A program made the translations under genes and the position numbers. Below, one piece after another: positions 1 to 53,425 of a stretch of 53,425 nucleotides of DNA. Location: contig WHTT01000043.1 of NCBI GenBank assembly GCA_009377605.1, positions 1 to 53,425 on the forward strand, written 5' to 3'. The DNA comes from Luteitalea sp. (GTDB taxonomy: Bacteria; Acidobacteriota; Vicinamibacteria; Vicinamibacterales; Vicinamibacteraceae). Position 1 is the stretch's first letter, and each line of letters begins with the position of its first letter. The notes under the pieces were generated by a model. That model was not told where the DNA came from, made no database searches, and worked only from the letters and a program-made list of their open reading frames with translations.

Positions 1-38
1 GTTGCGGCCGAGACGGTAAGTGTCAACCGGACAGCAGT

Positions 39-154
39 GGGACAGCCCCCGTTTTACGGAACACGTAAGGAAGTACGCAGTTCCTTCTTCATGGTTTCAT
101 GGTAGACAAAGGACAGTGCCCGTTTTACGTGTTCCGTAAAACGGGGGCTGTCCC
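39..154. repeat. REPIN-like inverted repeat upstream of gpsA
   Basis: Positions 39-68 and 125-154 are exact reverse complements over 30 bases, separated by 56 bases. Both carry the core GGGACAGCCCCCGTTTTACG. The right arm also sits in a tighter hairpin, 111-129 against 135-153 with two mismatches and a 5-base loop. This looks like a REP doublet (REPIN). Such elements are usually spread by RAYT transposases, but none is in the window. It ends 6 bases before the gpsA start codon. Confidence 0.75.
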
Positions 155-160
155 CGTTTT

Positions 161-1159
161 ATGTCGACGATAGCCGTTATCGGTGCCGGAAGTTGGGGTA
201 CCGCGTTCGCTATTCATCTTGCACGGCGTGGCCACGAAGTGCGCCTCTGGGCGCGTGATCCTGCGCTTGCGGCTGACATCGCCAAGCGGCGCGCCAATGC
301 CGTGTACTTGCCAGATGCGGTCTTGCCCGATGGCGTCACGCCGGTTGCGCGTCTGGATGAGGCGCTGTCCGGCGCCAGCGTCGCGGTCTGCACGGTGCCA
401 TCGCACGGCGTTCGGCTCGTGCTCCGTGCTGCGGCGCCACATCTCGAGCCGGGCGTTGTCCTCGTGAGCGGAACCAAGGGGCTCGAGACCGGCAGCCTGC
501 TTCGCGTGTCCGAAGTGATTCACGACGAAATCGGAGCGGCACACCCGATCGTCGTGTTATCGGGGCCGAGCTTTGCGACGGAGGTGGCTCGCGGATTACC
601 CGCCGCGGTGTGCGTCGCTTCCACCGAGAGCGCGGCGGTCGAACGGGTGCAGGCGGAGTTCCGCGGACCCAGCCTACGGCTCTACGGCAGCACCGATGTG
701 GTAGGTGTTGAGATTGGCGGTGCGCTCAAGAACGTGATTGCCATCGCCGCAGGTGTTGTCGAAGGGCTGGGCCTTGGTGCCAATGCCATGGCTGCGCTCA
801 TCACCCGCGGTCTCGTGGAGGTCTCCCGGCTGGCCTGCGCTCTTGGCGGCCGGCGTGACACGCTCGCCGGTTTGAGCGGCCTCGGGGATCTCGTGCTCAC
901 CTGCACGGGCGAGCTCAGTCGCAACCACCATGTTGGCGTGGAGCTGGGCAAGGGGCGTCCCCTGCACGAGATTCTGGCCGGGATGAAGATGGTGGCCGAG
1001 GGCGTGAAGACGACCGAGGCGGCCGTGGCGCTCGGTGCTCGGCTCGGGGTCGAGCTGCCGATTGCGAGGCAGATGGCCGACGTGCTCGGGGACCGCAAAG
1101 CCCCGCGCATTGCCGTCGAGGAGCTCATGGCGCGGCCGCAACGGAATGAGCTGGAGTAA
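161..1159 (+). CDS. gpsA: NAD(P)-dependent glycerol-3-phosphate dehydrogenase
   Basis: This cytosolic enzyme reduces dihydroxyacetone phosphate to sn-glycerol 3-phosphate, the backbone for phospholipid synthesis. The 332-residue protein has the usual family length. The N-terminal Rossmann motif GAGSWGTAF spans residues 8-16, and the catalytic lysine is K190 in GALKNVIAIAAG. A C-terminal helical domain with GLSGLGDLVLTCTG follows. The ATG at 161 gives the natural N-terminus, but no Shine-Dalgarno is visible because the start lies just past the 39-154 inverted repeat. ftsY begins 10 bases downstream, so the two are probably co-transcribed. Identity is secure; how the gene is expressed is not. 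Confidence 0.95.
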   Translation: MSTIAVIGAGSWGTAFAIHLARRGHEVRLWARDPALAADIAKRRANAVYLPDAVLPDGVTPVARLDEALSGASVAVCTVPSHGVRLVLRAAAPHLEPGVVLVSGTKGLETGSLLRVSEVIHDEIGAAHPIVVLSGPSFATEVARGLPAAVCVASTESAAVERVQAEFRGPSLRLYGSTDVVGVEIGGALKNVIAIAAGVVEGLGLGANAMAALITRGLVEVSRLACALGGRRDTLAGLSGLGDLVLTCTGELSRNHHVGVELGKGRPLHEILAGMKMVAEGVKTTEAAVALGARLGVELPIARQMADVLGDRKAPRIAVEELMARPQRNELE

Positions 1160-1169
1160 GCCGGACGTC

Positions 1170-2093
1170 ATGGGATTCTTCGATCGACTCAAAGCAAGCC
1201 TGGATCGGACCAAGCAGCAGTTCCGCGGCCGGTTCGACGATCTGACCGGCGCGGCGGACCAACAGCGCGCGTCGACGCGCACCGTGGAAGTGGACACGCT
1301 CGAGGCGCTCGAAGAGCTGCTCATTTCGGCCGACGTGGGCGTGGCGGCCACCGAACGGATCGTCGCCACGGTCGGGCAGCGAGCTCGCCGAGGTCAGAGC
1401 TTGGGCCACCTCGTGCAGGAGGAAATCCTCCAGATCTTCGACGAGGTGAACCAGCCGCCGCCAGACGGTGCGACGCCGCGGATCATGCTCCTGGTCGGTG
1501 TCAACGGCACGGGCAAGACGACAACCGTCGGCAAGCTGGCGAACTTGTTTCGAATGTCCGGCCAGGCGCCGCTCGTGTGTGCCGCCGACACGTTTCGTGC
1601 GGCTGCGGTCGAGCAGCTGGAGGTTTGGACGACCCGCGCCGGCGTCGATTTCGTTCGCGCCCATCCCGGCGGCGATCCCGCAGCCGTCGTGTTCGATGCC
1701 ATCAAGTCAGCGCAGACCCGCCGCCGCGATCCGGTCATCGTCGACACGGCCGGACGCCTGCACACGCGGGTCAACCTGATGAACGAGCTCGAGAAGATCA
1801 AGCGCATCGCGGGGCGAGAGGTGGAGGGCGCGCCGCACGACGTCCTCTTGGTGCTCGATGCCACGGTCGGCCAGAACGGTCTCGTCCAGGCGCAGCAGTT
1901 CATGAACGCTGCCGGCGTGAACGGGATCGTGCTGACGAAGCTCGATGGAACCGCCAAGGGCGGCGTCGCCGTGGCGATCGCGCAGGACCTGCGGCTCCCG
2001 ATTCGTTACGTGGGCACGGGCGAGACCATCGAGGATCTCGTGCCGTTCTCGGCTGGCGAGTACGTCCAGGCCTTGTTCGAGGAGACCTGGTAG
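1170..2093 (+). CDS. ftsY: Signal recognition particle receptor FtsY
   Basis: This SRP receptor GTPase docks ribosome-SRP complexes at the inner membrane and pairs with Ffh, encoded downstream at 5357. The 307-residue protein has a four-helix N domain (about residues 15-95), the P-loop GVNGTGKTTTVGKL from residue 110, then DTAGRLHTRVNLMNELEKI and the TKLDGTAKGG specificity motif. The long acidic A domain of enterobacterial FtsY is absent, as in many bacteria. The ATG at 1170 (MGFFDRLKASLDRTK) matches the family start. An in-frame start further upstream would run into gpsA and was not used. ribD starts 2 bases after the stop codon. Confidence 0.95.
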   Translation: MGFFDRLKASLDRTKQQFRGRFDDLTGAADQQRASTRTVEVDTLEALEELLISADVGVAATERIVATVGQRARRGQSLGHLVQEEILQIFDEVNQPPPDGATPRIMLLVGVNGTGKTTTVGKLANLFRMSGQAPLVCAADTFRAAAVEQLEVWTTRAGVDFVRAHPGGDPAAVVFDAIKSAQTRRRDPVIVDTAGRLHTRVNLMNELEKIKRIAGREVEGAPHDVLLVLDATVGQNGLVQAQQFMNAAGVNGIVLTKLDGTAKGGVAVAIAQDLRLPIRYVGTGETIEDLVPFSAGEYVQALFEETW

Positions 2094-2095
2094 CC

Positions 2096-3205
2096 GTGTC
2101 GCTCGACGCGAGCGCGCAGGATGCTGTCGATCGTGAGCTCATGCGTCGCGCGTTGCGGCTTGCCGAGCGCGGGCGCGGCCAGACGAGCCCGAACCCGCTC
2201 GTGGGCGCGATCATCGTGTCGCGGAGCGGCGTGCTGGTCGGCAGTGGCCATCATCGCAGAGCCGGCGGACCGCACGCCGAGATCATGGCGCTCGAGGAGG
2301 CCGGTGGCGCCGCGCGGGGGGCCACGCTGTACTGCACGCTCGAGCCGTGTTGCCACCAGGGCCGGACCGGCCCGTGCGTGGTACCGATTGCCGCCTCGGG
2401 GATCCAGCGCGTCGTGATTCCGCTCGAGGATCCCGACCCCCGGGTCGCCGGACGGGGCGTCCAGTATCTCCGCGAGCACGGTATCCGCGTAGACGTCGGC
2501 ATTGGCCGCGACGAGGCTGTCACGCTCAACGCCGCCTTTTTCACCGGTTTGCGCGAGCGGCGCCCGCATGTCACCATTAAGATTGCGATTAGCCAGGACG
2601 GGCGGATCGCGGCTGCACCTGGTCAGCGCACGCCAGTGACTGGGGAGGCGGCACTGCGGCGCGTGCAGCGGCTCCGTGCGGAGGTCGACGCCGTTGGCGT
2701 CGGATCGGAGACGGCGCTGGTCGACGATCCTCTGCTGACCGTGCGTGAGGTCTATCGCGCACGGCCACTGGTGCGAGCGGTGTTCGACCGTCGCTTGCGG
2801 ACGCCGCCGACCTCGCGCCTTCTCTCGGCGCCGGAGCGTGGCACTGTCTGGATCATCACAACGCAAGCACGCGTGGAGGACGCAGCCGAACGGGTGCGTG
2901 CGCTCGAAGCGGCAGGTGCGACGCTCGTTTGCCTGGACCAGGGCCACCTGGTGTCAGCGCTTGCCGAGCTGTACGCACGTGGCATCCAGTCGCTGCTCGT
3001 CGAGGGTGGCGCGCTCTTGCACCGTGCTTGTTGGGACGCGGGTGTTGTCGATCGTGTGGAGATTCACCAGAGCCCACGGGTGCTGGGCTCGGGCGGCGTG
3101 GCCTGGATGATGCCGGCTGAAACGGTCGTCGAGCGCCTCAGCGGCACGCGCCGGACCACGGCAGGAGACGACGTGATCGTGACGGGCGACGTGAGGCGTG
3201 GATAA
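2096..3205 (+). CDS. ribD: Bifunctional riboflavin biosynthesis deaminase/reductase RibD
   Basis: RibD catalyses the second and third steps of riboflavin synthesis: deamination of the pyrimidine, then NADPH-dependent reduction of the ribosyl side chain. From the GTG at 2096 the protein has 369 residues, typical for the family. The N-terminal deaminase domain shows zinc ligands H60 (in HAE), C85 and C94. The reductase domain starts near residue 150 (ISQDGRIAA, LLVEGGALLHRA). GTG was chosen because it lies 2 bases after the ftsY stop and supplies the expected residues before RRALRLAERG. The frame stays open upstream across ftsY, but that stretch is antifamily sequence. Confidence 0.93.
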   Translation: MSLDASAQDAVDRELMRRALRLAERGRGQTSPNPLVGAIIVSRSGVLVGSGHHRRAGGPHAEIMALEEAGGAARGATLYCTLEPCCHQGRTGPCVVPIAASGIQRVVIPLEDPDPRVAGRGVQYLREHGIRVDVGIGRDEAVTLNAAFFTGLRERRPHVTIKIAISQDGRIAAAPGQRTPVTGEAALRRVQRLRAEVDAVGVGSETALVDDPLLTVREVYRARPLVRAVFDRRLRTPPTSRLLSAPERGTVWIITTQARVEDAAERVRALEAAGATLVCLDQGHLVSALAELYARGIQSLLVEGGALLHRACWDAGVVDRVEIHQSPRVLGSGGVAWMMPAETVVERLSGTRRTTAGDDVIVTGDVRRG

Positions 3206-3209
3206 CCTG

Positions 3210-3803
3210 ATGTTCACGGGACTGATCGAAGCGGTGGGCGAGATCGTCGCGCGGGAGATCTTCGAGCACGGAGAGCGGCTGCACATCACAGCGCCGATTG
3301 CCGACGAGCTGTCGGTGGGCGACAGTATTGCCACGAGCGGCGTTTGTCTGACCGTGACAGCGCTCACCTCGTCTGCCTGGAGCGTTGACGTCTCGCCGGA
3401 AACGCTCCGCGTCACGACACTAGGACAGATCGAGCCCGGCCGCCTGGTCAACCTGGAGCGACCGCTGCGCGTGGGTGCGAGCTTTGGCGGCCACTTCGTG
3501 CAGGGCCACGTGGACGGCATCGGCAGCCTCATGAGCGTGGTCGAGGAGGGCGAGTTCCATCGGATCACGGTATCCTATCCTGCAGTGCTGGCACCGTTCA
3601 TGGTGTCGAAGGGCGCCATTGCCGTCGACGGAGTGAGCCTGACAATTGCCGATCTGCGCAACGGCGAGTTCGACGCCCAGATTGTGCCGCACACCTGGCG
3701 GGCGACGGCGCTCCAGAGGACGCGTGTCGGCGACGCGGTGAATCTCGAGTGCGACATGCTGGGCAAGTACGTGATTCGATTCTTGGAGTTCCGGGCGCCC
3801 TGA
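3210..3803 (+). CDS. ribE: Riboflavin synthase alpha chain
   Basis: This enzyme dismutates two 6,7-dimethyl-8-ribityllumazine molecules to riboflavin. The 197-residue protein contains the expected duplicated lumazine-binding barrels: MFTGLIEAVG with SGVCLTV in the first half, and HFVQGHVDGIG with DGVSLTI in the second. The ATG at 3210 gives the canonical MFTG start. A GTG at 3198, overlapping the ribD stop, would add four residues and is less likely. The gene is separated from ribBA by a 194-base interval made largely of repeats. Lumazine synthase (ribH), which often follows in this operon, is not in the window. Confidence 0.93.
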   Translation: MFTGLIEAVGEIVAREIFEHGERLHITAPIADELSVGDSIATSGVCLTVTALTSSAWSVDVSPETLRVTTLGQIEPGRLVNLERPLRVGASFGGHFVQGHVDGIGSLMSVVEEGEFHRITVSYPAVLAPFMVSKGAIAVDGVSLTIADLRNGEFDAQIVPHTWRATALQRTRVGDAVNLECDMLGKYVIRFLEFRAP

Positions 3804-3806
3804 CGG

Positions 3807-3970
3807 CGAAGGACACGAAGGGACGGGAAGGACACGAAGGTTTTCACCACGAAGGACACGAAGATCACGAAGAAAACCAATTTGAATCCTTCTTCGTGAA
3901 CTTCGTGTTCTTCGTGGTTGATTCTTCGTATCCTTCGTGGTCGTCGACTTCGTGGTCCGCCGCCTTCGTA
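3807..3970. repeat. Inverted array of 9-base CACGAAGNN repeats
   Basis: Nearly the whole ribE-ribBA spacer is built from CACGAAG and its complement. Copies start at 3814, 3833, 3848, 3857 and 3866 in one orientation and at 3892, 3901, 3910 and beyond in the other. The inner copies on each side are spaced exactly 9 bases. The segments 3847-3874 and 3890-3917 are reverse complements with two or three mismatches around an AT-rich 15-base centre, so a long hairpin or cruciform is possible. No coding potential was seen. Confidence 0.8.
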
Positions 3971-3997
3971 GCGGTGACGGCGAGTGAGTGAAGTTCC

Positions 3998-5245
3998 ATG
4001 AGCACGAAAATTCGCTTGGCGAAAGGCGCGCGGCGCGAGCGGTTGCCGTTTGCGCGGATCGAGGAGGCGGTCGAAGCGTTCCGCGCGGGGCGCATGGTCA
4101 TCATTGTCGATGACGAAGACCGTGAGAACGAGGGGGACCTCGCGCTTGCCGCCGAGAAGGTCACGCCGGAGGCGATCAACTTCATGGCCACACATGGCCG
4201 GGGCCTGATTTGTCTGTCGATGACCGCCGAGCGACTGGACGAGCTGCAGATTCCGCTCATGGTCCAGGACAATACGTCGTGCTACGGCACCGCGTTTTGC
4301 GTGACGATCGAGGCGAAGTACAAGACGACCACCGGCATCTCGGCGTCGGACCGGGCGGCCACGATTCTCACGGCCATCGATCCGAATACACAACCGTTCG
4401 ACCTCGCGCGGCCCGGCCATGTGTTTCCTCTGCGCGCGCGTGCGGGCGGTGTCCTCGTCCGCGCCGGCCAGACCGAGGCCTCGGTCGACCTCGCGCGGAT
4501 TGCCGGGCTGACGCCTGCCGCGGTGATTTGCGAGATCATGAACAGCGACGGCACGATGGCGCGCGTGCCCGATCTCCGCCGCGTCGCTCGCAAGCACGAT
4601 CTCCTCGTCATCACGATTGCGGATCTCATTCGGTATCGCGTACGCACCGAGCGTATGGTACGGCGCATTGCCGCCGCTCAACTGCCCACTGGCTTTGGCG
4701 AGTTCCGTGTCTTTGCGTATGAAAGCGATATCGATGGCCAAGGCCACGTGGCGTTGGTCCGCGGCGACGTCGGCGACGGCGAGAGCATCATGGTGCGCGT
4801 CCATTCGAAGTGCCTCACGGGTGATGTGTTCCACTCGATGCGCTGCGATTGCGGCGCCCAGCTCCATCGGGCGCTCGAGCGTATTGCGCAGGAAGGGCGA
4901 GGGATTCTGTTGTACCTGCATCAAGAGGGACGTGGCATCGGTCTCGCCAACAAGATCCGCGCCTATGAGCTGCAGGACCAAGGCTACGATACCGTCGAGG
5001 CCAATGAGCGACTGGGGTTCAAGGCGGATCAGCGGGACTACGGCATCGGTGCGCAGATCCTCCGTGATCTAGGCGTTTGCTCCATGCGACTCCTCACGAA
5101 CAATCCGCGCAAGTTCATCGGCCTGGAAGGCTACGGCCTGTCGATTGTCGACACGCTGCCCATCGAGATCCCCGTGTCGGAGCACACGCGCCGATATCTG
5201 AAGGCCAAGAAGGACAAACTGGGCCACAAGCTGTCCAGCGTGTGA
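3998..5245 (+). CDS. ribBA: Bifunctional DHBP synthase / GTP cyclohydrolase II RibBA
   Basis: RibBA supplies both riboflavin precursors. Its N-terminal half makes 3,4-dihydroxy-2-butanone 4-phosphate from ribulose 5-phosphate, and its C-terminal half opens GTP. The 415-residue length fits the fused form. The DHBP synthase acidic motif [10 protein letters not shown] is at residues 38-47. The cyclohydrolase zinc site is [18 protein letters not shown] with C272, C283 and C285, followed by [13 protein letters not shown] and LLTNNPRK. Both halves look active. The gene is in line with ribD and ribE but lies beyond the 3807-3970 repeat, which could alter read-through from ribE. No FMN riboswitch is evident. 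Confidence 0.95.
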
Positions 5246-5356
5246 AAAGGTACGCGGTTCCTGTTTTTCCGCCAGTTTGACAGGTGGGGTGTGGCTAGGC
5301 TACTCTAACTGTTTGCGTGCGAGTGGCTTAGCGCCCACGTATGCGTACCGACGGCC

Positions 5357-6730
5357 ATGTTCGAGTCTCTGAGCACACGACTTCAGGACGTTTTCCGCTC
5401 CCTCCGCGGCGAGGCACGCCTCACGCCGGAGCTGGTCGAAGTCGCCCTGCGCGAGATTCGCATGGCGCTGCTCGAAGCCGATGTGAACTTCAAGGTCGTG
5501 AAAGCGTTCGTCGACCGCGTTCGCGACCGGGCCGTCGATCAAGAAGTTCTCCGTAGCCTCACGCCAGACCAGCACGTCGTCCGCATCGTCCGGGACGAGA
5601 TGTTGGCGCTCTTCGGCGACGCGCAGGGCGGGTTGGCGCCCACCTCCGAGACGCCGCGCGTAATCCTCTTGTTAGGGCTGCAGGGGTCCGGTAAGACGAC
5701 GACCACAGCGAAGCTCGGGAGGTGGCTGGCGCGCCAGGGACGGCACCCGATCGTCGTGTCGACCGACGTCCGACGGCCCGCCGCGATCGAGCAGCTCACG
5801 CTGCTCGGCCGTCAGGCCAGTCTGCGCGTGCACGATCCGGACGGCAACCTGGATCCGGTGTCTCGAGCGTCCGGCGCCGTCGCACAAGCGAAGACGCTTG
5901 GCTTCGACGTCGTGCTCGTCGACACGGCGGGGCGTCTCCACATCGATGACGAGCTCATGGGGGAGCTCGAGCGCATCAAAGCGGCTGTTACGCCCAGCGA
6001 CATGCTGTATGTCGCAGACGCCATGACCGGGCAGGATGCCATCAAGAGTGCCGGTGAGTTCAACCGCCGGATTGGCATCAGCGGCGTGGTGCTGAGCAAG
6101 ATGGATGGCGACGCGCGAGGTGGTGCAGCGCTCTCGGTGGTCTCGGTCGTGGGCGTGCCCATTGCATTCGTGGGCAGCGGGGAGCGATTGGATGATCTCG
6201 AGTCGTTCCACGCCGAGCGTGTGGTGTCGCGCGTGCTCGGTATGGGTGACGTGCTGTCACTCATCGAGAAGGCCGAGCAGGTGGTCACCGAAGAGGAAGC
6301 GGTCCGCCTCGAGGACAAGCTGCGGTCTGCCTCCTTCACGCTCGAGGATTTCCGCGATCAGCTCCGGACGATACGGCGCATGGGGCCGCTGGAAAATCTG
6401 CTGGGCATGCTGCCAGGCTTTGCGCAGGTGAAGAGCCAGCTCGCCGGCGGCGTGGACGAGAAGCAGATCACCCGCGTCGAGGCGATCATCGATTCGATGA
6501 CGTCAAAGGAGCGGGACCACCACCAGATCCTCAACGGCAGCCGGCGCAAGCGCATCGCGCGCGGCAGCGGAACGTCGGTCGAAGAGGTGAACCGCCTGCT
6601 CAAGCAGTTCGTGCAGATGAAGAAGATGCTCAAGATGATGGGGCCAGGGTCCGGTGGCGGCAAGGGGAAGAAGAAGATGCGCAAGCAGCTTGGCGCCATC
6701 CGACAGATGATGGAGGCCGAGCGTTGGTGA
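5357..6730 (+). CDS. ffh: Signal recognition particle protein Ffh
   Basis: Ffh is the SRP54 GTPase that binds signal sequences and 4.5S RNA and docks on FtsY. The 457-residue protein has an N domain with [12 protein letters not shown], the P-loop GLQGSGKTT at residues 107-115, [16 protein letters not shown] and the [10 protein letters not shown] motif. The methionine-rich M domain carries the RNA-binding stretch [22 protein letters not shown] and ends in a lysine- and methionine-rich tail. The ATG at 5357 gives the canonical MFESL start. The 111-base spacer after ribBA probably holds its promoter. It heads the rpsP-khpA-rimM-trmD-rplS cluster, a common bacterial order. Confidence 0.96.
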
Positions 6731-6749
6731 ATTCCAGAAAGGTTCTTAC

Positions 6750-7139
6750 ATGCTAGTAATCCGGCTGCGCCGCCATGGTGCGAAACGAAGTCCGTTCTAT
6801 CGAATCGTCGTCGCCGAGGATGCGAGCCGACGTGACGGGCGGTTCGTCGAGGTGATCGGTCACTACAATCCCCGCACGAAGCCCGAGCAGGTAAAGCTCG
6901 ATTACGAGCGGCTCGCGCATTGGCAGTCGAAGGGCGCGCAGGTCAGCGACACGGTTCGGACGCTCGCCGTGCGTCACAAGGGGGCGGTCGCGGCGGAGCG
7001 GGGGACCATCCGTGAAGGGGGCGAACCGGTGCCGGAGACTGCCGGCGCCGTTGCCGACACGACGGCCCCGCCGCCCAGCGCGGCGCCAGATGCCGGGACC
7101 GAGGAGGCCGGACCGAGCCCGGAGCAAGCCCCGTCGTGA
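6750..7139 (+). CDS. rpsP: 30S ribosomal protein S16
   Basis: S16 is a small-subunit protein needed for 30S assembly. The N-terminal 80 residues match the family ([20 protein letters not shown], then [14 protein letters not shown]). At 129 residues it is longer than the usual 80-90. The extra C-terminal part, from about residue 84, is rich in Ala, Pro, Glu and Thr and is probably disordered. The gene starts 19 bases after ffh, and its stop overlaps the khpA GTG (GTGA), indicating translational coupling. Confidence 0.95.
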
Positions 7140-7399
7140 GCCACGCGCGCGCGGTCGTCGAGGTGATTGCCCGGACGTTGGCGGATCACCCAGAGCACGT
7201 CGCAATCACGGAGGAACAACACCGCGGCACAGCGGTGCTCGAGCTCTATATGGAGCCTGGAGATCTCGGACGCGTGATCGGGCGTCAAGGGCGCACCGCC
7301 ACCGCGCTGCGGACGCTCGTGGCGTTGGCGGCGGACCGGGACGGGCACAGGGTACAGCTCGAGTTTCGTGACTGGCCTCCGGCCGGCCATGACCAGTGA
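7136..7399 (+). CDS. khpA: KH-domain RNA-binding protein KhpA
   Basis: This 87-residue single-KH-domain protein belongs to the YlqC/KhpA family, a small RNA chaperone linked to cell-envelope regulation in Gram-positive bacteria. The type II KH signature is [16 protein letters not shown], with an intact GxxG-type loop. The GTG start at 7136 overlaps the rpsP stop by four bases. The 3' end overlaps rimM by 11 bases. Its place between rpsP and rimM is the classic location. Confidence 0.9.
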
Positions 7400-7913
7400 T
7401 TGGGACGAGATGGTCGTCGTGGGGACCATTGCACGACCTCACGGCATCCGCGGAGAAGTGGCCATCGATCCGCAGACGGATTTTCCCGACGAGCGCTTTC
7501 GACGAGGCGCCCAGCTGTTCGTGAAGCGGGCGGGCCAGGTCGAAAGGCTCACGGTGCGAGGGTGTCGCGCGCACCAGCGCCGCGTCCTGGTGCTCTTCGA
7601 GGGCGTGGCCACGCGCACGGCCGCCGAAGCACTTGGTCGAGCCGAGCTGCGCGTGCCAGCGTCGACGCTCCAGTCGCTGCCACCGGACACGTACTATCAG
7701 CACGATCTGGTGGGCTGCCGTGTTCGGCTCGCCTCTGGAGAGCTGGTGGGTGAGGTGGTGGGGTACGACGCCGGGCCCGAGGCTGGGCGGCTGGTCGTGC
7801 GCTCCGCGCGGGGCGAGCTGCTGATCCCACTCGTGCGCTCGATATGCGTCTCGGTCGACACCGGGGCAAAGGACATCCTCGTCGACCCGCCCGAAGGGCT
7901 GCTGGATCTGTGA
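7389..7913 (+). CDS. rimM: 16S rRNA processing protein RimM
   Basis: RimM assists maturation of the 30S head and binds S19. The 174-residue protein has the N-terminal barrel signature VVVGTIARPHGIRGEVAI and a C-terminal PRC-barrel with YYQHDLVGCRV and LIPLVRSICVSVD. The start was placed at the ATG at 7389 (MTSDWDEM), inside the khpA 3' end. A GTG at 7368 would add seven residues of no family likeness, and an ATG at 7410 is a shorter option. The stop overlaps the trmD GTG by four bases. Confidence 0.92.
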   Translation: MTSDWDEMVVVGTIARPHGIRGEVAIDPQTDFPDERFRRGAQLFVKRAGQVERLTVRGCRAHQRRVLVLFEGVATRTAAEALGRAELRVPASTLQSLPPDTYYQHDLVGCRVRLASGELVGEVVGYDAGPEAGRLVVRSARGELLIPLVRSICVSVDTGAKDILVDPPEGLLDL

Positions 7914-8650
7914 AGTTCGACATCGTGACCATCTTTCCGAAGATGGTCGAAGCCGGGCTGACCGAGGGCATCGTTGGGCGCGCGCGTGCTCGCGGGGTGC
8001 TCGATGTGGCGGTTCACGATCTCCGCGGCTTCACGGCGGACCGGCACCGGACCGTCGACGATGTGCCGTTCGGTGGGGGGCCGGGGATGGTCATGAAGCC
8101 GGAGCCGCTGTTCAAGGCGGTTGAGTGGATAGGTGAGCAACGCGGCTCGCCCGACGCGGTGCTGTTGCCTTCGCCGCAGGGCGCGCGGCTGACACACGCG
8201 TACGCCGAGCGGCTCAGCGGTCTCGAGCATATCGTGGTGCTCTGTGGTCGCTACGAGGGGGTCGATGAGCGCGTCCGCGCAGCCTTGGCCACCGACGAGC
8301 TGTCGATTGGCGACTACGTGCTCACGGGGGGGGAACTGCCCGCGCTGGTCATAGTGGACGTGGTCGCGCGGCTGATCCCTGGTGTGGTAGGCGACCAACG
8401 ATCGGTCGAGTGTGACTCGTTCGCGCGCGGGGTCTTGGACCATCCACACTACACGCGCCCGGCCGATTTCCGAGGCATGGGCGTTCCCGACGTGCTGCTC
8501 TCCGGGCATCACGCGGAGATCGAGCGATGGCGCAAGCGCGAATCGCTCGGCCGAACGCTGGAGCGGCGACCGGATCTGCTGGCTGCCGCGACGCTGGATG
8601 AAGAGGAGCGGGCGATCCTGGAAACGTTGGAAACGCGCCCACGCACGTAG
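7910..8650 (+). CDS. trmD: tRNA (guanine-N1)-methyltransferase TrmD
   Basis: TrmD methylates G37 of tRNAs that read CNN and some other codons, preventing +1 frameshifting. It uses a SPOUT trefoil-knot fold. From GTG at 7910 the protein has 246 residues and starts with the canonical [12 protein letters not shown]. Knot motifs are present: [28 protein letters not shown] and [15 protein letters not shown]. Translation is coupled to rimM by the GTGA overlap. A start upstream at 7844 would place 22 unrelated residues ahead of the family N-terminus. Confidence 0.95.
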
Positions 8651-8679
8651 CGCGCAGATGTTGGAACGGAGCAGAAGCC

Positions 8680-9033
8680 ATGAACGTCATTGATATCATC
8701 GAGCAAGGGGAAGTCACCGAGCGGCCGGCTATCCGCCCGGGCGATACATTACGCGTCCACCTGAAGGTGCGCGAGGGCGACAAGGAGCGCATCCAGGTGT
8801 TCGAGGGAACCGTGATCGGGTTGCACGGCAGCGGGACGCGCGAGACGATGACCGTGCGCAAGGTGTCCTTTGGACAAGGCGTCGAGCGGATCTTCCCACT
8901 ACAATCGCCGTCGATCGACAAGATCGATGTCGTGCGGGGCGCACGGGTTCGCCGCGCGAAGCTGTACTACCTCAGAGGTCTTCGTGGTAAGGCCGCCCGC
9001 ATGCGGGAGCAGACACGGAAGCGAACCGCTTAG
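8680..9033 (+). CDS. rplS: 50S ribosomal protein L19
   Basis: L19 sits at the 30S-50S interface. The 117-residue protein shows the family core [20 protein letters not shown], then VFEGTVIG and the C-terminal basic stretch [18 protein letters not shown]. It lies 29 bases after trmD, as in most bacterial trmD operons. An A/G-rich stretch (GGAACGGAGCAGAAGCC) precedes the ATG. Confidence 0.96.
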
Positions 9034-9083
9034 GGAAAAGGGGCCTGTCCACGTTCCGCTCTCGAACTTCCAACCTCGGACCT

Positions 9084-9719
9084 ATGGTACGCGGGGCCCG
9101 TCGGACACACGAGAATCTCCTCCGCCGCCAAGGGTACGCCCGGATCGCGGGCGTCGACGAGGTCGGGCGTGGGTGTCTTGCCGGCCCGGTTACGGCGGCG
9201 GCCGTGATTCTGAATCCCGGACGGCGATGCGACGGCTTGCGCGACTCGAAGCTACTGACAGCGGCCCGCCGCGAGTGGCTCTACGGGACGATTACGCGGC
9301 GGGCGCTCACCTGGGCGGTTGCCTCCTGTGAGCCACCGGAGATCGATGAGCTGAACATCCACCGGGCGACGCTCGTGGCGATGCACCGCGCGGTGCTGGC
9401 GCTGGATCCGTTGCCCGATTACGTGCTCATCGATGCCTTTCGTGTCCCGGATCTCGCGGTTCCCCAAGAAGCCGTCGTGGGCGGCGATCGCCGATGTGCG
9501 GCCATCGCGGCCGCCTCGATCGTCGCGAAAGTCACGCGCGACCGCTTGATGCGCGCCCTCCACGAAGCGGATGCGCGCTACGGGTTCGATCGCCACAAAG
9601 GGTACGCAACGGCCACGCACCTGGCTGCGATTCGTCGATACGGCTACTCGGCGATTCACCGCAAGACGTTCAGGCCACCGACGCTCTTCGACCTGTTTGA
9701 TACGATAGGCGAGGCCTGA
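9084..9719 (+). CDS. rnhB: Ribonuclease HII
   Basis: This enzyme cleaves RNA in RNA/DNA hybrids and removes misincorporated ribonucleotides. The 211-residue protein has the active-site motif GVDEVGRGCLAGPV with D25 and E26, RDSKLLTAARRE, the third acidic residue in VLIDAF, and AASIVAKVTRDRLM before the last one. It follows rplS by 50 bases in the usual cluster order. Identity is clear. Confidence 0.95.
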   Translation: MVRGARRTHENLLRRQGYARIAGVDEVGRGCLAGPVTAAAVILNPGRRCDGLRDSKLLTAARREWLYGTITRRALTWAVASCEPPEIDELNIHRATLVAMHRAVLALDPLPDYVLIDAFRVPDLAVPQEAVVGGDRRCAAIAAASIVAKVTRDRLMRALHEADARYGFDRHKGYATATHLAAIRRYGYSAIHRKTFRPPTLFDLFDTIGEA

Positions 9720-9778
9720 TGCTGATCGGGTTTCGATGACCGTCGAACCGCGACGCGCTGTGGAGGTCGGCTATCTCG

Positions 9779-10054
9779 GTGCTCAGTCGGCTCATGTTCG
9801 TGATTTACTTCTTCGAGGTGGGCCTCCTCCTCATCCTCGTCCCGTGGTCCACCTTCTGGGAGCGCAACTTCTTCGTCGAGCATCTGTCTTGGCTTCAGCA
9901 GATCACGCACAACTACTACGTGCGCGGTGCCGTTTCCGGCATCGGTCTGGTCAGCCTCGGCGCCGCGGTTGCTGATCTCCTGCTGTTACTCGGTCTACGC
10001 CGGGAAGCCAGCGCTCACGCCATCGACAAACAGTGGGAGCCGAGGCGGCCGTAA
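9779..10054 (+). CDS. Small two-helix membrane protein, unknown function
   Basis: This 91-residue protein has two hydrophobic segments, about residues 5-24 (MFVIYFFEVGLLLILVPW) and 50-72 (SGIGLVSLGAAVADLLLLLG). They are joined by a polar loop with WERNFFVEHLSWLQQITHNYY. The GTG at 9779 follows GGAGG at 9762-9766 with a 12-base spacing. An ATG at 9794 would remove five residues. No function is recognised. It lies 59 bases after rnhB, so it may be the last gene of that transcript. A heptamer array begins immediately after its stop. Confidence 0.65.
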   Translation: MLSRLMFVIYFFEVGLLLILVPWSTFWERNFFVEHLSWLQQITHNYYVRGAVSGIGLVSLGAAVADLLLLLGLRREASAHAIDKQWEPRRP

Positions 10055-10198
10055 TTCAGTGGTCAGTGGTCAGCCGATGGGCGAGCGGTTGGGGGCTGGC
10101 GACCGGGTTGGCGACCGGGTTGGCTGCCGCGTTGCGACGTGGGCCTCGAGCCGTGGCCTACCGCCTGGCCACTGATCACTGGCCACTGATCACTGAAC
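10055..10198. repeat. Inverted 7-base ACTGNNC repeat array with a 12-base tandem repeat
   Basis: The right side, 10164-10198, is five head-to-tail 7-base units of the form ACTGNNC with variable middle bases (TC, GG, AA). The left side, 10055-10073, holds three units in the opposite orientation. The segments 10055-10073 and 10179-10197 are reverse complements over 19 bases with two mismatches. Between them, 10098-10133 is three copies of a 12-base unit near GGCGACCGGGTT. No gene is seen in the interval. Confidence 0.78.
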
Positions 10199-10199
10199 T

Positions 10200-10865
10200 G
10201 TGGCAGGCATCTTTCAGCTCGTCACTGATCACGCGAGACTGGGACCGCCGCAATCGGCGGAGGCCCTCGATGCGCTGGTTGCTCTCGTCGCAGCGGCGGG
10301 CGAGGCGGGTATTGACTTAGTGCAAGTTCGCGAGCCCTCACTGTCGGACGAGGCGCTGTTTCGCCTGGTCGAGCGGCTCGTGGCCAGAACGCCCCCCAAC
10401 TGTCGCATCCTCGTCAATGAGCGATTCGACATTGCCCTGGCTGCCGGTGCCTCTGGCGTTCACCTCCGTGCTTCGTCATTGGCGGCGTCGCGCGTTCGAC
10501 GTGTCCTGCCGCCCGGCTTCCTCATTGGCCGATCCGTCCACACGACCACCGAGATCAGGGCAGCGTGCCGCGACGCGGCCGTCGACTACCTCCTCTTTGG
10601 CATGGTGTTCCCGAGCGCCTCGAAGGCATCGGGACATCCGGCGGTGGGAATTGCCGCCCTCGGGGCTGCCGTGCGGGCCTCCAACGTGCCAGTGCTCGCC
10701 ATTGGGGGGATCACGGTGGAGCGTATCCCCCAGGTTGCCGAGGTGGGAGCTGCGGGCGTCGCGGCCATTGGGTGGCTGACAGATGCGGCCCGACGTGGCA
10801 CGCTCCCCTCGGAGCTGTCCGCCGCTCGCCAGTCGTTTCGCACTGGGGCAACCGACCTACGGTAG
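10200..10865 (+). CDS. Thiamine-phosphate synthase-like protein (ThiE/TenI family)
   Basis: This 221-residue TIM-barrel protein is of the ThiE/TenI type; family members join the thiazole and pyrimidine halves of thiamine or act as a thiazole tautomerase. Visible motifs are DLVQVREPSLSD, LVNERFDIALAAGASGVHL, a GMVFPSASKASGHPAVG phosphate loop and LAIGGITVERI. Residues after GVHL (RASSL) differ from the GQ.D of ordinary ThiE, so a TenI-like role is possible. The GTG start at 10200 lies 2 bases past the heptamer array and no Shine-Dalgarno is visible, so the start is uncertain. No other thiamine genes are nearby. Confidence 0.8.
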   Translation: MAGIFQLVTDHARLGPPQSAEALDALVALVAAAGEAGIDLVQVREPSLSDEALFRLVERLVARTPPNCRILVNERFDIALAAGASGVHLRASSLAASRVRRVLPPGFLIGRSVHTTTEIRAACRDAAVDYLLFGMVFPSASKASGHPAVGIAALGAAVRASNVPVLAIGGITVERIPQVAEVGAAGVAAIGWLTDAARRGTLPSELSAARQSFRTGATDLR

Positions 10866-10894
10866 AATTGGAGCGAGGCCGATAGGTACCACGG

Positions 10895-11716
10895 ATGACG
10901 TTCAGTGAAGAGCTTCGAGCGGCGCGCGAACAGAGTGGCATCACCCTGCGGCAGATCGCCGAGCGGACCAATGTCGCCGGAGGTTTGCTCGACGCGCTCG
11001 AGCGCGGTCAGTTCGACAAACTGCCGGGCGGCATATTTTCTCGCGGCTTCGTGCGCGCGTATGCCCGCGAGGTAGGTCTCGATCCGGATGAGGCCGTTCA
11101 GCGATTCCTTGCCGAGTGTGCGAGCTATCCAGCGTACTGCGCGAAGAGCCCTGCCGCGGGGACGCCTGAGGATCACGCGCGCGCCGTCGCCGAGGAAGCC
11201 AGCGTGACGCAGAGACGCATGGCTGCCCTGCAGGTCCTGACCGCGATCGTTGGCGGCATCTGTCTCTTCGCGGCCATCACCTACGGCATGGTCAGGCTGT
11301 TCAGTGGGCCGGAACAGGCGGAGCAGGCGCGTCAGCCTAGCACCGCAGCGGACCAGCGCGCGCCAGCGCCGGAGCAAGTCGCGGAGGCTCCGCCGGCGAG
11401 CCCGCCGGAGGGAATCACGGTCCAACGCGTTCGAACGACGGCCGCGGCCGATCACCTGACCATCGATATCCAGCCGCAGGCTCCCTGTTGGGTGCGTTTG
11501 GTGATTGACGGCCGAGTGGCAATGGCTCGCCTCCTCGAGCCAGGCGATCGTGTCGTGCAGCGCGCCGAGGAGAGAATCGTCGTGCGGGTCGGCGACGCCG
11601 CAGCCTTCCAGTACACCCTCAACGATGCGCCCGGGAGGAGCCTTGGCGCGGCGGGCGAGGTTGTGACGGCACGCATCGACAAGGACAACCTCGATCAGTT
11701 CATCGTTCGCCAATAG
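10895..11716 (+). CDS. RodZ-like helix-turn-helix membrane protein
   Basis: This 273-residue protein has the RodZ layout. A cytoplasmic HTH_25 domain (about residues 4-70: LRAAREQSGITLRQIAERTN, then GIFSRGFVRAYAREVGLD) is followed by one transmembrane helix near residues 110-132. A Pro/Ala-rich periplasmic linker and a C-terminal DUF4115 beta domain (CWVRLVIDGRVAMARLLEPG) complete it. RodZ links MreB to the cell-wall elongation complex. The ATG at 10895 gives the normal start. hyuA begins 3 bases after the stop, implying co-transcription without an obvious functional link. Confidence 0.85.
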   Translation: MTFSEELRAAREQSGITLRQIAERTNVAGGLLDALERGQFDKLPGGIFSRGFVRAYAREVGLDPDEAVQRFLAECASYPAYCAKSPAAGTPEDHARAVAEEASVTQRRMAALQVLTAIVGGICLFAAITYGMVRLFSGPEQAEQARQPSTAADQRAPAPEQVAEAPPASPPEGITVQRVRTTAAADHLTIDIQPQAPCWVRLVIDGRVAMARLLEPGDRVVQRAEERIVVRVGDAAAFQYTLNDAPGRSLGAAGEVVTARIDKDNLDQFIVRQ

Positions 11717-11719
11717 GCT

Positions 11720-13762
11720 GTGCGCATCGGCGTCGATACGGGCGGAACGTTCACCGATGTCGTCGTGCTCGACGACGCCGGCCTCAGAATCCACAAGGTA
11801 CGATCCACCCCCGCAGATCCTTCTCGAGCGATGCTGCGCGGCATCCAAGAAGCCGCCGGTCCAATGGCCCATGCAGACATCGTCCACGGTTCCACCGTGG
11901 CGACCAATGCCGTTCTCGAAGGGCGCGGCGCCCGCGTGGCGCTCATCACGACGGCTGGCTTCGAGGATGTGCTGAAGATCGGCCGGCAGACGCGGCGCGC
12001 GTTGTACGACTTCATGGTCACCGCACCTCGAACGTTGATTGCACCAGGCTCGACATTCGGGCTGCAAGAGCGCGTGTCACGCAGTGGTGAGATTCTCGAG
12101 CCGGTTCACGAGGACCAACTCGAGGCGTTGATCCTCCAACTACAGGCACGAACACCGGAAGCGGTGGCTGTTTGTCTGCTCCATTCGTACGCCAATCCTT
12201 CTCATGAGAAGGCCGTGGCGGAGCGCCTGGCGGCATTGGGCGTGTCGGTCTCCTGCTCACACCAGGTTCTGCCGGAGTATCGCGAGTTCGAGCGTTGGAG
12301 CACGACTGCCATCAACGCGTACGTGGCGCCGCTCATGGATCGGTATTTGGCGAATCTGGAGACGCAGGTGGGAAGCGCCCGTCTGCGGGTCATGCAGTCC
12401 AACGGCGGCTGCATCTCTGCCGAGACCGCGAGGCGCGCAGCGGTTCGCACGATTCTGTCAGGTCCTGCGGCCGGTGTGGTCGGGGCTCGGGCCGTGGCGG
12501 AAGCTGCTGGCTTTTCCCGCGTCATCAGCTTCGACATGGGCGGCACCTCGACCGACGTGAGCCTGATCGATGAGAGCATTGCGGTGACGACCGAGTCGCT
12601 GATTGCGGACTGTCCGGTCAGGCTGCCGGTCATCGATATACACACGGTGGGTGCTGGGGGCGGATCGATCGCCTTCGTCGACGCAGGCGGAGCCCTTCGT
12701 GTTGGGCCGCGGAGCGCCGGGGCAGATCCTGGGCCAGCGTGCTACGGCAGCGGCGCCGACGTCACGGTAACCGATGCCAACCTCTTGTTGGGCCGTCTGG
12801 ACCCAGCGTATTTTCTCGGTGGACGGATTGCCCTCGACGTCGAACGAGCCGAGCGATGCGCGGCCGATCTCGCCAAACGTGCGGGCCTGACGGTGCGCGC
12901 GCTGGCACAAGGGATCATTCGTGTTGCAAACGCCAACATGGAGCGTGCCATACGTGTGGTGTCGGTCCAGCGGGGCTTCGATCCGCGCGATTTCGCCTTG
13001 CTCGCCTTCGGCGGCGCAGGCGGCATGCATGCGTGCGAGATTGCCGAGGCGCTCGACATCCGGACGGTAATCGTGCCCCGACATGCCGGTGTCTTGTCGG
13101 CACTCGGAACGCTGCTCGCGGACGTGAAGAGGGACTATTCGCAGAGCGTGCTTCGGTCAGCCTCCGACCTCCGCGACGCCGACCTGCGGACGCTCTTCCA
13201 GCCGTTGATCGCACAGGCGCAGCGGGATATGGCAGATGAGGGATTTTCGGGCGAGCGCTTGGCCATCGACTGTTCGGTCGACGTGCGTTACATCGGGCAG
13301 TCTTACGAGATTACCGTGCCACTGACGCCGCACTATTGTGACGAGTTCGATCGACATCACGCACGTCTCTACGGCTATTCCAATCCCCAGCGATCGAGAG
13401 AGGTCGTCAACGTCCGCGTGGTTGCCATCGGCCTGTCACGAAAACCGGCGCTGCCGCGAATGCCGCGCGAGCAGGCGATCAGCGCGACGCCGTGCCGTCT
13501 GCGTGACAGCGTCTTTGCGGGCCGCTCGCATCGAGCCGCCGTTTATCGCCACGATCAGCTGGTGTCGGGAGCCAGCGCCGACGGTCCGGCGCTCGTCGTG
13601 AGCGAGATGGCGACAACCGTTGTACCGCCCCGGTTCCGGTTCGAGGTGGACGACGTTGGCAACGTCATTGTCTCCGGACGTGCCGCGCATGCTCGACCCA
13701 GAAGGTCGGGCCCGCGCGTCGAGGCGCCGGGCGGCGGAGGCGATTGGGGGCAGACAAGGTGA
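11720..13762 (+). CDS. Hydantoinase/oxoprolinase alpha-type subunit (HyuA)
   Basis: This 680-residue protein belongs to the HyuA / 5-oxoprolinase family, which hydrolyses cyclic amides such as hydantoins or 5-oxoproline with ATP. The actin-like ATPase motif GVDTGGTFTDVV is at residues 4-15, with HGSTVATNAVLEGRGA, SFDMGGTSTDVSL and AFGGAGGMHACEIAE further on. The GTG start at 11720 follows the RodZ-like gene by 3 bases. Its usual partner HyuB is missing here. The next gene is convergent and unrelated, so HyuB must be elsewhere, lost, or not needed. The substrate cannot be told from sequence. Confidence 0.85.
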   Translation: MRIGVDTGGTFTDVVVLDDAGLRIHKVRSTPADPSRAMLRGIQEAAGPMAHADIVHGSTVATNAVLEGRGARVALITTAGFEDVLKIGRQTRRALYDFMVTAPRTLIAPGSTFGLQERVSRSGEILEPVHEDQLEALILQLQARTPEAVAVCLLHSYANPSHEKAVAERLAALGVSVSCSHQVLPEYREFERWSTTAINAYVAPLMDRYLANLETQVGSARLRVMQSNGGCISAETARRAAVRTILSGPAAGVVGARAVAEAAGFSRVISFDMGGTSTDVSLIDESIAVTTESLIADCPVRLPVIDIHTVGAGGGSIAFVDAGGALRVGPRSAGADPGPACYGSGADVTVTDANLLLGRLDPAYFLGGRIALDVERAERCAADLAKRAGLTVRALAQGIIRVANANMERAIRVVSVQRGFDPRDFALLAFGGAGGMHACEIAEALDIRTVIVPRHAGVLSALGTLLADVKRDYSQSVLRSASDLRDADLRTLFQPLIAQAQRDMADEGFSGERLAIDCSVDVRYIGQSYEITVPLTPHYCDEFDRHHARLYGYSNPQRSREVVNVRVVAIGLSRKPALPRMPREQAISATPCRLRDSVFAGRSHRAAVYRHDQLVSGASADGPALVVSEMATTVVPPRFRFEVDDVGNVIVSGRAAHARPRRSGPRVEAPGGGGDWGQTR

Positions 13763-13939
13763 CCGGGGTGACAGGGTGATGGGGTGACAGGGGATGGGGT
13801 TGCGCGAACGTCCGTGGCGAGTGCCTGCTTGGCTCAGCTCCGCACGGGACGTCTCCCCCGGCTTGCGACCTCCAACCACCGAGTTGCCCCGTCACCTGGT
13901 CACCCGGTCACCTTGTCACCTCGTCACCCGGTTACCCCG
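13755..13939. repeat. Inverted array of 8-base TCACCNNG repeats between convergent genes
   Basis: Units at 13884-13939 are seven consecutive 8-mers of the form TCACCNNG, the first and last degenerate. The left part, 13755-13795, carries the same unit in reverse orientation (CNNGGTGA) with one 9-base slip. The two sides could pair across about 90 bases. The left part overlaps the last codons of hyuA. The array lies between the 3' ends of hyuA and the CoxG-like gene, where it could act as a two-way terminator. No gene is seen in the interval. Confidence 0.8.
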
Positions 13940-13967
13940 GTGAGCCGGCCAGCCCCACCAGGTGACG

Positions 13968-14408
13968 TTAGCGGGCGAGCTCTCGCTCGATGTTGTCGAA
14001 CATCTGTCGCGTCAGTTGGCGAGCGACGCCGGTCAAGAGACGCTGGCCGACCGACGCAATGAGCCCGCCCACCTGGGCTTGCCCCTTTACGGACAGCAGT
14101 GTCTGGCTGTCGCTCGTTTCGCTCAGGTCCAGCTTGGCCGTCCCCTGCATGAAGCCGGGAGCGGCGCGTCCTTCGATCTCGAGCGTGTAGCTCGCAGGAA
14201 AATCCTTCTCCTTGATTTGCACCACGCCGTTGTACGTGCCTTTGACGGCCGCGACACCCACGGTGAGCGTCGCGGCGTAGCGATCCGGCCCGATGGCCTC
14301 GAGTCGCTCACAACCTGGGATAAAGTTCACCATGCTCTCGGTGTCGTGCAGGACGCGCCACAGTGTTTCGCGTGACACGGGGAACGAGCGCTCCATATCG
14401 ATGTTCAC
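13968..14408 (-). CDS. CoxG-like SRPBCC family protein
   Basis: This 146-residue protein resembles the carbon monoxide dehydrogenase subunit G family, SRPBCC-fold proteins that assist molybdenum hydroxylase maturation or bind membranes. Visible features are ERSFPVSRETLWRVLHD, NFIPGCERLEAIGPDRY, GTYNGVVQIKE and GKAKL-type strands ending in LLSVKGQAQVGGLIASVG. The GTG start at 14408 is supported by AAGGAGG five bases upstream on the minus strand. The frame stays open far upstream into the exporter gene, but only this part is family-like. No cox or xanthine dehydrogenase genes are nearby, so the partner is unknown. Confidence 0.82.
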   Translation of the reverse strand: MNIDMERSFPVSRETLWRVLHDTESMVNFIPGCERLEAIGPDRYAATLTVGVAAVKGTYNGVVQIKEKDFPASYTLEIEGRAAPGFMQGTAKLDLSETSDSQTLLSVKGQAQVGGLIASVGQRLLTGVARQLTRQMFDNIERELAR

Positions 14409-14471
14409 GTCCGCCTCCTTCGGGCTCGGGGTAGACACCATGATACCGACAGAACACGAGGATCGATTGCC

Positions 14472-16082
14472 ATGACCACGATGGTTGCCAAACCGCCCTG
14501 CGACGCCGGAGAGATCCTCAGCGGGCCGCTCGTCATCGCCTGCGATCCAGCCGTCGGCCGCTGGGTGCTCACGGCAACGATCCTGGGCAGCAGCATGGCC
14601 TTCATCGATAGCTCCGCCGTCAACGTGGCGCTGCCGGTCTTGCAGAGCAGTCTCGGCGCCTCCGTGACCGAATTGCAATGGATCATCGAGGTGTACATGC
14701 TCTTTCTCGCGGCGCTCATCCTGGTGGGTGGCGCACTGGGAGATCGCCTCGGACGCCGCCGCGTGTTCATGTGGGGCGTGGGCGCCTTTGCCACGGCGTC
14801 GCTCTGGTGTGGGCTGGCGCCGGACCCCACCCAGCTGATCATTGCGCGCGCAGGGCAGGGCATTGGCGGGGCGCTGCTGGTGCCAGGAAGCTTGGCCATC
14901 ATCAGCGCGTCGTTCGACAAGTCTTCCAGAGGCAAGGCCATCGGGACATGGTCCGGCTTCACGGCGATCACCGCGGCGGCTGGACCGGTCCTCGGGGGCT
15001 GGCTCGCGACCACGTTCTCCTGGCGCTGGGTCTTCCTGCTCAACCTCCCGTTTGCCGTCGTCGTGCTCCTGATCGCTGCGACCCGCGTGCCCGAGACGCG
15101 GGACATGTCCGCGGCAACCGCTAACCCCGGCGCGGGACGGATCGACTGGCTCGGCGCCGGGCTCAGCGTCGCTGGACTGGGCATGCTCGTCTATGGGCTG
15201 ATCGAATCGGCGAACCTCGGGGTGACACACCCGATCGCGCTGGGAACGATGATCGCCGGCGTTCTGATCCTCGGTCTCTTCGTTTGGGTGGAAGGGCAGG
15301 TCGCGGCCCCGATGATGCCGCTCGACGTCTTCAGATCCCGAACCTTCACGGGCGCGAACCTCCTCACGGTCCTGCTCTATGGCGCCCTTGGCGGGGCGTT
15401 GTTCTTCCTGCCGTTCAATCTCGTTCAGGTCCAGGGCTACACGCCGGCTCAGGCGGGGGCGGCGTGGCTCCCCTTCATTCTTGCCATCGCGTTCCTCTCC
15501 CGCTGGACCGGTGCACTCGTCCCCCTCGTCGGCGCCAAGCTCCCCCTCGTTGTGGGCCCGCTGGTCACCGCCGCCGGCTTCGCGCTTGCGGTGCGTCCCG
15601 GGACGGAGGGGAGCTACTGGACGACCTTCTTCCCAGCGTTTCTGGTCATGGGAGTGGGCATGGCGATTGCCGTTGCCCCACTGGTGACCGTCGTCATGAG
15701 CTCGGTGGAATCGGACCGCGCAGGCGTCGCCTCCGGAATCAACAATGCGCTCTCCCGCGCTGCCGGCCTGCTGGCGCTCGCCGTCATGGGACTGCTGGTC
15801 GTCAGCACGTTCAACGAGGCACTGGACGATCGCCTGGTCGCGCTCAACGTCGGTCCGCATGTCGTGGAGCAGCTCGCGGAGCAACGGATCAACCTCGCCG
15901 CAGCGGAGCCTCCCGCAAGCGCGTCACCCGCGGAGGCACGAGAGCTTCGGAAGGCCATTGACGAGTCGTTCCTCGTGGGCTTCCGCGTGGCGATGTGGAG
16001 TGGTGCAGCGCTTGCCGTGGCCAGCGCGCTCGTCGCCTGGATGATGATCGGTGATGTGCGACCTCCGGCCAAGGTGGCTTGA
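14472..16082 (+). CDS. DHA2-family MFS drug-type exporter (EmrB/QacA type)
   Basis: This is a 536-residue inner-membrane proton antiporter of the 14-helix DHA2 family, which exports drugs or metabolites. Motif D1 (LGSSMAFIDSSAVNVALP) lies at residues 38-55, and motif A (GALGDRLGRRR) at 87-97. Motif C (GFTAITAAAGPVLGGWLA) follows, and many hydrophobic helices run to the C-terminus. It is divergent from the CoxG-like gene with a 63-base spacer that holds both leaders. No EmrA-like adaptor is adjacent. The substrate is unknown. Confidence 0.88.
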   Translation: MTTMVAKPPCDAGEILSGPLVIACDPAVGRWVLTATILGSSMAFIDSSAVNVALPVLQSSLGASVTELQWIIEVYMLFLAALILVGGALGDRLGRRRVFMWGVGAFATASLWCGLAPDPTQLIIARAGQGIGGALLVPGSLAIISASFDKSSRGKAIGTWSGFTAITAAAGPVLGGWLATTFSWRWVFLLNLPFAVVVLLIAATRVPETRDMSAATANPGAGRIDWLGAGLSVAGLGMLVYGLIESANLGVTHPIALGTMIAGVLILGLFVWVEGQVAAPMMPLDVFRSRTFTGANLLTVLLYGALGGALFFLPFNLVQVQGYTPAQAGAAWLPFILAIAFLSRWTGALVPLVGAKLPLVVGPLVTAAGFALAVRPGTEGSYWTTFFPAFLVMGVGMAIAVAPLVTVVMSSVESDRAGVASGINNALSRAAGLLALAVMGLLVVSTFNEALDDRLVALNVGPHVVEQLAEQRINLAAAEPPASASPAEARELRKAIDESFLVGFRVAMWSGAALAVASALVAWMMIGDVRPPAKVA

Positions 16083-16116
16083 CGGTGAAGCTCATATGAG
16101 CCGATAATATGGCTCA
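16079..16116 (+). promoter_or_regulatory. Promoter with palindromic operator of the toxin-antitoxin pair
   Basis: TTGACG at 16079-16084 and GATAAT at 16103-16108 are spaced by 18 bases, a credible sigma-70 promoter. The -10 box sits inside a palindrome, TGAGCC at 16097-16102 and GGCTCA at 16111-16116. A second small palindrome (CTCATATGAG) lies at 16091-16100. The arrangement suits autorepression by the antitoxin complex. The -35 box overlaps the stop codon of the exporter gene. Confidence 0.55.
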
Positions 16117-16133
16117 GGTGATTAGTTTCGGAG

Positions 16134-16577
16134 ATGGTCGACCTGCCTGATGTCATGTACGTGCTCGCTGGCGCGCGTGCGCGTCAGATGCGCATGCGGT
16201 CCTGGATTGATTTCCATGAGCGCCTCACCGGCGGCTTGCCGAAGCACATGTATCAGCATGTGTTCCGCCTCATCGCCGCACACCCCTTCCACAAGGATGT
16301 CGTGAGCGGGCTCGAGCGTTTCGTCGTGGCACCTGCTACGCTCAAGCGTCGGACGGATCGGCTCTCGCCCGAGGAGAGCGAGCGGCTCGCACGCGTCGCA
16401 CGGCTGCTGGCGATGGCGACCAAGGTCTTCGATGATCCGGAGGATACCGCGCGGTTTTTGACGCGCGCTCATCCCCTCCTCGGCCAGAAGAGTCCTTTCG
16501 AGTTGCTCAAGACGGACGTCGGGCTACGCCAGGTCGAGGACGTCCTTGCCAGGATCCTCTACGGCTTACCTGTGTGA
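16134..16577 (+). CDS. Xre/MbcA/ParS-family antitoxin
   Basis: This 147-residue protein is the antitoxin of a type II module. The C-terminal DUF2384 toxin-binding domain (about residues 95-147) reads FDDPEDTARFLTRAHP, then LGQKSPFELLKTDVGLRQVE and LARILYGLPV, a close match to the family. The N-terminal half is helical, with LTGGLPKHMYQHVFRLI as a possible DNA-binding region and LKRRTDRLSPEESERLARVA. The toxin starts 3 bases after the stop. A palindrome over the likely -10 box suggests self-regulation. The ATG at 16134 is the only good start, but its ribosome-binding site is weak. Confidence 0.88.
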   Translation: MVDLPDVMYVLAGARARQMRMRSWIDFHERLTGGLPKHMYQHVFRLIAAHPFHKDVVSGLERFVVAPATLKRRTDRLSPEESERLARVARLLAMATKVFDDPEDTARFLTRAHPLLGQKSPFELLKTDVGLRQVEDVLARILYGLPV

Positions 16578-16580
16578 CAG

Positions 16581-17105
16581 ATGCGAGCGTATCGGCTGGG
16601 CGACGCCAGATTTCCGCTGTTGAGCGGCGAAGGCGCGGCGCTGTATGGCGGTAGGTGGAATTCGCCCGGACGGCGCGTGGTCTATGCGTCGTGTGATCTC
16701 GCGACCGCCATGCTGGAATATCTCGCAGCCAGCAACGACATCGTGGCCAAGCATTCGGTCTGGCTCGAGCTGACGCTACCGGAGGCGGTGGCCGTCGAAC
16801 GTGTTGGCCGAGCAGACCTTCCGGAATGGGACGCCCATCCGCCGTATGCGAGTCGCCTCTTCGGAGATCAGTGGCTGGCGAGGTCCGAGTCAATCGCCCT
16901 CGTCGTCCCGTCGGTCGTCGTGCCTACGGGTGAGAATATCGTCCTGAATCCCGCTCACCCAGGCTTTTCCAAGATCTCTGCAGCTCCACCGAACCCGCTA
17001 CGGTGGGACCGCCGCCTTGCGCGTCTTCTCCGGCAAGTTCTTGCCGCGTCGCTGCCAATGGGTCTCTGGACGCACCTTTGGCGGGCGCAGGTGCTTGCTG
17101 GGTGA
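16581..17105 (+). CDS. RES-domain toxin (ParT/MbcT type)
   Basis: Toxins of this family inactivate cells by degrading NAD or by ADP-ribosylation. The RES core is clear: FPLLSGEGAALYGGRWNSPG with the conserved Arg, VVYASCDLATAMLEYLA with the conserved Glu, and the later VVPSVVVPTGENIVLNPAHP. The domain normally ends near the motif seen here as NPLRWDRRL (around 17020). The last 28 or so residues are extra and overlap the antisense 3' end of the TetR gene, so the original stop may be lost. The protein is 174 residues, a little long. It is coupled to the antitoxin upstream. Confidence 0.87.
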   Translation: MRAYRLGDARFPLLSGEGAALYGGRWNSPGRRVVYASCDLATAMLEYLAASNDIVAKHSVWLELTLPEAVAVERVGRADLPEWDAHPPYASRLFGDQWLARSESIALVVPSVVVPTGENIVLNPAHPGFSKISAAPPNPLRWDRRLARLLRQVLAASLPMGLWTHLWRAQVLAG

Positions 17106-17714
17106 AGATCTGCTCACCAGCGTGTTCCACGCCGCCATCGCGCAATGAGCGACCGCGAGTAGCGTCTCGCGCGAGGCGCCGTCGCGAGCCTGAATGGACA
17201 TGCCATGCTGGACAGTCGCGTAGAACGTGGCGGCGGCACGACAGTCGAAGCCTTCGGAAAGCTCCCCCTCGGCGACGCCGCGCTCCAGCCGTAGACGTAG
17301 CGTCTTGGCGTTCTGGGCACGGTGATCTCGTAGCTCGCGGCAGACAACCGCGTCCGACCCGTCACGCGTGTGAAGGGCGCCCAGCGCGATGAGGCAGCCC
17401 CTGGGCTTACCCCGCCTCGTGAACGACTCAGCCGTTCGGTGGAGAAAGCGCTCGATCGCCTCCCGCGCCGTCGGAGCGTTCGGAATGGCGTCCCAGATTT
17501 CCGTGCCTTCGCTTGCGCCGTAGAGCCGCACAGCTTCCCGAAACAGCGCCTGTTTGCTACGGAAGGCAGCATACAGGCTGGGCGAATTGATGCCCATCGC
17601 GGTCGTCAGGTCTGACAGCGACGTGCCGTCATAGCCTTTTGCCCAGAACAACTCCATCGCGCGCCGCAGCGCGGCGTCGCGGTCGAAGCTGCGTGGACGA
17701 CCTCTGTCTGGCAT
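16998..17714 (-). CDS. TetR-family transcriptional regulator
   Basis: This 238-residue regulator has an N-terminal HTH (about residues 11-57: RDAALRRAMELFWAKGYDG, then LTTAMGINSPSLYAAFRSK) and a TetR C-terminal ligand domain ending near residue 200. It lies divergent from the SDR gene. A perfect 20-base palindrome and an imperfect copy sit in the shared spacer, so it probably represses both genes. The last 38 residues (after NTLV) look unrelated to the family and overlap the RES toxin 3' end. The ATG at 17714 was chosen; longer forms add unsupported residues. Confidence 0.87.
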   Translation of the reverse strand: MPDRGRPRSFDRDAALRRAMELFWAKGYDGTSLSDLTTAMGINSPSLYAAFRSKQALFREAVRLYGASEGTEIWDAIPNAPTAREAIERFLHRTAESFTRRGKPRGCLIALGALHTRDGSDAVVCRELRDHRAQNAKTLRLRLERGVAEGELSEGFDCRAAATFYATVQHGMSIQARDGASRETLLAVAHCAMAAWNTLVSRSSPSKHLRPPKVRPETHWQRRGKNLPEKTRKAAVPP

Positions 17715-17725
17715 CGGAACCCTCT

Positions 17726-17800
17726 TTCTGTACCGATCAATATATAAACCCTTGACGCGACCGGGCAAGCGCTATTATATTCTGTATCGATCGATACAGA
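17726..17800. promoter_or_regulatory. Divergent promoter with two TetR-type operators
   Basis: 17781-17800 is a perfect 20-base palindrome with core CTGTATCGATCGATACAG. A related imperfect site, CTGTACCGATCAATATA, starts at 17729. For the SDR, TTGACG at 17752-17757 and TATATT at 17776-17781 are 18 bases apart, so the perfect operator begins at the end of the -10 box. The imperfect site overlaps the leader of the TetR gene. GGAAG precedes the SDR start. Binding by the adjacent TetR protein would shut down both directions. Confidence 0.7.
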
Positions 17801-17813
17801 AAGGAAGTGGTGA

Positions 17814-18554
17814 ATGCCTGGACTCAAGAACAAGGTTGCACTGGTGACGGGCGGCAGTCGCGGGATTGGAGCGTCGATCGCCATGAGGCTCGGCAATGAG
17901 GGTGCCAACGTGGCACTGACGTATGCGCGCTCCGAGGAGAAGGCACGAGCGGTCGTCTCTGACATCGAAGCTGCCGGGCGGCGCGGTCTCGCCATTGCGG
18001 CGGACAATGCTGATCCTGCCGCCTTGGATGCCGCAGTGGAACAGACCGTGGCGGCTCTCGGACGACTGGATATTCTCGTCAACAATGCTGGCATCTTTTC
18101 GGCGGGACTGTTGGAGACGGTCACTCTTCAGGACTTCGACGCGGCCATGGCGGTCAATGTGCGCGCCGTGTTCATCGCGTCGAAGGCAGCCGCGGGCCAC
18201 ATGGGCCAGGGCGGGCGCATCATCTCGATCGGCAGCAACTTGGCCGAGCGTGTTCCCGGCCCGGGGCTCAGTGTGTATGCGGCGAGCAAGGCAGCGCTCG
18301 TCGGGCTCACCAAAGGGATGGCGCGTGATCTCGGCTCCCGTGGGATCACGGTGAACGTCGTCCATCCCGGCTCGACCGACACCGACATGAACCCCGCCGA
18401 GGGACCGCTGGCTGACGAGCAGCGCAGCCTCATGGCGATTCCGCGTTACGGCGAGCCGCACGACGTCGCCGGTCTGGTCGCGTGGCTCGCGGGCCCGGAC
18501 GGGCGCTTCGTGACGGGCGCCGCCCTCACCATCGACGGCGGAGCCAACGCGTGA
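17814..18554 (+). CDS. Short-chain dehydrogenase/reductase (SDR)
   Basis: This 246-residue classical SDR is an NAD(P)-dependent oxidoreductase of the 3-oxoacyl-ACP reductase-like type. It has the cofactor motif TGGSRGIG at residues 12-19, NNAG at 90-93, active-site Y155 and K159 (YAASK) with S141 upstream, and a C-terminal TGAALTIDGGANA. The substrate cannot be inferred. It is divergent from the TetR gene and under the palindromic operators, so the substrate is probably sensed by that regulator. Its stop overlaps the GTG of a broken MFS gene. Confidence 0.9.
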   Translation: MPGLKNKVALVTGGSRGIGASIAMRLGNEGANVALTYARSEEKARAVVSDIEAAGRRGLAIAADNADPAALDAAVEQTVAALGRLDILVNNAGIFSAGLLETVTLQDFDAAMAVNVRAVFIASKAAAGHMGQGGRIISIGSNLAERVPGPGLSVYAASKAALVGLTKGMARDLGSRGITVNVVHPGSTDTDMNPAEGPLADEQRSLMAIPRYGEPHDVAGLVAWLAGPDGRFVTGAALTIDGGANA

Positions 18555-19174
18555 AGGCAGCGTCTCGACTCGAGCCGGCATCCCCGGGGCCGCCGGCGCT
18601 CTCTCTGAACGCCACGACCGCCCTGTTTGCCTTCGCGGTCGCAGTGGTCGTGACAACGGAGTTCATCGTCGTTGGCCTAGTGCCCATGATCGCGCGGGAC
18701 CTCGCAATCTCTCTTTCGGAGAGCGGTCGTCTTGTGACGTGGTTCGCCCTGTCATCGGCATTCCTAGGGCCGCCGCTTACCATTGGTGTGAGTAAGCTCG
18801 AGGCGCGGCCCGTTCTCGTTGTGGCGCTGCTCATCTTCGGGCTCGGGGGCCTCGCGGCGACGGTGATCCCGAGCTATCCGATCCTGGTTGCTGTTCGTGT
18901 CGTCCAAGGCGCCGCCCTGCCCGTCTTTGTCAGCGTTGGCAGCGCGGCCATCGCCCGGATCGCCGGGCCAGGCCGCGACGGAAGGGCGCTCGCCCTCATC
19001 AATGTTGGCGTGATCGTGGGGGCAGTACTTGCGATGCCTGCCGGCGTCCTTCTGGCCGATCGCGCAGGCTGGTCGGCGAGCTTCGTCGGCCTACTCGGCC
19101 GCGCCGACGCGCGGCGAAACGAGCTCGCGGTCCGTACCGCCCTCGGTTGCAGCCGTGCTCGCATCGCCCGCCAG
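18551..19174 (+). pseudogene. Truncated MFS transporter joined to an ABC-permease fragment
   Basis: From the GTG at 18551, which overlaps the SDR stop, the first 175 or so residues are a normal MFS N-terminal half (TTEFIVVGLVPMIARDL, then FLGPPLTIGVSKLEARP). This resembles DHA1-type arabinose or drug efflux proteins. At about 19088 the homology stops after GWSASF. The frame then reads ARRNELAVRTALGCSRARIARQ, which looks like a MacB/FtsX-type permease (as in acidobacterial ADOP proteins) rather than an MFS helix. The frame runs on to 19288, but that part is antisense to the next gene. At least five helices are missing, so this is a remnant. Confidence 0.75.
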
Positions 19175-19175
19175 G

Positions 19176-20852
19176 CTAAGGCCTCGCGGCGGAGGAAGCC
19201 TTGGTGCCCTTGTAGCCGGGGCCGAGCAGTGGGCGGCCTGGGCGAGCTCCCGAATGCTCCCCCTGGTCGATCACCAGCGCCCCGTTGACGATCGTATAGA
19301 GCACTCCCTTCGCGTACGACTTGGGCTTCTCGAACGAGTTCGTGTCTCCGACGGTCGCCGGATCGAAGACCACGACGTCGGCTGCGAAGCCCTCGCGAAT
19401 CTGGCCGCGGTCGCGCAGGCCGAGGATCTGGGCTGGCAGCGACGACATCTTGCGGACCGCTTCCTCGAGCGTCAGGCCTTTCTTCTCGCGGACGTACCGG
19501 CCGAGCACACGAACGTTCGTCCCGTAGCTGCGCGGATGAGGGAACCCTGCTACGTCGAGGTTGAGGGCGCTGCCATCGCTTGCTGGGGCAACCCACGGCT
19601 GCCTCATCACCATTTCGACGTTCTCTTCCGACTGGTTGTGGAAGATGCCTCTGACGTTGCCTCCTTCTTCCGCCAACAGCGTGATGATGGTATCGGCGGG
19701 GTCTTCGTCACCGCGCTGCTTGGCAATGTCAGCGACCGACATACCCTCGTACTTGCGGTTCTCCGGCGTCGACGCAGTCCCCAAGACGATGCCCTCCCAC
19801 CAGCCGTGCTCCTTCGACCAGGCGATGAACTCCGGATCGTTCTTGACCTTCTCGCGCAGAGCCGTATCGGTCATTGCTTGCTCGAGCCGCTCGGCGAACT
19901 TCGTGGGACCTCCCTCACGCATCCAGAGTGGAAAGCAGGCGCTCCAGCCGTGCTGCATCGCCGTGTAGGGATAGAGGTTCGCGGTGACGTCGAGGCCACG
20001 GTCACGCGCGGCCTGAATCTGTTCCACGTTGGACCGCAGTTTCGGCCAGAGCTCCTCGCCACGGATCTTGAGGTGGAAGATGTGTACGGGCATCTTGCCC
20101 TCTTCGGCCACCCGTATCGCGAAGGCGATCTCCTTGTCCTGCTCGTAACCCTCGCTGCCGTGGTGCGTGGCGTAGTTGCCGCCATAGGTGGCCGCGACCT
20201 TCGCCAGCGCCAGAACCTCATCTGGGTATGGCGGGCCCCCGCTCTCGAAGCGGCCGACGAGCCCCCAGGCACCCTCCTCCATCGAGCGCGCCACGAGCTG
20301 CTTCATACGGTCGAGCTCGGCCGGCGTCGCCGGACGTGTCTCGTAGCCGAGCACGACACGACGCACCTGCTCGGAGGAGACGTGTGAGATCACGTTCATC
20401 GAGATGCCTTGGCGCTTCAGCAGCTCGAAGTAGTCAGTGAAGGTCCTCCACCGAGCATCCGCGAGGTTGTCTCCCGGCGCCACGGTGCTTCCTTCACCGA
20501 GGACGTCGATTGTGACGCCCTGCCGAACCTTGCTCTCCGCGTTCCCGTCGGCGACGAGAGGTTCGTCTGAATGCGTGTGCAGGTCGATGAAGCCGGGCGA
20601 GACGACGAGACCGGTCGCATCGATGACGCGTCGAGCGCTGGCGTTGTCCAGCTGGCCGACGGCGGCGATCCGATTGCCTCGTATACCGACATCGCCACTG
20701 AACCAGGGATTGCCGGTCCCATCGATGACTCGGCCTCCCCGCACGAGGAGGTCGTAGCGCTCATCCTGTCCCTGCAGCCAACGAGCGCTGCCGCTCAGGA
20801 GAACGACTCCCGCGATGGTGATGAGAAGCGCGCGGCGCCAGCGAGTCGACAT
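19176..20852 (-). CDS. Exported N-acyl-D-amino-acid deacylase-like amidohydrolase
   Basis: This 558-residue amidohydrolase belongs to the D-aminoacylase group. A signal peptide (about residues 1-28, after MSTRWRRALL) sends it out of the cytoplasm. Metal-site motifs are HTH at residues 92-94 (GFIDLHTHSDE), THHGSEGYEQD, VHIFHLKIRG and SDGSALNLD. The position that holds the bridging Cys in characterised D-aminoacylases is a Glu, E120 in LGEGS. Its start lies 2 bases after the stop of the upstream chimeric lyase frame. It probably trims D-amino acid conjugates from outside the cell; the exact substrate is unknown. Confidence 0.87.
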   Translation of the reverse strand: MSTRWRRALLITIAGVVLLSGSARWLQGQDERYDLLVRGGRVIDGTGNPWFSGDVGIRGNRIAAVGQLDNASARRVIDATGLVVSPGFIDLHTHSDEPLVADGNAESKVRQGVTIDVLGEGSTVAPGDNLADARWRTFTDYFELLKRQGISMNVISHVSSEQVRRVVLGYETRPATPAELDRMKQLVARSMEEGAWGLVGRFESGGPPYPDEVLALAKVAATYGGNYATHHGSEGYEQDKEIAFAIRVAEEGKMPVHIFHLKIRGEELWPKLRSNVEQIQAARDRGLDVTANLYPYTAMQHGWSACFPLWMREGGPTKFAERLEQAMTDTALREKVKNDPEFIAWSKEHGWWEGIVLGTASTPENRKYEGMSVADIAKQRGDEDPADTIITLLAEEGGNVRGIFHNQSEENVEMVMRQPWVAPASDGSALNLDVAGFPHPRSYGTNVRVLGRYVREKKGLTLEEAVRKMSSLPAQILGLRDRGQIREGFAADVVVFDPATVGDTNSFEKPKSYAKGVLYTIVNGALVIDQGEHSGARPGRPLLGPGYKGTKASSAARP

Positions 20853-20854
20853 AG

Positions 20855-22810
20855 CTACTGCTCCCGCGCCCGACCTAACCGCGTGTTGTCACGCGGCGGC
20901 GTCAGAGAAGTTCTCAACTGAGGTTCTCTGTAGTATCCCATCGATCCGGTAACGACGCCCAGCCGATACTGCCGGTCGTCCATCAACCACGGACGTCTCC
21001 AACGCGATGGACGGGTCGACGAGTAGATGCGGAGCTCGCCCGGGAGGCTGGTGATGATTTCTTCACGCCAGTCTCCCAGGACGTCCGCAATGGCCAGCAC
21101 GCCTCCTTCGATGTTCATGATCGTCTCATCCGGATACGTGAACAATCGACCGTCGACCACGATCTCCTTCTGCGCGTCGTCGTCCCACCACACGGCCAAC
21201 GGGCCAAGGATGCCGAACGATGGATCCGAGAGACGCGTGCCATCGGCTGCGTACAACCAATACTGGCTGCCGTTCTGTTCGCCTCCGTACAATTCCATCC
21301 CAGGGTGCGCCGGATCGATGTCACCGATCATCCCTTTGGAATGGATGTGTTGCGTTGGACCGTCGTACGACCAGAGGATGCGCCCGTCCCGTGCGGAAAT
21401 CAGTGCCAGCCCCTGGCTGGACCGGCGAGGTTCGATCCCCACGAACAGCTCTAACCCTGGGCGGTTGGGATCGATGTCGGCGAGGTGGCAAACATCGGGA
21501 TGCCCCAGTCCGGTCTCCCAGAGCACGCGTCCGTCATGGTCGAGCGCGGTCGCCCCCAAGATCAACTCGTCGCGACCATCGTCATCGACGTCGGCGCTGA
21601 TCAGGCCGTGGGTGCCGGGACCAGGCAGATCGTGAGGATTCTTGGCTTCTCGGTTCCAGATCTGATTGAAGTCCTTGTCCAGCGTCGTAGTCTTCATCAG
21701 ATCATACGTGCCACGCTGCATGATCAAGGCAGGAGTCTTGCCATCCAGGTAGGCCACCGCCAGCATGTGCCGCTGGGAACGATTGTAGTGATTCCAGCCC
21801 CCGCGGGACAGCCATTCGGTGCGGGCTGTGACCTGACCCGTACGCCCGTCAAGCTTCACCAAATATTCAGGACCGGTCAGGACACGGCCGTCGATCTCCC
21901 GCGGATCTCCTTCGCCCGCCTTTGTGTACACCTCCGCAAAGCCGTCCTGATCGATGTCGTACACGACGAACGGGGAGTACCACGTCCCCGTTTCGATGGC
22001 CCAGCCCATGTCGTAGCGCCATATCAGCCGTCCATTGGCGCCGTTGTAAGCCTCCAGTTTGTAGGGTTCGGCGCTCCGCTTCCAGTACCGCTGGCGATAG
22101 TAGGGATCCGTGTTGAAGTCCGGCTGCTTGATGACGAAGTCGAGGATCCGATCGCCGTCGAGGTCGCCGATACCTACGGCTCGGGCCGTGTAGTCACCGT
22201 CGAGGGCGATGGAGACGTAGGGTTTGTGCCAGTCCGTGGAGGTGACGTAAGCCGTCTCTCGGTCGGGGACTTCGTTCGCGTCGACAATTGATTGGACCCG
22301 GTAGCGATAGGATTTGCCGTTGCGCGCGCTGTCGTCCACATAGGTCGTACTCTCGGTGACGGGATTGGACGTCAGGCGCTCATATTCCGTGGCGCCATAG
22401 ATATCCTGACGGTAGACATGAAACGCCACCGTTTCAGGATCCTGGAGCACATCCGGGCGGATCGTCACCAGGGGTCGGTTGTTGGACTGCGTGAACGCGA
22501 TGCCCGCAGGATCTGGCATATTGACGGTTGGGGTCAAGTGCTGCCCGGTCTGCAGAATCCCGATGAGTGAGACCATCCAGCCGCCAGCAAGCGCGTCTAC
22601 CACCCCTGGGGCGCTGGCTAACCACCGCTGGCCCCGGCCGAATGGCAACTCATAGAGGACGAAGTTCACCCATCGGTGCGTCGGAATGAATTGCCGCGGG
22701 CCGCGCTGCCCGAGGGGCTCATGCGGATCTTCCCCCTGGCCCTCTTCGATATCGCGCGCCCAGGTCCAGGTGGACTGGAAGCTCAAGCCGTTCCTGAGCC
22801 GACGCCGCAC
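20855..22810 (-). CDS. Chimeric frame: TonB-receptor fragment fused to rhamnogalacturonan lyase
   Basis: Residues 1-125 match the C-terminal barrel of Oar-like TonB-dependent receptors (FQSTWTWARDIEEGQGEDP, then FVLYELPFGRGQRWL and TIRPDVLQDP). From about residue 126 (near 22435) the sequence becomes a PL11-type rhamnogalacturonan lyase, an exported enzyme that cuts the pectin backbone. It shows AVGIGDLDGDRILDFVIKQP, GADV-type Ca-binding repeats, HDLPGPGTHGLISADVDDDG and GSMGYYREPQLRTS. The usual N-terminal strands and signal peptide of the lyase are missing. The frame is open up to a stop at 22931-22933, with only a GTG at 22810 as a plausible start. Activity is doubtful; misassembly is possible. 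Confidence 0.75.
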   Translation of the reverse strand: MRRRLRNGLSFQSTWTWARDIEEGQGEDPHEPLGQRGPRQFIPTHRWVNFVLYELPFGRGQRWLASAPGVVDALAGGWMVSLIGILQTGQHLTPTVNMPDPAGIAFTQSNNRPLVTIRPDVLQDPETVAFHVYRQDIYGATEYERLTSNPVTESTTYVDDSARNGKSYRYRVQSIVDANEVPDRETAYVTSTDWHKPYVSIALDGDYTARAVGIGDLDGDRILDFVIKQPDFNTDPYYRQRYWKRSAEPYKLEAYNGANGRLIWRYDMGWAIETGTWYSPFVVYDIDQDGFAEVYTKAGEGDPREIDGRVLTGPEYLVKLDGRTGQVTARTEWLSRGGWNHYNRSQRHMLAVAYLDGKTPALIMQRGTYDLMKTTTLDKDFNQIWNREAKNPHDLPGPGTHGLISADVDDDGRDELILGATALDHDGRVLWETGLGHPDVCHLADIDPNRPGLELFVGIEPRRSSQGLALISARDGRILWSYDGPTQHIHSKGMIGDIDPAHPGMELYGGEQNGSQYWLYAADGTRLSDPSFGILGPLAVWWDDDAQKEIVVDGRLFTYPDETIMNIEGGVLAIADVLGDWREEIITSLPGELRIYSSTRPSRWRRPWLMDDRQYRLGVVTGSMGYYREPQLRTSLTPPRDNTRLGRAREQ

Positions 22811-23168
22811 CTCGAGGTTCAGCGCATGGTAGTCGTGGCGCGCGCCGTTGTCGATGAAATTGATGGCCGGATATTGCGGGAACAGGCGGGGGACACAAGA
22901 CCCGTGAGGCCGATTTGTTCGCGCCGCGAACTATATCGCCAGGCGACGTTGACCGTTCCCGAACAGTTGCTCCGCATTATCTCAAGCGCAACTGGAAAGC
23001 GCCTTCAGCCGAAGGATAGAAAATCGGCGAGGTGGACCTTTCGCGAGCAAAGGGCCCGTAGCGCGTCTGCCTCAGCTTTGTCGCCATACAATATATGATC
23101 TGCGTTCGTTGTCAAGGCACCGTCCTCACGCTCGAAAAGCGCAGGCCTACAGACACACGAAAAGGACG
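22811..23168. other. Gene-free stretch with receptor remnant
   Basis: On the minus strand, 22811 to about 22900 continues the TonB-receptor likeness (FPQYPAINFIDNGARHDYH) without a start codon, and an in-frame TAG lies at 22931-22933. The remaining 22934-23168 shows no coding signal or repeat that I can recognise. Confidence 0.6.
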
Positions 23169-24818
23169 TCAATCGGTCTGCTGGGGGTTACGCCGATAAC
23201 CCGGGCCCGTCAGGACTTGACCCGGCAGTGCACCAGTGTGCTTGCCGTTATCGAGGACGAGCACGCCGTTGACGATGACGTAAGGAATGCCCTCTGGATA
23301 CTGGTGCGGCTCTTCGAAGGTCGCCTTATCCGCCACCGTATCCGGATCGAAGACAGTCACATCTGCCCAATTGCCGGTCTTCAAGACGCCGCGATCCACG
23401 ACGTTGATCTTCTCGGCGTTCATAGTCGTCATCTTCCGGACCGCTTCGGGCAAGGTGAGCAGCTTTAGCTCCCGCGTGTAGCGCGCGAGCACCCGTGGAA
23501 ACGTGCCGTACCAGCGAGGGTGCACGTGTGTGCTGGCCCTGCGGCCGTCACGTGAAATCGCGGATCCGTCCGAGCCGATCGACGTATAGGGCTGCTTCAT
23601 CACCTGCTGCATATCCTCTTCGGCGTGGTGAAAGAAGATGGTGGAGACGCTTCCTTCCTCTTCCAGCAGCACATCGAAGAGCACCTCGACTGGATCCCCA
23701 CCGCGCGCAGCAATGAGCTCGCTCATACGCTTGCCAACGAACGGCGCGTTTCGCTCGTCGGCGAGGGCAACGAGCTGCATGCCCCCCCAACCGCCGCCAG
23801 TGGCGAGGTAGTGGTTGTACCAGCCCGGGAGGCCCTCGAGAATCTCTCGACGCATCCGGGCGCGTAGTCGTGGGTCCCGCAGGCGCTCGAGCATCTTCTC
23901 GTTCCCACCGTCGTGCGCCCACGGTGGAATGATGGATCGCAAGTTGTTGTTGCCCGCGCGGTATGGATAGACGTTGGCGCGGATGTCGTGTCCATCTGCG
24001 CGCGCCTGCTCGATCATCGTGAAGATCTCCGAGACACGGCCCCAGAGCTCACGATGCGCGATCTTCATGTGGATGATATCCACTCGGATGTCCGCCCACG
24101 TGCCCACGTTGATGGCTTCTTGCACGGCGTCGAGCACGCCCTCGCCTTCATCGCGAATATGCGTCGAATAGATGCCGCCGTACTCGCCTGCCACGCGCGC
24201 GAGATCCGCCAGCTGCTCATTGGTCACGAGATTGGCGGGAGGCATCAGAAGGGACGTCGATAGGCCCATGGCGCCCTCGCGCATGGCTCTCGCGATCTCC
24301 TCTTGCATTGCCTCGATTTCGTCAGGCGTCGCCGGGGTCATCTCGTGCCCTTTGACGTAGGTCCAGACCTGCCCCTGGCCGACGTACGAGCCGATGTTCG
24401 CGGCGACGCCCTTGTGCGCGACGTGGTCGAAGTATCCGCCGAGCGTTGTCCAGGCGCGTTCGCCTTCCCTGAGGGGGCCCTGTGACTCGCCTTCGCCGAG
24501 CACCATGGTCGTGACGCCCTGGCGGATCATGCTCTCGCATCTGGGCTCATCGAGCAGCGTGTCGTCGGAGTGGTTGTGCATATCGACGAAGCCGGGCGCA
24601 ACGACGAGGCCCGTGGCGTCGATGGTCCGAGCGCTCTGAGCGCTGCTCAAATCGCCCAGCGCCACGATCCGTCCGTCGCGGATGCCCACATCTTCGCGCC
24701 GGCCTTCGGCTCCGGTGCCGTCGACCACGGTGCCGTTGACGATGAGCAGATCGTAGGATTCTCGCGAGCAAGCCGGGATGGCGAGCGCGAGCGTCAGGAT
24801 CAGGAGGAAGCAGCGCAT
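23169..24818 (-). CDS. Lipoprotein N-acyl-D-amino-acid deacylase-like amidohydrolase
   Basis: This 549-residue paralogue of the 19176-20852 gene probably hydrolyses N-acyl-D-amino acids or related amides. The N-terminus has a hydrophobic stretch and a lipobox-like IPAC with C17, suggesting a membrane-anchored lipoprotein. Metal-site motifs are HNH at residues 81-83, STHIRDEGEGV, DIIHMKIAHRELW and GSDGSAI. As in the paralogue, the bridging-Cys position is Glu, E109 in LGEGE. The C-terminal WADVTVFDPDTV is typical of the amidohydrolase barrel. The flanking repeats at 24857-24934 lie upstream of its start. Confidence 0.87.
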   Translation of the reverse strand: MRCFLLILTLALAIPACSRESYDLLIVNGTVVDGTGAEGRREDVGIRDGRIVALGDLSSAQSARTIDATGLVVAPGFVDMHNHSDDTLLDEPRCESMIRQGVTTMVLGEGESQGPLREGERAWTTLGGYFDHVAHKGVAANIGSYVGQGQVWTYVKGHEMTPATPDEIEAMQEEIARAMREGAMGLSTSLLMPPANLVTNEQLADLARVAGEYGGIYSTHIRDEGEGVLDAVQEAINVGTWADIRVDIIHMKIAHRELWGRVSEIFTMIEQARADGHDIRANVYPYRAGNNNLRSIIPPWAHDGGNEKMLERLRDPRLRARMRREILEGLPGWYNHYLATGGGWGGMQLVALADERNAPFVGKRMSELIAARGGDPVEVLFDVLLEEEGSVSTIFFHHAEEDMQQVMKQPYTSIGSDGSAISRDGRRASTHVHPRWYGTFPRVLARYTRELKLLTLPEAVRKMTTMNAEKINVVDRGVLKTGNWADVTVFDPDTVADKATFEEPHQYPEGIPYVIVNGVLVLDNGKHTGALPGQVLTGPGYRRNPQQTD

Positions 24819-24856
24819 ATGGATGAGACGTTTCCAAGTCGTGGTAAGGCGCCTTA

Positions 24857-24934
24857 GCGCCCGACCTAAAGGTCTGGCCTACAGCAGCTATCAGCTCTCA
24901 GCCATCAAAGTAGGCCCGACCTTTAGGTCGGGCG
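24857..24934. repeat. Inverted pair of GTAG-palindrome elements
   Basis: The segments 24857-24881 and 24910-24934 are reverse complements over 25 bases with one mismatch. Each contains a near-palindrome, GCCCGACCT then AGGTCGGGC. The GTAG end of each lies towards the 28-base centre. The pair sits between the starts of the lipoprotein deacylase and the end of the quinoprotein gene. It belongs with the similar elements at 31951, 43563 and 45184. Confidence 0.75.
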
Positions 24935-24955
24935 ATCCGCGAGGGCCGCCCCGAT

Positions 24956-27268
24956 CTATTGACGTGTGGTGTTGGATTGATTCGGTAGGGCAAAGGCAAA
25001 GTATGCTGCTTGCGCCTCGTCTTCTGCCGTTTCCGCCGCCTTTGCTGGAGCCGCGCCTGCGGGCTCGATCGCTTCCGCCTCTTTCGGGGTTGCCGACTCG
25101 TCGGACTCTTCTCGCAAGGGGCTCGCGGAAATGACGACATACTGCCGGCCGCCAGCTTCGTAGGTCGCCGCGACGCCGAGCGGGTTCAACGGCAGTTTCT
25201 TCGTCCACAGCTCCTCGCCCGTATCCTTGTCGAAGGCACGGAAGGTGCCGTCTGGTGTGCCGGAGAAGATCAAACCACCGGCCGTCACCACCGCCCCTCT
25301 CGGTGAGCCCGATCCGGTGTGCTCGATGCCCTTCTCGACCAGCTCTGGAACCTCGCCGATTGGCACCTGCCACTTGATCGTTCCCTTGTTGAGATCGTAG
25401 GCGGTCATCGTCGACCAGGGCGGCGCGATTGGCGCTGGCCCAATGGTCGGCCGCATGTACCCGTAATCGCTCCAGAAGCGCAGGGGACCGGTCGCCTCGT
25501 CGGCCTGCCTGCCCTCGGGGTCGGCACGATGTTCCGCATCGAACGCGGCTGCCGCTTCTTCCGCCGTGCTCGGATCGGCCAGATACGCGATGAGGCCGGT
25601 CAGCTCGCGATCCCCGAGCTTGAACGGCGGCATGCGGCCCATACCCACGAGCAGCGTTCGCTTGATGGTGTGACTGTCCAGGCGCGTGGTGACACCGACG
25701 AGCGACGGAATCTCCGGAGGGACACCGCGGAGCCCCTCGCCGTGACAGGCCTGGCAGGTCTCTTCGTAAACGATCCTGCCGATCTGTTCCGGCGGGCCCT
25801 CCGGCAGCGTCTGGCGTCGCGGTGGACGCCGCTCGAGCTTGAGCATGGTCGGTTCATCCTTCGACAGGACGTACACCACTCCCTGTGTCGGGTCGGCCGC
25901 CGTGCTTCCCCAATTCGCGCCCCCCGCGTTGCCAGGAATCTGCATCGTGTTCTGCAAGGCGGGCGGCGTGAACAGTCCCTTGTTGACCGAGCTTCCCACC
26001 ATGTCCGTCCATTTCGCATGCTCGGCAGCGTCCAGGTGGGGACTGATGTCTCGCACCGTAAACGATTGGCGGGCGAACGGCGGCGGCGCGGTGGGGAAGG
26101 GCTGCGTCGGCCATGCCTCTTCGCCCGGCACATCGGAGGCGGGTACCTTCCGCTCTTCGATGGGCCACAAGGGCTCGCCAGTGACACGGTCGAACACATA
26201 AAGGAAGCCTGTCTTACCGGCCATCGCCACCACGTCGACTTCCTGGCCCTCGTGAGTGACGGTCACGAGCTGCGGCGCGGCCGTGTTGTCGTAGTCCCAC
26301 AAGTCGTGGTGGATCACCTGATAGTGCCAGAGCCGCTTGCCGGTCCGCGCATCGAGCGCAAGCAGGCAGTTGCCGAACAGATTGGATCCTTTCCGGTCGC
26401 CGCCGTAGAAGTCGTACGTCGGAGACCCAGTCGGCACGTAAACGATCCCGCGGGCTTCGTCCAGGCTGATATCGCCCCAAGCATTGTTGGCGCCGACGTA
26501 CTCGTGGGCCTCCTTGGGGTACGTGTCGTATCCGAGCTCGCCGGGGCGCGGGACGGTGTGGAAGGACCACACCAACGTGCCGGAGACGACGTCGTAGGCA
26601 CGAATGTCCCCAGGCGGCGAGTTGTAGGCCTCACCTGTTCTCGATCCGACGATGAGGAGGTTCTCGAAGACGCGACCGGGAGAGGTCCAGCCGAGCGAAC
26701 CAAAGCCGAACTCGATAATCGAGCTCGGGTCTCGCCCGAGGCCCTCGCGCAGGTCGACCTTGCCGTTCTTCCCGAACGAGGTTATGAGCTTCCCGGTGCG
26801 CGCGTCGATGGCCTGCAGGTAGGCGCCCGCGGCAAAGAGAAGACGGCGCTCGGAACCGTCCTGACGTTGCCAGACGTTGATCCCGCGGTCAGTGATGTCG
26901 CGCTGGAATAGCGGGTCGTGCTCATAGACCCAGAGCTCCTTGCCGCTGGTTGCATCCAGAGCGACAATAGATCTTTCCTTCCCCAGTGCGTACATCGTGC
27001 CGTCGACGACGATAGGATTGAACCGTAGTCGATCGTTGGCGCCGGCCTGATACGTCCAGGCGATCTCCAACCGATGCACGTTGGATCGATTGATCTGCGC
27101 GAGAGCCGAGTAAGATGACGAGTCCGCGCCTCCGAGATAGTCGGGCCACTCGGGGGCGGACTGCCCGCTGGTCGTGCCGCGGACGCCGAGCGGGACAATG
27201 AGGCAAGTTACGAGCACGGCGGTCACCTTGTGGCGATGTAGAGGGACGTTACCGAGCTGTACGCGCAT
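24956..27268 (-). CDS. Exported PQQ-dependent dehydrogenase with inserted cytochrome c domain
   Basis: This 770-residue quinoprotein is of the glucose/alcohol dehydrogenase type. Such proteins oxidise sugars or alcohols in the periplasm. A signal peptide covers about residues 1-36. Propeller features include the YLGGADSSSYSALAQI start, LDATSGKELWVYEHDP and HHDLWDYDNTAAPQLV. A heme motif CQACH lies at residues 505-509 with Met ligand candidates in GMGRMPPF, inside the propeller rather than at the end. The C-terminus returns to blades (FRAFDKDTGEELWTKKLP) plus an Ala/Glu-rich tail. The ATG at 27268 was preferred over a GTG at 27298 because GGAGAG precedes it. The substrate is unknown. Confidence 0.88.
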   Translation of the reverse strand: MRVQLGNVPLHRHKVTAVLVTCLIVPLGVRGTTSGQSAPEWPDYLGGADSSSYSALAQINRSNVHRLEIAWTYQAGANDRLRFNPIVVDGTMYALGKERSIVALDATSGKELWVYEHDPLFQRDITDRGINVWQRQDGSERRLLFAAGAYLQAIDARTGKLITSFGKNGKVDLREGLGRDPSSIIEFGFGSLGWTSPGRVFENLLIVGSRTGEAYNSPPGDIRAYDVVSGTLVWSFHTVPRPGELGYDTYPKEAHEYVGANNAWGDISLDEARGIVYVPTGSPTYDFYGGDRKGSNLFGNCLLALDARTGKRLWHYQVIHHDLWDYDNTAAPQLVTVTHEGQEVDVVAMAGKTGFLYVFDRVTGEPLWPIEERKVPASDVPGEEAWPTQPFPTAPPPFARQSFTVRDISPHLDAAEHAKWTDMVGSSVNKGLFTPPALQNTMQIPGNAGGANWGSTAADPTQGVVYVLSKDEPTMLKLERRPPRRQTLPEGPPEQIGRIVYEETCQACHGEGLRGVPPEIPSLVGVTTRLDSHTIKRTLLVGMGRMPPFKLGDRELTGLIAYLADPSTAEEAAAAFDAEHRADPEGRQADEATGPLRFWSDYGYMRPTIGPAPIAPPWSTMTAYDLNKGTIKWQVPIGEVPELVEKGIEHTGSGSPRGAVVTAGGLIFSGTPDGTFRAFDKDTGEELWTKKLPLNPLGVAATYEAGGRQYVVISASPLREESDESATPKEAEAIEPAGAAPAKAAETAEDEAQAAYFAFALPNQSNTTRQ

Positions 27269-27526
27269 GAGCGCTCTCCACGATATGAAACGGGGCACGA
27301 CGTGTGGCGCGGATTATTGGGTGCGCCGGCGGTTGTGTCAACCGCACATGCGCACGGACAAGCCAATGCGTCACGCCGTCGATGCTCGCATGCATCGTCA
27401 GATATTGCCGCCGAGAAGGTGCTAATGTAAAGTGTTTAAAATTCATTGCCTGTCGTCCGAGCCAACCCTATTTCCGTAGACTGGCCCAACGATGCTGAAC
27501 TACATGTGCAGGGATTAGGAGGTTGT

Positions 27527-29695
27527 GTGCCATCAGCTGCTGTCATTCGTCCGGATATCCTGCGTGCCTGCGCGGAGCTCTTCGGCAGTCAGACCGTCGA
27601 AGGTCGAGCGCTGAACGTGGAGGATCTCATCGCACGACTCACGATGGAGGCTCGGGACGACATCAATGTGCTTCTGCAAGCGAGGCATCAGCGTCAAGCG
27701 CAGGTCGCGCGTGGCGAGGATCGCTATGACTTCTTGGAGAGCGCCGTGATGGTCACGGATCCAGATGGTAACCGTGCGACGGTGTCGATGATTCGGCAGG
27801 GCATGCTCGACGCTTTCATGGGGCGCGCTACCGCGGCGGCCTGGAAGATTGCGCCGAGCCGGCCGATTCCGGACGAAGTGACGAGGCCGGGGCTCGAGGG
27901 TACCGGTCCTTGCATCGACCTCGGCATGGCGATGGGCGCGATTGGTACCGGTGCGTCCTCATGGATGTGGGATTGGGAAGACGCCGGTGGCGACTATCGT
28001 GACCAGCTCTATCAGGCCTGGCGAAATCTCAAGCAGATTCTCGCCCATGAATGGGATGACCGCCCGTTCGACCATCCAACGAAGGTGCAGAAGGACGCGC
28101 AGGGGAACAGCGTGCCGCGCCGCTATACGATCGACGTGCCACCCGAGCAATGGCCGACGATCTTCCACCGCGTCCCTGGCCTGCATCTGCGGAACCGGCA
28201 GATAGCGGTCGACGGGCGTGCCGTCCCAGCCATCATCCCGGCTCTCGTGATACATGCCTTGAACAACTATGACGCGCAGAGACGAAACGGCTCCGGAATC
28301 TACTACTACATTCCGAAGATCGAGAGCTGGCAGGAAGCGCAGCTCGTCGGACGGCTGCTCAAGTCGCTCGAGAACGCGATGGGACTGGGTCGAGGCTCCC
28401 TGAAGATCAAGATGCTCAATGAACGCGCGGAGTTCGTCCTCCAGCAAGAGGTGATTCAGTGGGTGCTGCGCGAGAACCTGATAGGACCCAATGTCGGCCG
28501 GTGGGATTACCTGAACAGCCGTGAAGACATGTTCCACCACGATCCGGATATGGTCATCCCGAACCCTGGTGCGGTGACGATGACCGAGCCGACGATGACG
28601 TGCTACACGAGGCGCAATGCGCTGCTGGCGCTGCTGGCTGGCGGCATGCCGATTGGCGGCATGGCGGCGCAAATGCAGAATCCACGTGCGCCCGAGAACG
28701 ACGAGAAGGCGCTGCGCGACATCTGGTTCGACAAGCTGCGCGAGCGGCTGACCGGCCTGTTCGTCATCAACGGGACGCTCTATGACACGTACCGTCAGAG
28801 CTGGGTCGCGACCATCACTCCTGCATACGTTGCGGCGGGGCGTGAGCCGCTCGTCGCAGAGCTCGGCGAGCTGGAGCGCATCGTTGGCACGGCCACCGAC
28901 GGCGAGCGCGCGCGGTTGGAAGCGCTTGGCGTCCTGACCAACGGGCGGATCACGCCGCTCGAGCTGTCGGAACGTGACCTGACCGCCGAGCGCCTGTTCT
29001 CGGAGGAGGCGCGCACCGAGCTCCTTGCTCGACCGCAGGGCCCGACGACGGAGGAGGGGCTTCGGCACGCGATGTACATGGCGACGGAGTACATGTATCA
29101 ACAGCTCCACGGTAACAACGCCGCCGCCATTGACGATCCCTCGACCGGCCTGCGGTTCATGAACGACCTGGCGACCTATGAGATCTTCTGGCATTTCCTG
29201 TACTTGACCGTGTCTCACCGTGTCCGCCTGGACGCGGACGGCCGCTACTCGAAGATGGGTGATCGTGTGACACCGGAGCTTTTTCTCCGTCTATTGGACG
29301 AGCGCCGTGAGACGGTCAAAGAGCTGTTTGCGACGCTGGGCATCACCTATGAAGAGACCGATGCCGAGCTCGTCCTGGACATCCTCCGTCGTCAGGTCGT
29401 GGAAACGGCGAAAGACGACCGGGTCATCGCGCAGCCACGGTGGATCAAGTACGGATCGCGGGTATTGCTCTCCTTGATCGAGCAAAGTCAGAGCGACCGT
29501 CAAGCCATTCTCGATGGGATCTTTGGTGAGCGACAGGATCTCGTCGCGCGACTCGAGCGGGCGCCGGACGGCGAGAGCCGGGATCTCGCGCTCCGTGTGT
29601 TGGAGGCCCACGACTACGTGTACGACACGTTCGAGCCCGCCCCTGGGCGCGCGGATGTCGGCGGTGTGACCGAGCGGTGGACGACGGCCTCTTGA
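27527..29695 (+). CDS. Malate synthase-like protein
   Basis: The likely reaction is glyoxylate plus acetyl-CoA to malate. This 722-residue protein is longer than MSA (about 530 residues) and diverged from it. Family features are MWDWEDAGGDY, RVPGLHLRNRQI (the active-site Arg region), YYYIPKIES, the MLNERAEF Glu, the signature ENLIGPNVGRWDYL and MNDLATYEI carrying the likely catalytic Asp. Extra C-terminal helices are unassigned. The GTG at 27527 has AGGAGG 4 bases upstream (27517-27522). A TTG at 27446 would add 27 residues. The formate-dehydrogenase-like gene follows by 14 bases. A true malate synthase activity is likely but not certain. Confidence 0.78.
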   Translation: MPSAAVIRPDILRACAELFGSQTVEGRALNVEDLIARLTMEARDDINVLLQARHQRQAQVARGEDRYDFLESAVMVTDPDGNRATVSMIRQGMLDAFMGRATAAAWKIAPSRPIPDEVTRPGLEGTGPCIDLGMAMGAIGTGASSWMWDWEDAGGDYRDQLYQAWRNLKQILAHEWDDRPFDHPTKVQKDAQGNSVPRRYTIDVPPEQWPTIFHRVPGLHLRNRQIAVDGRAVPAIIPALVIHALNNYDAQRRNGSGIYYYIPKIESWQEAQLVGRLLKSLENAMGLGRGSLKIKMLNERAEFVLQQEVIQWVLRENLIGPNVGRWDYLNSREDMFHHDPDMVIPNPGAVTMTEPTMTCYTRRNALLALLAGGMPIGGMAAQMQNPRAPENDEKALRDIWFDKLRERLTGLFVINGTLYDTYRQSWVATITPAYVAAGREPLVAELGELERIVGTATDGERARLEALGVLTNGRITPLELSERDLTAERLFSEEARTELLARPQGPTTEEGLRHAMYMATEYMYQQLHGNNAAAIDDPSTGLRFMNDLATYEIFWHFLYLTVSHRVRLDADGRYSKMGDRVTPELFLRLLDERRETVKELFATLGITYEETDAELVLDILRRQVVETAKDDRVIAQPRWIKYGSRVLLSLIEQSQSDRQAILDGIFGERQDLVARLERAPDGESRDLALRVLEAHDYVYDTFEPAPGRADVGGVTERWTTAS

Positions 29696-29709
29696 TCGAG
29701 CTCCGGACG

Positions 29710-31950
29710 ATGAGTAGACACAAGAAATGGATCGACCCGGCGAACTGGGCCAGCCTCAAGCCGTTCGGCATCGGTGAGGGAAAGCCCAACAACTACGGCG
29801 AGATCGTCAGAGCGCTTGGCGAGAACCGCGGGCAGCTTCGGTACGCCTGGCGCATCCTGCGGCACGGCACCTGTGACGGCTGTGCGCTGGGCACCAAGGG
29901 GATGCGGGATTGGACCATGCGCGAGGTCCACCTGTGCAACATCCGCCTCCGGTTGCTCCGACTCAATACGATGCCGCCGCTCGACGTTACGCGGCTGGAC
30001 GACGTCAATCTGCTGGCGGGGAAGTCCAGCGCTGAGCTCCGCGAGCTCGGCCGGCTGCCTTACCCGCTGCTCCGCCGAAGGGGTGAGCAACGGTTCGTCC
30101 GGATTTCCTGGGATGAGGCGCTCGCGCTGGCGGCCGAACGGCTGCAGGAGACGGCCCCGGCCAGGTTCGGCGCGTATCTGACGAGCCGCGGGCAGCCCAA
30201 CGAGAACTACTTCGCGGCACAAAAAGCCGTCCGCGCCCTGGGAAGCAACTCCATCGACAACGCGGCACGCGTCTGCCATTCGCCGAGCACCTTCGGCCTC
30301 AAAGGCGCGCTCGGCGTTGCCGCCACCACCTGTTCGTACTCGGACTGGATCGGGAGCGACCTGATCGTCTTCGTTGGCTCGAACGTCGCGAACAATCAGC
30401 CCGTCGCGATGAAGTATCTCTACCACGCCAAGAAGGCGGGCACGAAGGTCGTCTGCATCAACCCGTACCGGGAGCCGGGAATGGAGCGGTACTGGGTGCC
30501 GTCCAATATCGAGAGCGCCCTCTTTGGCACCAAGATCACCGATCGGTTCTTCCAGATCAACGTCGGCGGCGACATCGGCTTCTTGACCGGCGTCCTCAAG
30601 CACATGGTCGGCAACGAGTGGGTCGACCAACGCTTTATCGCGGAGCACACCGCGGGATTCACAGATGTGAGCGCCGCCCTCGACCGGCACAGTTGGGACG
30701 AGCTCGAGGCGGTCTCGGGCAGCACCGAACGAGAGATGCTCGCGCTCGCGGAGTTGCTTCGTGCGGCCGACACCGCGGTCTTCGTATGGAGCATGGGCAT
30801 CACCCAGCACGAGTTCGGCGAGGACAACGTCCGCGCCATCATCAACCTTGGCTTGACCAAGGGATTCGTAGGGCGCACCAACTGTGGCCTCATGCCGATC
30901 CGCGGGCACTCGGGCGTGCAGGGTGGCGCGGAAATGGGTGCGTATTCGACCGTGCTTCCCGGGGGCGCACCGATTACCGAGGATGGCGCCCGTCACTTCG
31001 CTGACTTGTGGGGCTTCCCTGTGTCCAGTGCCATGGGCCTCACCGCACCGGAGATGATCGACGCCGCTCACGAGGGGAAGCTCGACGTGCTCGTGAGCTC
31101 CGGCGGGAACTTTCTCGAGGTGCTGCCAGATCCTGCCTACTGCCGCGACGGGCTGGCCAGGATCCCGTTGCGTATCCATATCGACATCTGTTTGTCGAGC
31201 CAGATGCTGATCGATCCTGCCGACATCGTGCTGCTGCTGCCGGCCGAGACGCGTTACGAGATGGCGGGTGGTGTGACGGAAACATCGACCGAGCGGCGCA
31301 TCATCTTCAGCCCCGAGATTCCGGGCCCGCGGATTCCCGAAGCGTGGCCCGAGTACCGCATCTTTGGTGAGATCGCCGCGCGGGCCCAGCCGGAGCTGGC
31401 CGGCGCCGTCCGTTACGACAGCACGCGCGCCATCCGCGAAGACATCGCCAGGGCAGTGCCGTCGTACGCCGGGATCGAGAAGCTGGAGAAGTTCGGCGAC
31501 GCCTTCCAGTACGGCGGCCCGCACCTGTGCGCTGGCTGGAGGTTCCCAACCGTCGACGGCCGCGCCCATTTCTCGGTGGTGGCGCTACCAGACTGTTCTC
31601 GACCGGACGGGACGTTCGTGGTGGCCACCCGGCGAGGGAAGCAGTTCAACAGCATGGTGCAGGAACACAGGGACCCGCTCACCGGCGCTGCACGCGAAGC
31701 GGTGCTTATGAATCCGCGTGACGCCGATCGGCTCGGCCTCGCCGACGGTGATGCCGTGGTGCTGACCAGTGAAGCAGGTTCGCTGACCGGGCGTGTTGCT
31801 CGCGCGCCTGTGGCACCTGGGAATCTCCAGGTGCACTGGCCGGAGGGTGAGGTACTGATCGACCGCAGGCGTCGCTCCCCACAGGCGAAGATCCCAGACT
31901 ACAACGCGGTGGTTCGGGTCGCGGCCGCCGAGCTGTCGAGAGGAACGTAG
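29710..31950 (+). CDS. FdhF/YdeP-like molybdopterin oxidoreductase
   Basis: This 746-residue cytosolic molybdoenzyme resembles formate dehydrogenase H and YdeP. C55 and C58 (GTCDGCALG) and C76 are candidate cluster ligands, one short of the usual four. NAARVCHSPSTFGL aligns with the SeCys-His site of formate dehydrogenase H, with C189 as Mo ligand and H190 the catalytic His. C-terminal NPRDADRLGLADGDAVVL is the pterin-binding region. Its position between malate synthase and an OFA antiporter supports formate or oxalate metabolism. The ATG at 29710 was chosen; a GTG at 29677 would overlap the upstream gene. FdhD is not nearby. Confidence 0.85.
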   Translation: MSRHKKWIDPANWASLKPFGIGEGKPNNYGEIVRALGENRGQLRYAWRILRHGTCDGCALGTKGMRDWTMREVHLCNIRLRLLRLNTMPPLDVTRLDDVNLLAGKSSAELRELGRLPYPLLRRRGEQRFVRISWDEALALAAERLQETAPARFGAYLTSRGQPNENYFAAQKAVRALGSNSIDNAARVCHSPSTFGLKGALGVAATTCSYSDWIGSDLIVFVGSNVANNQPVAMKYLYHAKKAGTKVVCINPYREPGMERYWVPSNIESALFGTKITDRFFQINVGGDIGFLTGVLKHMVGNEWVDQRFIAEHTAGFTDVSAALDRHSWDELEAVSGSTEREMLALAELLRAADTAVFVWSMGITQHEFGEDNVRAIINLGLTKGFVGRTNCGLMPIRGHSGVQGGAEMGAYSTVLPGGAPITEDGARHFADLWGFPVSSAMGLTAPEMIDAAHEGKLDVLVSSGGNFLEVLPDPAYCRDGLARIPLRIHIDICLSSQMLIDPADIVLLLPAETRYEMAGGVTETSTERRIIFSPEIPGPRIPEAWPEYRIFGEIAARAQPELAGAVRYDSTRAIREDIARAVPSYAGIEKLEKFGDAFQYGGPHLCAGWRFPTVDGRAHFSVVALPDCSRPDGTFVVATRRGKQFNSMVQEHRDPLTGAAREAVLMNPRDADRLGLADGDAVVLTSEAGSLTGRVARAPVAPGNLQVHWPEGEVLIDRRRRSPQAKIPDYNAVVRVAAAELSRGT

Positions 31951-32074
31951 GCCCGACCTTTAGAGTCTGTGAGAATTCCTCGTAGCGCAGGCCTTGAGGC
32001 CTGCCCATGGCGGCGCTGGCAGGCCTCAAGGCCTGCGCTACGGCCATTATTGCTCACGCTCTTTAGGTCGGCCG
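31951..32074. mobile_element. Nested MITE-like element with 25-bp hairpin and 6-base direct repeat
   Basis: The core is a perfect 25-base inverted repeat, 31981-32005 against 32018-32042, with a 12-base loop and GTAG/CTAC ends. It is flanked by CTTTAG at 31958-31963 and again at 32061-32066. Removing one copy restores CCCGACCTTTAGGTCGG, the same kind of palindrome seen at 24910-24934. This suggests insertion of a roughly 97-base element into an older palindrome, with a 6-base target duplication. The element ends (AGTCTGTGAG, CTCACGCT) are weak inverted repeats. It encodes no protein. Confidence 0.75.
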
Positions 32075-32083
32075 GGATGCGCT

Positions 32084-33352
32084 ATGACAAATGGAAAGAC
32101 GCCAGGCCGGTGGGGAATCGCTGCGGCTGCGGTGCTCCTGCAGCTCGCCCTTGGTGCCGTGTACGCCTGGAGCACGTTCTCTCGCGCGCTCCAGAGCGAG
32201 GAGTCTCGATTCGCGCTCAGCGCGTCGCAGGCGGCGCTGCCGTTTTCGGTGACCATCGCGATGATCTTCCTCGGCACCTACATCGGCGGCCGGATCCAAG
32301 ACGTCAAGGGACCGCGCATCGTTGCGTTCGTTGGCGGCGTGGTCTACGCGGCAGGCATTCTCCTGGCTGGCCTGTCCAGCAGCGAGAGCCAGCTGTGGCT
32401 GCTGATCCTGGGCTACGGCGTGATTGCCGGTTTCGGGCTCGGCCTCGGCTACATCGTGCCGGTGGCCATGTTGCAGAAGTGGTTCCCGGACAAGCGCGGT
32501 CTCATCACCGGTATTGCGGTTGGCGGATTCGGGTTCGGCGCGGTGATCACATCCCCGATCGCCCAGGAGTTGGTCGAGGTCTATGCCGAGGTGCCGACCC
32601 GTGCGTTCCTCTGGCTCGGCTTCGCGTATCTCATCATGACATCGGTGGGCGCGGCGTTCTTCCGGAACCCGCCGGCGGGCTATCACGTGCCCGGTTGGAC
32701 GCCGCCTACCGGCGGGCGGGTGGTTCAAACGGCCCGCGAATACACGCAACGCGAAGCGCTCCGCACGCCCCAGTGGTTCATGCTCACGGCCGTTCTGACG
32801 CTCAACGTGACTGCGGGCATCGCATTGATCTCTGTTGCCAGCTCCGCAGCGACCGACATCGCCGGCTACAGCGCGGCGGGCGCGGCGACCTTTACTGGTG
32901 TCATGGGGCTGTTCAACGGTGCTGGACGTGTCTTCTGGGGATGGCTGTCGGAGCGGACCGGCCGGATGGTCGCCTTTGCGGGGATGCTGGCAGTCCAGGG
33001 GGTCTGTTTCTTGATGCTGCCGCACGCCTCCTCGGTGGTCCTCTTCGCGGTGCTCGGCGCCCTGATTTATCTGTGTTACGGCGGGGGCTTTGGTACCATG
33101 CCGGCCACTGCCGGCGACTTCTTCGGGCTCCGCAACGCCGGGGCAATCTATGGCCTGATGGTCGTCGGCTGGAGCATCGGCGGCGTTGTCGGCCCATTGC
33201 TCGTCGCTGAGCTGATCTCTGGAAAGCAGTACACGTCCGCGTTCACCACGATCGGCGTGATGGCGCTCGCGGCTGTGATGCTGCCGCTACTCACCCGTCG
33301 GCCGCGCGAGGAGCCAGACGAGCTGCCGGAAAAGAGCCTTCAACCGGAATGA
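32084..33352 (+). CDS. OFA-family MFS transporter (oxalate/formate antiporter type)
   Basis: This 422-residue membrane protein is an MFS carrier of the oxalate:formate antiporter family. It starts TNGKTPGRWGIAAAAVLLQL and shows GAVYAWSTFSRAL, YIGGRIQDVKGPR and GFGLGLGYIVPVAMLQKWFP, all typical of OFA members. Substrates in this family vary, including oxalate, formate and other small acids. The ATG at 32084 lies 18 bases after the right copy of CTTTAG, so the nested element now supplies its leader. The stop overlaps the APC permease ATG (ATGA), so the two are coupled. Context with the formate-dehydrogenase-like gene supports C1/C2 acid exchange. Confidence 0.85.
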   Translation: MTNGKTPGRWGIAAAAVLLQLALGAVYAWSTFSRALQSEESRFALSASQAALPFSVTIAMIFLGTYIGGRIQDVKGPRIVAFVGGVVYAAGILLAGLSSSESQLWLLILGYGVIAGFGLGLGYIVPVAMLQKWFPDKRGLITGIAVGGFGFGAVITSPIAQELVEVYAEVPTRAFLWLGFAYLIMTSVGAAFFRNPPAGYHVPGWTPPTGGRVVQTAREYTQREALRTPQWFMLTAVLTLNVTAGIALISVASSAATDIAGYSAAGAATFTGVMGLFNGAGRVFWGWLSERTGRMVAFAGMLAVQGVCFLMLPHASSVVLFAVLGALIYLCYGGGFGTMPATAGDFFGLRNAGAIYGLMVVGWSIGGVVGPLLVAELISGKQYTSAFTTIGVMALAAVMLPLLTRRPREEPDELPEKSLQPE

Positions 33353-34662
33353 CCAACGATGCCTTGCCGCGGAAGCTCGGGTTCTTCGACGGCGCTTCGT
33401 TGCTCGTCGGGTCCGTTATCGGATCCGGCATCTTCGTCGTGCCCAGCCTTATTGCTCAGAGAGTGCCGGAGCCCGGGCTCGTGCTCGGCATCTGGGTCTT
33501 TTCGGGATTGCTCGTGCTGTGCGGTGCGCTCACGCTGGCGGAGCTTGGGACGATGCTCCCGCAATCGGGTGGGCTCTACGTCTACATGCGCGAGGCTTAC
33601 GGGCCGTTCTGGGCGTTCCTCTACGGCTGGACGATCATGCTGGTCGCCATTCCGAGCTCGATCGCCGCGTTGACCAGCGCCTTCCTGTTGTACCTCCAAC
33701 TCTTCATACCGATGCCCTGGCTGGCCGAAAAAGGGGTCGGCATCTTCCTGATTCTCGGGCTCGCCCTCGTCAATGCGAGGGGCGTGAAGCAGGGTGCGGG
33801 GGTGCAGAATCTGTTCACCGTGCTGAAGGTCTCCGGCCTCGTGGGCCTCGTGGGAACGGCGCTCGTCACGCTCCGCGGTGAGCCGTCGCACTTCTTGCCG
33901 GTGCTGCCGGACGAGCTCTCGGGTGGGCTGCTGACTGCTATTGGCCTTGCCATGATCTCGACGCTCTTTGCCTATGATGGCTGGCACTTCGTTGGCTTCG
34001 TGGCGGGCGAGATCCGTGACCCACAACGTAACGTACCTCGCAGCATCATTCTCGGTGTTCTCATCATCATCGTGGTGTACGTCAGCGCCAACCTGGCGTA
34101 TATCTTCGTCCTTGGCCAACCCCGTATCGCCTCGTCTGCGCGCGTCGCGACGGACGCGATGTCGGCGATGATCGGGCCCACCGGCGCGACGCTGATCACG
34201 TTGGTCATCCTCTGTTCCACGTTCGGGGCGATCTCGGCCAACGTGCTGGCGGCGCCCAGGGTCTTGTTCGCGATGGGGCAAGACGGCCAGCTGTCCAAGA
34301 GCCTGGCCGTTGTCCATCCACGTTACGAAACGCCGTCCACGGCCATCTGGGCGCTTGCAATGTGGGCCGGGCTGCTGACGCTGACCGGCGGCTACGAGCA
34401 TCTGATCACGATGTCGGGGTTCGCCAACTTCATCTTCTTCACAATGATCGTGTTGTCGGTCGCGGTACTGCGGCGCAAGCGCCCAGAATGGGAGCGCCCG
34501 TATCGTGTGACCGGGTACCCCTGGCCGATGATCGTGTTCGTAGTAGTGTCCTCGGCGTTCGTGCTCAACACCTTGGTGGAGTCTACACGCAGCTCGCTGA
34601 TGGGATTGGGGTTGTTGCTCCTGGGAGTTCCCTTTTATCTGCGATCGAATAGGGGCCGCTGA
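33349..34662 (+). CDS. APC-superfamily amino acid permease
   Basis: This 437-residue transporter with about 12 helices starts with the APC signature GFFDGASLLVGSVIGSGIF. It also shows PQSGGLYVYMREAYGP, the helix-6 FAYDGWHFVGFVAGEI and RDPQRNVPRSI. The family moves amino acids or amines; the substrate is not predictable. It shares a four-base ATGA overlap with the OFA gene. The gene ends a + strand run from 27527, and no terminator-like hairpin is evident in the 68-base gap that follows. Confidence 0.88.
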   Translation: MTNDALPRKLGFFDGASLLVGSVIGSGIFVVPSLIAQRVPEPGLVLGIWVFSGLLVLCGALTLAELGTMLPQSGGLYVYMREAYGPFWAFLYGWTIMLVAIPSSIAALTSAFLLYLQLFIPMPWLAEKGVGIFLILGLALVNARGVKQGAGVQNLFTVLKVSGLVGLVGTALVTLRGEPSHFLPVLPDELSGGLLTAIGLAMISTLFAYDGWHFVGFVAGEIRDPQRNVPRSIILGVLIIIVVYVSANLAYIFVLGQPRIASSARVATDAMSAMIGPTGATLITLVILCSTFGAISANVLAAPRVLFAMGQDGQLSKSLAVVHPRYETPSTAIWALAMWAGLLTLTGGYEHLITMSGFANFIFFTMIVLSVAVLRRKRPEWERPYRVTGYPWPMIVFVVVSSAFVLNTLVESTRSSLMGLGLLLLGVPFYLRSNRGR

Positions 34663-34730
34663 ATCGGTATCGGACTCGCAGTGCGCTCATTCAGCCGATG
34701 GCTGTACACATCCTGCAGCCACTAGCCCTC

Positions 34731-36656
34731 CTACCGATAGAATGGCTCCTGCTTCAGCCACCGGGGACCGTAAACCGGGATCGTTTGGCCTACCTCGTAC
34801 GCGCCGAGATCTGGTGCGCTTCCAGCGAATCCATCGTTCACGTTCGGCAGGGGATCTCCAGCGTCCACCGCCTTGCTGCCGGGCTTCAACCGAAAGTTCA
34901 GATCGACCGCATCGTACACGGGGCCAGGCTTGGATGAGTCCGGGGGCGATGGCGCCCGTAGGCTCTCGAAGATGTCGTAGTCAATCTCGATCCCGTGGGT
35001 CTCCTGCCCAGTGGCCGCCGCCAGCTCCGCGAGGGTCTCGAACGGGCGCCCCTTGTCAGGCGTGCTCTCGTAATCCACTTGCAGGCCTGCCCTTGGACCG
35101 AGCCACACATACTGCGCCTGCGCGCGGCGGTTCGGGCGATAGCCGTTGTAGTCATAGGTCGAATATGCCGTGGGTCCGCCCAGAGCCGAGATGCCTCGAC
35201 CGGCCGCATCCGTTCCCAGGAACAAGTTGTTCCGGAAGTGGGCGTTCGACACGCGCTGTGCGGTTCGGTTCTCCGCGATGATCGTGTTGTGGTAGACGAT
35301 CACGCCGGCCGGGTTGTTGAGCTTGAGCGCGACGGGAGTGTTGTAGAGGATGTGACGAATGTAGTAGGCGGGACCGCCGAAGATTGGTTGGGCGCTCAGT
35401 CCGGTGTGCGCCGCATTCACGCCTCGATTTCTCATCACGCGGATGTTGTGCACACCGCCATCGGCCTCGATGACATCGTCTCCCGTGACGTGGATGTCGT
35501 TGTTGTAGATGTCGATGGCGACAGCCTTGAGCGCTTGCTGCGGCTCTGGAACGCCGTGGGTGCACACGGTGATCCCGTCGTGAAAGAACGCCACGGCGTT
35601 GTGTGCAATGACGTGCCCGGAGCCATAGACCTTGACCGCATAGTAGCTGTTCAACGGATGGGCGCCGTAGATGCCCGGATTCGCCCAGCCGAGCACTCGG
35701 TCTCGGTCGTCGCGCCCCAGGAAGATATTGTCCGCGATGTAGAAATCCTTCGACCCGGCATACTGTGTGGTGACACCAACACCGACGTTCTCAATCCGAC
35801 AGTTGCGAACCGTTAACCCCACGGCGCCCGCCACGTCTTTCACGCCAGCCCAGAAGGCGACTTCCGTGTTGCGGATTGTGAGGCCTTCGAAGATGTGGTA
35901 GTCGGCGCCCATCACGTCGAAGAGGCGAAACGCTTCGTCACCGTCGAAGATGACCTCACCGTCGCCGGCCGCTCGAATAACGATCGGGCGGTCCGCCGTG
36001 CCCTTGGCGGTCAGAAGATAGGCGCCGTCGAACGTGGTGCTCAAGGGATCCACGTAGTTCGTCCGATCACCCTTGTACAACCCTGCGTGAACGAGGATGA
36101 TGTCGCCTGGGCCAACCTTCCGCTGAAACACCACGTTCCAGTCGCCCGTCCCGGCTCCAGCGTAGGCGGCCATCAAGCCCGTGAAGCTCGGCTCTTCCTT
36201 GGGCCCGGTCCACTCTGGCGGGTAAACATGCAGCACTCGTCCGCCCGTTGCCGCTTTGGGCTCGCCACGGGTGCGAACCGTGGCCGTCTGCACGGATTGC
36301 CCCGACACCCCCTCGGGGTCGGTCATGGTCAGTCGTACTTCGTACTCCGTGTCGGGCTCGAGATCGAGGATGCTTCCAGCAAATCGATCTGGCACGGTGT
36401 ACGGAGCGCGGAAGATCTTCTCTCCGCCCATCCGCAGCAGAGGTAGACCTTCCGTCCACGCGCTCTGCCCTGACCGTCGATAGCTCACCGCGACGGTGGC
36501 GTTCCGGTTCTCGTCCCCGCTGATCTCCCACTCGAACCCCAGACAGATGAGTGTCGGCGGCTCCACAACGAATTCTCCCGCTCGCACCGCGTTCTCCGCC
36601 CGAAGGCTGGGTGTTATCAGAAGGATGAACAGAAACGTGGCCGTCAGGGTCTTCAT
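34731..36656 (-). CDS. Exported right-handed beta-helix protein
   Basis: This 641-residue protein begins with a signal peptide (MKTLTATFLFILLITPSLRA). A fibronectin-like domain follows (about residues 30-130, with LEPDTEYEVRLTMTDPEG), then a parallel beta-helix with repeats such as YHIFEGLTIRNTEVAFW and NIRVMRNRGVNAAHTGL. The fold is typical of polysaccharide lyases, epimerases and surface glycan-binding proteins, so a role in polysaccharide handling is plausible. GGAGGAGG precedes the ATG at 36656. It is divergent from the CRTAC1-like gene. The frame stays open upstream across that gene, but that part is antisense sequence. Confidence 0.82.
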   Translation of the reverse strand: MKTLTATFLFILLITPSLRAENAVRAGEFVVEPPTLICLGFEWEISGDENRNATVAVSYRRSGQSAWTEGLPLLRMGGEKIFRAPYTVPDRFAGSILDLEPDTEYEVRLTMTDPEGVSGQSVQTATVRTRGEPKAATGGRVLHVYPPEWTGPKEEPSFTGLMAAYAGAGTGDWNVVFQRKVGPGDIILVHAGLYKGDRTNYVDPLSTTFDGAYLLTAKGTADRPIVIRAAGDGEVIFDGDEAFRLFDVMGADYHIFEGLTIRNTEVAFWAGVKDVAGAVGLTVRNCRIENVGVGVTTQYAGSKDFYIADNIFLGRDDRDRVLGWANPGIYGAHPLNSYYAVKVYGSGHVIAHNAVAFFHDGITVCTHGVPEPQQALKAVAIDIYNNDIHVTGDDVIEADGGVHNIRVMRNRGVNAAHTGLSAQPIFGGPAYYIRHILYNTPVALKLNNPAGVIVYHNTIIAENRTAQRVSNAHFRNNLFLGTDAAGRGISALGGPTAYSTYDYNGYRPNRRAQAQYVWLGPRAGLQVDYESTPDKGRPFETLAELAAATGQETHGIEIDYDIFESLRAPSPPDSSKPGPVYDAVDLNFRLKPGSKAVDAGDPLPNVNDGFAGSAPDLGAYEVGQTIPVYGPRWLKQEPFYR

Positions 36657-36764
36657 CGTCCTCCTCCACGTGCACAGTGGCGAAGCATGTCGATTATCAT
36701 CTGTGTGGATCTTCTGTCCATCTGTGGATTTCGTCATGTCTCTCCACCTGCGGAGGGTGCTCGG

Positions 36765-38426
36765 ATGCAGCGACCCAGCCCGTTGATGTCGGCGGTCGGC
36801 TTGTGCGCCATGTTGGCCTGTTGGGACTATCACCGAATGTCCGCGGCTGCCGACGCCCTTCCGCAATTCCGCAACGTCGCGAAGGCCGCCGGTCTCACGG
36901 CGCGGCTCGAGAACGACGCCACCGCCGAGAAGCATCTGATCGAGACCATGACCGGCGGTGTGGCTGCCTTCGACTACGACAACGATGGTCTCGTTGATCT
37001 CTACTTCGTCAATGGCGCCGAGCAGCCGTCGCTCGAGAAGACGTCGCCAGACTTCTGGGGCCGTCTCTATCGCAATCGTGGCGGCTTGAAGTTCGAAGAC
37101 GTGACCGAGCGGGCAGGGTTGCGCGGAGCTGGTTATGGGATGGGCGTGGCTGCCGCCGACTATGACAACGACGGTGACACGGACCTCTTCGTCGCGGGCG
37201 TGAATCGCAGTGTGCTCTACCATAACGCGGGCGATGGTTCGTTCGACGACGTCACTGCCCAGGCGGGCATCGAGAACAAGGTCTGGTCCGTCGCCGCCGG
37301 CTGGTTCGACTATGACCACGACGGTCTCCTGGATCTGTTCGTCGTGAACTACGTCCAGTGGGATCCGAAGAAGGAGCGCTTTTGCGGCGATCGCGCGCGT
37401 AACCTGCGCATCTACTGCCATCCCAGGCTCTATGAGGGCTTGCCGAACACGTTGTATCGCAACATGGGCGACGGCCGCTTCGAGGACGTCTCGGATCGCA
37501 GTGGGATTGGCGGGCACGTCGGCAAAGGGATGAGCGTGGCGTTTGCCGACTACGACCAGGACGGATTCACCGACGCCTTCGTCACCAATGATGGCGTGCC
37601 GAACTTCCTCTTTCGCAACCGCCAGGACGGCACGTTCGAGGAAGTCGCGTTGTTGGCCGGAGTGGCCCTGCCAGTGCATGGCCGGCCCGTGTCGAGCATG
37701 GGTGTCGATTTCCGTGATTACGACAACGATGGCCTGCCGGATATCAGCGTGACCGCCCTGACCGGCGAGACATTTCCATTGTTTCGCAACGAGGGCAGTG
37801 GGACGTTCCAGGACGTGACGTACCCAAGTGGCATCGGGGCGGCCTCCGTGCGGCGAAGCGGCTGGGCCAACAGCTTCGTCGATCTCGACAACGACGGGTG
37901 GAAGGATCTGTTCACAGCGAACTCGCATGTCGACGACCTGGTCGACCGGTTCGAGGCGTCGGCATATCGCCAGCCCAATAGCCTGTTTCGTAACAAGCGG
38001 GGCACGTTCGAGGACGGCTCCAGTCGCGTCGGCACCTCGTTTGCCGCTGCCGCCGCTGCACATCGAGGCGCGGCGTTTGCCGACTTCAATAACGACGGCC
38101 GCATCGACGTTGCCAGCAGCGTGCTGGGCGAAGCCCCAGAGCTCTGGGAGAACCTCGGTCCTGCCGGCCACTGGCTGCGTCTCGAGCTGCAAGGGACCAA
38201 GAGCAACCGTGATGGGCTCGGCGCGCGCGTGCAGATCGGCAATCAAGTCAACATCATGACGACGGCTGTTGGCTACGCTTCGTCGAGCAAGCAAGGCGTC
38301 CACTTTGGTCTGGGGAGCACGACGACGGTAGACGAGGTGACAATTCACTGGCCAAGCGGCATCCGACAGGTGCTCAGCAACGTGAAGGCCGATCGGGTCG
38401 TTACGGTGAAAGAAGCGGCGCGGTAG
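36765..38426 (+). CDS. Exported CRTAC1-like protein with VCBS repeats and ASPIC/UnbV domain
   Basis: This 553-residue extracellular protein has an N-terminal hydrophobic leader and about seven Ca-binding-type repeats (for example DYDNDGLVDLYFVN, DYDHDGLLDLFVVN and NNDGRIDVASSV), forming a probable propeller. A C-terminal ASPIC/UnbV domain (VTIHWPSGIRQVLSNVKADR) follows. The function is unknown in bacteria. In Acidobacteria and Planctomycetes these often accompany TPR and PQQ-propeller proteins, as here. The ATG at 36765 has GGAGGG 7 bases upstream. The gene ends against the TCACCNNG array at 38431. Confidence 0.87.
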   Translation: MQRPSPLMSAVGLCAMLACWDYHRMSAAADALPQFRNVAKAAGLTARLENDATAEKHLIETMTGGVAAFDYDNDGLVDLYFVNGAEQPSLEKTSPDFWGRLYRNRGGLKFEDVTERAGLRGAGYGMGVAAADYDNDGDTDLFVAGVNRSVLYHNAGDGSFDDVTAQAGIENKVWSVAAGWFDYDHDGLLDLFVVNYVQWDPKKERFCGDRARNLRIYCHPRLYEGLPNTLYRNMGDGRFEDVSDRSGIGGHVGKGMSVAFADYDQDGFTDAFVTNDGVPNFLFRNRQDGTFEEVALLAGVALPVHGRPVSSMGVDFRDYDNDGLPDISVTALTGETFPLFRNEGSGTFQDVTYPSGIGAASVRRSGWANSFVDLDNDGWKDLFTANSHVDDLVDRFEASAYRQPNSLFRNKRGTFEDGSSRVGTSFAAAAAAHRGAAFADFNNDGRIDVASSVLGEAPELWENLGPAGHWLRLELQGTKSNRDGLGARVQIGNQVNIMTTAVGYASSSKQGVHFGLGSTTTVDEVTIHWPSGIRQVLSNVKADRVVTVKEAAR

Positions 38427-38430
38427 AGCG

Positions 38431-38494
38431 TCACCCTGTCACGCTGTCACGCTGCCACCTGGTCACCGGGTCACCGGGTCACCTCGTCACCCTC
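38431..38494. repeat. Eight-unit TCACCNNG array overlapping a gene end
   Basis: Eight consecutive 8-base units run without a break from 38431 to 38494. Their forms are TCACCCTG, TCACGCTG twice, CCACCTGG, TCACCGGG twice, TCACCTCG and TCACCCTC. The last three units encode the final residues (GDEVTR) and stop of the minus-strand PQQ-propeller gene. The array sits at the convergent ends of that gene and the CRTAC1-like gene. Confidence 0.8.
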
Positions 38495-39775
38495 GCGCCG
38501 CGAGCCGACAACCCACAGGTTCGCGTCCGTGCGGATGAAGAGTTGTCCTTGAGAGACGGCGATCGAGCTGAGGCAGTACGGCGCGCACGGATCGTCGAAC
38601 GAGTTGGAGGCAAGCACTTCGAACTTCGGCCCCGCGCGAAACACCGTCGTGACGCCCGTGCTCTCGCCGGTCGCGTAGATCTTCCCGTCCGCGAGCACCG
38701 GCGAGGCGCTGTAGAAATCGCTGGGCAGCCGTTCCGGGCCGTACACCACATCGCCGGTCTTGACGTCGAGGCAGAAGACAATGCCGGTTTCTCTCACGAG
38801 GTAGAGGTATTTGCCGTCGCTGACGGGCGACGGCACGTCGGGGCCGCGGTCGAAGGTCCAGGCCACGTGCGAGGTCGAGACGTCGCCTGCGCCGCCCGGA
38901 CGAAGCGCCACGAGCGGCTTCACGCGGCTCGGCGCGATGATGAGGCCGGCGGCAATGACCGGTGAGGAGATGATCCGATAGTTGGTCTCGTCCGTGGGAT
39001 TGAGGACATCGGCGCGCCAGACCTCCTGGCCCGTCTCCGGGTCATGGCCGGTAATCACGTTGCCACCCGTGGTGACGATCTCCGCCTTTCCGTCGTGCTG
39101 CAGCAGCGCAGGCGTCGTGTAGGAGTCGGGCGATTCAATCTGTGCATCGGTTGGCCGCTCCGTCCGCCATACGGTTCGGCCGGTCATCGTGTCGATGCGC
39201 AACAGATACGAAGGATCGTCGGTCTGCATCCCGTGCAGGACCTGCACGAAGAGGCTGTCATCGTGGAGCAGCGGAGACGAGGCGTAGCCGAACTGCAAGC
39301 CGAGCTCTCCATAGTCCTTCTGGATGTCGCGTGACCACAGCTCCTTGCCGGAGAAATCGAACGCCTTCAGCACGCCCGTGCCGGTCATCACCCACACATG
39401 CTCGCCGTCGGTCACCGGCGACGGTGATGACATGTTCTGCTTGTTCCCGATGCGGTTGCCGCCAGAGAGCGGGCGTTTCCAGACGACGTCCTGCTTGTTG
39501 CGATCGACCGCCCAGAGGTGAATCTCTCCGGTGGCCCGCTCGGTGGCGACGTTGAGAAAGACGAGATCGTCCCAGATGATGGGCGTCGAGCCGCTGAATG
39601 CGGGCAGTGGCAGCTTCCACGCGACGTTTTCCGTTGGGCTCCAGGTCGTCGGCAGGCCCGTGTCGGTGCTGACGCCGTCCAGCGACGGCCCACGCCACTG
39701 GGGCCAGTTTCCGGCGACGAGAGTTGCGCTCGCGATCGTTGCCAGGCATGCGGCGGTCAGGACGCCTCGTCTCAT
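38471..39775 (-). CDS. Exported PQQ-binding-like beta-propeller protein
   Basis: This 434-residue secreted propeller has a signal peptide ([20 protein letters not shown]) and the typical acidobacterial start [14 protein letters not shown]. Blade motifs follow: [35 protein letters not shown] and [16 protein letters not shown]. It lacks obvious catalytic or heme motifs, so it may be structural or a BamB-like assembly factor rather than a PQQ enzyme. The start at 39775 shares its first base with the stop of the DUF1080 gene (TAATG), indicating coupling. The C-terminus comes from the tandem array. Confidence 0.82.
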
Positions 39776-40530
39776 TACAGCTCCTTCACGAAAATGTTGC
39801 GAAATTGCACCAGGGCAGGAATGCCAGTGTACTCGCCATCCTTCCCCACACCGCCGTGATGCTGCAAGCCCAACGGTCCCTCCGCCGGGAGATCTGGCAG
39901 CGTGGCCTTGTCGATGATCAGCTTGCCGTTGAGCTGTACGGTGACTGTCTTGTCGACGACCGTGACCTCGAACGTGTTCCACTCGCCGATGTCGTTGTCC
40001 GCGTTCAGCGCCGGTGTGACGGCTGCCCTGAGCGCGGGAGCCGTGTCCTTGGCCGTCCGATAGCCGTACATCTCGCCAGACCCGACCGGCCAGCACCAGA
40101 TATTCAACTGCGCCTTGCCCGAGCCGCGGAGAATGAAGCCCGAGTCGGAATCGGGCGCGGTAAGCCGAATCTCCTCGCCCTTTTCGTCCTTCTTGTTGTG
40201 GCCATCGGGCATCACGATACGCATGTTCTCGCTGACATAGGGCGTGGCTTTGATCCGCCAGTCCACCTTGGCCTCGAAATTGCCGTACGACTTCACGGTC
40301 CACAGATTCTTGTCGTCTTCGGCCTCGCTGCCAGCATCGTAGTCGATGACGCCGTCGACGACTTTCCAGTGACCGTTGTCCCCTTCGGGGATTTTCCATC
40401 CCGTGAGATCCTCACCGTTGAAGATCGACACGAAGCCCGGCGGCGGCGCCGTTTGCGCGTGAGATCCGGAATCGACGAGACTCCACGCGACGATGAGCCC
40501 CAGTACCGACACGCCTGCAGTTGCTCTCAT
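39775..40530 (-). CDS. Exported 3-keto-disaccharide hydrolase-like (DUF1080) protein
   Basis: This 251-residue secreted protein carries the PF06439 domain, now linked to cleavage of 3-ketoglycosides. A signal peptide covers about residues 1-25. Domain motifs are [15 protein letters not shown] at the start, [40 protein letters not shown] and the C-terminal [19 protein letters not shown] precedes the ATG at 40530. It is the middle gene of a minus-strand set (TPR, DUF1080, PQQ propeller). The substrate is not known; a sugar role is inferred from the domain. Confidence 0.85.
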
Positions 40531-40547
40531 GGTTCCCTCCCTCGTTA

Positions 40548-40635
40548 TCACCTTGTCACCTTGTCACCTTGTCACCTTGTCACCTTGTCACCTTGTCACC
40601 CTGTCACCCTGTCACCCTGTCACCCTGTCACCCCA
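40548..40635. repeat. Uniform octamer tandem array (TCACCTTG/TCACCCTG)
   Basis: Six exact copies of TCACCTTG (40548-40595) are followed by four exact copies of TCACCCTG (40596-40627) and one degenerate unit (TCACCCCA) ending at 40635. This is the most homogeneous member of the TCACCNNG family here and suggests recent copy-number change. It fills the gap between the TPR gene end and the DUF1080 leader, so it lies in the transcribed spacer of the operon. Confidence 0.85.
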
Positions 40636-40636
40636 C

Positions 40637-41893
40637 TCACGGCGGCGTGATCGCCGGCGTCGCAGTCCCGGTGGCTACAGGCGTCGTCTGCGCGCGCTGC
40701 CTGATCGCTTGGTATTTCTCGAGCGCCGAGCGGGCCTGGTCGCGCCGGCCGGCTCGTTGATACGCCTGCGCGAGCTGATAGTACAGGCTGCCGTCCCGAT
40801 CGCTCGGCAACGCGGCCTCCAGATGCGGTATCGCAGCCGCGACTTTCCCCTGCATCATGAATGCTCGGCCGAGCGCCGCCCGCGCCTGAAGGAGCGACTC
40901 ATCAGCAGCGACGGCGCGCTCGAGAGAAGGGACCGCACGGTCTATCTGCTGCGCTTCGAGCAGGGCACTACCGTAGAGGAACAGCAGCTCTGGATCATCG
41001 GGTGCCTTGGCGAGCAGCTTTCGTGCGATTGGCAGCATCGCGTCATGGTCGTGGGCGAGATACAGGGCCGTCGCCAGCCGGCGTTCCAGCTCCTGGTCGT
41101 CAGGGGCGAGCTCGAGTGCTCGGCGGAGCTCCTCGACGGCAGCCTGCGGGCGGTTCTGGCTCTCGGCCATGTGTGCGCGTACTGCGTGAACCTCGACGGA
41201 ACGCGGCAGCTGCTCCAGAGCCGCGAAGGCTCGCGTCGCGAGTTGATTGAGCGCGCGCGTTCGCCAATACCAGTCCTCGTCCGTGTGGGCGCTCCTCGTC
41301 CGCTGAAGCGTACGCTGGAAATCCCCCTTCAAGAACGTGCACGCCGTCGTCGGTCGTGCGCAGTCGGGCGTCGTCTTGCGCGCCCGCTCGCGTGCCGCCC
41401 AGTCGGCATGGCCAGCCTTTTGGTAGATGTCGGCAATTGCTTCGTGGAGGCCGGGCTGCTCGGGCAGCGCCGCCTCCGCCTTGCGATAGAGCACGAAGGC
41501 CTCCGAGAGCTTGCCCATGGTGGCGAGCGCGTCGGCAACGATCAAGGACACGTACGGCGAGTCTGGGGCGACCTTCTGCAGCTCGCCGACGCTCCGGCGT
41601 CCCTCGCCGTCATAGCTGCGGACGAGCCCCGCCCAGGCCTGCGGCGACTCCGGTGTGACGTCGGTCAGTTGCTCGAACCAGTCGGCTGCCTCCGCGTACC
41701 GGCCCGCCGCCAGCGCCTCGTTGGCCCGTGCTGAGAGCGTTGCGCGAGATGTCTGGCTCGACTCCACGCGCGACTGGTCAGCCGGTGCCGATCTGGCCGC
41801 GAGCGCGCCGCGCGTGACTTCGGGCGGCACACCCGCAAAGCTCGTGAGGGCGCCCAGGACCGCCACGCCGTTCCAGCCTCGTTGTGCGAGCAC
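40637..41893 (-). CDS. TPR-repeat protein
   Basis: This 418-residue protein has a signal-like N-terminus followed by an array of TPR motifs from about residue 55 (LSARANEALAAGRYAEAADW, then ALATMGKLSEAFVLYRKAEA and RALELAPDDQELERRLATAL). It probably acts as an exported or periplasmic protein-binding scaffold. The start is a GTG at 41893, and no strong ribosome-binding site is visible. It is the first gene of the minus-strand TPR, DUF1080, PQQ-propeller set, which often accompanies CRTAC1-like proteins. The partner is unknown. Confidence 0.8.
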   Translation of the reverse strand: MLAQRGWNGVAVLGALTSFAGVPPEVTRGALAARSAPADQSRVESSQTSRATLSARANEALAAGRYAEAADWFEQLTDVTPESPQAWAGLVRSYDGEGRRSVGELQKVAPDSPYVSLIVADALATMGKLSEAFVLYRKAEAALPEQPGLHEAIADIYQKAGHADWAARERARKTTPDCARPTTACTFLKGDFQRTLQRTRSAHTDEDWYWRTRALNQLATRAFAALEQLPRSVEVHAVRAHMAESQNRPQAAVEELRRALELAPDDQELERRLATALYLAHDHDAMLPIARKLLAKAPDDPELLFLYGSALLEAQQIDRAVPSLERAVAADESLLQARAALGRAFMMQGKVAAAIPHLEAALPSDRDGSLYYQLAQAYQRAGRRDQARSALEKYQAIRQRAQTTPVATGTATPAITPP

Positions 41894-41952
41894 AAGGTAT
41901 TTTAAATGAAATAAAGATCATCGAGAAACAGTTCGGGAGCGATGACAGGACA

Positions 41953-43062
41953 CTAGATGGTGATCTGCCGCGTGCGCCCGACAACCCGCCATCGTTCCTG
42001 TGCACGGCCATCTCTCACCACCACCGCGTGGTCGTGGAGGGCGACGGTGGGGCAGACGTGCCACGGGATACCGTAGAAACTTGCTCCGACCGGGAGCTCG
42101 GCCGCCCGAGGCGTCTCGAGGGTGAGATGCTCTTCACTATGACCAACGGCACGTGTGTCCGGGAGGTCCAGCAGCTCCACGCGGGGATGTGGACCTTCCG
42201 ACGCCACAGCCTTGTGTCCCAGATCCACACAGAGCAGGTCGTGTCCAGGCTTGCTGATCACCCGAGTGAGCAACAGAGCGGCTGGCAGGAAGTCCAGGTC
42301 CGGAAGGGAGCGCGTGTACCCCAGGTCCCAGAACACCGCCGTGCCGGGGCTGCACTCCACAGTGGATCGCCGGGCATGGATGGGGAAGGTCGGCGAGCCG
42401 CCCGCCACGAGCACCGGGACGGGTAAGCCGGCGCCGCGGAGCTCTGCCCTGAGCGCCTGGACCCGGTCAAACGCCTCGTCACAGGCGCGCGCACGAGCGT
42501 CGACATCCGTATCGCGAATGTGCCCGTCGTATGCGTGCAAACCGGCGGCAGCCAAGCCTGGCGAGCGGGCAATCAGCCGGTACAGAGCGGCCGCAGCCGA
42601 ACCAGGAGCCACGCCGGAGCGGTGCATGCCACAATCGATATCGAGGAACAGGTTGAGCGTGAGCCCTGCCGCCACCGCGGCGTTCGACAAGGCATGTATC
42701 GTGCCCTCGTCATCGGCGAGCGTCGAGAAGGTCGTCTTTGGAGACGTCTGCACGAGCTGGACGAGACGGCTCACGTTGGGGCCAACCGGCTGATAGGCGA
42801 GCAACACATCGGGCGCACCGCAGGCTGCGGCCATCTCCGCTTCCGCGATGGTGGCGCACTTGAACTTGGTGATGCCCTGGTCCATCTGCATCTGAATGAC
42901 CTCGGGCAGCTTGCTGGTCTTGATGTGTGGACGAAGACGGTCGACGCCGCCAGCCAGGCGAATCATGCGACGGATGTTCTCCTCGACCCGATCGGGATAG
43001 ACCACCAACGCTGGCGAGGGGACCTCCGCGACGTTCTCGATGGAGTACCAGGCAGACGGCAT
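41953..43062 (-). CDS. D-threonine aldolase-like PLP enzyme (alanine racemase fold)
   Basis: This 369-residue enzyme of the DSD1/D-threonine aldolase family probably cleaves or dehydrates D-beta-hydroxy amino acids. PLP lysine K48 lies in RPHIKTSK, and the metal site HxC is H335 and C337 in WHVCPTV. YDGHIRDTDVDARA and VAGGSPTFPIHAR are family loops. The RidA-family gene begins 6 bases from its start, in the same operon. The pairing fits removal of enamine/imine products of PLP chemistry. The ATG at 43062 gives the natural start. Confidence 0.85.
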   Translation of the reverse strand: MPSAWYSIENVAEVPSPALVVYPDRVEENIRRMIRLAGGVDRLRPHIKTSKLPEVIQMQMDQGITKFKCATIAEAEMAAACGAPDVLLAYQPVGPNVSRLVQLVQTSPKTTFSTLADDEGTIHALSNAAVAAGLTLNLFLDIDCGMHRSGVAPGSAAAALYRLIARSPGLAAAGLHAYDGHIRDTDVDARARACDEAFDRVQALRAELRGAGLPVPVLVAGGSPTFPIHARRSTVECSPGTAVFWDLGYTRSLPDLDFLPAALLLTRVISKPGHDLLCVDLGHKAVASEGPHPRVELLDLPDTRAVGHSEEHLTLETPRAAELPVGASFYGIPWHVCPTVALHDHAVVVRDGRAQERWRVVGRTRQITI

Positions 43063-43068
43063 GACGTC

Positions 43069-43530
43069 TCAGTCGATTTCGAACACCGCTTCTATCTCGA
43101 CGGCGATGTGGCCAGGGAGCGATCCCATGCCGACGGCGCTCCGTGCGCCGATGCCCTGTTCTTTGCCGAACACCTCTGCAAAGAGCTCACTGCAGCCATT
43201 GATCACCTGCGGGTGATCCTTGAAGTCTGGCGTGGAGTTCACCATCCCAAGGATCTTGACGACCCGTCTGACACGATCCAACGTGCCAAAGTGCTCGCGG
43301 AGGGTGGCAAGAATTGCGAGCCCTACTTGACGGGCGGCGGCGTGGCCCGCCTGCACATCCAGATCTTGCCCGACGCGGCCCACGATCAACGTTTTGTCGG
43401 ACCGCAATGGGCCGTGGCCGGAGACGTAGGCCATGGTCCCGACCACGACGATCGACTTGTAAACGGCGAGAGGGCGGGGCGCTGGAGGAAGCTCGAGCTT
43501 CAGGTCACGAATACGGGTTTCGGCACTCAT
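43069..43530 (-). CDS. RidA/YjgF-family enamine/imine deaminase-like protein
   Basis: This 153-residue protein of the RidA superfamily probably hydrolyses reactive enamine or imine intermediates made by PLP enzymes. The C-terminal part RSAVGMGSLPGHIAVEIEAV matches the family region that carries the active-site Arg. It is longer than RidA itself (about 128 residues), as in RidA-like subfamilies with an N-terminal extension. It is first in a two-gene minus-strand operon with the D-threonine-aldolase-like gene, a good functional fit. Confidence 0.85.
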   Translation of the reverse strand: MSAETRIRDLKLELPPAPRPLAVYKSIVVVGTMAYVSGHGPLRSDKTLIVGRVGQDLDVQAGHAAARQVGLAILATLREHFGTLDRVRRVVKILGMVNSTPDFKDHPQVINGCSELFAEVFGKEQGIGARSAVGMGSLPGHIAVEIEAVFEID

Positions 43531-43562
43531 AATCTATGGTTTCGCCTTGAGTCGCGAGCACG

Positions 43563-43622
43563 GTGCGTTCGGCGAACGCGCCCTGCAACGGACGATGGTA
43601 GGGCCGCCTCGCCGAGGCGGCC
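43563..43622. repeat. Two-palindrome element upstream of the APC permease
   Basis: GCGTTCG-G-CGAACGC (43565-43579) and the 21-base palindrome at 43602-43622 (arms GGCCGCCTCG and CGAGGCGGCC) lie 22 bases apart. The second is preceded by GTAG at 43598-43601. The same two palindromes, each inverted, occur together at 45184-45237 on the other side of the permease. No gene is seen in the 266-base interval; 43623-43796 holds only the permease leader. Confidence 0.72.
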
Positions 43623-43796
43623 GCCTAACTCACAACGGCATCGTCGCACGTGATGTTAGCTGGTTCCATGACTGAATGGTAGACGCTGTGCTAATACTGT
43701 CGCGGCGCTCGGCGTAAGGTGCTACGTACATCCAGTGCGGGGAGCGACGATGTGTCGGCGAGTTCATATCATGAAACGTCAAGCGAGTAGCGAACC

Positions 43797-45158
43797 ATGA
43801 GCTCAGGCACGCCGGCGATGTCGGCGGGCGGGGGCCGTCTCAGACGGACGCTGACCCTTGGGGATCTCGTGTTCTACGGCATCGTGACGATCCAGCCGGT
43901 GGCGCCGATGGGCCTCTTCGGTGTGGTGAGTGTGGAGGCGCGCGGGCACGTCGTGACCACCATCTTGATTGGCATGGTCGCGATGCTCTTCACCGCGTTC
44001 AGCTACGGCAGAATGGCGGCAGCGTATCCGAGCGTGGGGTCGGCGTTCACGTACGTGGGCAAAGAGCTGCATCCAGGCCTCGGGTACACCACCGGATGGT
44101 GCATGGTCATGGACTACGTCCTGAACCCGGTGATCTGCACGATCCTCTGCAGCAAGCTGGCCATGAACTACCTCCCAGAGGTGCCTTACGCGGTCTGGGT
44201 CGTGTTCTTCGCCTCGCTGCTCACCGGCCTCAATCTGCGCGGGATCAAGGCGAGCGCGCGCACGAACCAGATACTCGTGATCGGCATGTTCGTGGTTGTC
44301 GTCCTCTTTCTCGCTGCTGCTCTCCGCTTCGTCCTCAGTGCTGATGTCACCAGTGGTGATCTGACGAGACCCTTCTACGATCCGGAGACCTTCTCGATGC
44401 CGGTCGTGCTCACGGGCGCCTCCATTGCCGCGCTCACCTACATTGGCTTCGACGGCATATCGACACTGTCCGAGGAGGTGAGCGACCCACGCGGCAATGT
44501 GCTGCGCGCGACCGTGTACACCTGCCTCGCGATCGGGATCCTCGCGTCCATCGAGGTCTACGCCGCACAGCTCGTCTGGGGCGAGTGGACGGGGTTCCCG
44601 GACGTCGAGACCGCGTTCGTTCACGTGGCGCAGAAGGCCGGTGGCGTCACGCTGTTCATCATCCTGAACGCGACGCTCCTGGTGGCGAACATCGGTTCGG
44701 GAACCGGCGCACACTTGGGAGCGGCGCGCCTGCTCTATGGCATGGGGCGTGGCAATGCCCTGCCGCGTCGCTTCTTCGGTGCCATCAGCGCCAGACGAGG
44801 CATCCCGCGCAACAACGTGCTGTTGGTCGGCGCTTGCGCGCTGGTGGGCGGGTTCGTCTTGAGCTTCCAGCTCGGCGCGGAGATGCTGAACTTCGGCGCG
44901 TTCATCGCGTTCATGGGCGTGAACCTGGCGGCGTTCACCCGTTACTGGGTACGCGCCGAGAGAAAGACATTCCTCGCCTTCGCCATGCCGCTTCTCGGCT
45001 TCTTCTTCTGTCTCTATCTCTGGCTGAGCCTGCGCACAGAGGCCAAGCTGGCCGGCGGCGTCTGGCTCGCGGCGGGGTTGATCTACGGTGCTATCCGCAC
45101 GCGCGGCTTCCAGCGTAGCCTGATCACCTTCGACACGCCACCCGATGAGAAAGCGTGA
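43797..45158 (+). CDS. APC-superfamily amino acid permease
   Basis: This 453-residue 12-helix transporter belongs to the amino acid/polyamine/organocation group. Family features are LGDLVFYGIVTIQPVAPMG near the N-terminus, FSYGRMAAAYPSVGSAFTYV, helix-6 YIGFDGISTLSEEV and SDPRGNVLRATVYT. The substrate is unknown. It is divergent from the RidA-family gene with a 266-base spacer, and may import amino acids used by the D-amino acid enzymes. Palindrome elements lie on both sides. The ATG at 43797 has only a weak Shine-Dalgarno. Confidence 0.87.
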   Translation: MSSGTPAMSAGGGRLRRTLTLGDLVFYGIVTIQPVAPMGLFGVVSVEARGHVVTTILIGMVAMLFTAFSYGRMAAAYPSVGSAFTYVGKELHPGLGYTTGWCMVMDYVLNPVICTILCSKLAMNYLPEVPYAVWVVFFASLLTGLNLRGIKASARTNQILVIGMFVVVVLFLAAALRFVLSADVTSGDLTRPFYDPETFSMPVVLTGASIAALTYIGFDGISTLSEEVSDPRGNVLRATVYTCLAIGILASIEVYAAQLVWGEWTGFPDVETAFVHVAQKAGGVTLFIILNATLLVANIGSGTGAHLGAARLLYGMGRGNALPRRFFGAISARRGIPRNNVLLVGACALVGGFVLSFQLGAEMLNFGAFIAFMGVNLAAFTRYWVRAERKTFLAFAMPLLGFFFCLYLWLSLRTEAKLAGGVWLAAGLIYGAIRTRGFQRSLITFDTPPDEKA

Positions 45159-45183
45159 ACGCGCGCGACGTCAAGGGAAAATG

Positions 45184-45237
45184 GTAGGGCGCGTTCGCCG
45201 AACGCGCCGTCACGCCCGCCTCGGCGAGGCGGCCTAC
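45184..45237. repeat. GTAG-palindrome/palindrome-CTAC element
   Basis: A 54-base unit starts with GTAG and ends with CTAC. The left palindrome (45188-45208) has arms GGCGCGTTCG and CGAACGCGCC; the right (45216-45232) has arms CCGCCTCG and CGAGGCGG. A 7-base gap separates them. The element lies between the convergent APC permease and DUF1080 gene, and CTAC abuts the DUF1080 stop codon. A transcription-termination role is possible. Confidence 0.75.
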
Positions 45238-45903
45238 CTAGAGCGCGCGAATGCGCATGTTGCGAAACTTCACGAAGCCGGCGTGGTCCTCGGCGCCATA
45301 CGTCTGAAACGAGAGCGGCCCTCTGCCGAGCCATGCCGGATCGGGATCTGGATCGGTGACGTTGGTCGTTTCGACCCCGTTCAAGGTGATTTCGAAGTGC
45401 GCCCCCTTCGCCAGGATGCGCAACGTGTTCCACTCCAGCTTCTTGCGCACGGTGTCCTTTTCGTCTCCCTTGTGGAGCCACTGCCATTCCCGTGGCTCGC
45501 CGCGATGAACACCGATGCCGATGTACTCTTCCGCAGGTGGCCGCCCGATATTGATCTGATACGTCTTGCCGCGAATCTGCACCCCGCTGTTGTATTTCCC
45601 GTGCTCGTCGATGAGGAAGTCCAGCTCCAGCTCGAAGTCCTGGAACTCGTCGACGGTCACCAGTGCCCCCCGTTTGCTCGGGTCCCCGAACTGTCCACCG
45701 GAGATCACACCGTCTTCCACCTTCCAGGTCGCGGTGCCGGTCGTCGTGAAACCGGTCAGATCCTTGCCGTTGAAGAGCGACCGCCAAGACGAGGCGGGAG
45801 TCTGCGCTGCAAGCGTCCGTGGCGTGAGACCGGCGGCTGTCACAATGGCCGCTCCGAGAACGAGGACGACGAGTGCACCACGCGGTGGAAGGACGACTTT
45901 CAT
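45238..45903 (-). CDS. Exported 3-keto-disaccharide hydrolase-like (DUF1080) protein
   Basis: This 221-residue secreted protein carries one PF06439 domain: SSWRSLFNGKDLTGF, WKVEDGVISGGQFG, FELELDFLIDEHGKYNSGVQ and the C-terminal GFVKFRNMRIRAL. A signal peptide covers about residues 1-33. It is a distant paralogue of the 39775-40530 gene. The ATG at 45903 with GAAGG upstream was preferred over a GTG at 45912. It is divergent from the large cytochrome protein with an AT-rich spacer, so the two may share control. A sugar-processing role is inferred from the domain only. Confidence 0.85.
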   Translation of the reverse strand: MKVVLPPRGALVVLVLGAAIVTAAGLTPRTLAAQTPASSWRSLFNGKDLTGFTTTGTATWKVEDGVISGGQFGDPSKRGALVTVDEFQDFELELDFLIDEHGKYNSGVQIRGKTYQINIGRPPAEEYIGIGVHRGEPREWQWLHKGDEKDTVRKKLEWNTLRILAKGAHFEITLNGVETTNVTDPDPDPAWLGRGPLSFQTYGAEDHAGFVKFRNMRIRAL

Positions 45904-46033
45904 GTTTGACACCTTCTAGTGTAATTTAACTTACTTTAATATTTGAGGTCGCGGCAAGACGAACGTGTAGTGGACTATATTTGACCCGCTCTGAGCAATT
46001 GTCGGACGACGCTCCCCTTGGCGGAGGCTGTTG

Positions 46034-49000
46034 ATGAAGAGACTCGTACCCTGCTGCTTTCTTCTACTGGTCAGCGTTGTCGAAGGACAACAAGCTCCGG
46101 AGCAGACGGTCGCCGGACTGGATCTGGCCCCCGGACTCGAGGTGACACGGTTCGCGTCTGAACCGGCGTTGTCGAACCCGACGAACATCACGGTGGATGA
46201 GCGTGGCCGGGTGTGGGTGCTCGAGGCCGTGAACTATCGGCGGGCGTCCAGGAAGCAGCCCGACCTCCGTCCTGAGGGTGACCGGATCGTCATCCTGGAG
46301 GACACGGACCACGATGGCCAAGCCGACAAGGTGAGGACTTTCGACCAGAGTCCGGAGATTCGGGCGCCGCTGGGCATTGCCGTCCTCGGTGACAAGGTGT
46401 ACGTGTCGCAATCCCCGGACCTCATCGTCTACACGAAGGATGCCGACGACAATATCGTCAAGAAAGAGGTTCTGCTGACTGGGTGGGGGGGCGTCGACCA
46501 TGATCACGGCGTGCATGCGGTGGTGTTTGGCCCGGACGGCAAGCTCTACTTCAATCAGGGCAACACTGGCTTCGATATCACGGACCGATCTGGGAAGCGC
46601 ATCCGATCGAAGGGCGAGGATGCCGGCGAGGGCGCGGAGCCTGGCTACTACGAGGGCGTTGCGCTTCGAATGAACACGGATGGCACGGAGCTCGAGGTGC
46701 TCGGACAGAATTTCAGGAATCCGTACGAGCTGGCCGTGGACTCCTTCGGCAACGTGTTCCAGACGGACAACGACGATGACGGGAATGCGTGGACGCGGCT
46801 GCTGTACAACATGGAGGGGGGGAACTACGGTTTTCGCGGGCCGCTGAACAGGACGTGGAGGGAGGACCGCGGATCGCACTGGCATCTCGAGCTTCCCGGT
46901 GTGGTCCCGCTGGTCTTGCGCACCGGGGCCGGATCGCCGTGCGGTCTCGCGGTGTACGAGGGGCGCGTGCTTCCCGAGAAGTATCGCGGACAGTTGCTCC
47001 ATGCCGAGGCGGGCCAGCGCATCATCGCCTTGTATTCCCTGAGCGATGACGGGGCCGGCTACTCGGCCGTGAGCGAGGATGTCATGAACGGCGGTGAGGA
47101 CACCTGGGCCCGTCCGTCAGACGTGGCGGTTGCCCCCGATGGCTCTCTCTTCGTCGCCGACTGGTACGACCCAGGCGTCGGCGGGCATCAGATGGGAGAT
47201 GCGAAAGGGACTCAGGGCCGCATCTATCGGCTCGCACCCGCGGGGAGCCCGCCGCACGTCCCGGAGATCGACCTTGCGTCGGCGTCGGGGCTCACGGCTG
47301 CCTTCGGCTCTCCGAATCAGTCGGTTCAATACCTTGCGCACAGGGCCATCGTCGCGCAAGGGGAGCGCGCCGTGCCGCTGCTCCAGACCTTCTGGCGCCG
47401 TGACGATCCGATTCTGAAAGCGCGAGCCCTGTGGATCCTCGGTGGCCTCGGCGATGCCGGCCCACGCGCCATTCAGGAAGCGCTTCGCGATCCCGATCCC
47501 AGATTCCGCATTCTCGGACTGCGCGTGGCGCAGCTGCATGGAGCGGATATGCTGAGGGTTTCCCAGCCTCTCCTTGGCGACGGGTCGCCGCTGGTCCGGC
47601 GTGAGATTGCTGTGATGCTGCAGGATCGCACACGGATGCTCCCGCCGTACTTGGTCGGCGAGCAAGTGCAACCCTCGCAGCCATGGCTCGACGCCGTGAC
47701 CGAGCTCGTGGAGCAGTACGACGGCGAGGACCGCTGGTATCTCGAGGCACTGGCCATTGCCGCGCGCGGACGGGAGGATGCGCTGTACGGGCGGCTGAAG
47801 AGCGACCACGGCGGCAAGCTGGGGCCACCGCTCAACCGGTTGGTGTGGGCACTCCGTCCACGAGCGGCGCTGCCCGATCTCGTCGAGGCGATTGATGCCC
47901 CCTCGCGCTCGATGGAGGAGCGGGAGCTCGCCTTGGACACGCTTGGCGCGATGCAGTGGCCCGAAGCGGCGCGTGCGATGGAGTCCTTCATCACCGGATC
48001 GTCGAGTCCGGCGGCGCTCGTGGAGCGGGCCTTTGGTCTCTACAGTCATCAGCTCTTCAGCCTGTGGATGGAGGCGCGCACGAGCCCCGCGCTGCCAGCG
48101 GTGATGCGAAAGGGCTTCGCGCTGCCGGGCGCGCAGAGCGCGGCGGTGAGCGTGGGCGACCAATTGAAGGACCCGCAGTATGTGCCGGAGCTTCTCGCCC
48201 TGGCCAAGTCTGCCGCGGCAATACCAGAAGCGCGTGCGGCCGCGCTCGAATCGGCCGCGATGGACGAGCCTCGGTACCTCAACGACTTTCAAGCCCTGGC
48301 TGAGCGCGGACCGACGCCCGTGCGCGCGGCCGCAGTTCGCGCGGTGGCCAATCTTGCCCCGCCGAATATCGAGCCGTGGGCCCAGAAACTCGTGCTGAGC
48401 GACGCCCCCAATGAAGTTCGCACGAGCGCGTTGCGCCTGCTCGCCGAATCCGCCGCGGGTCTGACGGCCATCCTCGATATGGCGGAAGAGGGAACGCTTC
48501 CGCCTGAGCTTCGCACGCTCGCGAGAAATGTGACGAATCATGCGGGTGAGCAGCGCGGGGGGCGCCGGGAGAGCAGCCAATCGCCCGTCGCGCTCAGACA
48601 GACGGGGCGCGGTGATGACGTGGAGCCTGCGATCCTTGCCATCCGCGAGCGCGCAGCGAAGGTCCTGCCGATGCCGGCGGCGACGCAGATCCCGACGTCG
48701 TTCCAGCTCGACCTCAGCTACCGCGGCGTCGTCGCCGACGGCCGGAAATGGTTCGAGGCAGATGCTGGTTGCGCCGCATGTCACAGCCTCGGTGGCAAGA
48801 ACGCGCTTGGGCCGGACCTGTCAGCGATTGGCGCGAAGTACGGCAAGCAGGCGATGCTGGACCACATCGTGAACCCGAATGACGCCATTGGGCCCGAATA
48901 CATCACGACGATGTTCACGTTGAAGAGTGGCGATCAGCTGCTCGGACTCGTGGTCGATGAAGCGCCGGACCGGATCGTCGTTCAGACCGGTGCCGGTCAG

Positions 49001-49135
49001 CAGCGCCGGCTGGCGCCGTCGGATGTGGCGTCCCGCCAACGAAGTCAAGTGTCCTCGATGCCCGAGGGCCTGCTCGACAATCTCTCGCTGCAACAGATTG
49101 CAGACCTACTCGAGTTCCTGTCGACGCTGAAGTAG
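46034..49135 (+). CDS. PVC-type exported NHL/HEAT protein with C-terminal cytochrome c domain
   Basis: This 1033-residue exported protein has a signal peptide (MKRLVPCCFLLLVSVVEG) and an N-terminal propeller (about residues 30-400: LSNPTNITVDERGRVWVLEA, NFRNPYELAVDSFGNVF and WARPSDVAVAPDGSLFVADW). HEAT-like helical repeats fill residues 410-800. A C-terminal cytochrome c domain has CAACH at 913-917. The layout matches the membrane-bound dehydrogenase/heme-binding family of PVC bacteria, probably a periplasmic sugar oxidase or electron acceptor. GGAGG six bases before the ATG at 46034 supports this start over a TTG at 46031. Confidence 0.88.
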   Translation: MKRLVPCCFLLLVSVVEGQQAPEQTVAGLDLAPGLEVTRFASEPALSNPTNITVDERGRVWVLEAVNYRRASRKQPDLRPEGDRIVILEDTDHDGQADKVRTFDQSPEIRAPLGIAVLGDKVYVSQSPDLIVYTKDADDNIVKKEVLLTGWGGVDHDHGVHAVVFGPDGKLYFNQGNTGFDITDRSGKRIRSKGEDAGEGAEPGYYEGVALRMNTDGTELEVLGQNFRNPYELAVDSFGNVFQTDNDDDGNAWTRLLYNMEGGNYGFRGPLNRTWREDRGSHWHLELPGVVPLVLRTGAGSPCGLAVYEGRVLPEKYRGQLLHAEAGQRIIALYSLSDDGAGYSAVSEDVMNGGEDTWARPSDVAVAPDGSLFVADWYDPGVGGHQMGDAKGTQGRIYRLAPAGSPPHVPEIDLASASGLTAAFGSPNQSVQYLAHRAIVAQGERAVPLLQTFWRRDDPILKARALWILGGLGDAGPRAIQEALRDPDPRFRILGLRVAQLHGADMLRVSQPLLGDGSPLVRREIAVMLQDRTRMLPPYLVGEQVQPSQPWLDAVTELVEQYDGEDRWYLEALAIAARGREDALYGRLKSDHGGKLGPPLNRLVWALRPRAALPDLVEAIDAPSRSMEERELALDTLGAMQWPEAARAMESFITGSSSPAALVERAFGLYSHQLFSLWMEARTSPALPAVMRKGFALPGAQSAAVSVGDQLKDPQYVPELLALAKSAAAIPEARAAALESAAMDEPRYLNDFQALAERGPTPVRAAAVRAVANLAPPNIEPWAQKLVLSDAPNEVRTSALRLLAESAAGLTAILDMAEEGTLPPELRTLARNVTNHAGEQRGGRRESSQSPVALRQTGRGDDVEPAILAIRERAAKVLPMPAATQIPTSFQLDLSYRGVVADGRKWFEADAGCAACHSLGGKNALGPDLSAIGAKYGKQAMLDHIVNPNDAIGPEYITTMFTLKSGDQLLGLVVDEAPDRIVVQTGAGQQRRLAPSDVASRQRSQVSSMPEGLLDNLSLQQIADLLEFLSTLK

Positions 49136-49155
49136 GGAGAGCATCACGCAACAGG

Positions 49156-49191
49156 TCTCATCCGCCCGACTCGAGGGTCGGGCGGATGAGA
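49156..49191. terminator. Stem-loop after the cytochrome gene
   Basis: A perfect 15-base stem (49156-49170 with 49177-49191) encloses a 6-base loop, starting 20 bases after the stop at 49135. No T-run follows, so it is not a classical intrinsic terminator. It may block exonucleases or aid Rho-linked ending. Its central GCCCGAC/GTCGGGC arms resemble the repeat palindromes elsewhere. Confidence 0.4.
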
Positions 49192-49212
49192 GATCCGACT
49201 TTCTAAATGATC

Positions 49213-49240
49213 TTGACAAATAGAAGGCGCAGTCTAGACT
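49213..49240 (+). promoter_or_regulatory. Likely sigma-70 promoter for the FG-GAP gene
   Basis: TTGACA at 49213-49218 and TAGACT at 49235-49240 are separated by 16 bases and lie about 30 bases upstream of the ATG at 49272. The -35 box is an exact consensus match. The -10 box is weaker. Confidence 0.45.
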
Positions 49241-49271
49241 GATGATGGAATTCAATCCATACTAGGGTGCC

Positions 49272-50495
49272 ATGATGATGAGCGAAAGGGTCCAGCGGCT
49301 CGTTTTCGCCGGAGCGTTCGGTGCTGCGATCATCGGTGTGGTCGCCGGTGGGGCTGCGAGTCGGCAGCAAGGAGCGACCGACGGGACGCTGCAATTTCGC
49401 GCACAAGAGATCGCCGGTGGCTTTGGCGTCGGCTACGCAATCACGACCGGTGACGTCAACGGTGATGACCGTACCGACGTCTTGGCGATCAACGAGACGG
49501 ATCTCGTCTGGTTCGAGGCGCCAAGCTGGGAAAAGCATGTGATTGTAGGCGCCGGCGCGACGGTCGAAGACAACGTCTGCCTGGCCGCCCATGACATCGA
49601 TGGCGATGGGCGGCTCGACGTTGCGCTCGGCGCAGGCTGGACGGGCGAGAATACCGGTACGCTGCAGTGGGTGCGACAAGGCGAGCCTGGAGCCAATCCT
49701 GCCTGGGAGGTGTTTCCTATCTCCGCGGAGCGGAGGCTGCATCGAATCAACTGGGCCGATGTCGATGGCGATGGTACGCGGGAGCTGATTGTGGCTCCCT
49801 TGCATGGACGCGACAGCAAGGGGCCGGACTGGGAGGGCGAGGGCGCGCGGCTTCTCGTATTCAAGCCACCGGCCAATCCCCGAGGCAAGCCTTGGCCGAT
49901 GGAGGTGGCCGACGACAAGAACCACATCATGCACAACGTTCTCCCCATGAACCTCGATGACGACCCGCAGGACGAGCTGATCACCGCCAGCCGCGAAGGC
50001 CTGTACGCCATCAAGCGGGACGCTGATGGAACGTGGTCGCGCACGTTGATTGGGGAGGGACAGCCCGGCGAGGTGAGGGCCGGGCGTGTGGGCGGCCGGC
50101 GCATGTTGGCGACAGTAGAGCCCTGGCATGGCACCTCGGTCGTGATCTACACGGAACAGCAGCCCGGACGCGTGTGGGCTCGCACGGAGATCGAATCGGC
50201 GCTGACCGAGGGGCACGCCCTCGGCTGGGCCGACTTCGACGACGACGGTGACGATGAGTTGGCTGTGGGGTGGCGCGGTTCGCGAGACGATCCTAAACGG
50301 GGCCTGGCAATCTATTCGGTCGACCGCGAGGGCGCCCTCCAGGGGAAAGTGACGTTGGACGAAGATGGTATGGCCGCCGAAGATCTGGTGGTCGCAGATC
50401 TCAACGGCGATGGCCGGCCCGATATCGCGGCGTCGGGACGCGCCACGGCGAACGTCAAAATCTATTGGAACGAAACGGGGGGATCGTCCCAATAA
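49272..50495 (+). CDS. Exported FG-GAP/VCBS repeat protein
   Basis: This 407-residue secreted protein has a signal peptide (about residues 1-30) and at least five Ca-binding-type blades: GDVNGDDRTDVLAI, HDIDGDGRLDVALG, ADVDGDGTRELIVA, ADFDDDGDDELAVG and ADLNGDGRPDIAAS. It forms a probable seven-bladed propeller of unknown ligand. A credible promoter precedes it. The ggt gene follows by 54 bases on the same strand. No enzymatic motif was found. Confidence 0.84.
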   Translation: MMMSERVQRLVFAGAFGAAIIGVVAGGAASRQQGATDGTLQFRAQEIAGGFGVGYAITTGDVNGDDRTDVLAINETDLVWFEAPSWEKHVIVGAGATVEDNVCLAAHDIDGDGRLDVALGAGWTGENTGTLQWVRQGEPGANPAWEVFPISAERRLHRINWADVDGDGTRELIVAPLHGRDSKGPDWEGEGARLLVFKPPANPRGKPWPMEVADDKNHIMHNVLPMNLDDDPQDELITASREGLYAIKRDADGTWSRTLIGEGQPGEVRAGRVGGRRMLATVEPWHGTSVVIYTEQQPGRVWARTEIESALTEGHALGWADFDDDGDDELAVGWRGSRDDPKRGLAIYSVDREGALQGKVTLDEDGMAAEDLVVADLNGDGRPDIAASGRATANVKIYWNETGGSSQ

Positions 50496-50549
50496 GGACG
50501 CTCATCGCACGCTTCGGGCCCAGTCCAATATGCTCCACTCACCGACATC

Positions 50550-52274
50550 ATGCGGAATCGAACGCGAGCTTCCTGGTTTCTCCTTCTGACGATGGGCGTC
50601 CTGACCGTCACCGATGTCGCCTCTCGTGCGCCGGCTCCGCAGGCGGCTCCGGGAGAAGGCCGCTGGTTCTCTGATGTGACCGCGGGGCGATCGGTGGTGC
50701 GCGCCAGTCATGGCATGGTCGCGACGAGTCAGCCGCTGGCGTCGCAGGTCGGCTTGGACGTCCTGAAGCGGGGCGGCAATGCCGTGGATGCGGCCATCGC
50801 GATTGCGGCGGTGCTCAACGTGACGGAACCGAGCATGACCGGCATCGGCGGGGACGCCTTCATGCTGGTCTATTGGGCGAAGGCGAAGAAGCTCGAGGGG
50901 CTCAACGCGAGTGGACGCGCGCCGCGTGCGTTGAGCCTGGAGCACTTCGCTTCACAGAAGATGACCACAATGCCCCAAACGGGCATGGAGCCAATCACCG
51001 TACCGGGCGCCTTCGACGGTTGGGTCACCTTGCTCGAGCGGTACGGCTCCATGGAGCTGTCGGACTTGATGGCGCCGGCAATCGACTACGCGGAGAACGG
51101 TTTCCCGGTGATGGAAACCATCGCGGCCGATTGGGAGCCGGAGGTGCCGAAGCTCGCGCGAAACGCGGCGGCAGCCGCAACCTATCTCGTCGACGGCCGC
51201 GCGCCCAAGCCGGGTGAGATCTTCTACCAGAAGAACCTGGCGCGAACGTTCCGCACGCTGGCGCAAGGCGGCCGTGACGCGTTCTACCGCGGGGAAATCG
51301 CGCGAGCCATCGTAGAGTACTGCCAGAAGAATCGGGGCTTCCTCTCGATGGAGGACTTCGCGGCCCAGAAGTCTGAATGGGTCGATCCGATATCCACAAC
51401 ATACCGCGGCTACACGCTGTACGAGATCCCGCCGAACGGCCAGGGCCTGACGGCGCTCCTCCTGCTCAATATCCTGGAAGGCATCGACCTGCGATCGATG
51501 CGGGCCGAGCCCGACCGCTACTACCACACGCTGATCGAAGCAACGAAAATAGCGTTTGCCGACCGCAATCGGTACATTGCCGATCCGGCGTTCGCGAAAG
51601 TCCCGGTGAAGGAGCTGCTCTCCAAGGAGTACGCTGCGCGCCGGCGTGCGCTCATCGATCCCGAGAAGGCCATCGATGCGCCCGCCTACGGCGATATTCG
51701 CACCGGCAGTGACACGACCTACTTCACCGTCGTCGACAAGGATCGCAACGCTGTCTCGTTCATCAACAGCATCTACTTCGCATTCGGGTCTGGCATCGTC
51801 GCTGGTGACACCGGCATCATGCTGCAGAATCGGGGCGCAGGCTTCTCACTGGAGCCCGACCATCCCAATCGATACGAACCGGGCAAGCGGCCGTTTCACA
51901 CCATCATTCCGGCCATGGTATTCAAGGACGGGAAGCTCCTCATGTCGTACGGCGTGATGGGGGGCGATGTGCAGCCGCAGGGGCATGCCCAGGTGCTCGT
52001 GAACGTGATCGATCGCGGCTTGAACCTGCAGCAGGCGATTTCAGCGCCGCGCGTGAGATACATCAGCGGTCGTGGTGTGATGCTGGACGAGGAGCTGACC
52101 GAGCCGGTGATCAAGCGCCTCGTTGAGCGAGGCCACGAGCGTGTCATGCCGACCGACGGTTTGACGCACCGCGCTTTGATGGGCGGCGGCCAAGCCATCA
52201 TGATCGACCCATCGACGGGCGCTCTGCTCGGAGCGTCTGATCCACGCAAGGACGGCCTGGCGCTGGGGTACTGA
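50550..52274 (+). CDS. ggt: Gamma-glutamyltransferase
   Basis: This periplasmic N-terminal-nucleophile enzyme hydrolyses glutathione and other gamma-glutamyl compounds. The 574-residue precursor has a signal peptide and is predicted to self-cleave before T389 (SDTTYFTVVDKDRNAVSF), giving large and small subunits. The large subunit shows MVATSQPLASQVGLDVLKRG and NVTEPSMTGIGGDAFML. The small subunit has MLQNRGAGFSLEPDHPNRYE, RPFHTIIPAMV and MGGDVQPQGHAQVL. The family length is about 570-580. It fits peptide and amino acid scavenging with the nearby permeases. Confidence 0.92.
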   Translation: MRNRTRASWFLLLTMGVLTVTDVASRAPAPQAAPGEGRWFSDVTAGRSVVRASHGMVATSQPLASQVGLDVLKRGGNAVDAAIAIAAVLNVTEPSMTGIGGDAFMLVYWAKAKKLEGLNASGRAPRALSLEHFASQKMTTMPQTGMEPITVPGAFDGWVTLLERYGSMELSDLMAPAIDYAENGFPVMETIAADWEPEVPKLARNAAAAATYLVDGRAPKPGEIFYQKNLARTFRTLAQGGRDAFYRGEIARAIVEYCQKNRGFLSMEDFAAQKSEWVDPISTTYRGYTLYEIPPNGQGLTALLLLNILEGIDLRSMRAEPDRYYHTLIEATKIAFADRNRYIADPAFAKVPVKELLSKEYAARRRALIDPEKAIDAPAYGDIRTGSDTTYFTVVDKDRNAVSFINSIYFAFGSGIVAGDTGIMLQNRGAGFSLEPDHPNRYEPGKRPFHTIIPAMVFKDGKLLMSYGVMGGDVQPQGHAQVLVNVIDRGLNLQQAISAPRVRYISGRGVMLDEELTEPVIKRLVERGHERVMPTDGLTHRALMGGGQAIMIDPSTGALLGASDPRKDGLALGY

Positions 52275-52305
52275 GATCTACCGTCCGAACCACTTCAACG
52301 TACGT

Positions 52306-52411
52306 AGCGAGGGGCCTTCCACCTTCGTGCTTCGGTGGACAGGTTGGGCCCCTCGCTCGCACATGTTGAAGGCAGGGCGGGGCTGTCTTGGCCTGAGCGG
52401 AGTCGAAGGCA
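52306..52411. repeat. Stem-loop and REP-type motif between convergent genes
   Basis: AGCGAGGGGCC (52306-52316) and GGCCCCTCGCT (52347-52357) form an outer stem. TCCACC (52318-52323) and GGTGGA (52334-52339) form an inner one, and CTTCAAC with TTGAAG lies outside. CTGAGCGGAGTCGAAGG at 52392-52408 is a common REP-like motif. It sits between the 3' ends of ggt and the nucleoside permease, so a terminator role is plausible. Confidence 0.55.
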
Positions 52412-52438
52412 GCCCGCCAGCGAGGCGGGCGGGCGCCG

Positions 52439-53425
52439 TCATGAGGCCGGCGCGCCGCCGATTTTGCGCGACGATTGAAAGAAGAACAGCACCATCAGCA
52501 TGATGCCGAACGACATGGTGGCCGCAAAGAGCCAGAAGGCCGTCCAATCGCGTGAGACCACACCGGCTGCCGTCGAGGAGAAGTAATCCAGAATACCGCC
52601 GGACACGAGCGAGCCGGCGAGCATGCCGACGCCGTAGGTCACGAATGTGATGAACCCCTGAGCCGTGCTGCGCAGATGCTGCGGCGCTTCCTGATCCGTA
52701 TAGAGCTGTCCCGCGATGAAGAAGAAGTCGTAGCAGATGCCGTGCAGCAGAATGCCGCCGTAGAGCATCCACACCAGCTCGCCGTTGTTTCCGGCCGCGA
52801 AGAGCACGTAGCGCGCACTCCAGGCCGCCATGCCGACGAGCAGCAGGACGCCTCGGATAGAGATCGCACGGAACACGAGGGGCATGGCCAGCAGCATGGG
52901 GACCTCGGACATCTGTCCGAGGGTCATCTTGCCGGCGGCGTTCACGACGCCGACCTCGTTGAGATAGGGGTTCGTGAACGAATAGTAAAACGTCAAGGGG
53001 ATGCAGGCCAGAATGGAGGCGATGACGAACACCGCGAACGAGCGCTGCTTCATCATGGCCAAGGCGTCCAGGCCGAGGATCTGGCGGACCGATGCCGTTT
53101 GCCCTTTGGCGCGCGGCGGCGTGTGCGGCAGCGCGACCAGGCTGTAGACGGCCATGACGACGCTCGCGGCGGCGGCCAGGAGGAACGGTGTGGACTGCGC
53201 TTCGATTCGCATGAAGCCGACCACGAGGTTGATGGCGATCCAACCGAGCGTGCCCAAGGTTCGAATCGGTGGGAAATCGCGGGCAGGGTTTGCCACCTGC
53301 TGCATCGTGATGGAATTGGTGAGCGCGATGGTGGGGAAATAGCACAGGCAAAATGCGAGGAGAACGACATAGACCGCGCCGAAGCTCGTGACCTGTGTCG
53401 CCAGCAGCATGAGCACCGCGCCCAG
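52439..53425 (-). CDS. Partial MFS nucleoside permease (NupG/XapB-like)
   Basis: The gene runs off the window at 53425 and lacks its N-terminus. The visible 328 or so residues cover the later helices of a nucleoside:H+ symporter-family MFS protein. Features include YFPTIALTNSITMQQV, FPPIRTLGTLGWIAINLVVG and SEVPMLLAMPLVFRAISIRG. About 80-90 residues are expected to be missing. It probably imports nucleosides. It is convergent with ggt. No further genes can be read beyond the edge. Confidence 0.82.
   Translation of the reverse strand: MGAVLMLLATQVTSFGAVYVVLLAFCLCYFPTIALTNSITMQQVANPARDFPPIRTLGTLGWIAINLVVGFMRIEAQSTPFLLAAAASVVMAVYSLVALPHTPPRAKGQTASVRQILGLDALAMMKQRSFAVFVIASILACIPLTFYYSFTNPYLNEVGVVNAAGKMTLGQMSEVPMLLAMPLVFRAISIRGVLLLVGMAAWSARYVLFAAGNNGELVWMLYGGILLHGICYDFFFIAGQLYTDQEAPQHLRSTAQGFITFVTYGVGMLAGSLVSGGILDYFSSTAAGVVSRDWTAFWLFAATMSFGIMLMVLFFFQSSRKIGGAPAS

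Follow-up and report, generated by a model that had tools for sequence, protein, structure and literature searches.

We analysed contig C43 (the window: the whole stretch of 53,425 nt) from the 6.79-Mb draft genome, in 382 contigs, of a soil-type Acidobacteria. A long hairpin at positions 31947–32071 lies between an FdhF/YdeP-family gene and a transporter gene (32084–33352, forward strand). The upstream gene takes its stop codon from the outermost repeat of the hairpin (TAG, 31948–31950), and the hairpin stops 12 bases upstream of the next gene's ATG. The downstream gene matched the L-lactate MFS transporter profile NF049980 (NCBIfam) with 401.7 bits (cut-off 320) and TIGR00890 (OFA) with 211 bits (cut-off 375); on these profile scores it would be better named an L-lactate MFS transporter than an OFA transporter, as the preliminary description had called it. 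In the same-genus genome G001 (L153), the gene that comes after this upstream gene encodes an L-lactate permease. Scans found no sigma-70-like promoter or terminator, and the insert can be called a leader of the transporter gene by its position only. On the window strand the whole 124 nt folds with −86.5 kcal/mol (z = −11.0; none of 200 shuffles was equally stable). An RNA reading of the hairpin was dropped, all Rfam matches being long-hairpin lookalikes below the gathering score.

The hairpin is composite. Its outer layer is a GTAG-type REP that begins at 31947, 4 bases before the start given in the preliminary description (31951), with GTAG at 31947–31950; its left half (31947–31962, forward strand) consists of GTAG, the stem GCCCGACC and the loop TTTA. 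After this tetraloop (31959–31962) the REP is broken by an insert of 99 bp (31963–32061), followed by a second TTTA (32062–32065) and the right half-stem GGTCGG (32066–32071), all read on the forward strand. Removing 31963–32065 and joining the flanks gave GTAGGCCCGACCTTTAGGTCGG, identical over 22 bases to the sequence at 24910–24931. The earlier proposal that an element had entered an older palindrome was thus supported, and intact copies of that palindrome exist: uninterrupted REPs of the outer family at 24858–24934 (24861–24882 on the reverse strand, 24910–24931 on the forward strand), identified from the sequence and a copy search, represent paralogous empty sites, and the genome contains 21 exact copies of the intact 22-mer and 66 when up to three mismatches are allowed (reversed control, 0).

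The string CTTTAG does stand at both boundaries, as had been noted, the left copy ending at 31963 and the right copy starting at 32061. However, the outermost bases of the insert are GAG...CTC, and the flanking G and C of CTTTAG belong to the insert; since copies elsewhere start with GAG and end with CTC whatever base adjoins, only TTTA is duplicated, not the six bases proposed. The ends of the insert, GAGTCTGTGAG... and ...GCTCACGCTC, were set from the terminal inverted repeat consensus of copies across the order. Its left terminal region (31963–31981, forward strand, GAGTCTGTGAGAATTCCTC) recurs with 0–2 mismatches at C45, C7 and C55, and its right terminal region (32042–32061, forward strand, GGCCATTATTGCTCACGCTC) at C89, C41, C55 and C88. 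In the window copy the terminal inverted repeats are imperfect relative to the consensus GAGCSTGTGAAGAAAT, and because its ends are diverged this copy is probably old.

The middle of the insert (31982–32041) is a REPIN, made of two GTAG-headed REPs of the type GTAGCGCAGGCCTTGAGGCCTGC in inverted order, REP 1 at 31982–32004 on the forward strand and REP 2 at 32019–32041 on the reverse strand (inverted repeat I7, 25 nt, 100% complementary), with a 14-base spacer (32005–32018) between them. The REPIN is dispersed over 40 sites in its own genome. A Y1_Tnp gene at C22:23312 (L194) has inner-family REPs, inverted relative to each other, on both sides and is the cognate RAYT of the inner REPIN. By script (at least one end, up to seven mismatches), 9 of the 40 REPIN sites carried shell ends (C43, C55, C89, C45, two in C41, C88, C7 and C73), with a tenth, L201, at the seven-mismatch limit, and 30 had none. 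By eye, L003 has a right shell end with a length change, and at C10:57859 a left shell end is joined to a broken REP. Left junctions between shell and REPIN read CCTC-GTAG and right ones CTAC-GGC, and both are conserved. A search for the unit elsewhere, suggested in the preliminary description, returned a second full-length copy at C55, besides further copies in this genome and in the order. With both flanks present, the C55 copy lies within the loop of an inner-family rather than an outer-family REP and has TTTA on both sides; by eye, copies in this genome with one flank also adjoin REP-like half stems.

The shell also occurs in other genomes of the order Vicinamibacterales. The exact 16-base end GAGCSTGTGAAGAAAT had 69 matches in 13 of 162 genomes of the order (control, 0). 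Combining these matches with a collection scan, we obtained 46 distinct two-ended elements of 51–149 bp with ends GAGCSTGTGAAGAAAT, from nine genomes of the order (G016, G022, G076, G077, G078, G080, G081, G082 and G129) and one other Acidobacteria MAG (L079); in G005, G011, G023 and G030 the end matches were unpaired. The statistics below use 47 copies, that is, the 46 elements minus L103, whose flank is N, plus two copies from the window's genome with both flanks. By script, 32 of the 47 carried CGCAG-type repeats, 10 a REPIN and 5 another cargo, although two G016 elements scripted as CGCAG-type in fact contain repeats of the GACTCAAG type, and L126, one of the five with another cargo, is a pair of fused REPs. 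The REPIN cargo varies by genome and matches the local REP types. The CGCAG-type unit is also frequent in G081 without a shell (for example, L128:5213-5290), and in G080 the copies of 51 and 59 bp resemble, by eye, deletion forms of a REPIN carrier. Terminal inverted repeats, target duplication, short length, many copies and no transposase gene are hallmarks of a MITE, and all were found here.

These observations bear on the identity of the moving unit, for which the preliminary description had named the GTAG hairpin, leaving a 6-base duplication. In terms of the parts defined above, this would be the REPIN moved by its RAYT. The inner unit is indeed a true REPIN, and its RAYT, flanked by its REPs, is present in the genome. 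Nevertheless, the inverted terminal repeats lie outside the REPIN and in other genomes enclose quite different palindromes, and most REPIN sites in this genome lack both the shell and flanking REP halves. Y1 transposases (of the IS200/IS605 kind) are not known to leave duplications, which also counts against this route. Among the 47 copies, none showed 5 or 6 duplicated bp where the element meets its flanks, and 23 had an exact 4-bp duplication, compared with a mean of 9.1 and a maximum of 17 when right flanks were shuffled within genomes (5,000 shuffles). We therefore regard movement of the REPIN by its RAYT as very improbable at this locus: that a mobile unit was inserted here and duplicated its target held up, but the length of the duplication and the identity of the unit did not. 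The duplicated words were mostly TTTA, TTCA and TGAA; among the 24 copies without an exact 4-bp duplication, 9 had one of 3 bp, mostly TCA or TGA. The copies L079, L134 and L145 had unlike halves (for example, TTTA/TTCA or TTTA/TAAA), whose ends perhaps come from two REPs via recombination between inserted copies.

That all 124 nt fold as a single stem, and that REP halves stand next to most copies, would also be expected if the outer REP halves were part of the mobile unit and one long hairpin were copied whole, with no insertion. This account is likewise very improbable, because the outer stem varies (at least two REP families in this genome and others elsewhere) around constant ends, the loop sequence changes with the REP, and the outer REP stands alone in many copies.

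Insertions fell into the loops of short stems far more often than random sites did. Stems of at least 4 bp surrounded the insertion loop in 15 of 47 copies and stems of at least 3 bp in 21 of 47, compared with 0.7% and 2.2%, respectively, of 39,883 random sites. Among the 23 copies with a 4-bp duplication, 16 were in stems of at least 3 bp, mostly those of a local REP, and 7 were below 3 bp. Shuffling right flanks within genomes lowered the count of stems of at least 4 bp only modestly (15 observed; shuffled mean 9.9, maximum 18), because the target sites share one REP family; the stem test therefore shows REP targeting, not site-by-site pairing.

Sequence preference without regard to shape could produce a similar pattern. 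If all that mattered were a short C-TN(N)A-G core lying between genes, REPs would be targets simply through their intergenic position and their many such cores, and hairpin shape would be irrelevant. In keeping with this, most of the nine copies with 3-bp duplications occupy a CTCAG or CTGAG within repeats of the TCAGCTC type, which do not form clear hairpins. When cores were held equal, however, C-TNNA-G was in a stem of at least 3 bp at 14 of 18 targets and at 6 of 37 non-targets outside long open reading frames (Fisher P = 1.5e-5), a non-coding background that, at just 37 sites, is small; inside long open reading frames the figure for non-targets was 65 of 726. Two target sites with other cores, CCTCAG and CGTAAG, were nonetheless in stems of 7 and 4 bp. 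The elements thus preferred C-TNNA-G loops in short stems, and a core preference on its own is a possible but rather unlikely explanation.

Taken together, the data argue for a MITE family with REP loops as its targets and a REPIN as its cargo, and for the locus at 31947–32071 as a nested mobile element (probability roughly 0.8). An outer GTAG-type REP would first have lain between the FdhF/YdeP-family gene and the lactate-type transporter gene. The 4-base loop of this REP would then have received a non-autonomous element, bounded by terminal inverted repeats of the consensus GAGCSTGTGAAGAAAT, which duplicated TTTA and brought with it, between its ends, an entire REPIN of the second REP family in the genome. 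Movement was probably in trans, by the DDE transposase of an insertion sequence (IS) with the same ends, and it is that enzyme which would recognise REP loops. Five copies in G022 at different sites have identical junctions between shell and REPIN, which indicates that shell and REPIN multiplied together there; likewise, because junctions are common to copies at different sites, the REPIN may have been captured once and then amplified with the shell as one unit. More speculatively, the transposase might recognise the folded hairpin itself, as an extruded cruciform or a single-stranded stem-loop during replication, and cut its loop, so that palindromes in general serve as landing sites: the MITE would enter REP loops, and REPINs and CGCAG-type repeats would enter the MITE centre. 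We consider this doubtful. If it were true, nesting would be a general way for hairpin repeats in bacteria to form larger hairpins and to travel on each other's transposases.

The parent IS of the MITE family has probably disappeared by now or resides in genomes other than those searched. Duplications of 3–4 bp of the form TN(N)A would be compatible with IS5-type elements, and no IS5-type transposase sharing the shell ends was found: the ends were at none of the 30 DDE_Tnp_1 places examined (of 41 found) and at neither of 2 DUF4096 places. Unpaired exact ends in G005, G011, G023, G030 and G022 adjoined ordinary genes, with no transposase among the long open reading frames inspected. None of twelve viral-contig matches was paired with a second end, and nine of the twelve had common surrounding sequence. 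A phylum sample of 396 genomes contained no match to TNNA plus the 16-base end, which is weak evidence of absence because the sample left out G078, G080 and G082 and the pattern misses the G022 copies.

Empty sites in relatives, the other check suggested in the preliminary description, were represented by the paralogous intact REPs only, as no orthologous one was available: seven genomes of the family showed just partial similarity to the upstream gene, and the L128 copies of G080 had no matching flank in G081. The sequence at L131 (2620–2800) and L181 (2706–2877) turned out to be another palindromic repeat, CCCGTGGTGAAA...TTTCACCACGGG, common to G080 and G081. At one intergenic place in two genera, L138 (2326–2444, G080) and L147 (2318–2436, G082), each genome has a MITE; the two elements differ in REP halves and duplications, and common and separate insertion are both compatible with this.

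Bacterial MITEs such as NEMIS, RUP, ERIC, MITEPsy1 and MITEAba12 are likewise short, non-coding and present in many copies, with terminal inverted repeats and target duplication. The element described here differs in that it inserts into REP loops and has local REPINs or other palindromic repeats as cargo, and its parent IS was not found in the searches above. Several ISs insert into REPs (IS1397, ISKpn1, IS621, ISPsy8, ISPa11, ISPpu9/10 and ISRm22; Tobes and Pareja 2006, PMC1525189); those are autonomous, whereas the present element is non-autonomous and duplicates the REP loop. The inner cargo, a REPIN with a REP-flanked RAYT, resembles the REPIN/RAYT systems of Bertels and Rainey (2011, PMC3116915), but here the REPIN is enclosed in a shell that would move by another route. 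Section 7 of Di Nocera et al. (2013, PMC3733652) describes GTAG-15 dimers in A. variabilis that lie within long palindromes and GTAG-23 elements in T. roseum that lie within small ones: GTAG REPs are regularly nested in palindromic sequence there, as here. In contrast to our element, which has a shell with terminal inverted repeats and a 4-bp duplication inside another REP, target duplication is not reported in that section, and the paper did not take the nesting further. The component parts are thus of known kinds. In the open-access literature searched, including PMC3733652, PMC1525189, PMC3189936 and PMC3116915, we found no description of a MITE that targets REP loops, nor, save for the brief notes on REP dimers in PMC3733652, of such nesting and order-wide loop targeting.

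Little is known about the destinations of REPs and REPINs or about their transfer from one genome to another. Having ends and a target duplication of its own, a shell of this kind would be a second route of REPIN movement, and one with datable insertion events. REPs may also be safe landing sites for non-autonomous elements and not just for full ISs, and a MITE that lands in REP loops makes recognition of hairpin shape testable.

The window contains other repeats. At the contig start (39–154), a perfect 30-bp inverted repeat, GGGACAGCCCCCGTTTTACGG..., has a 56-nt gap. An imperfect CACGAAG-type hairpin at 3833–3954, with 32-nt arms that are 78% complementary, resembles the CGCAG-type cargo in style. 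Intergenic-looking DNA also contains three tandem arrays (13861–13953, 38408–38508 and 40525–40649) whose 8-base unit is of the GTCACC type.
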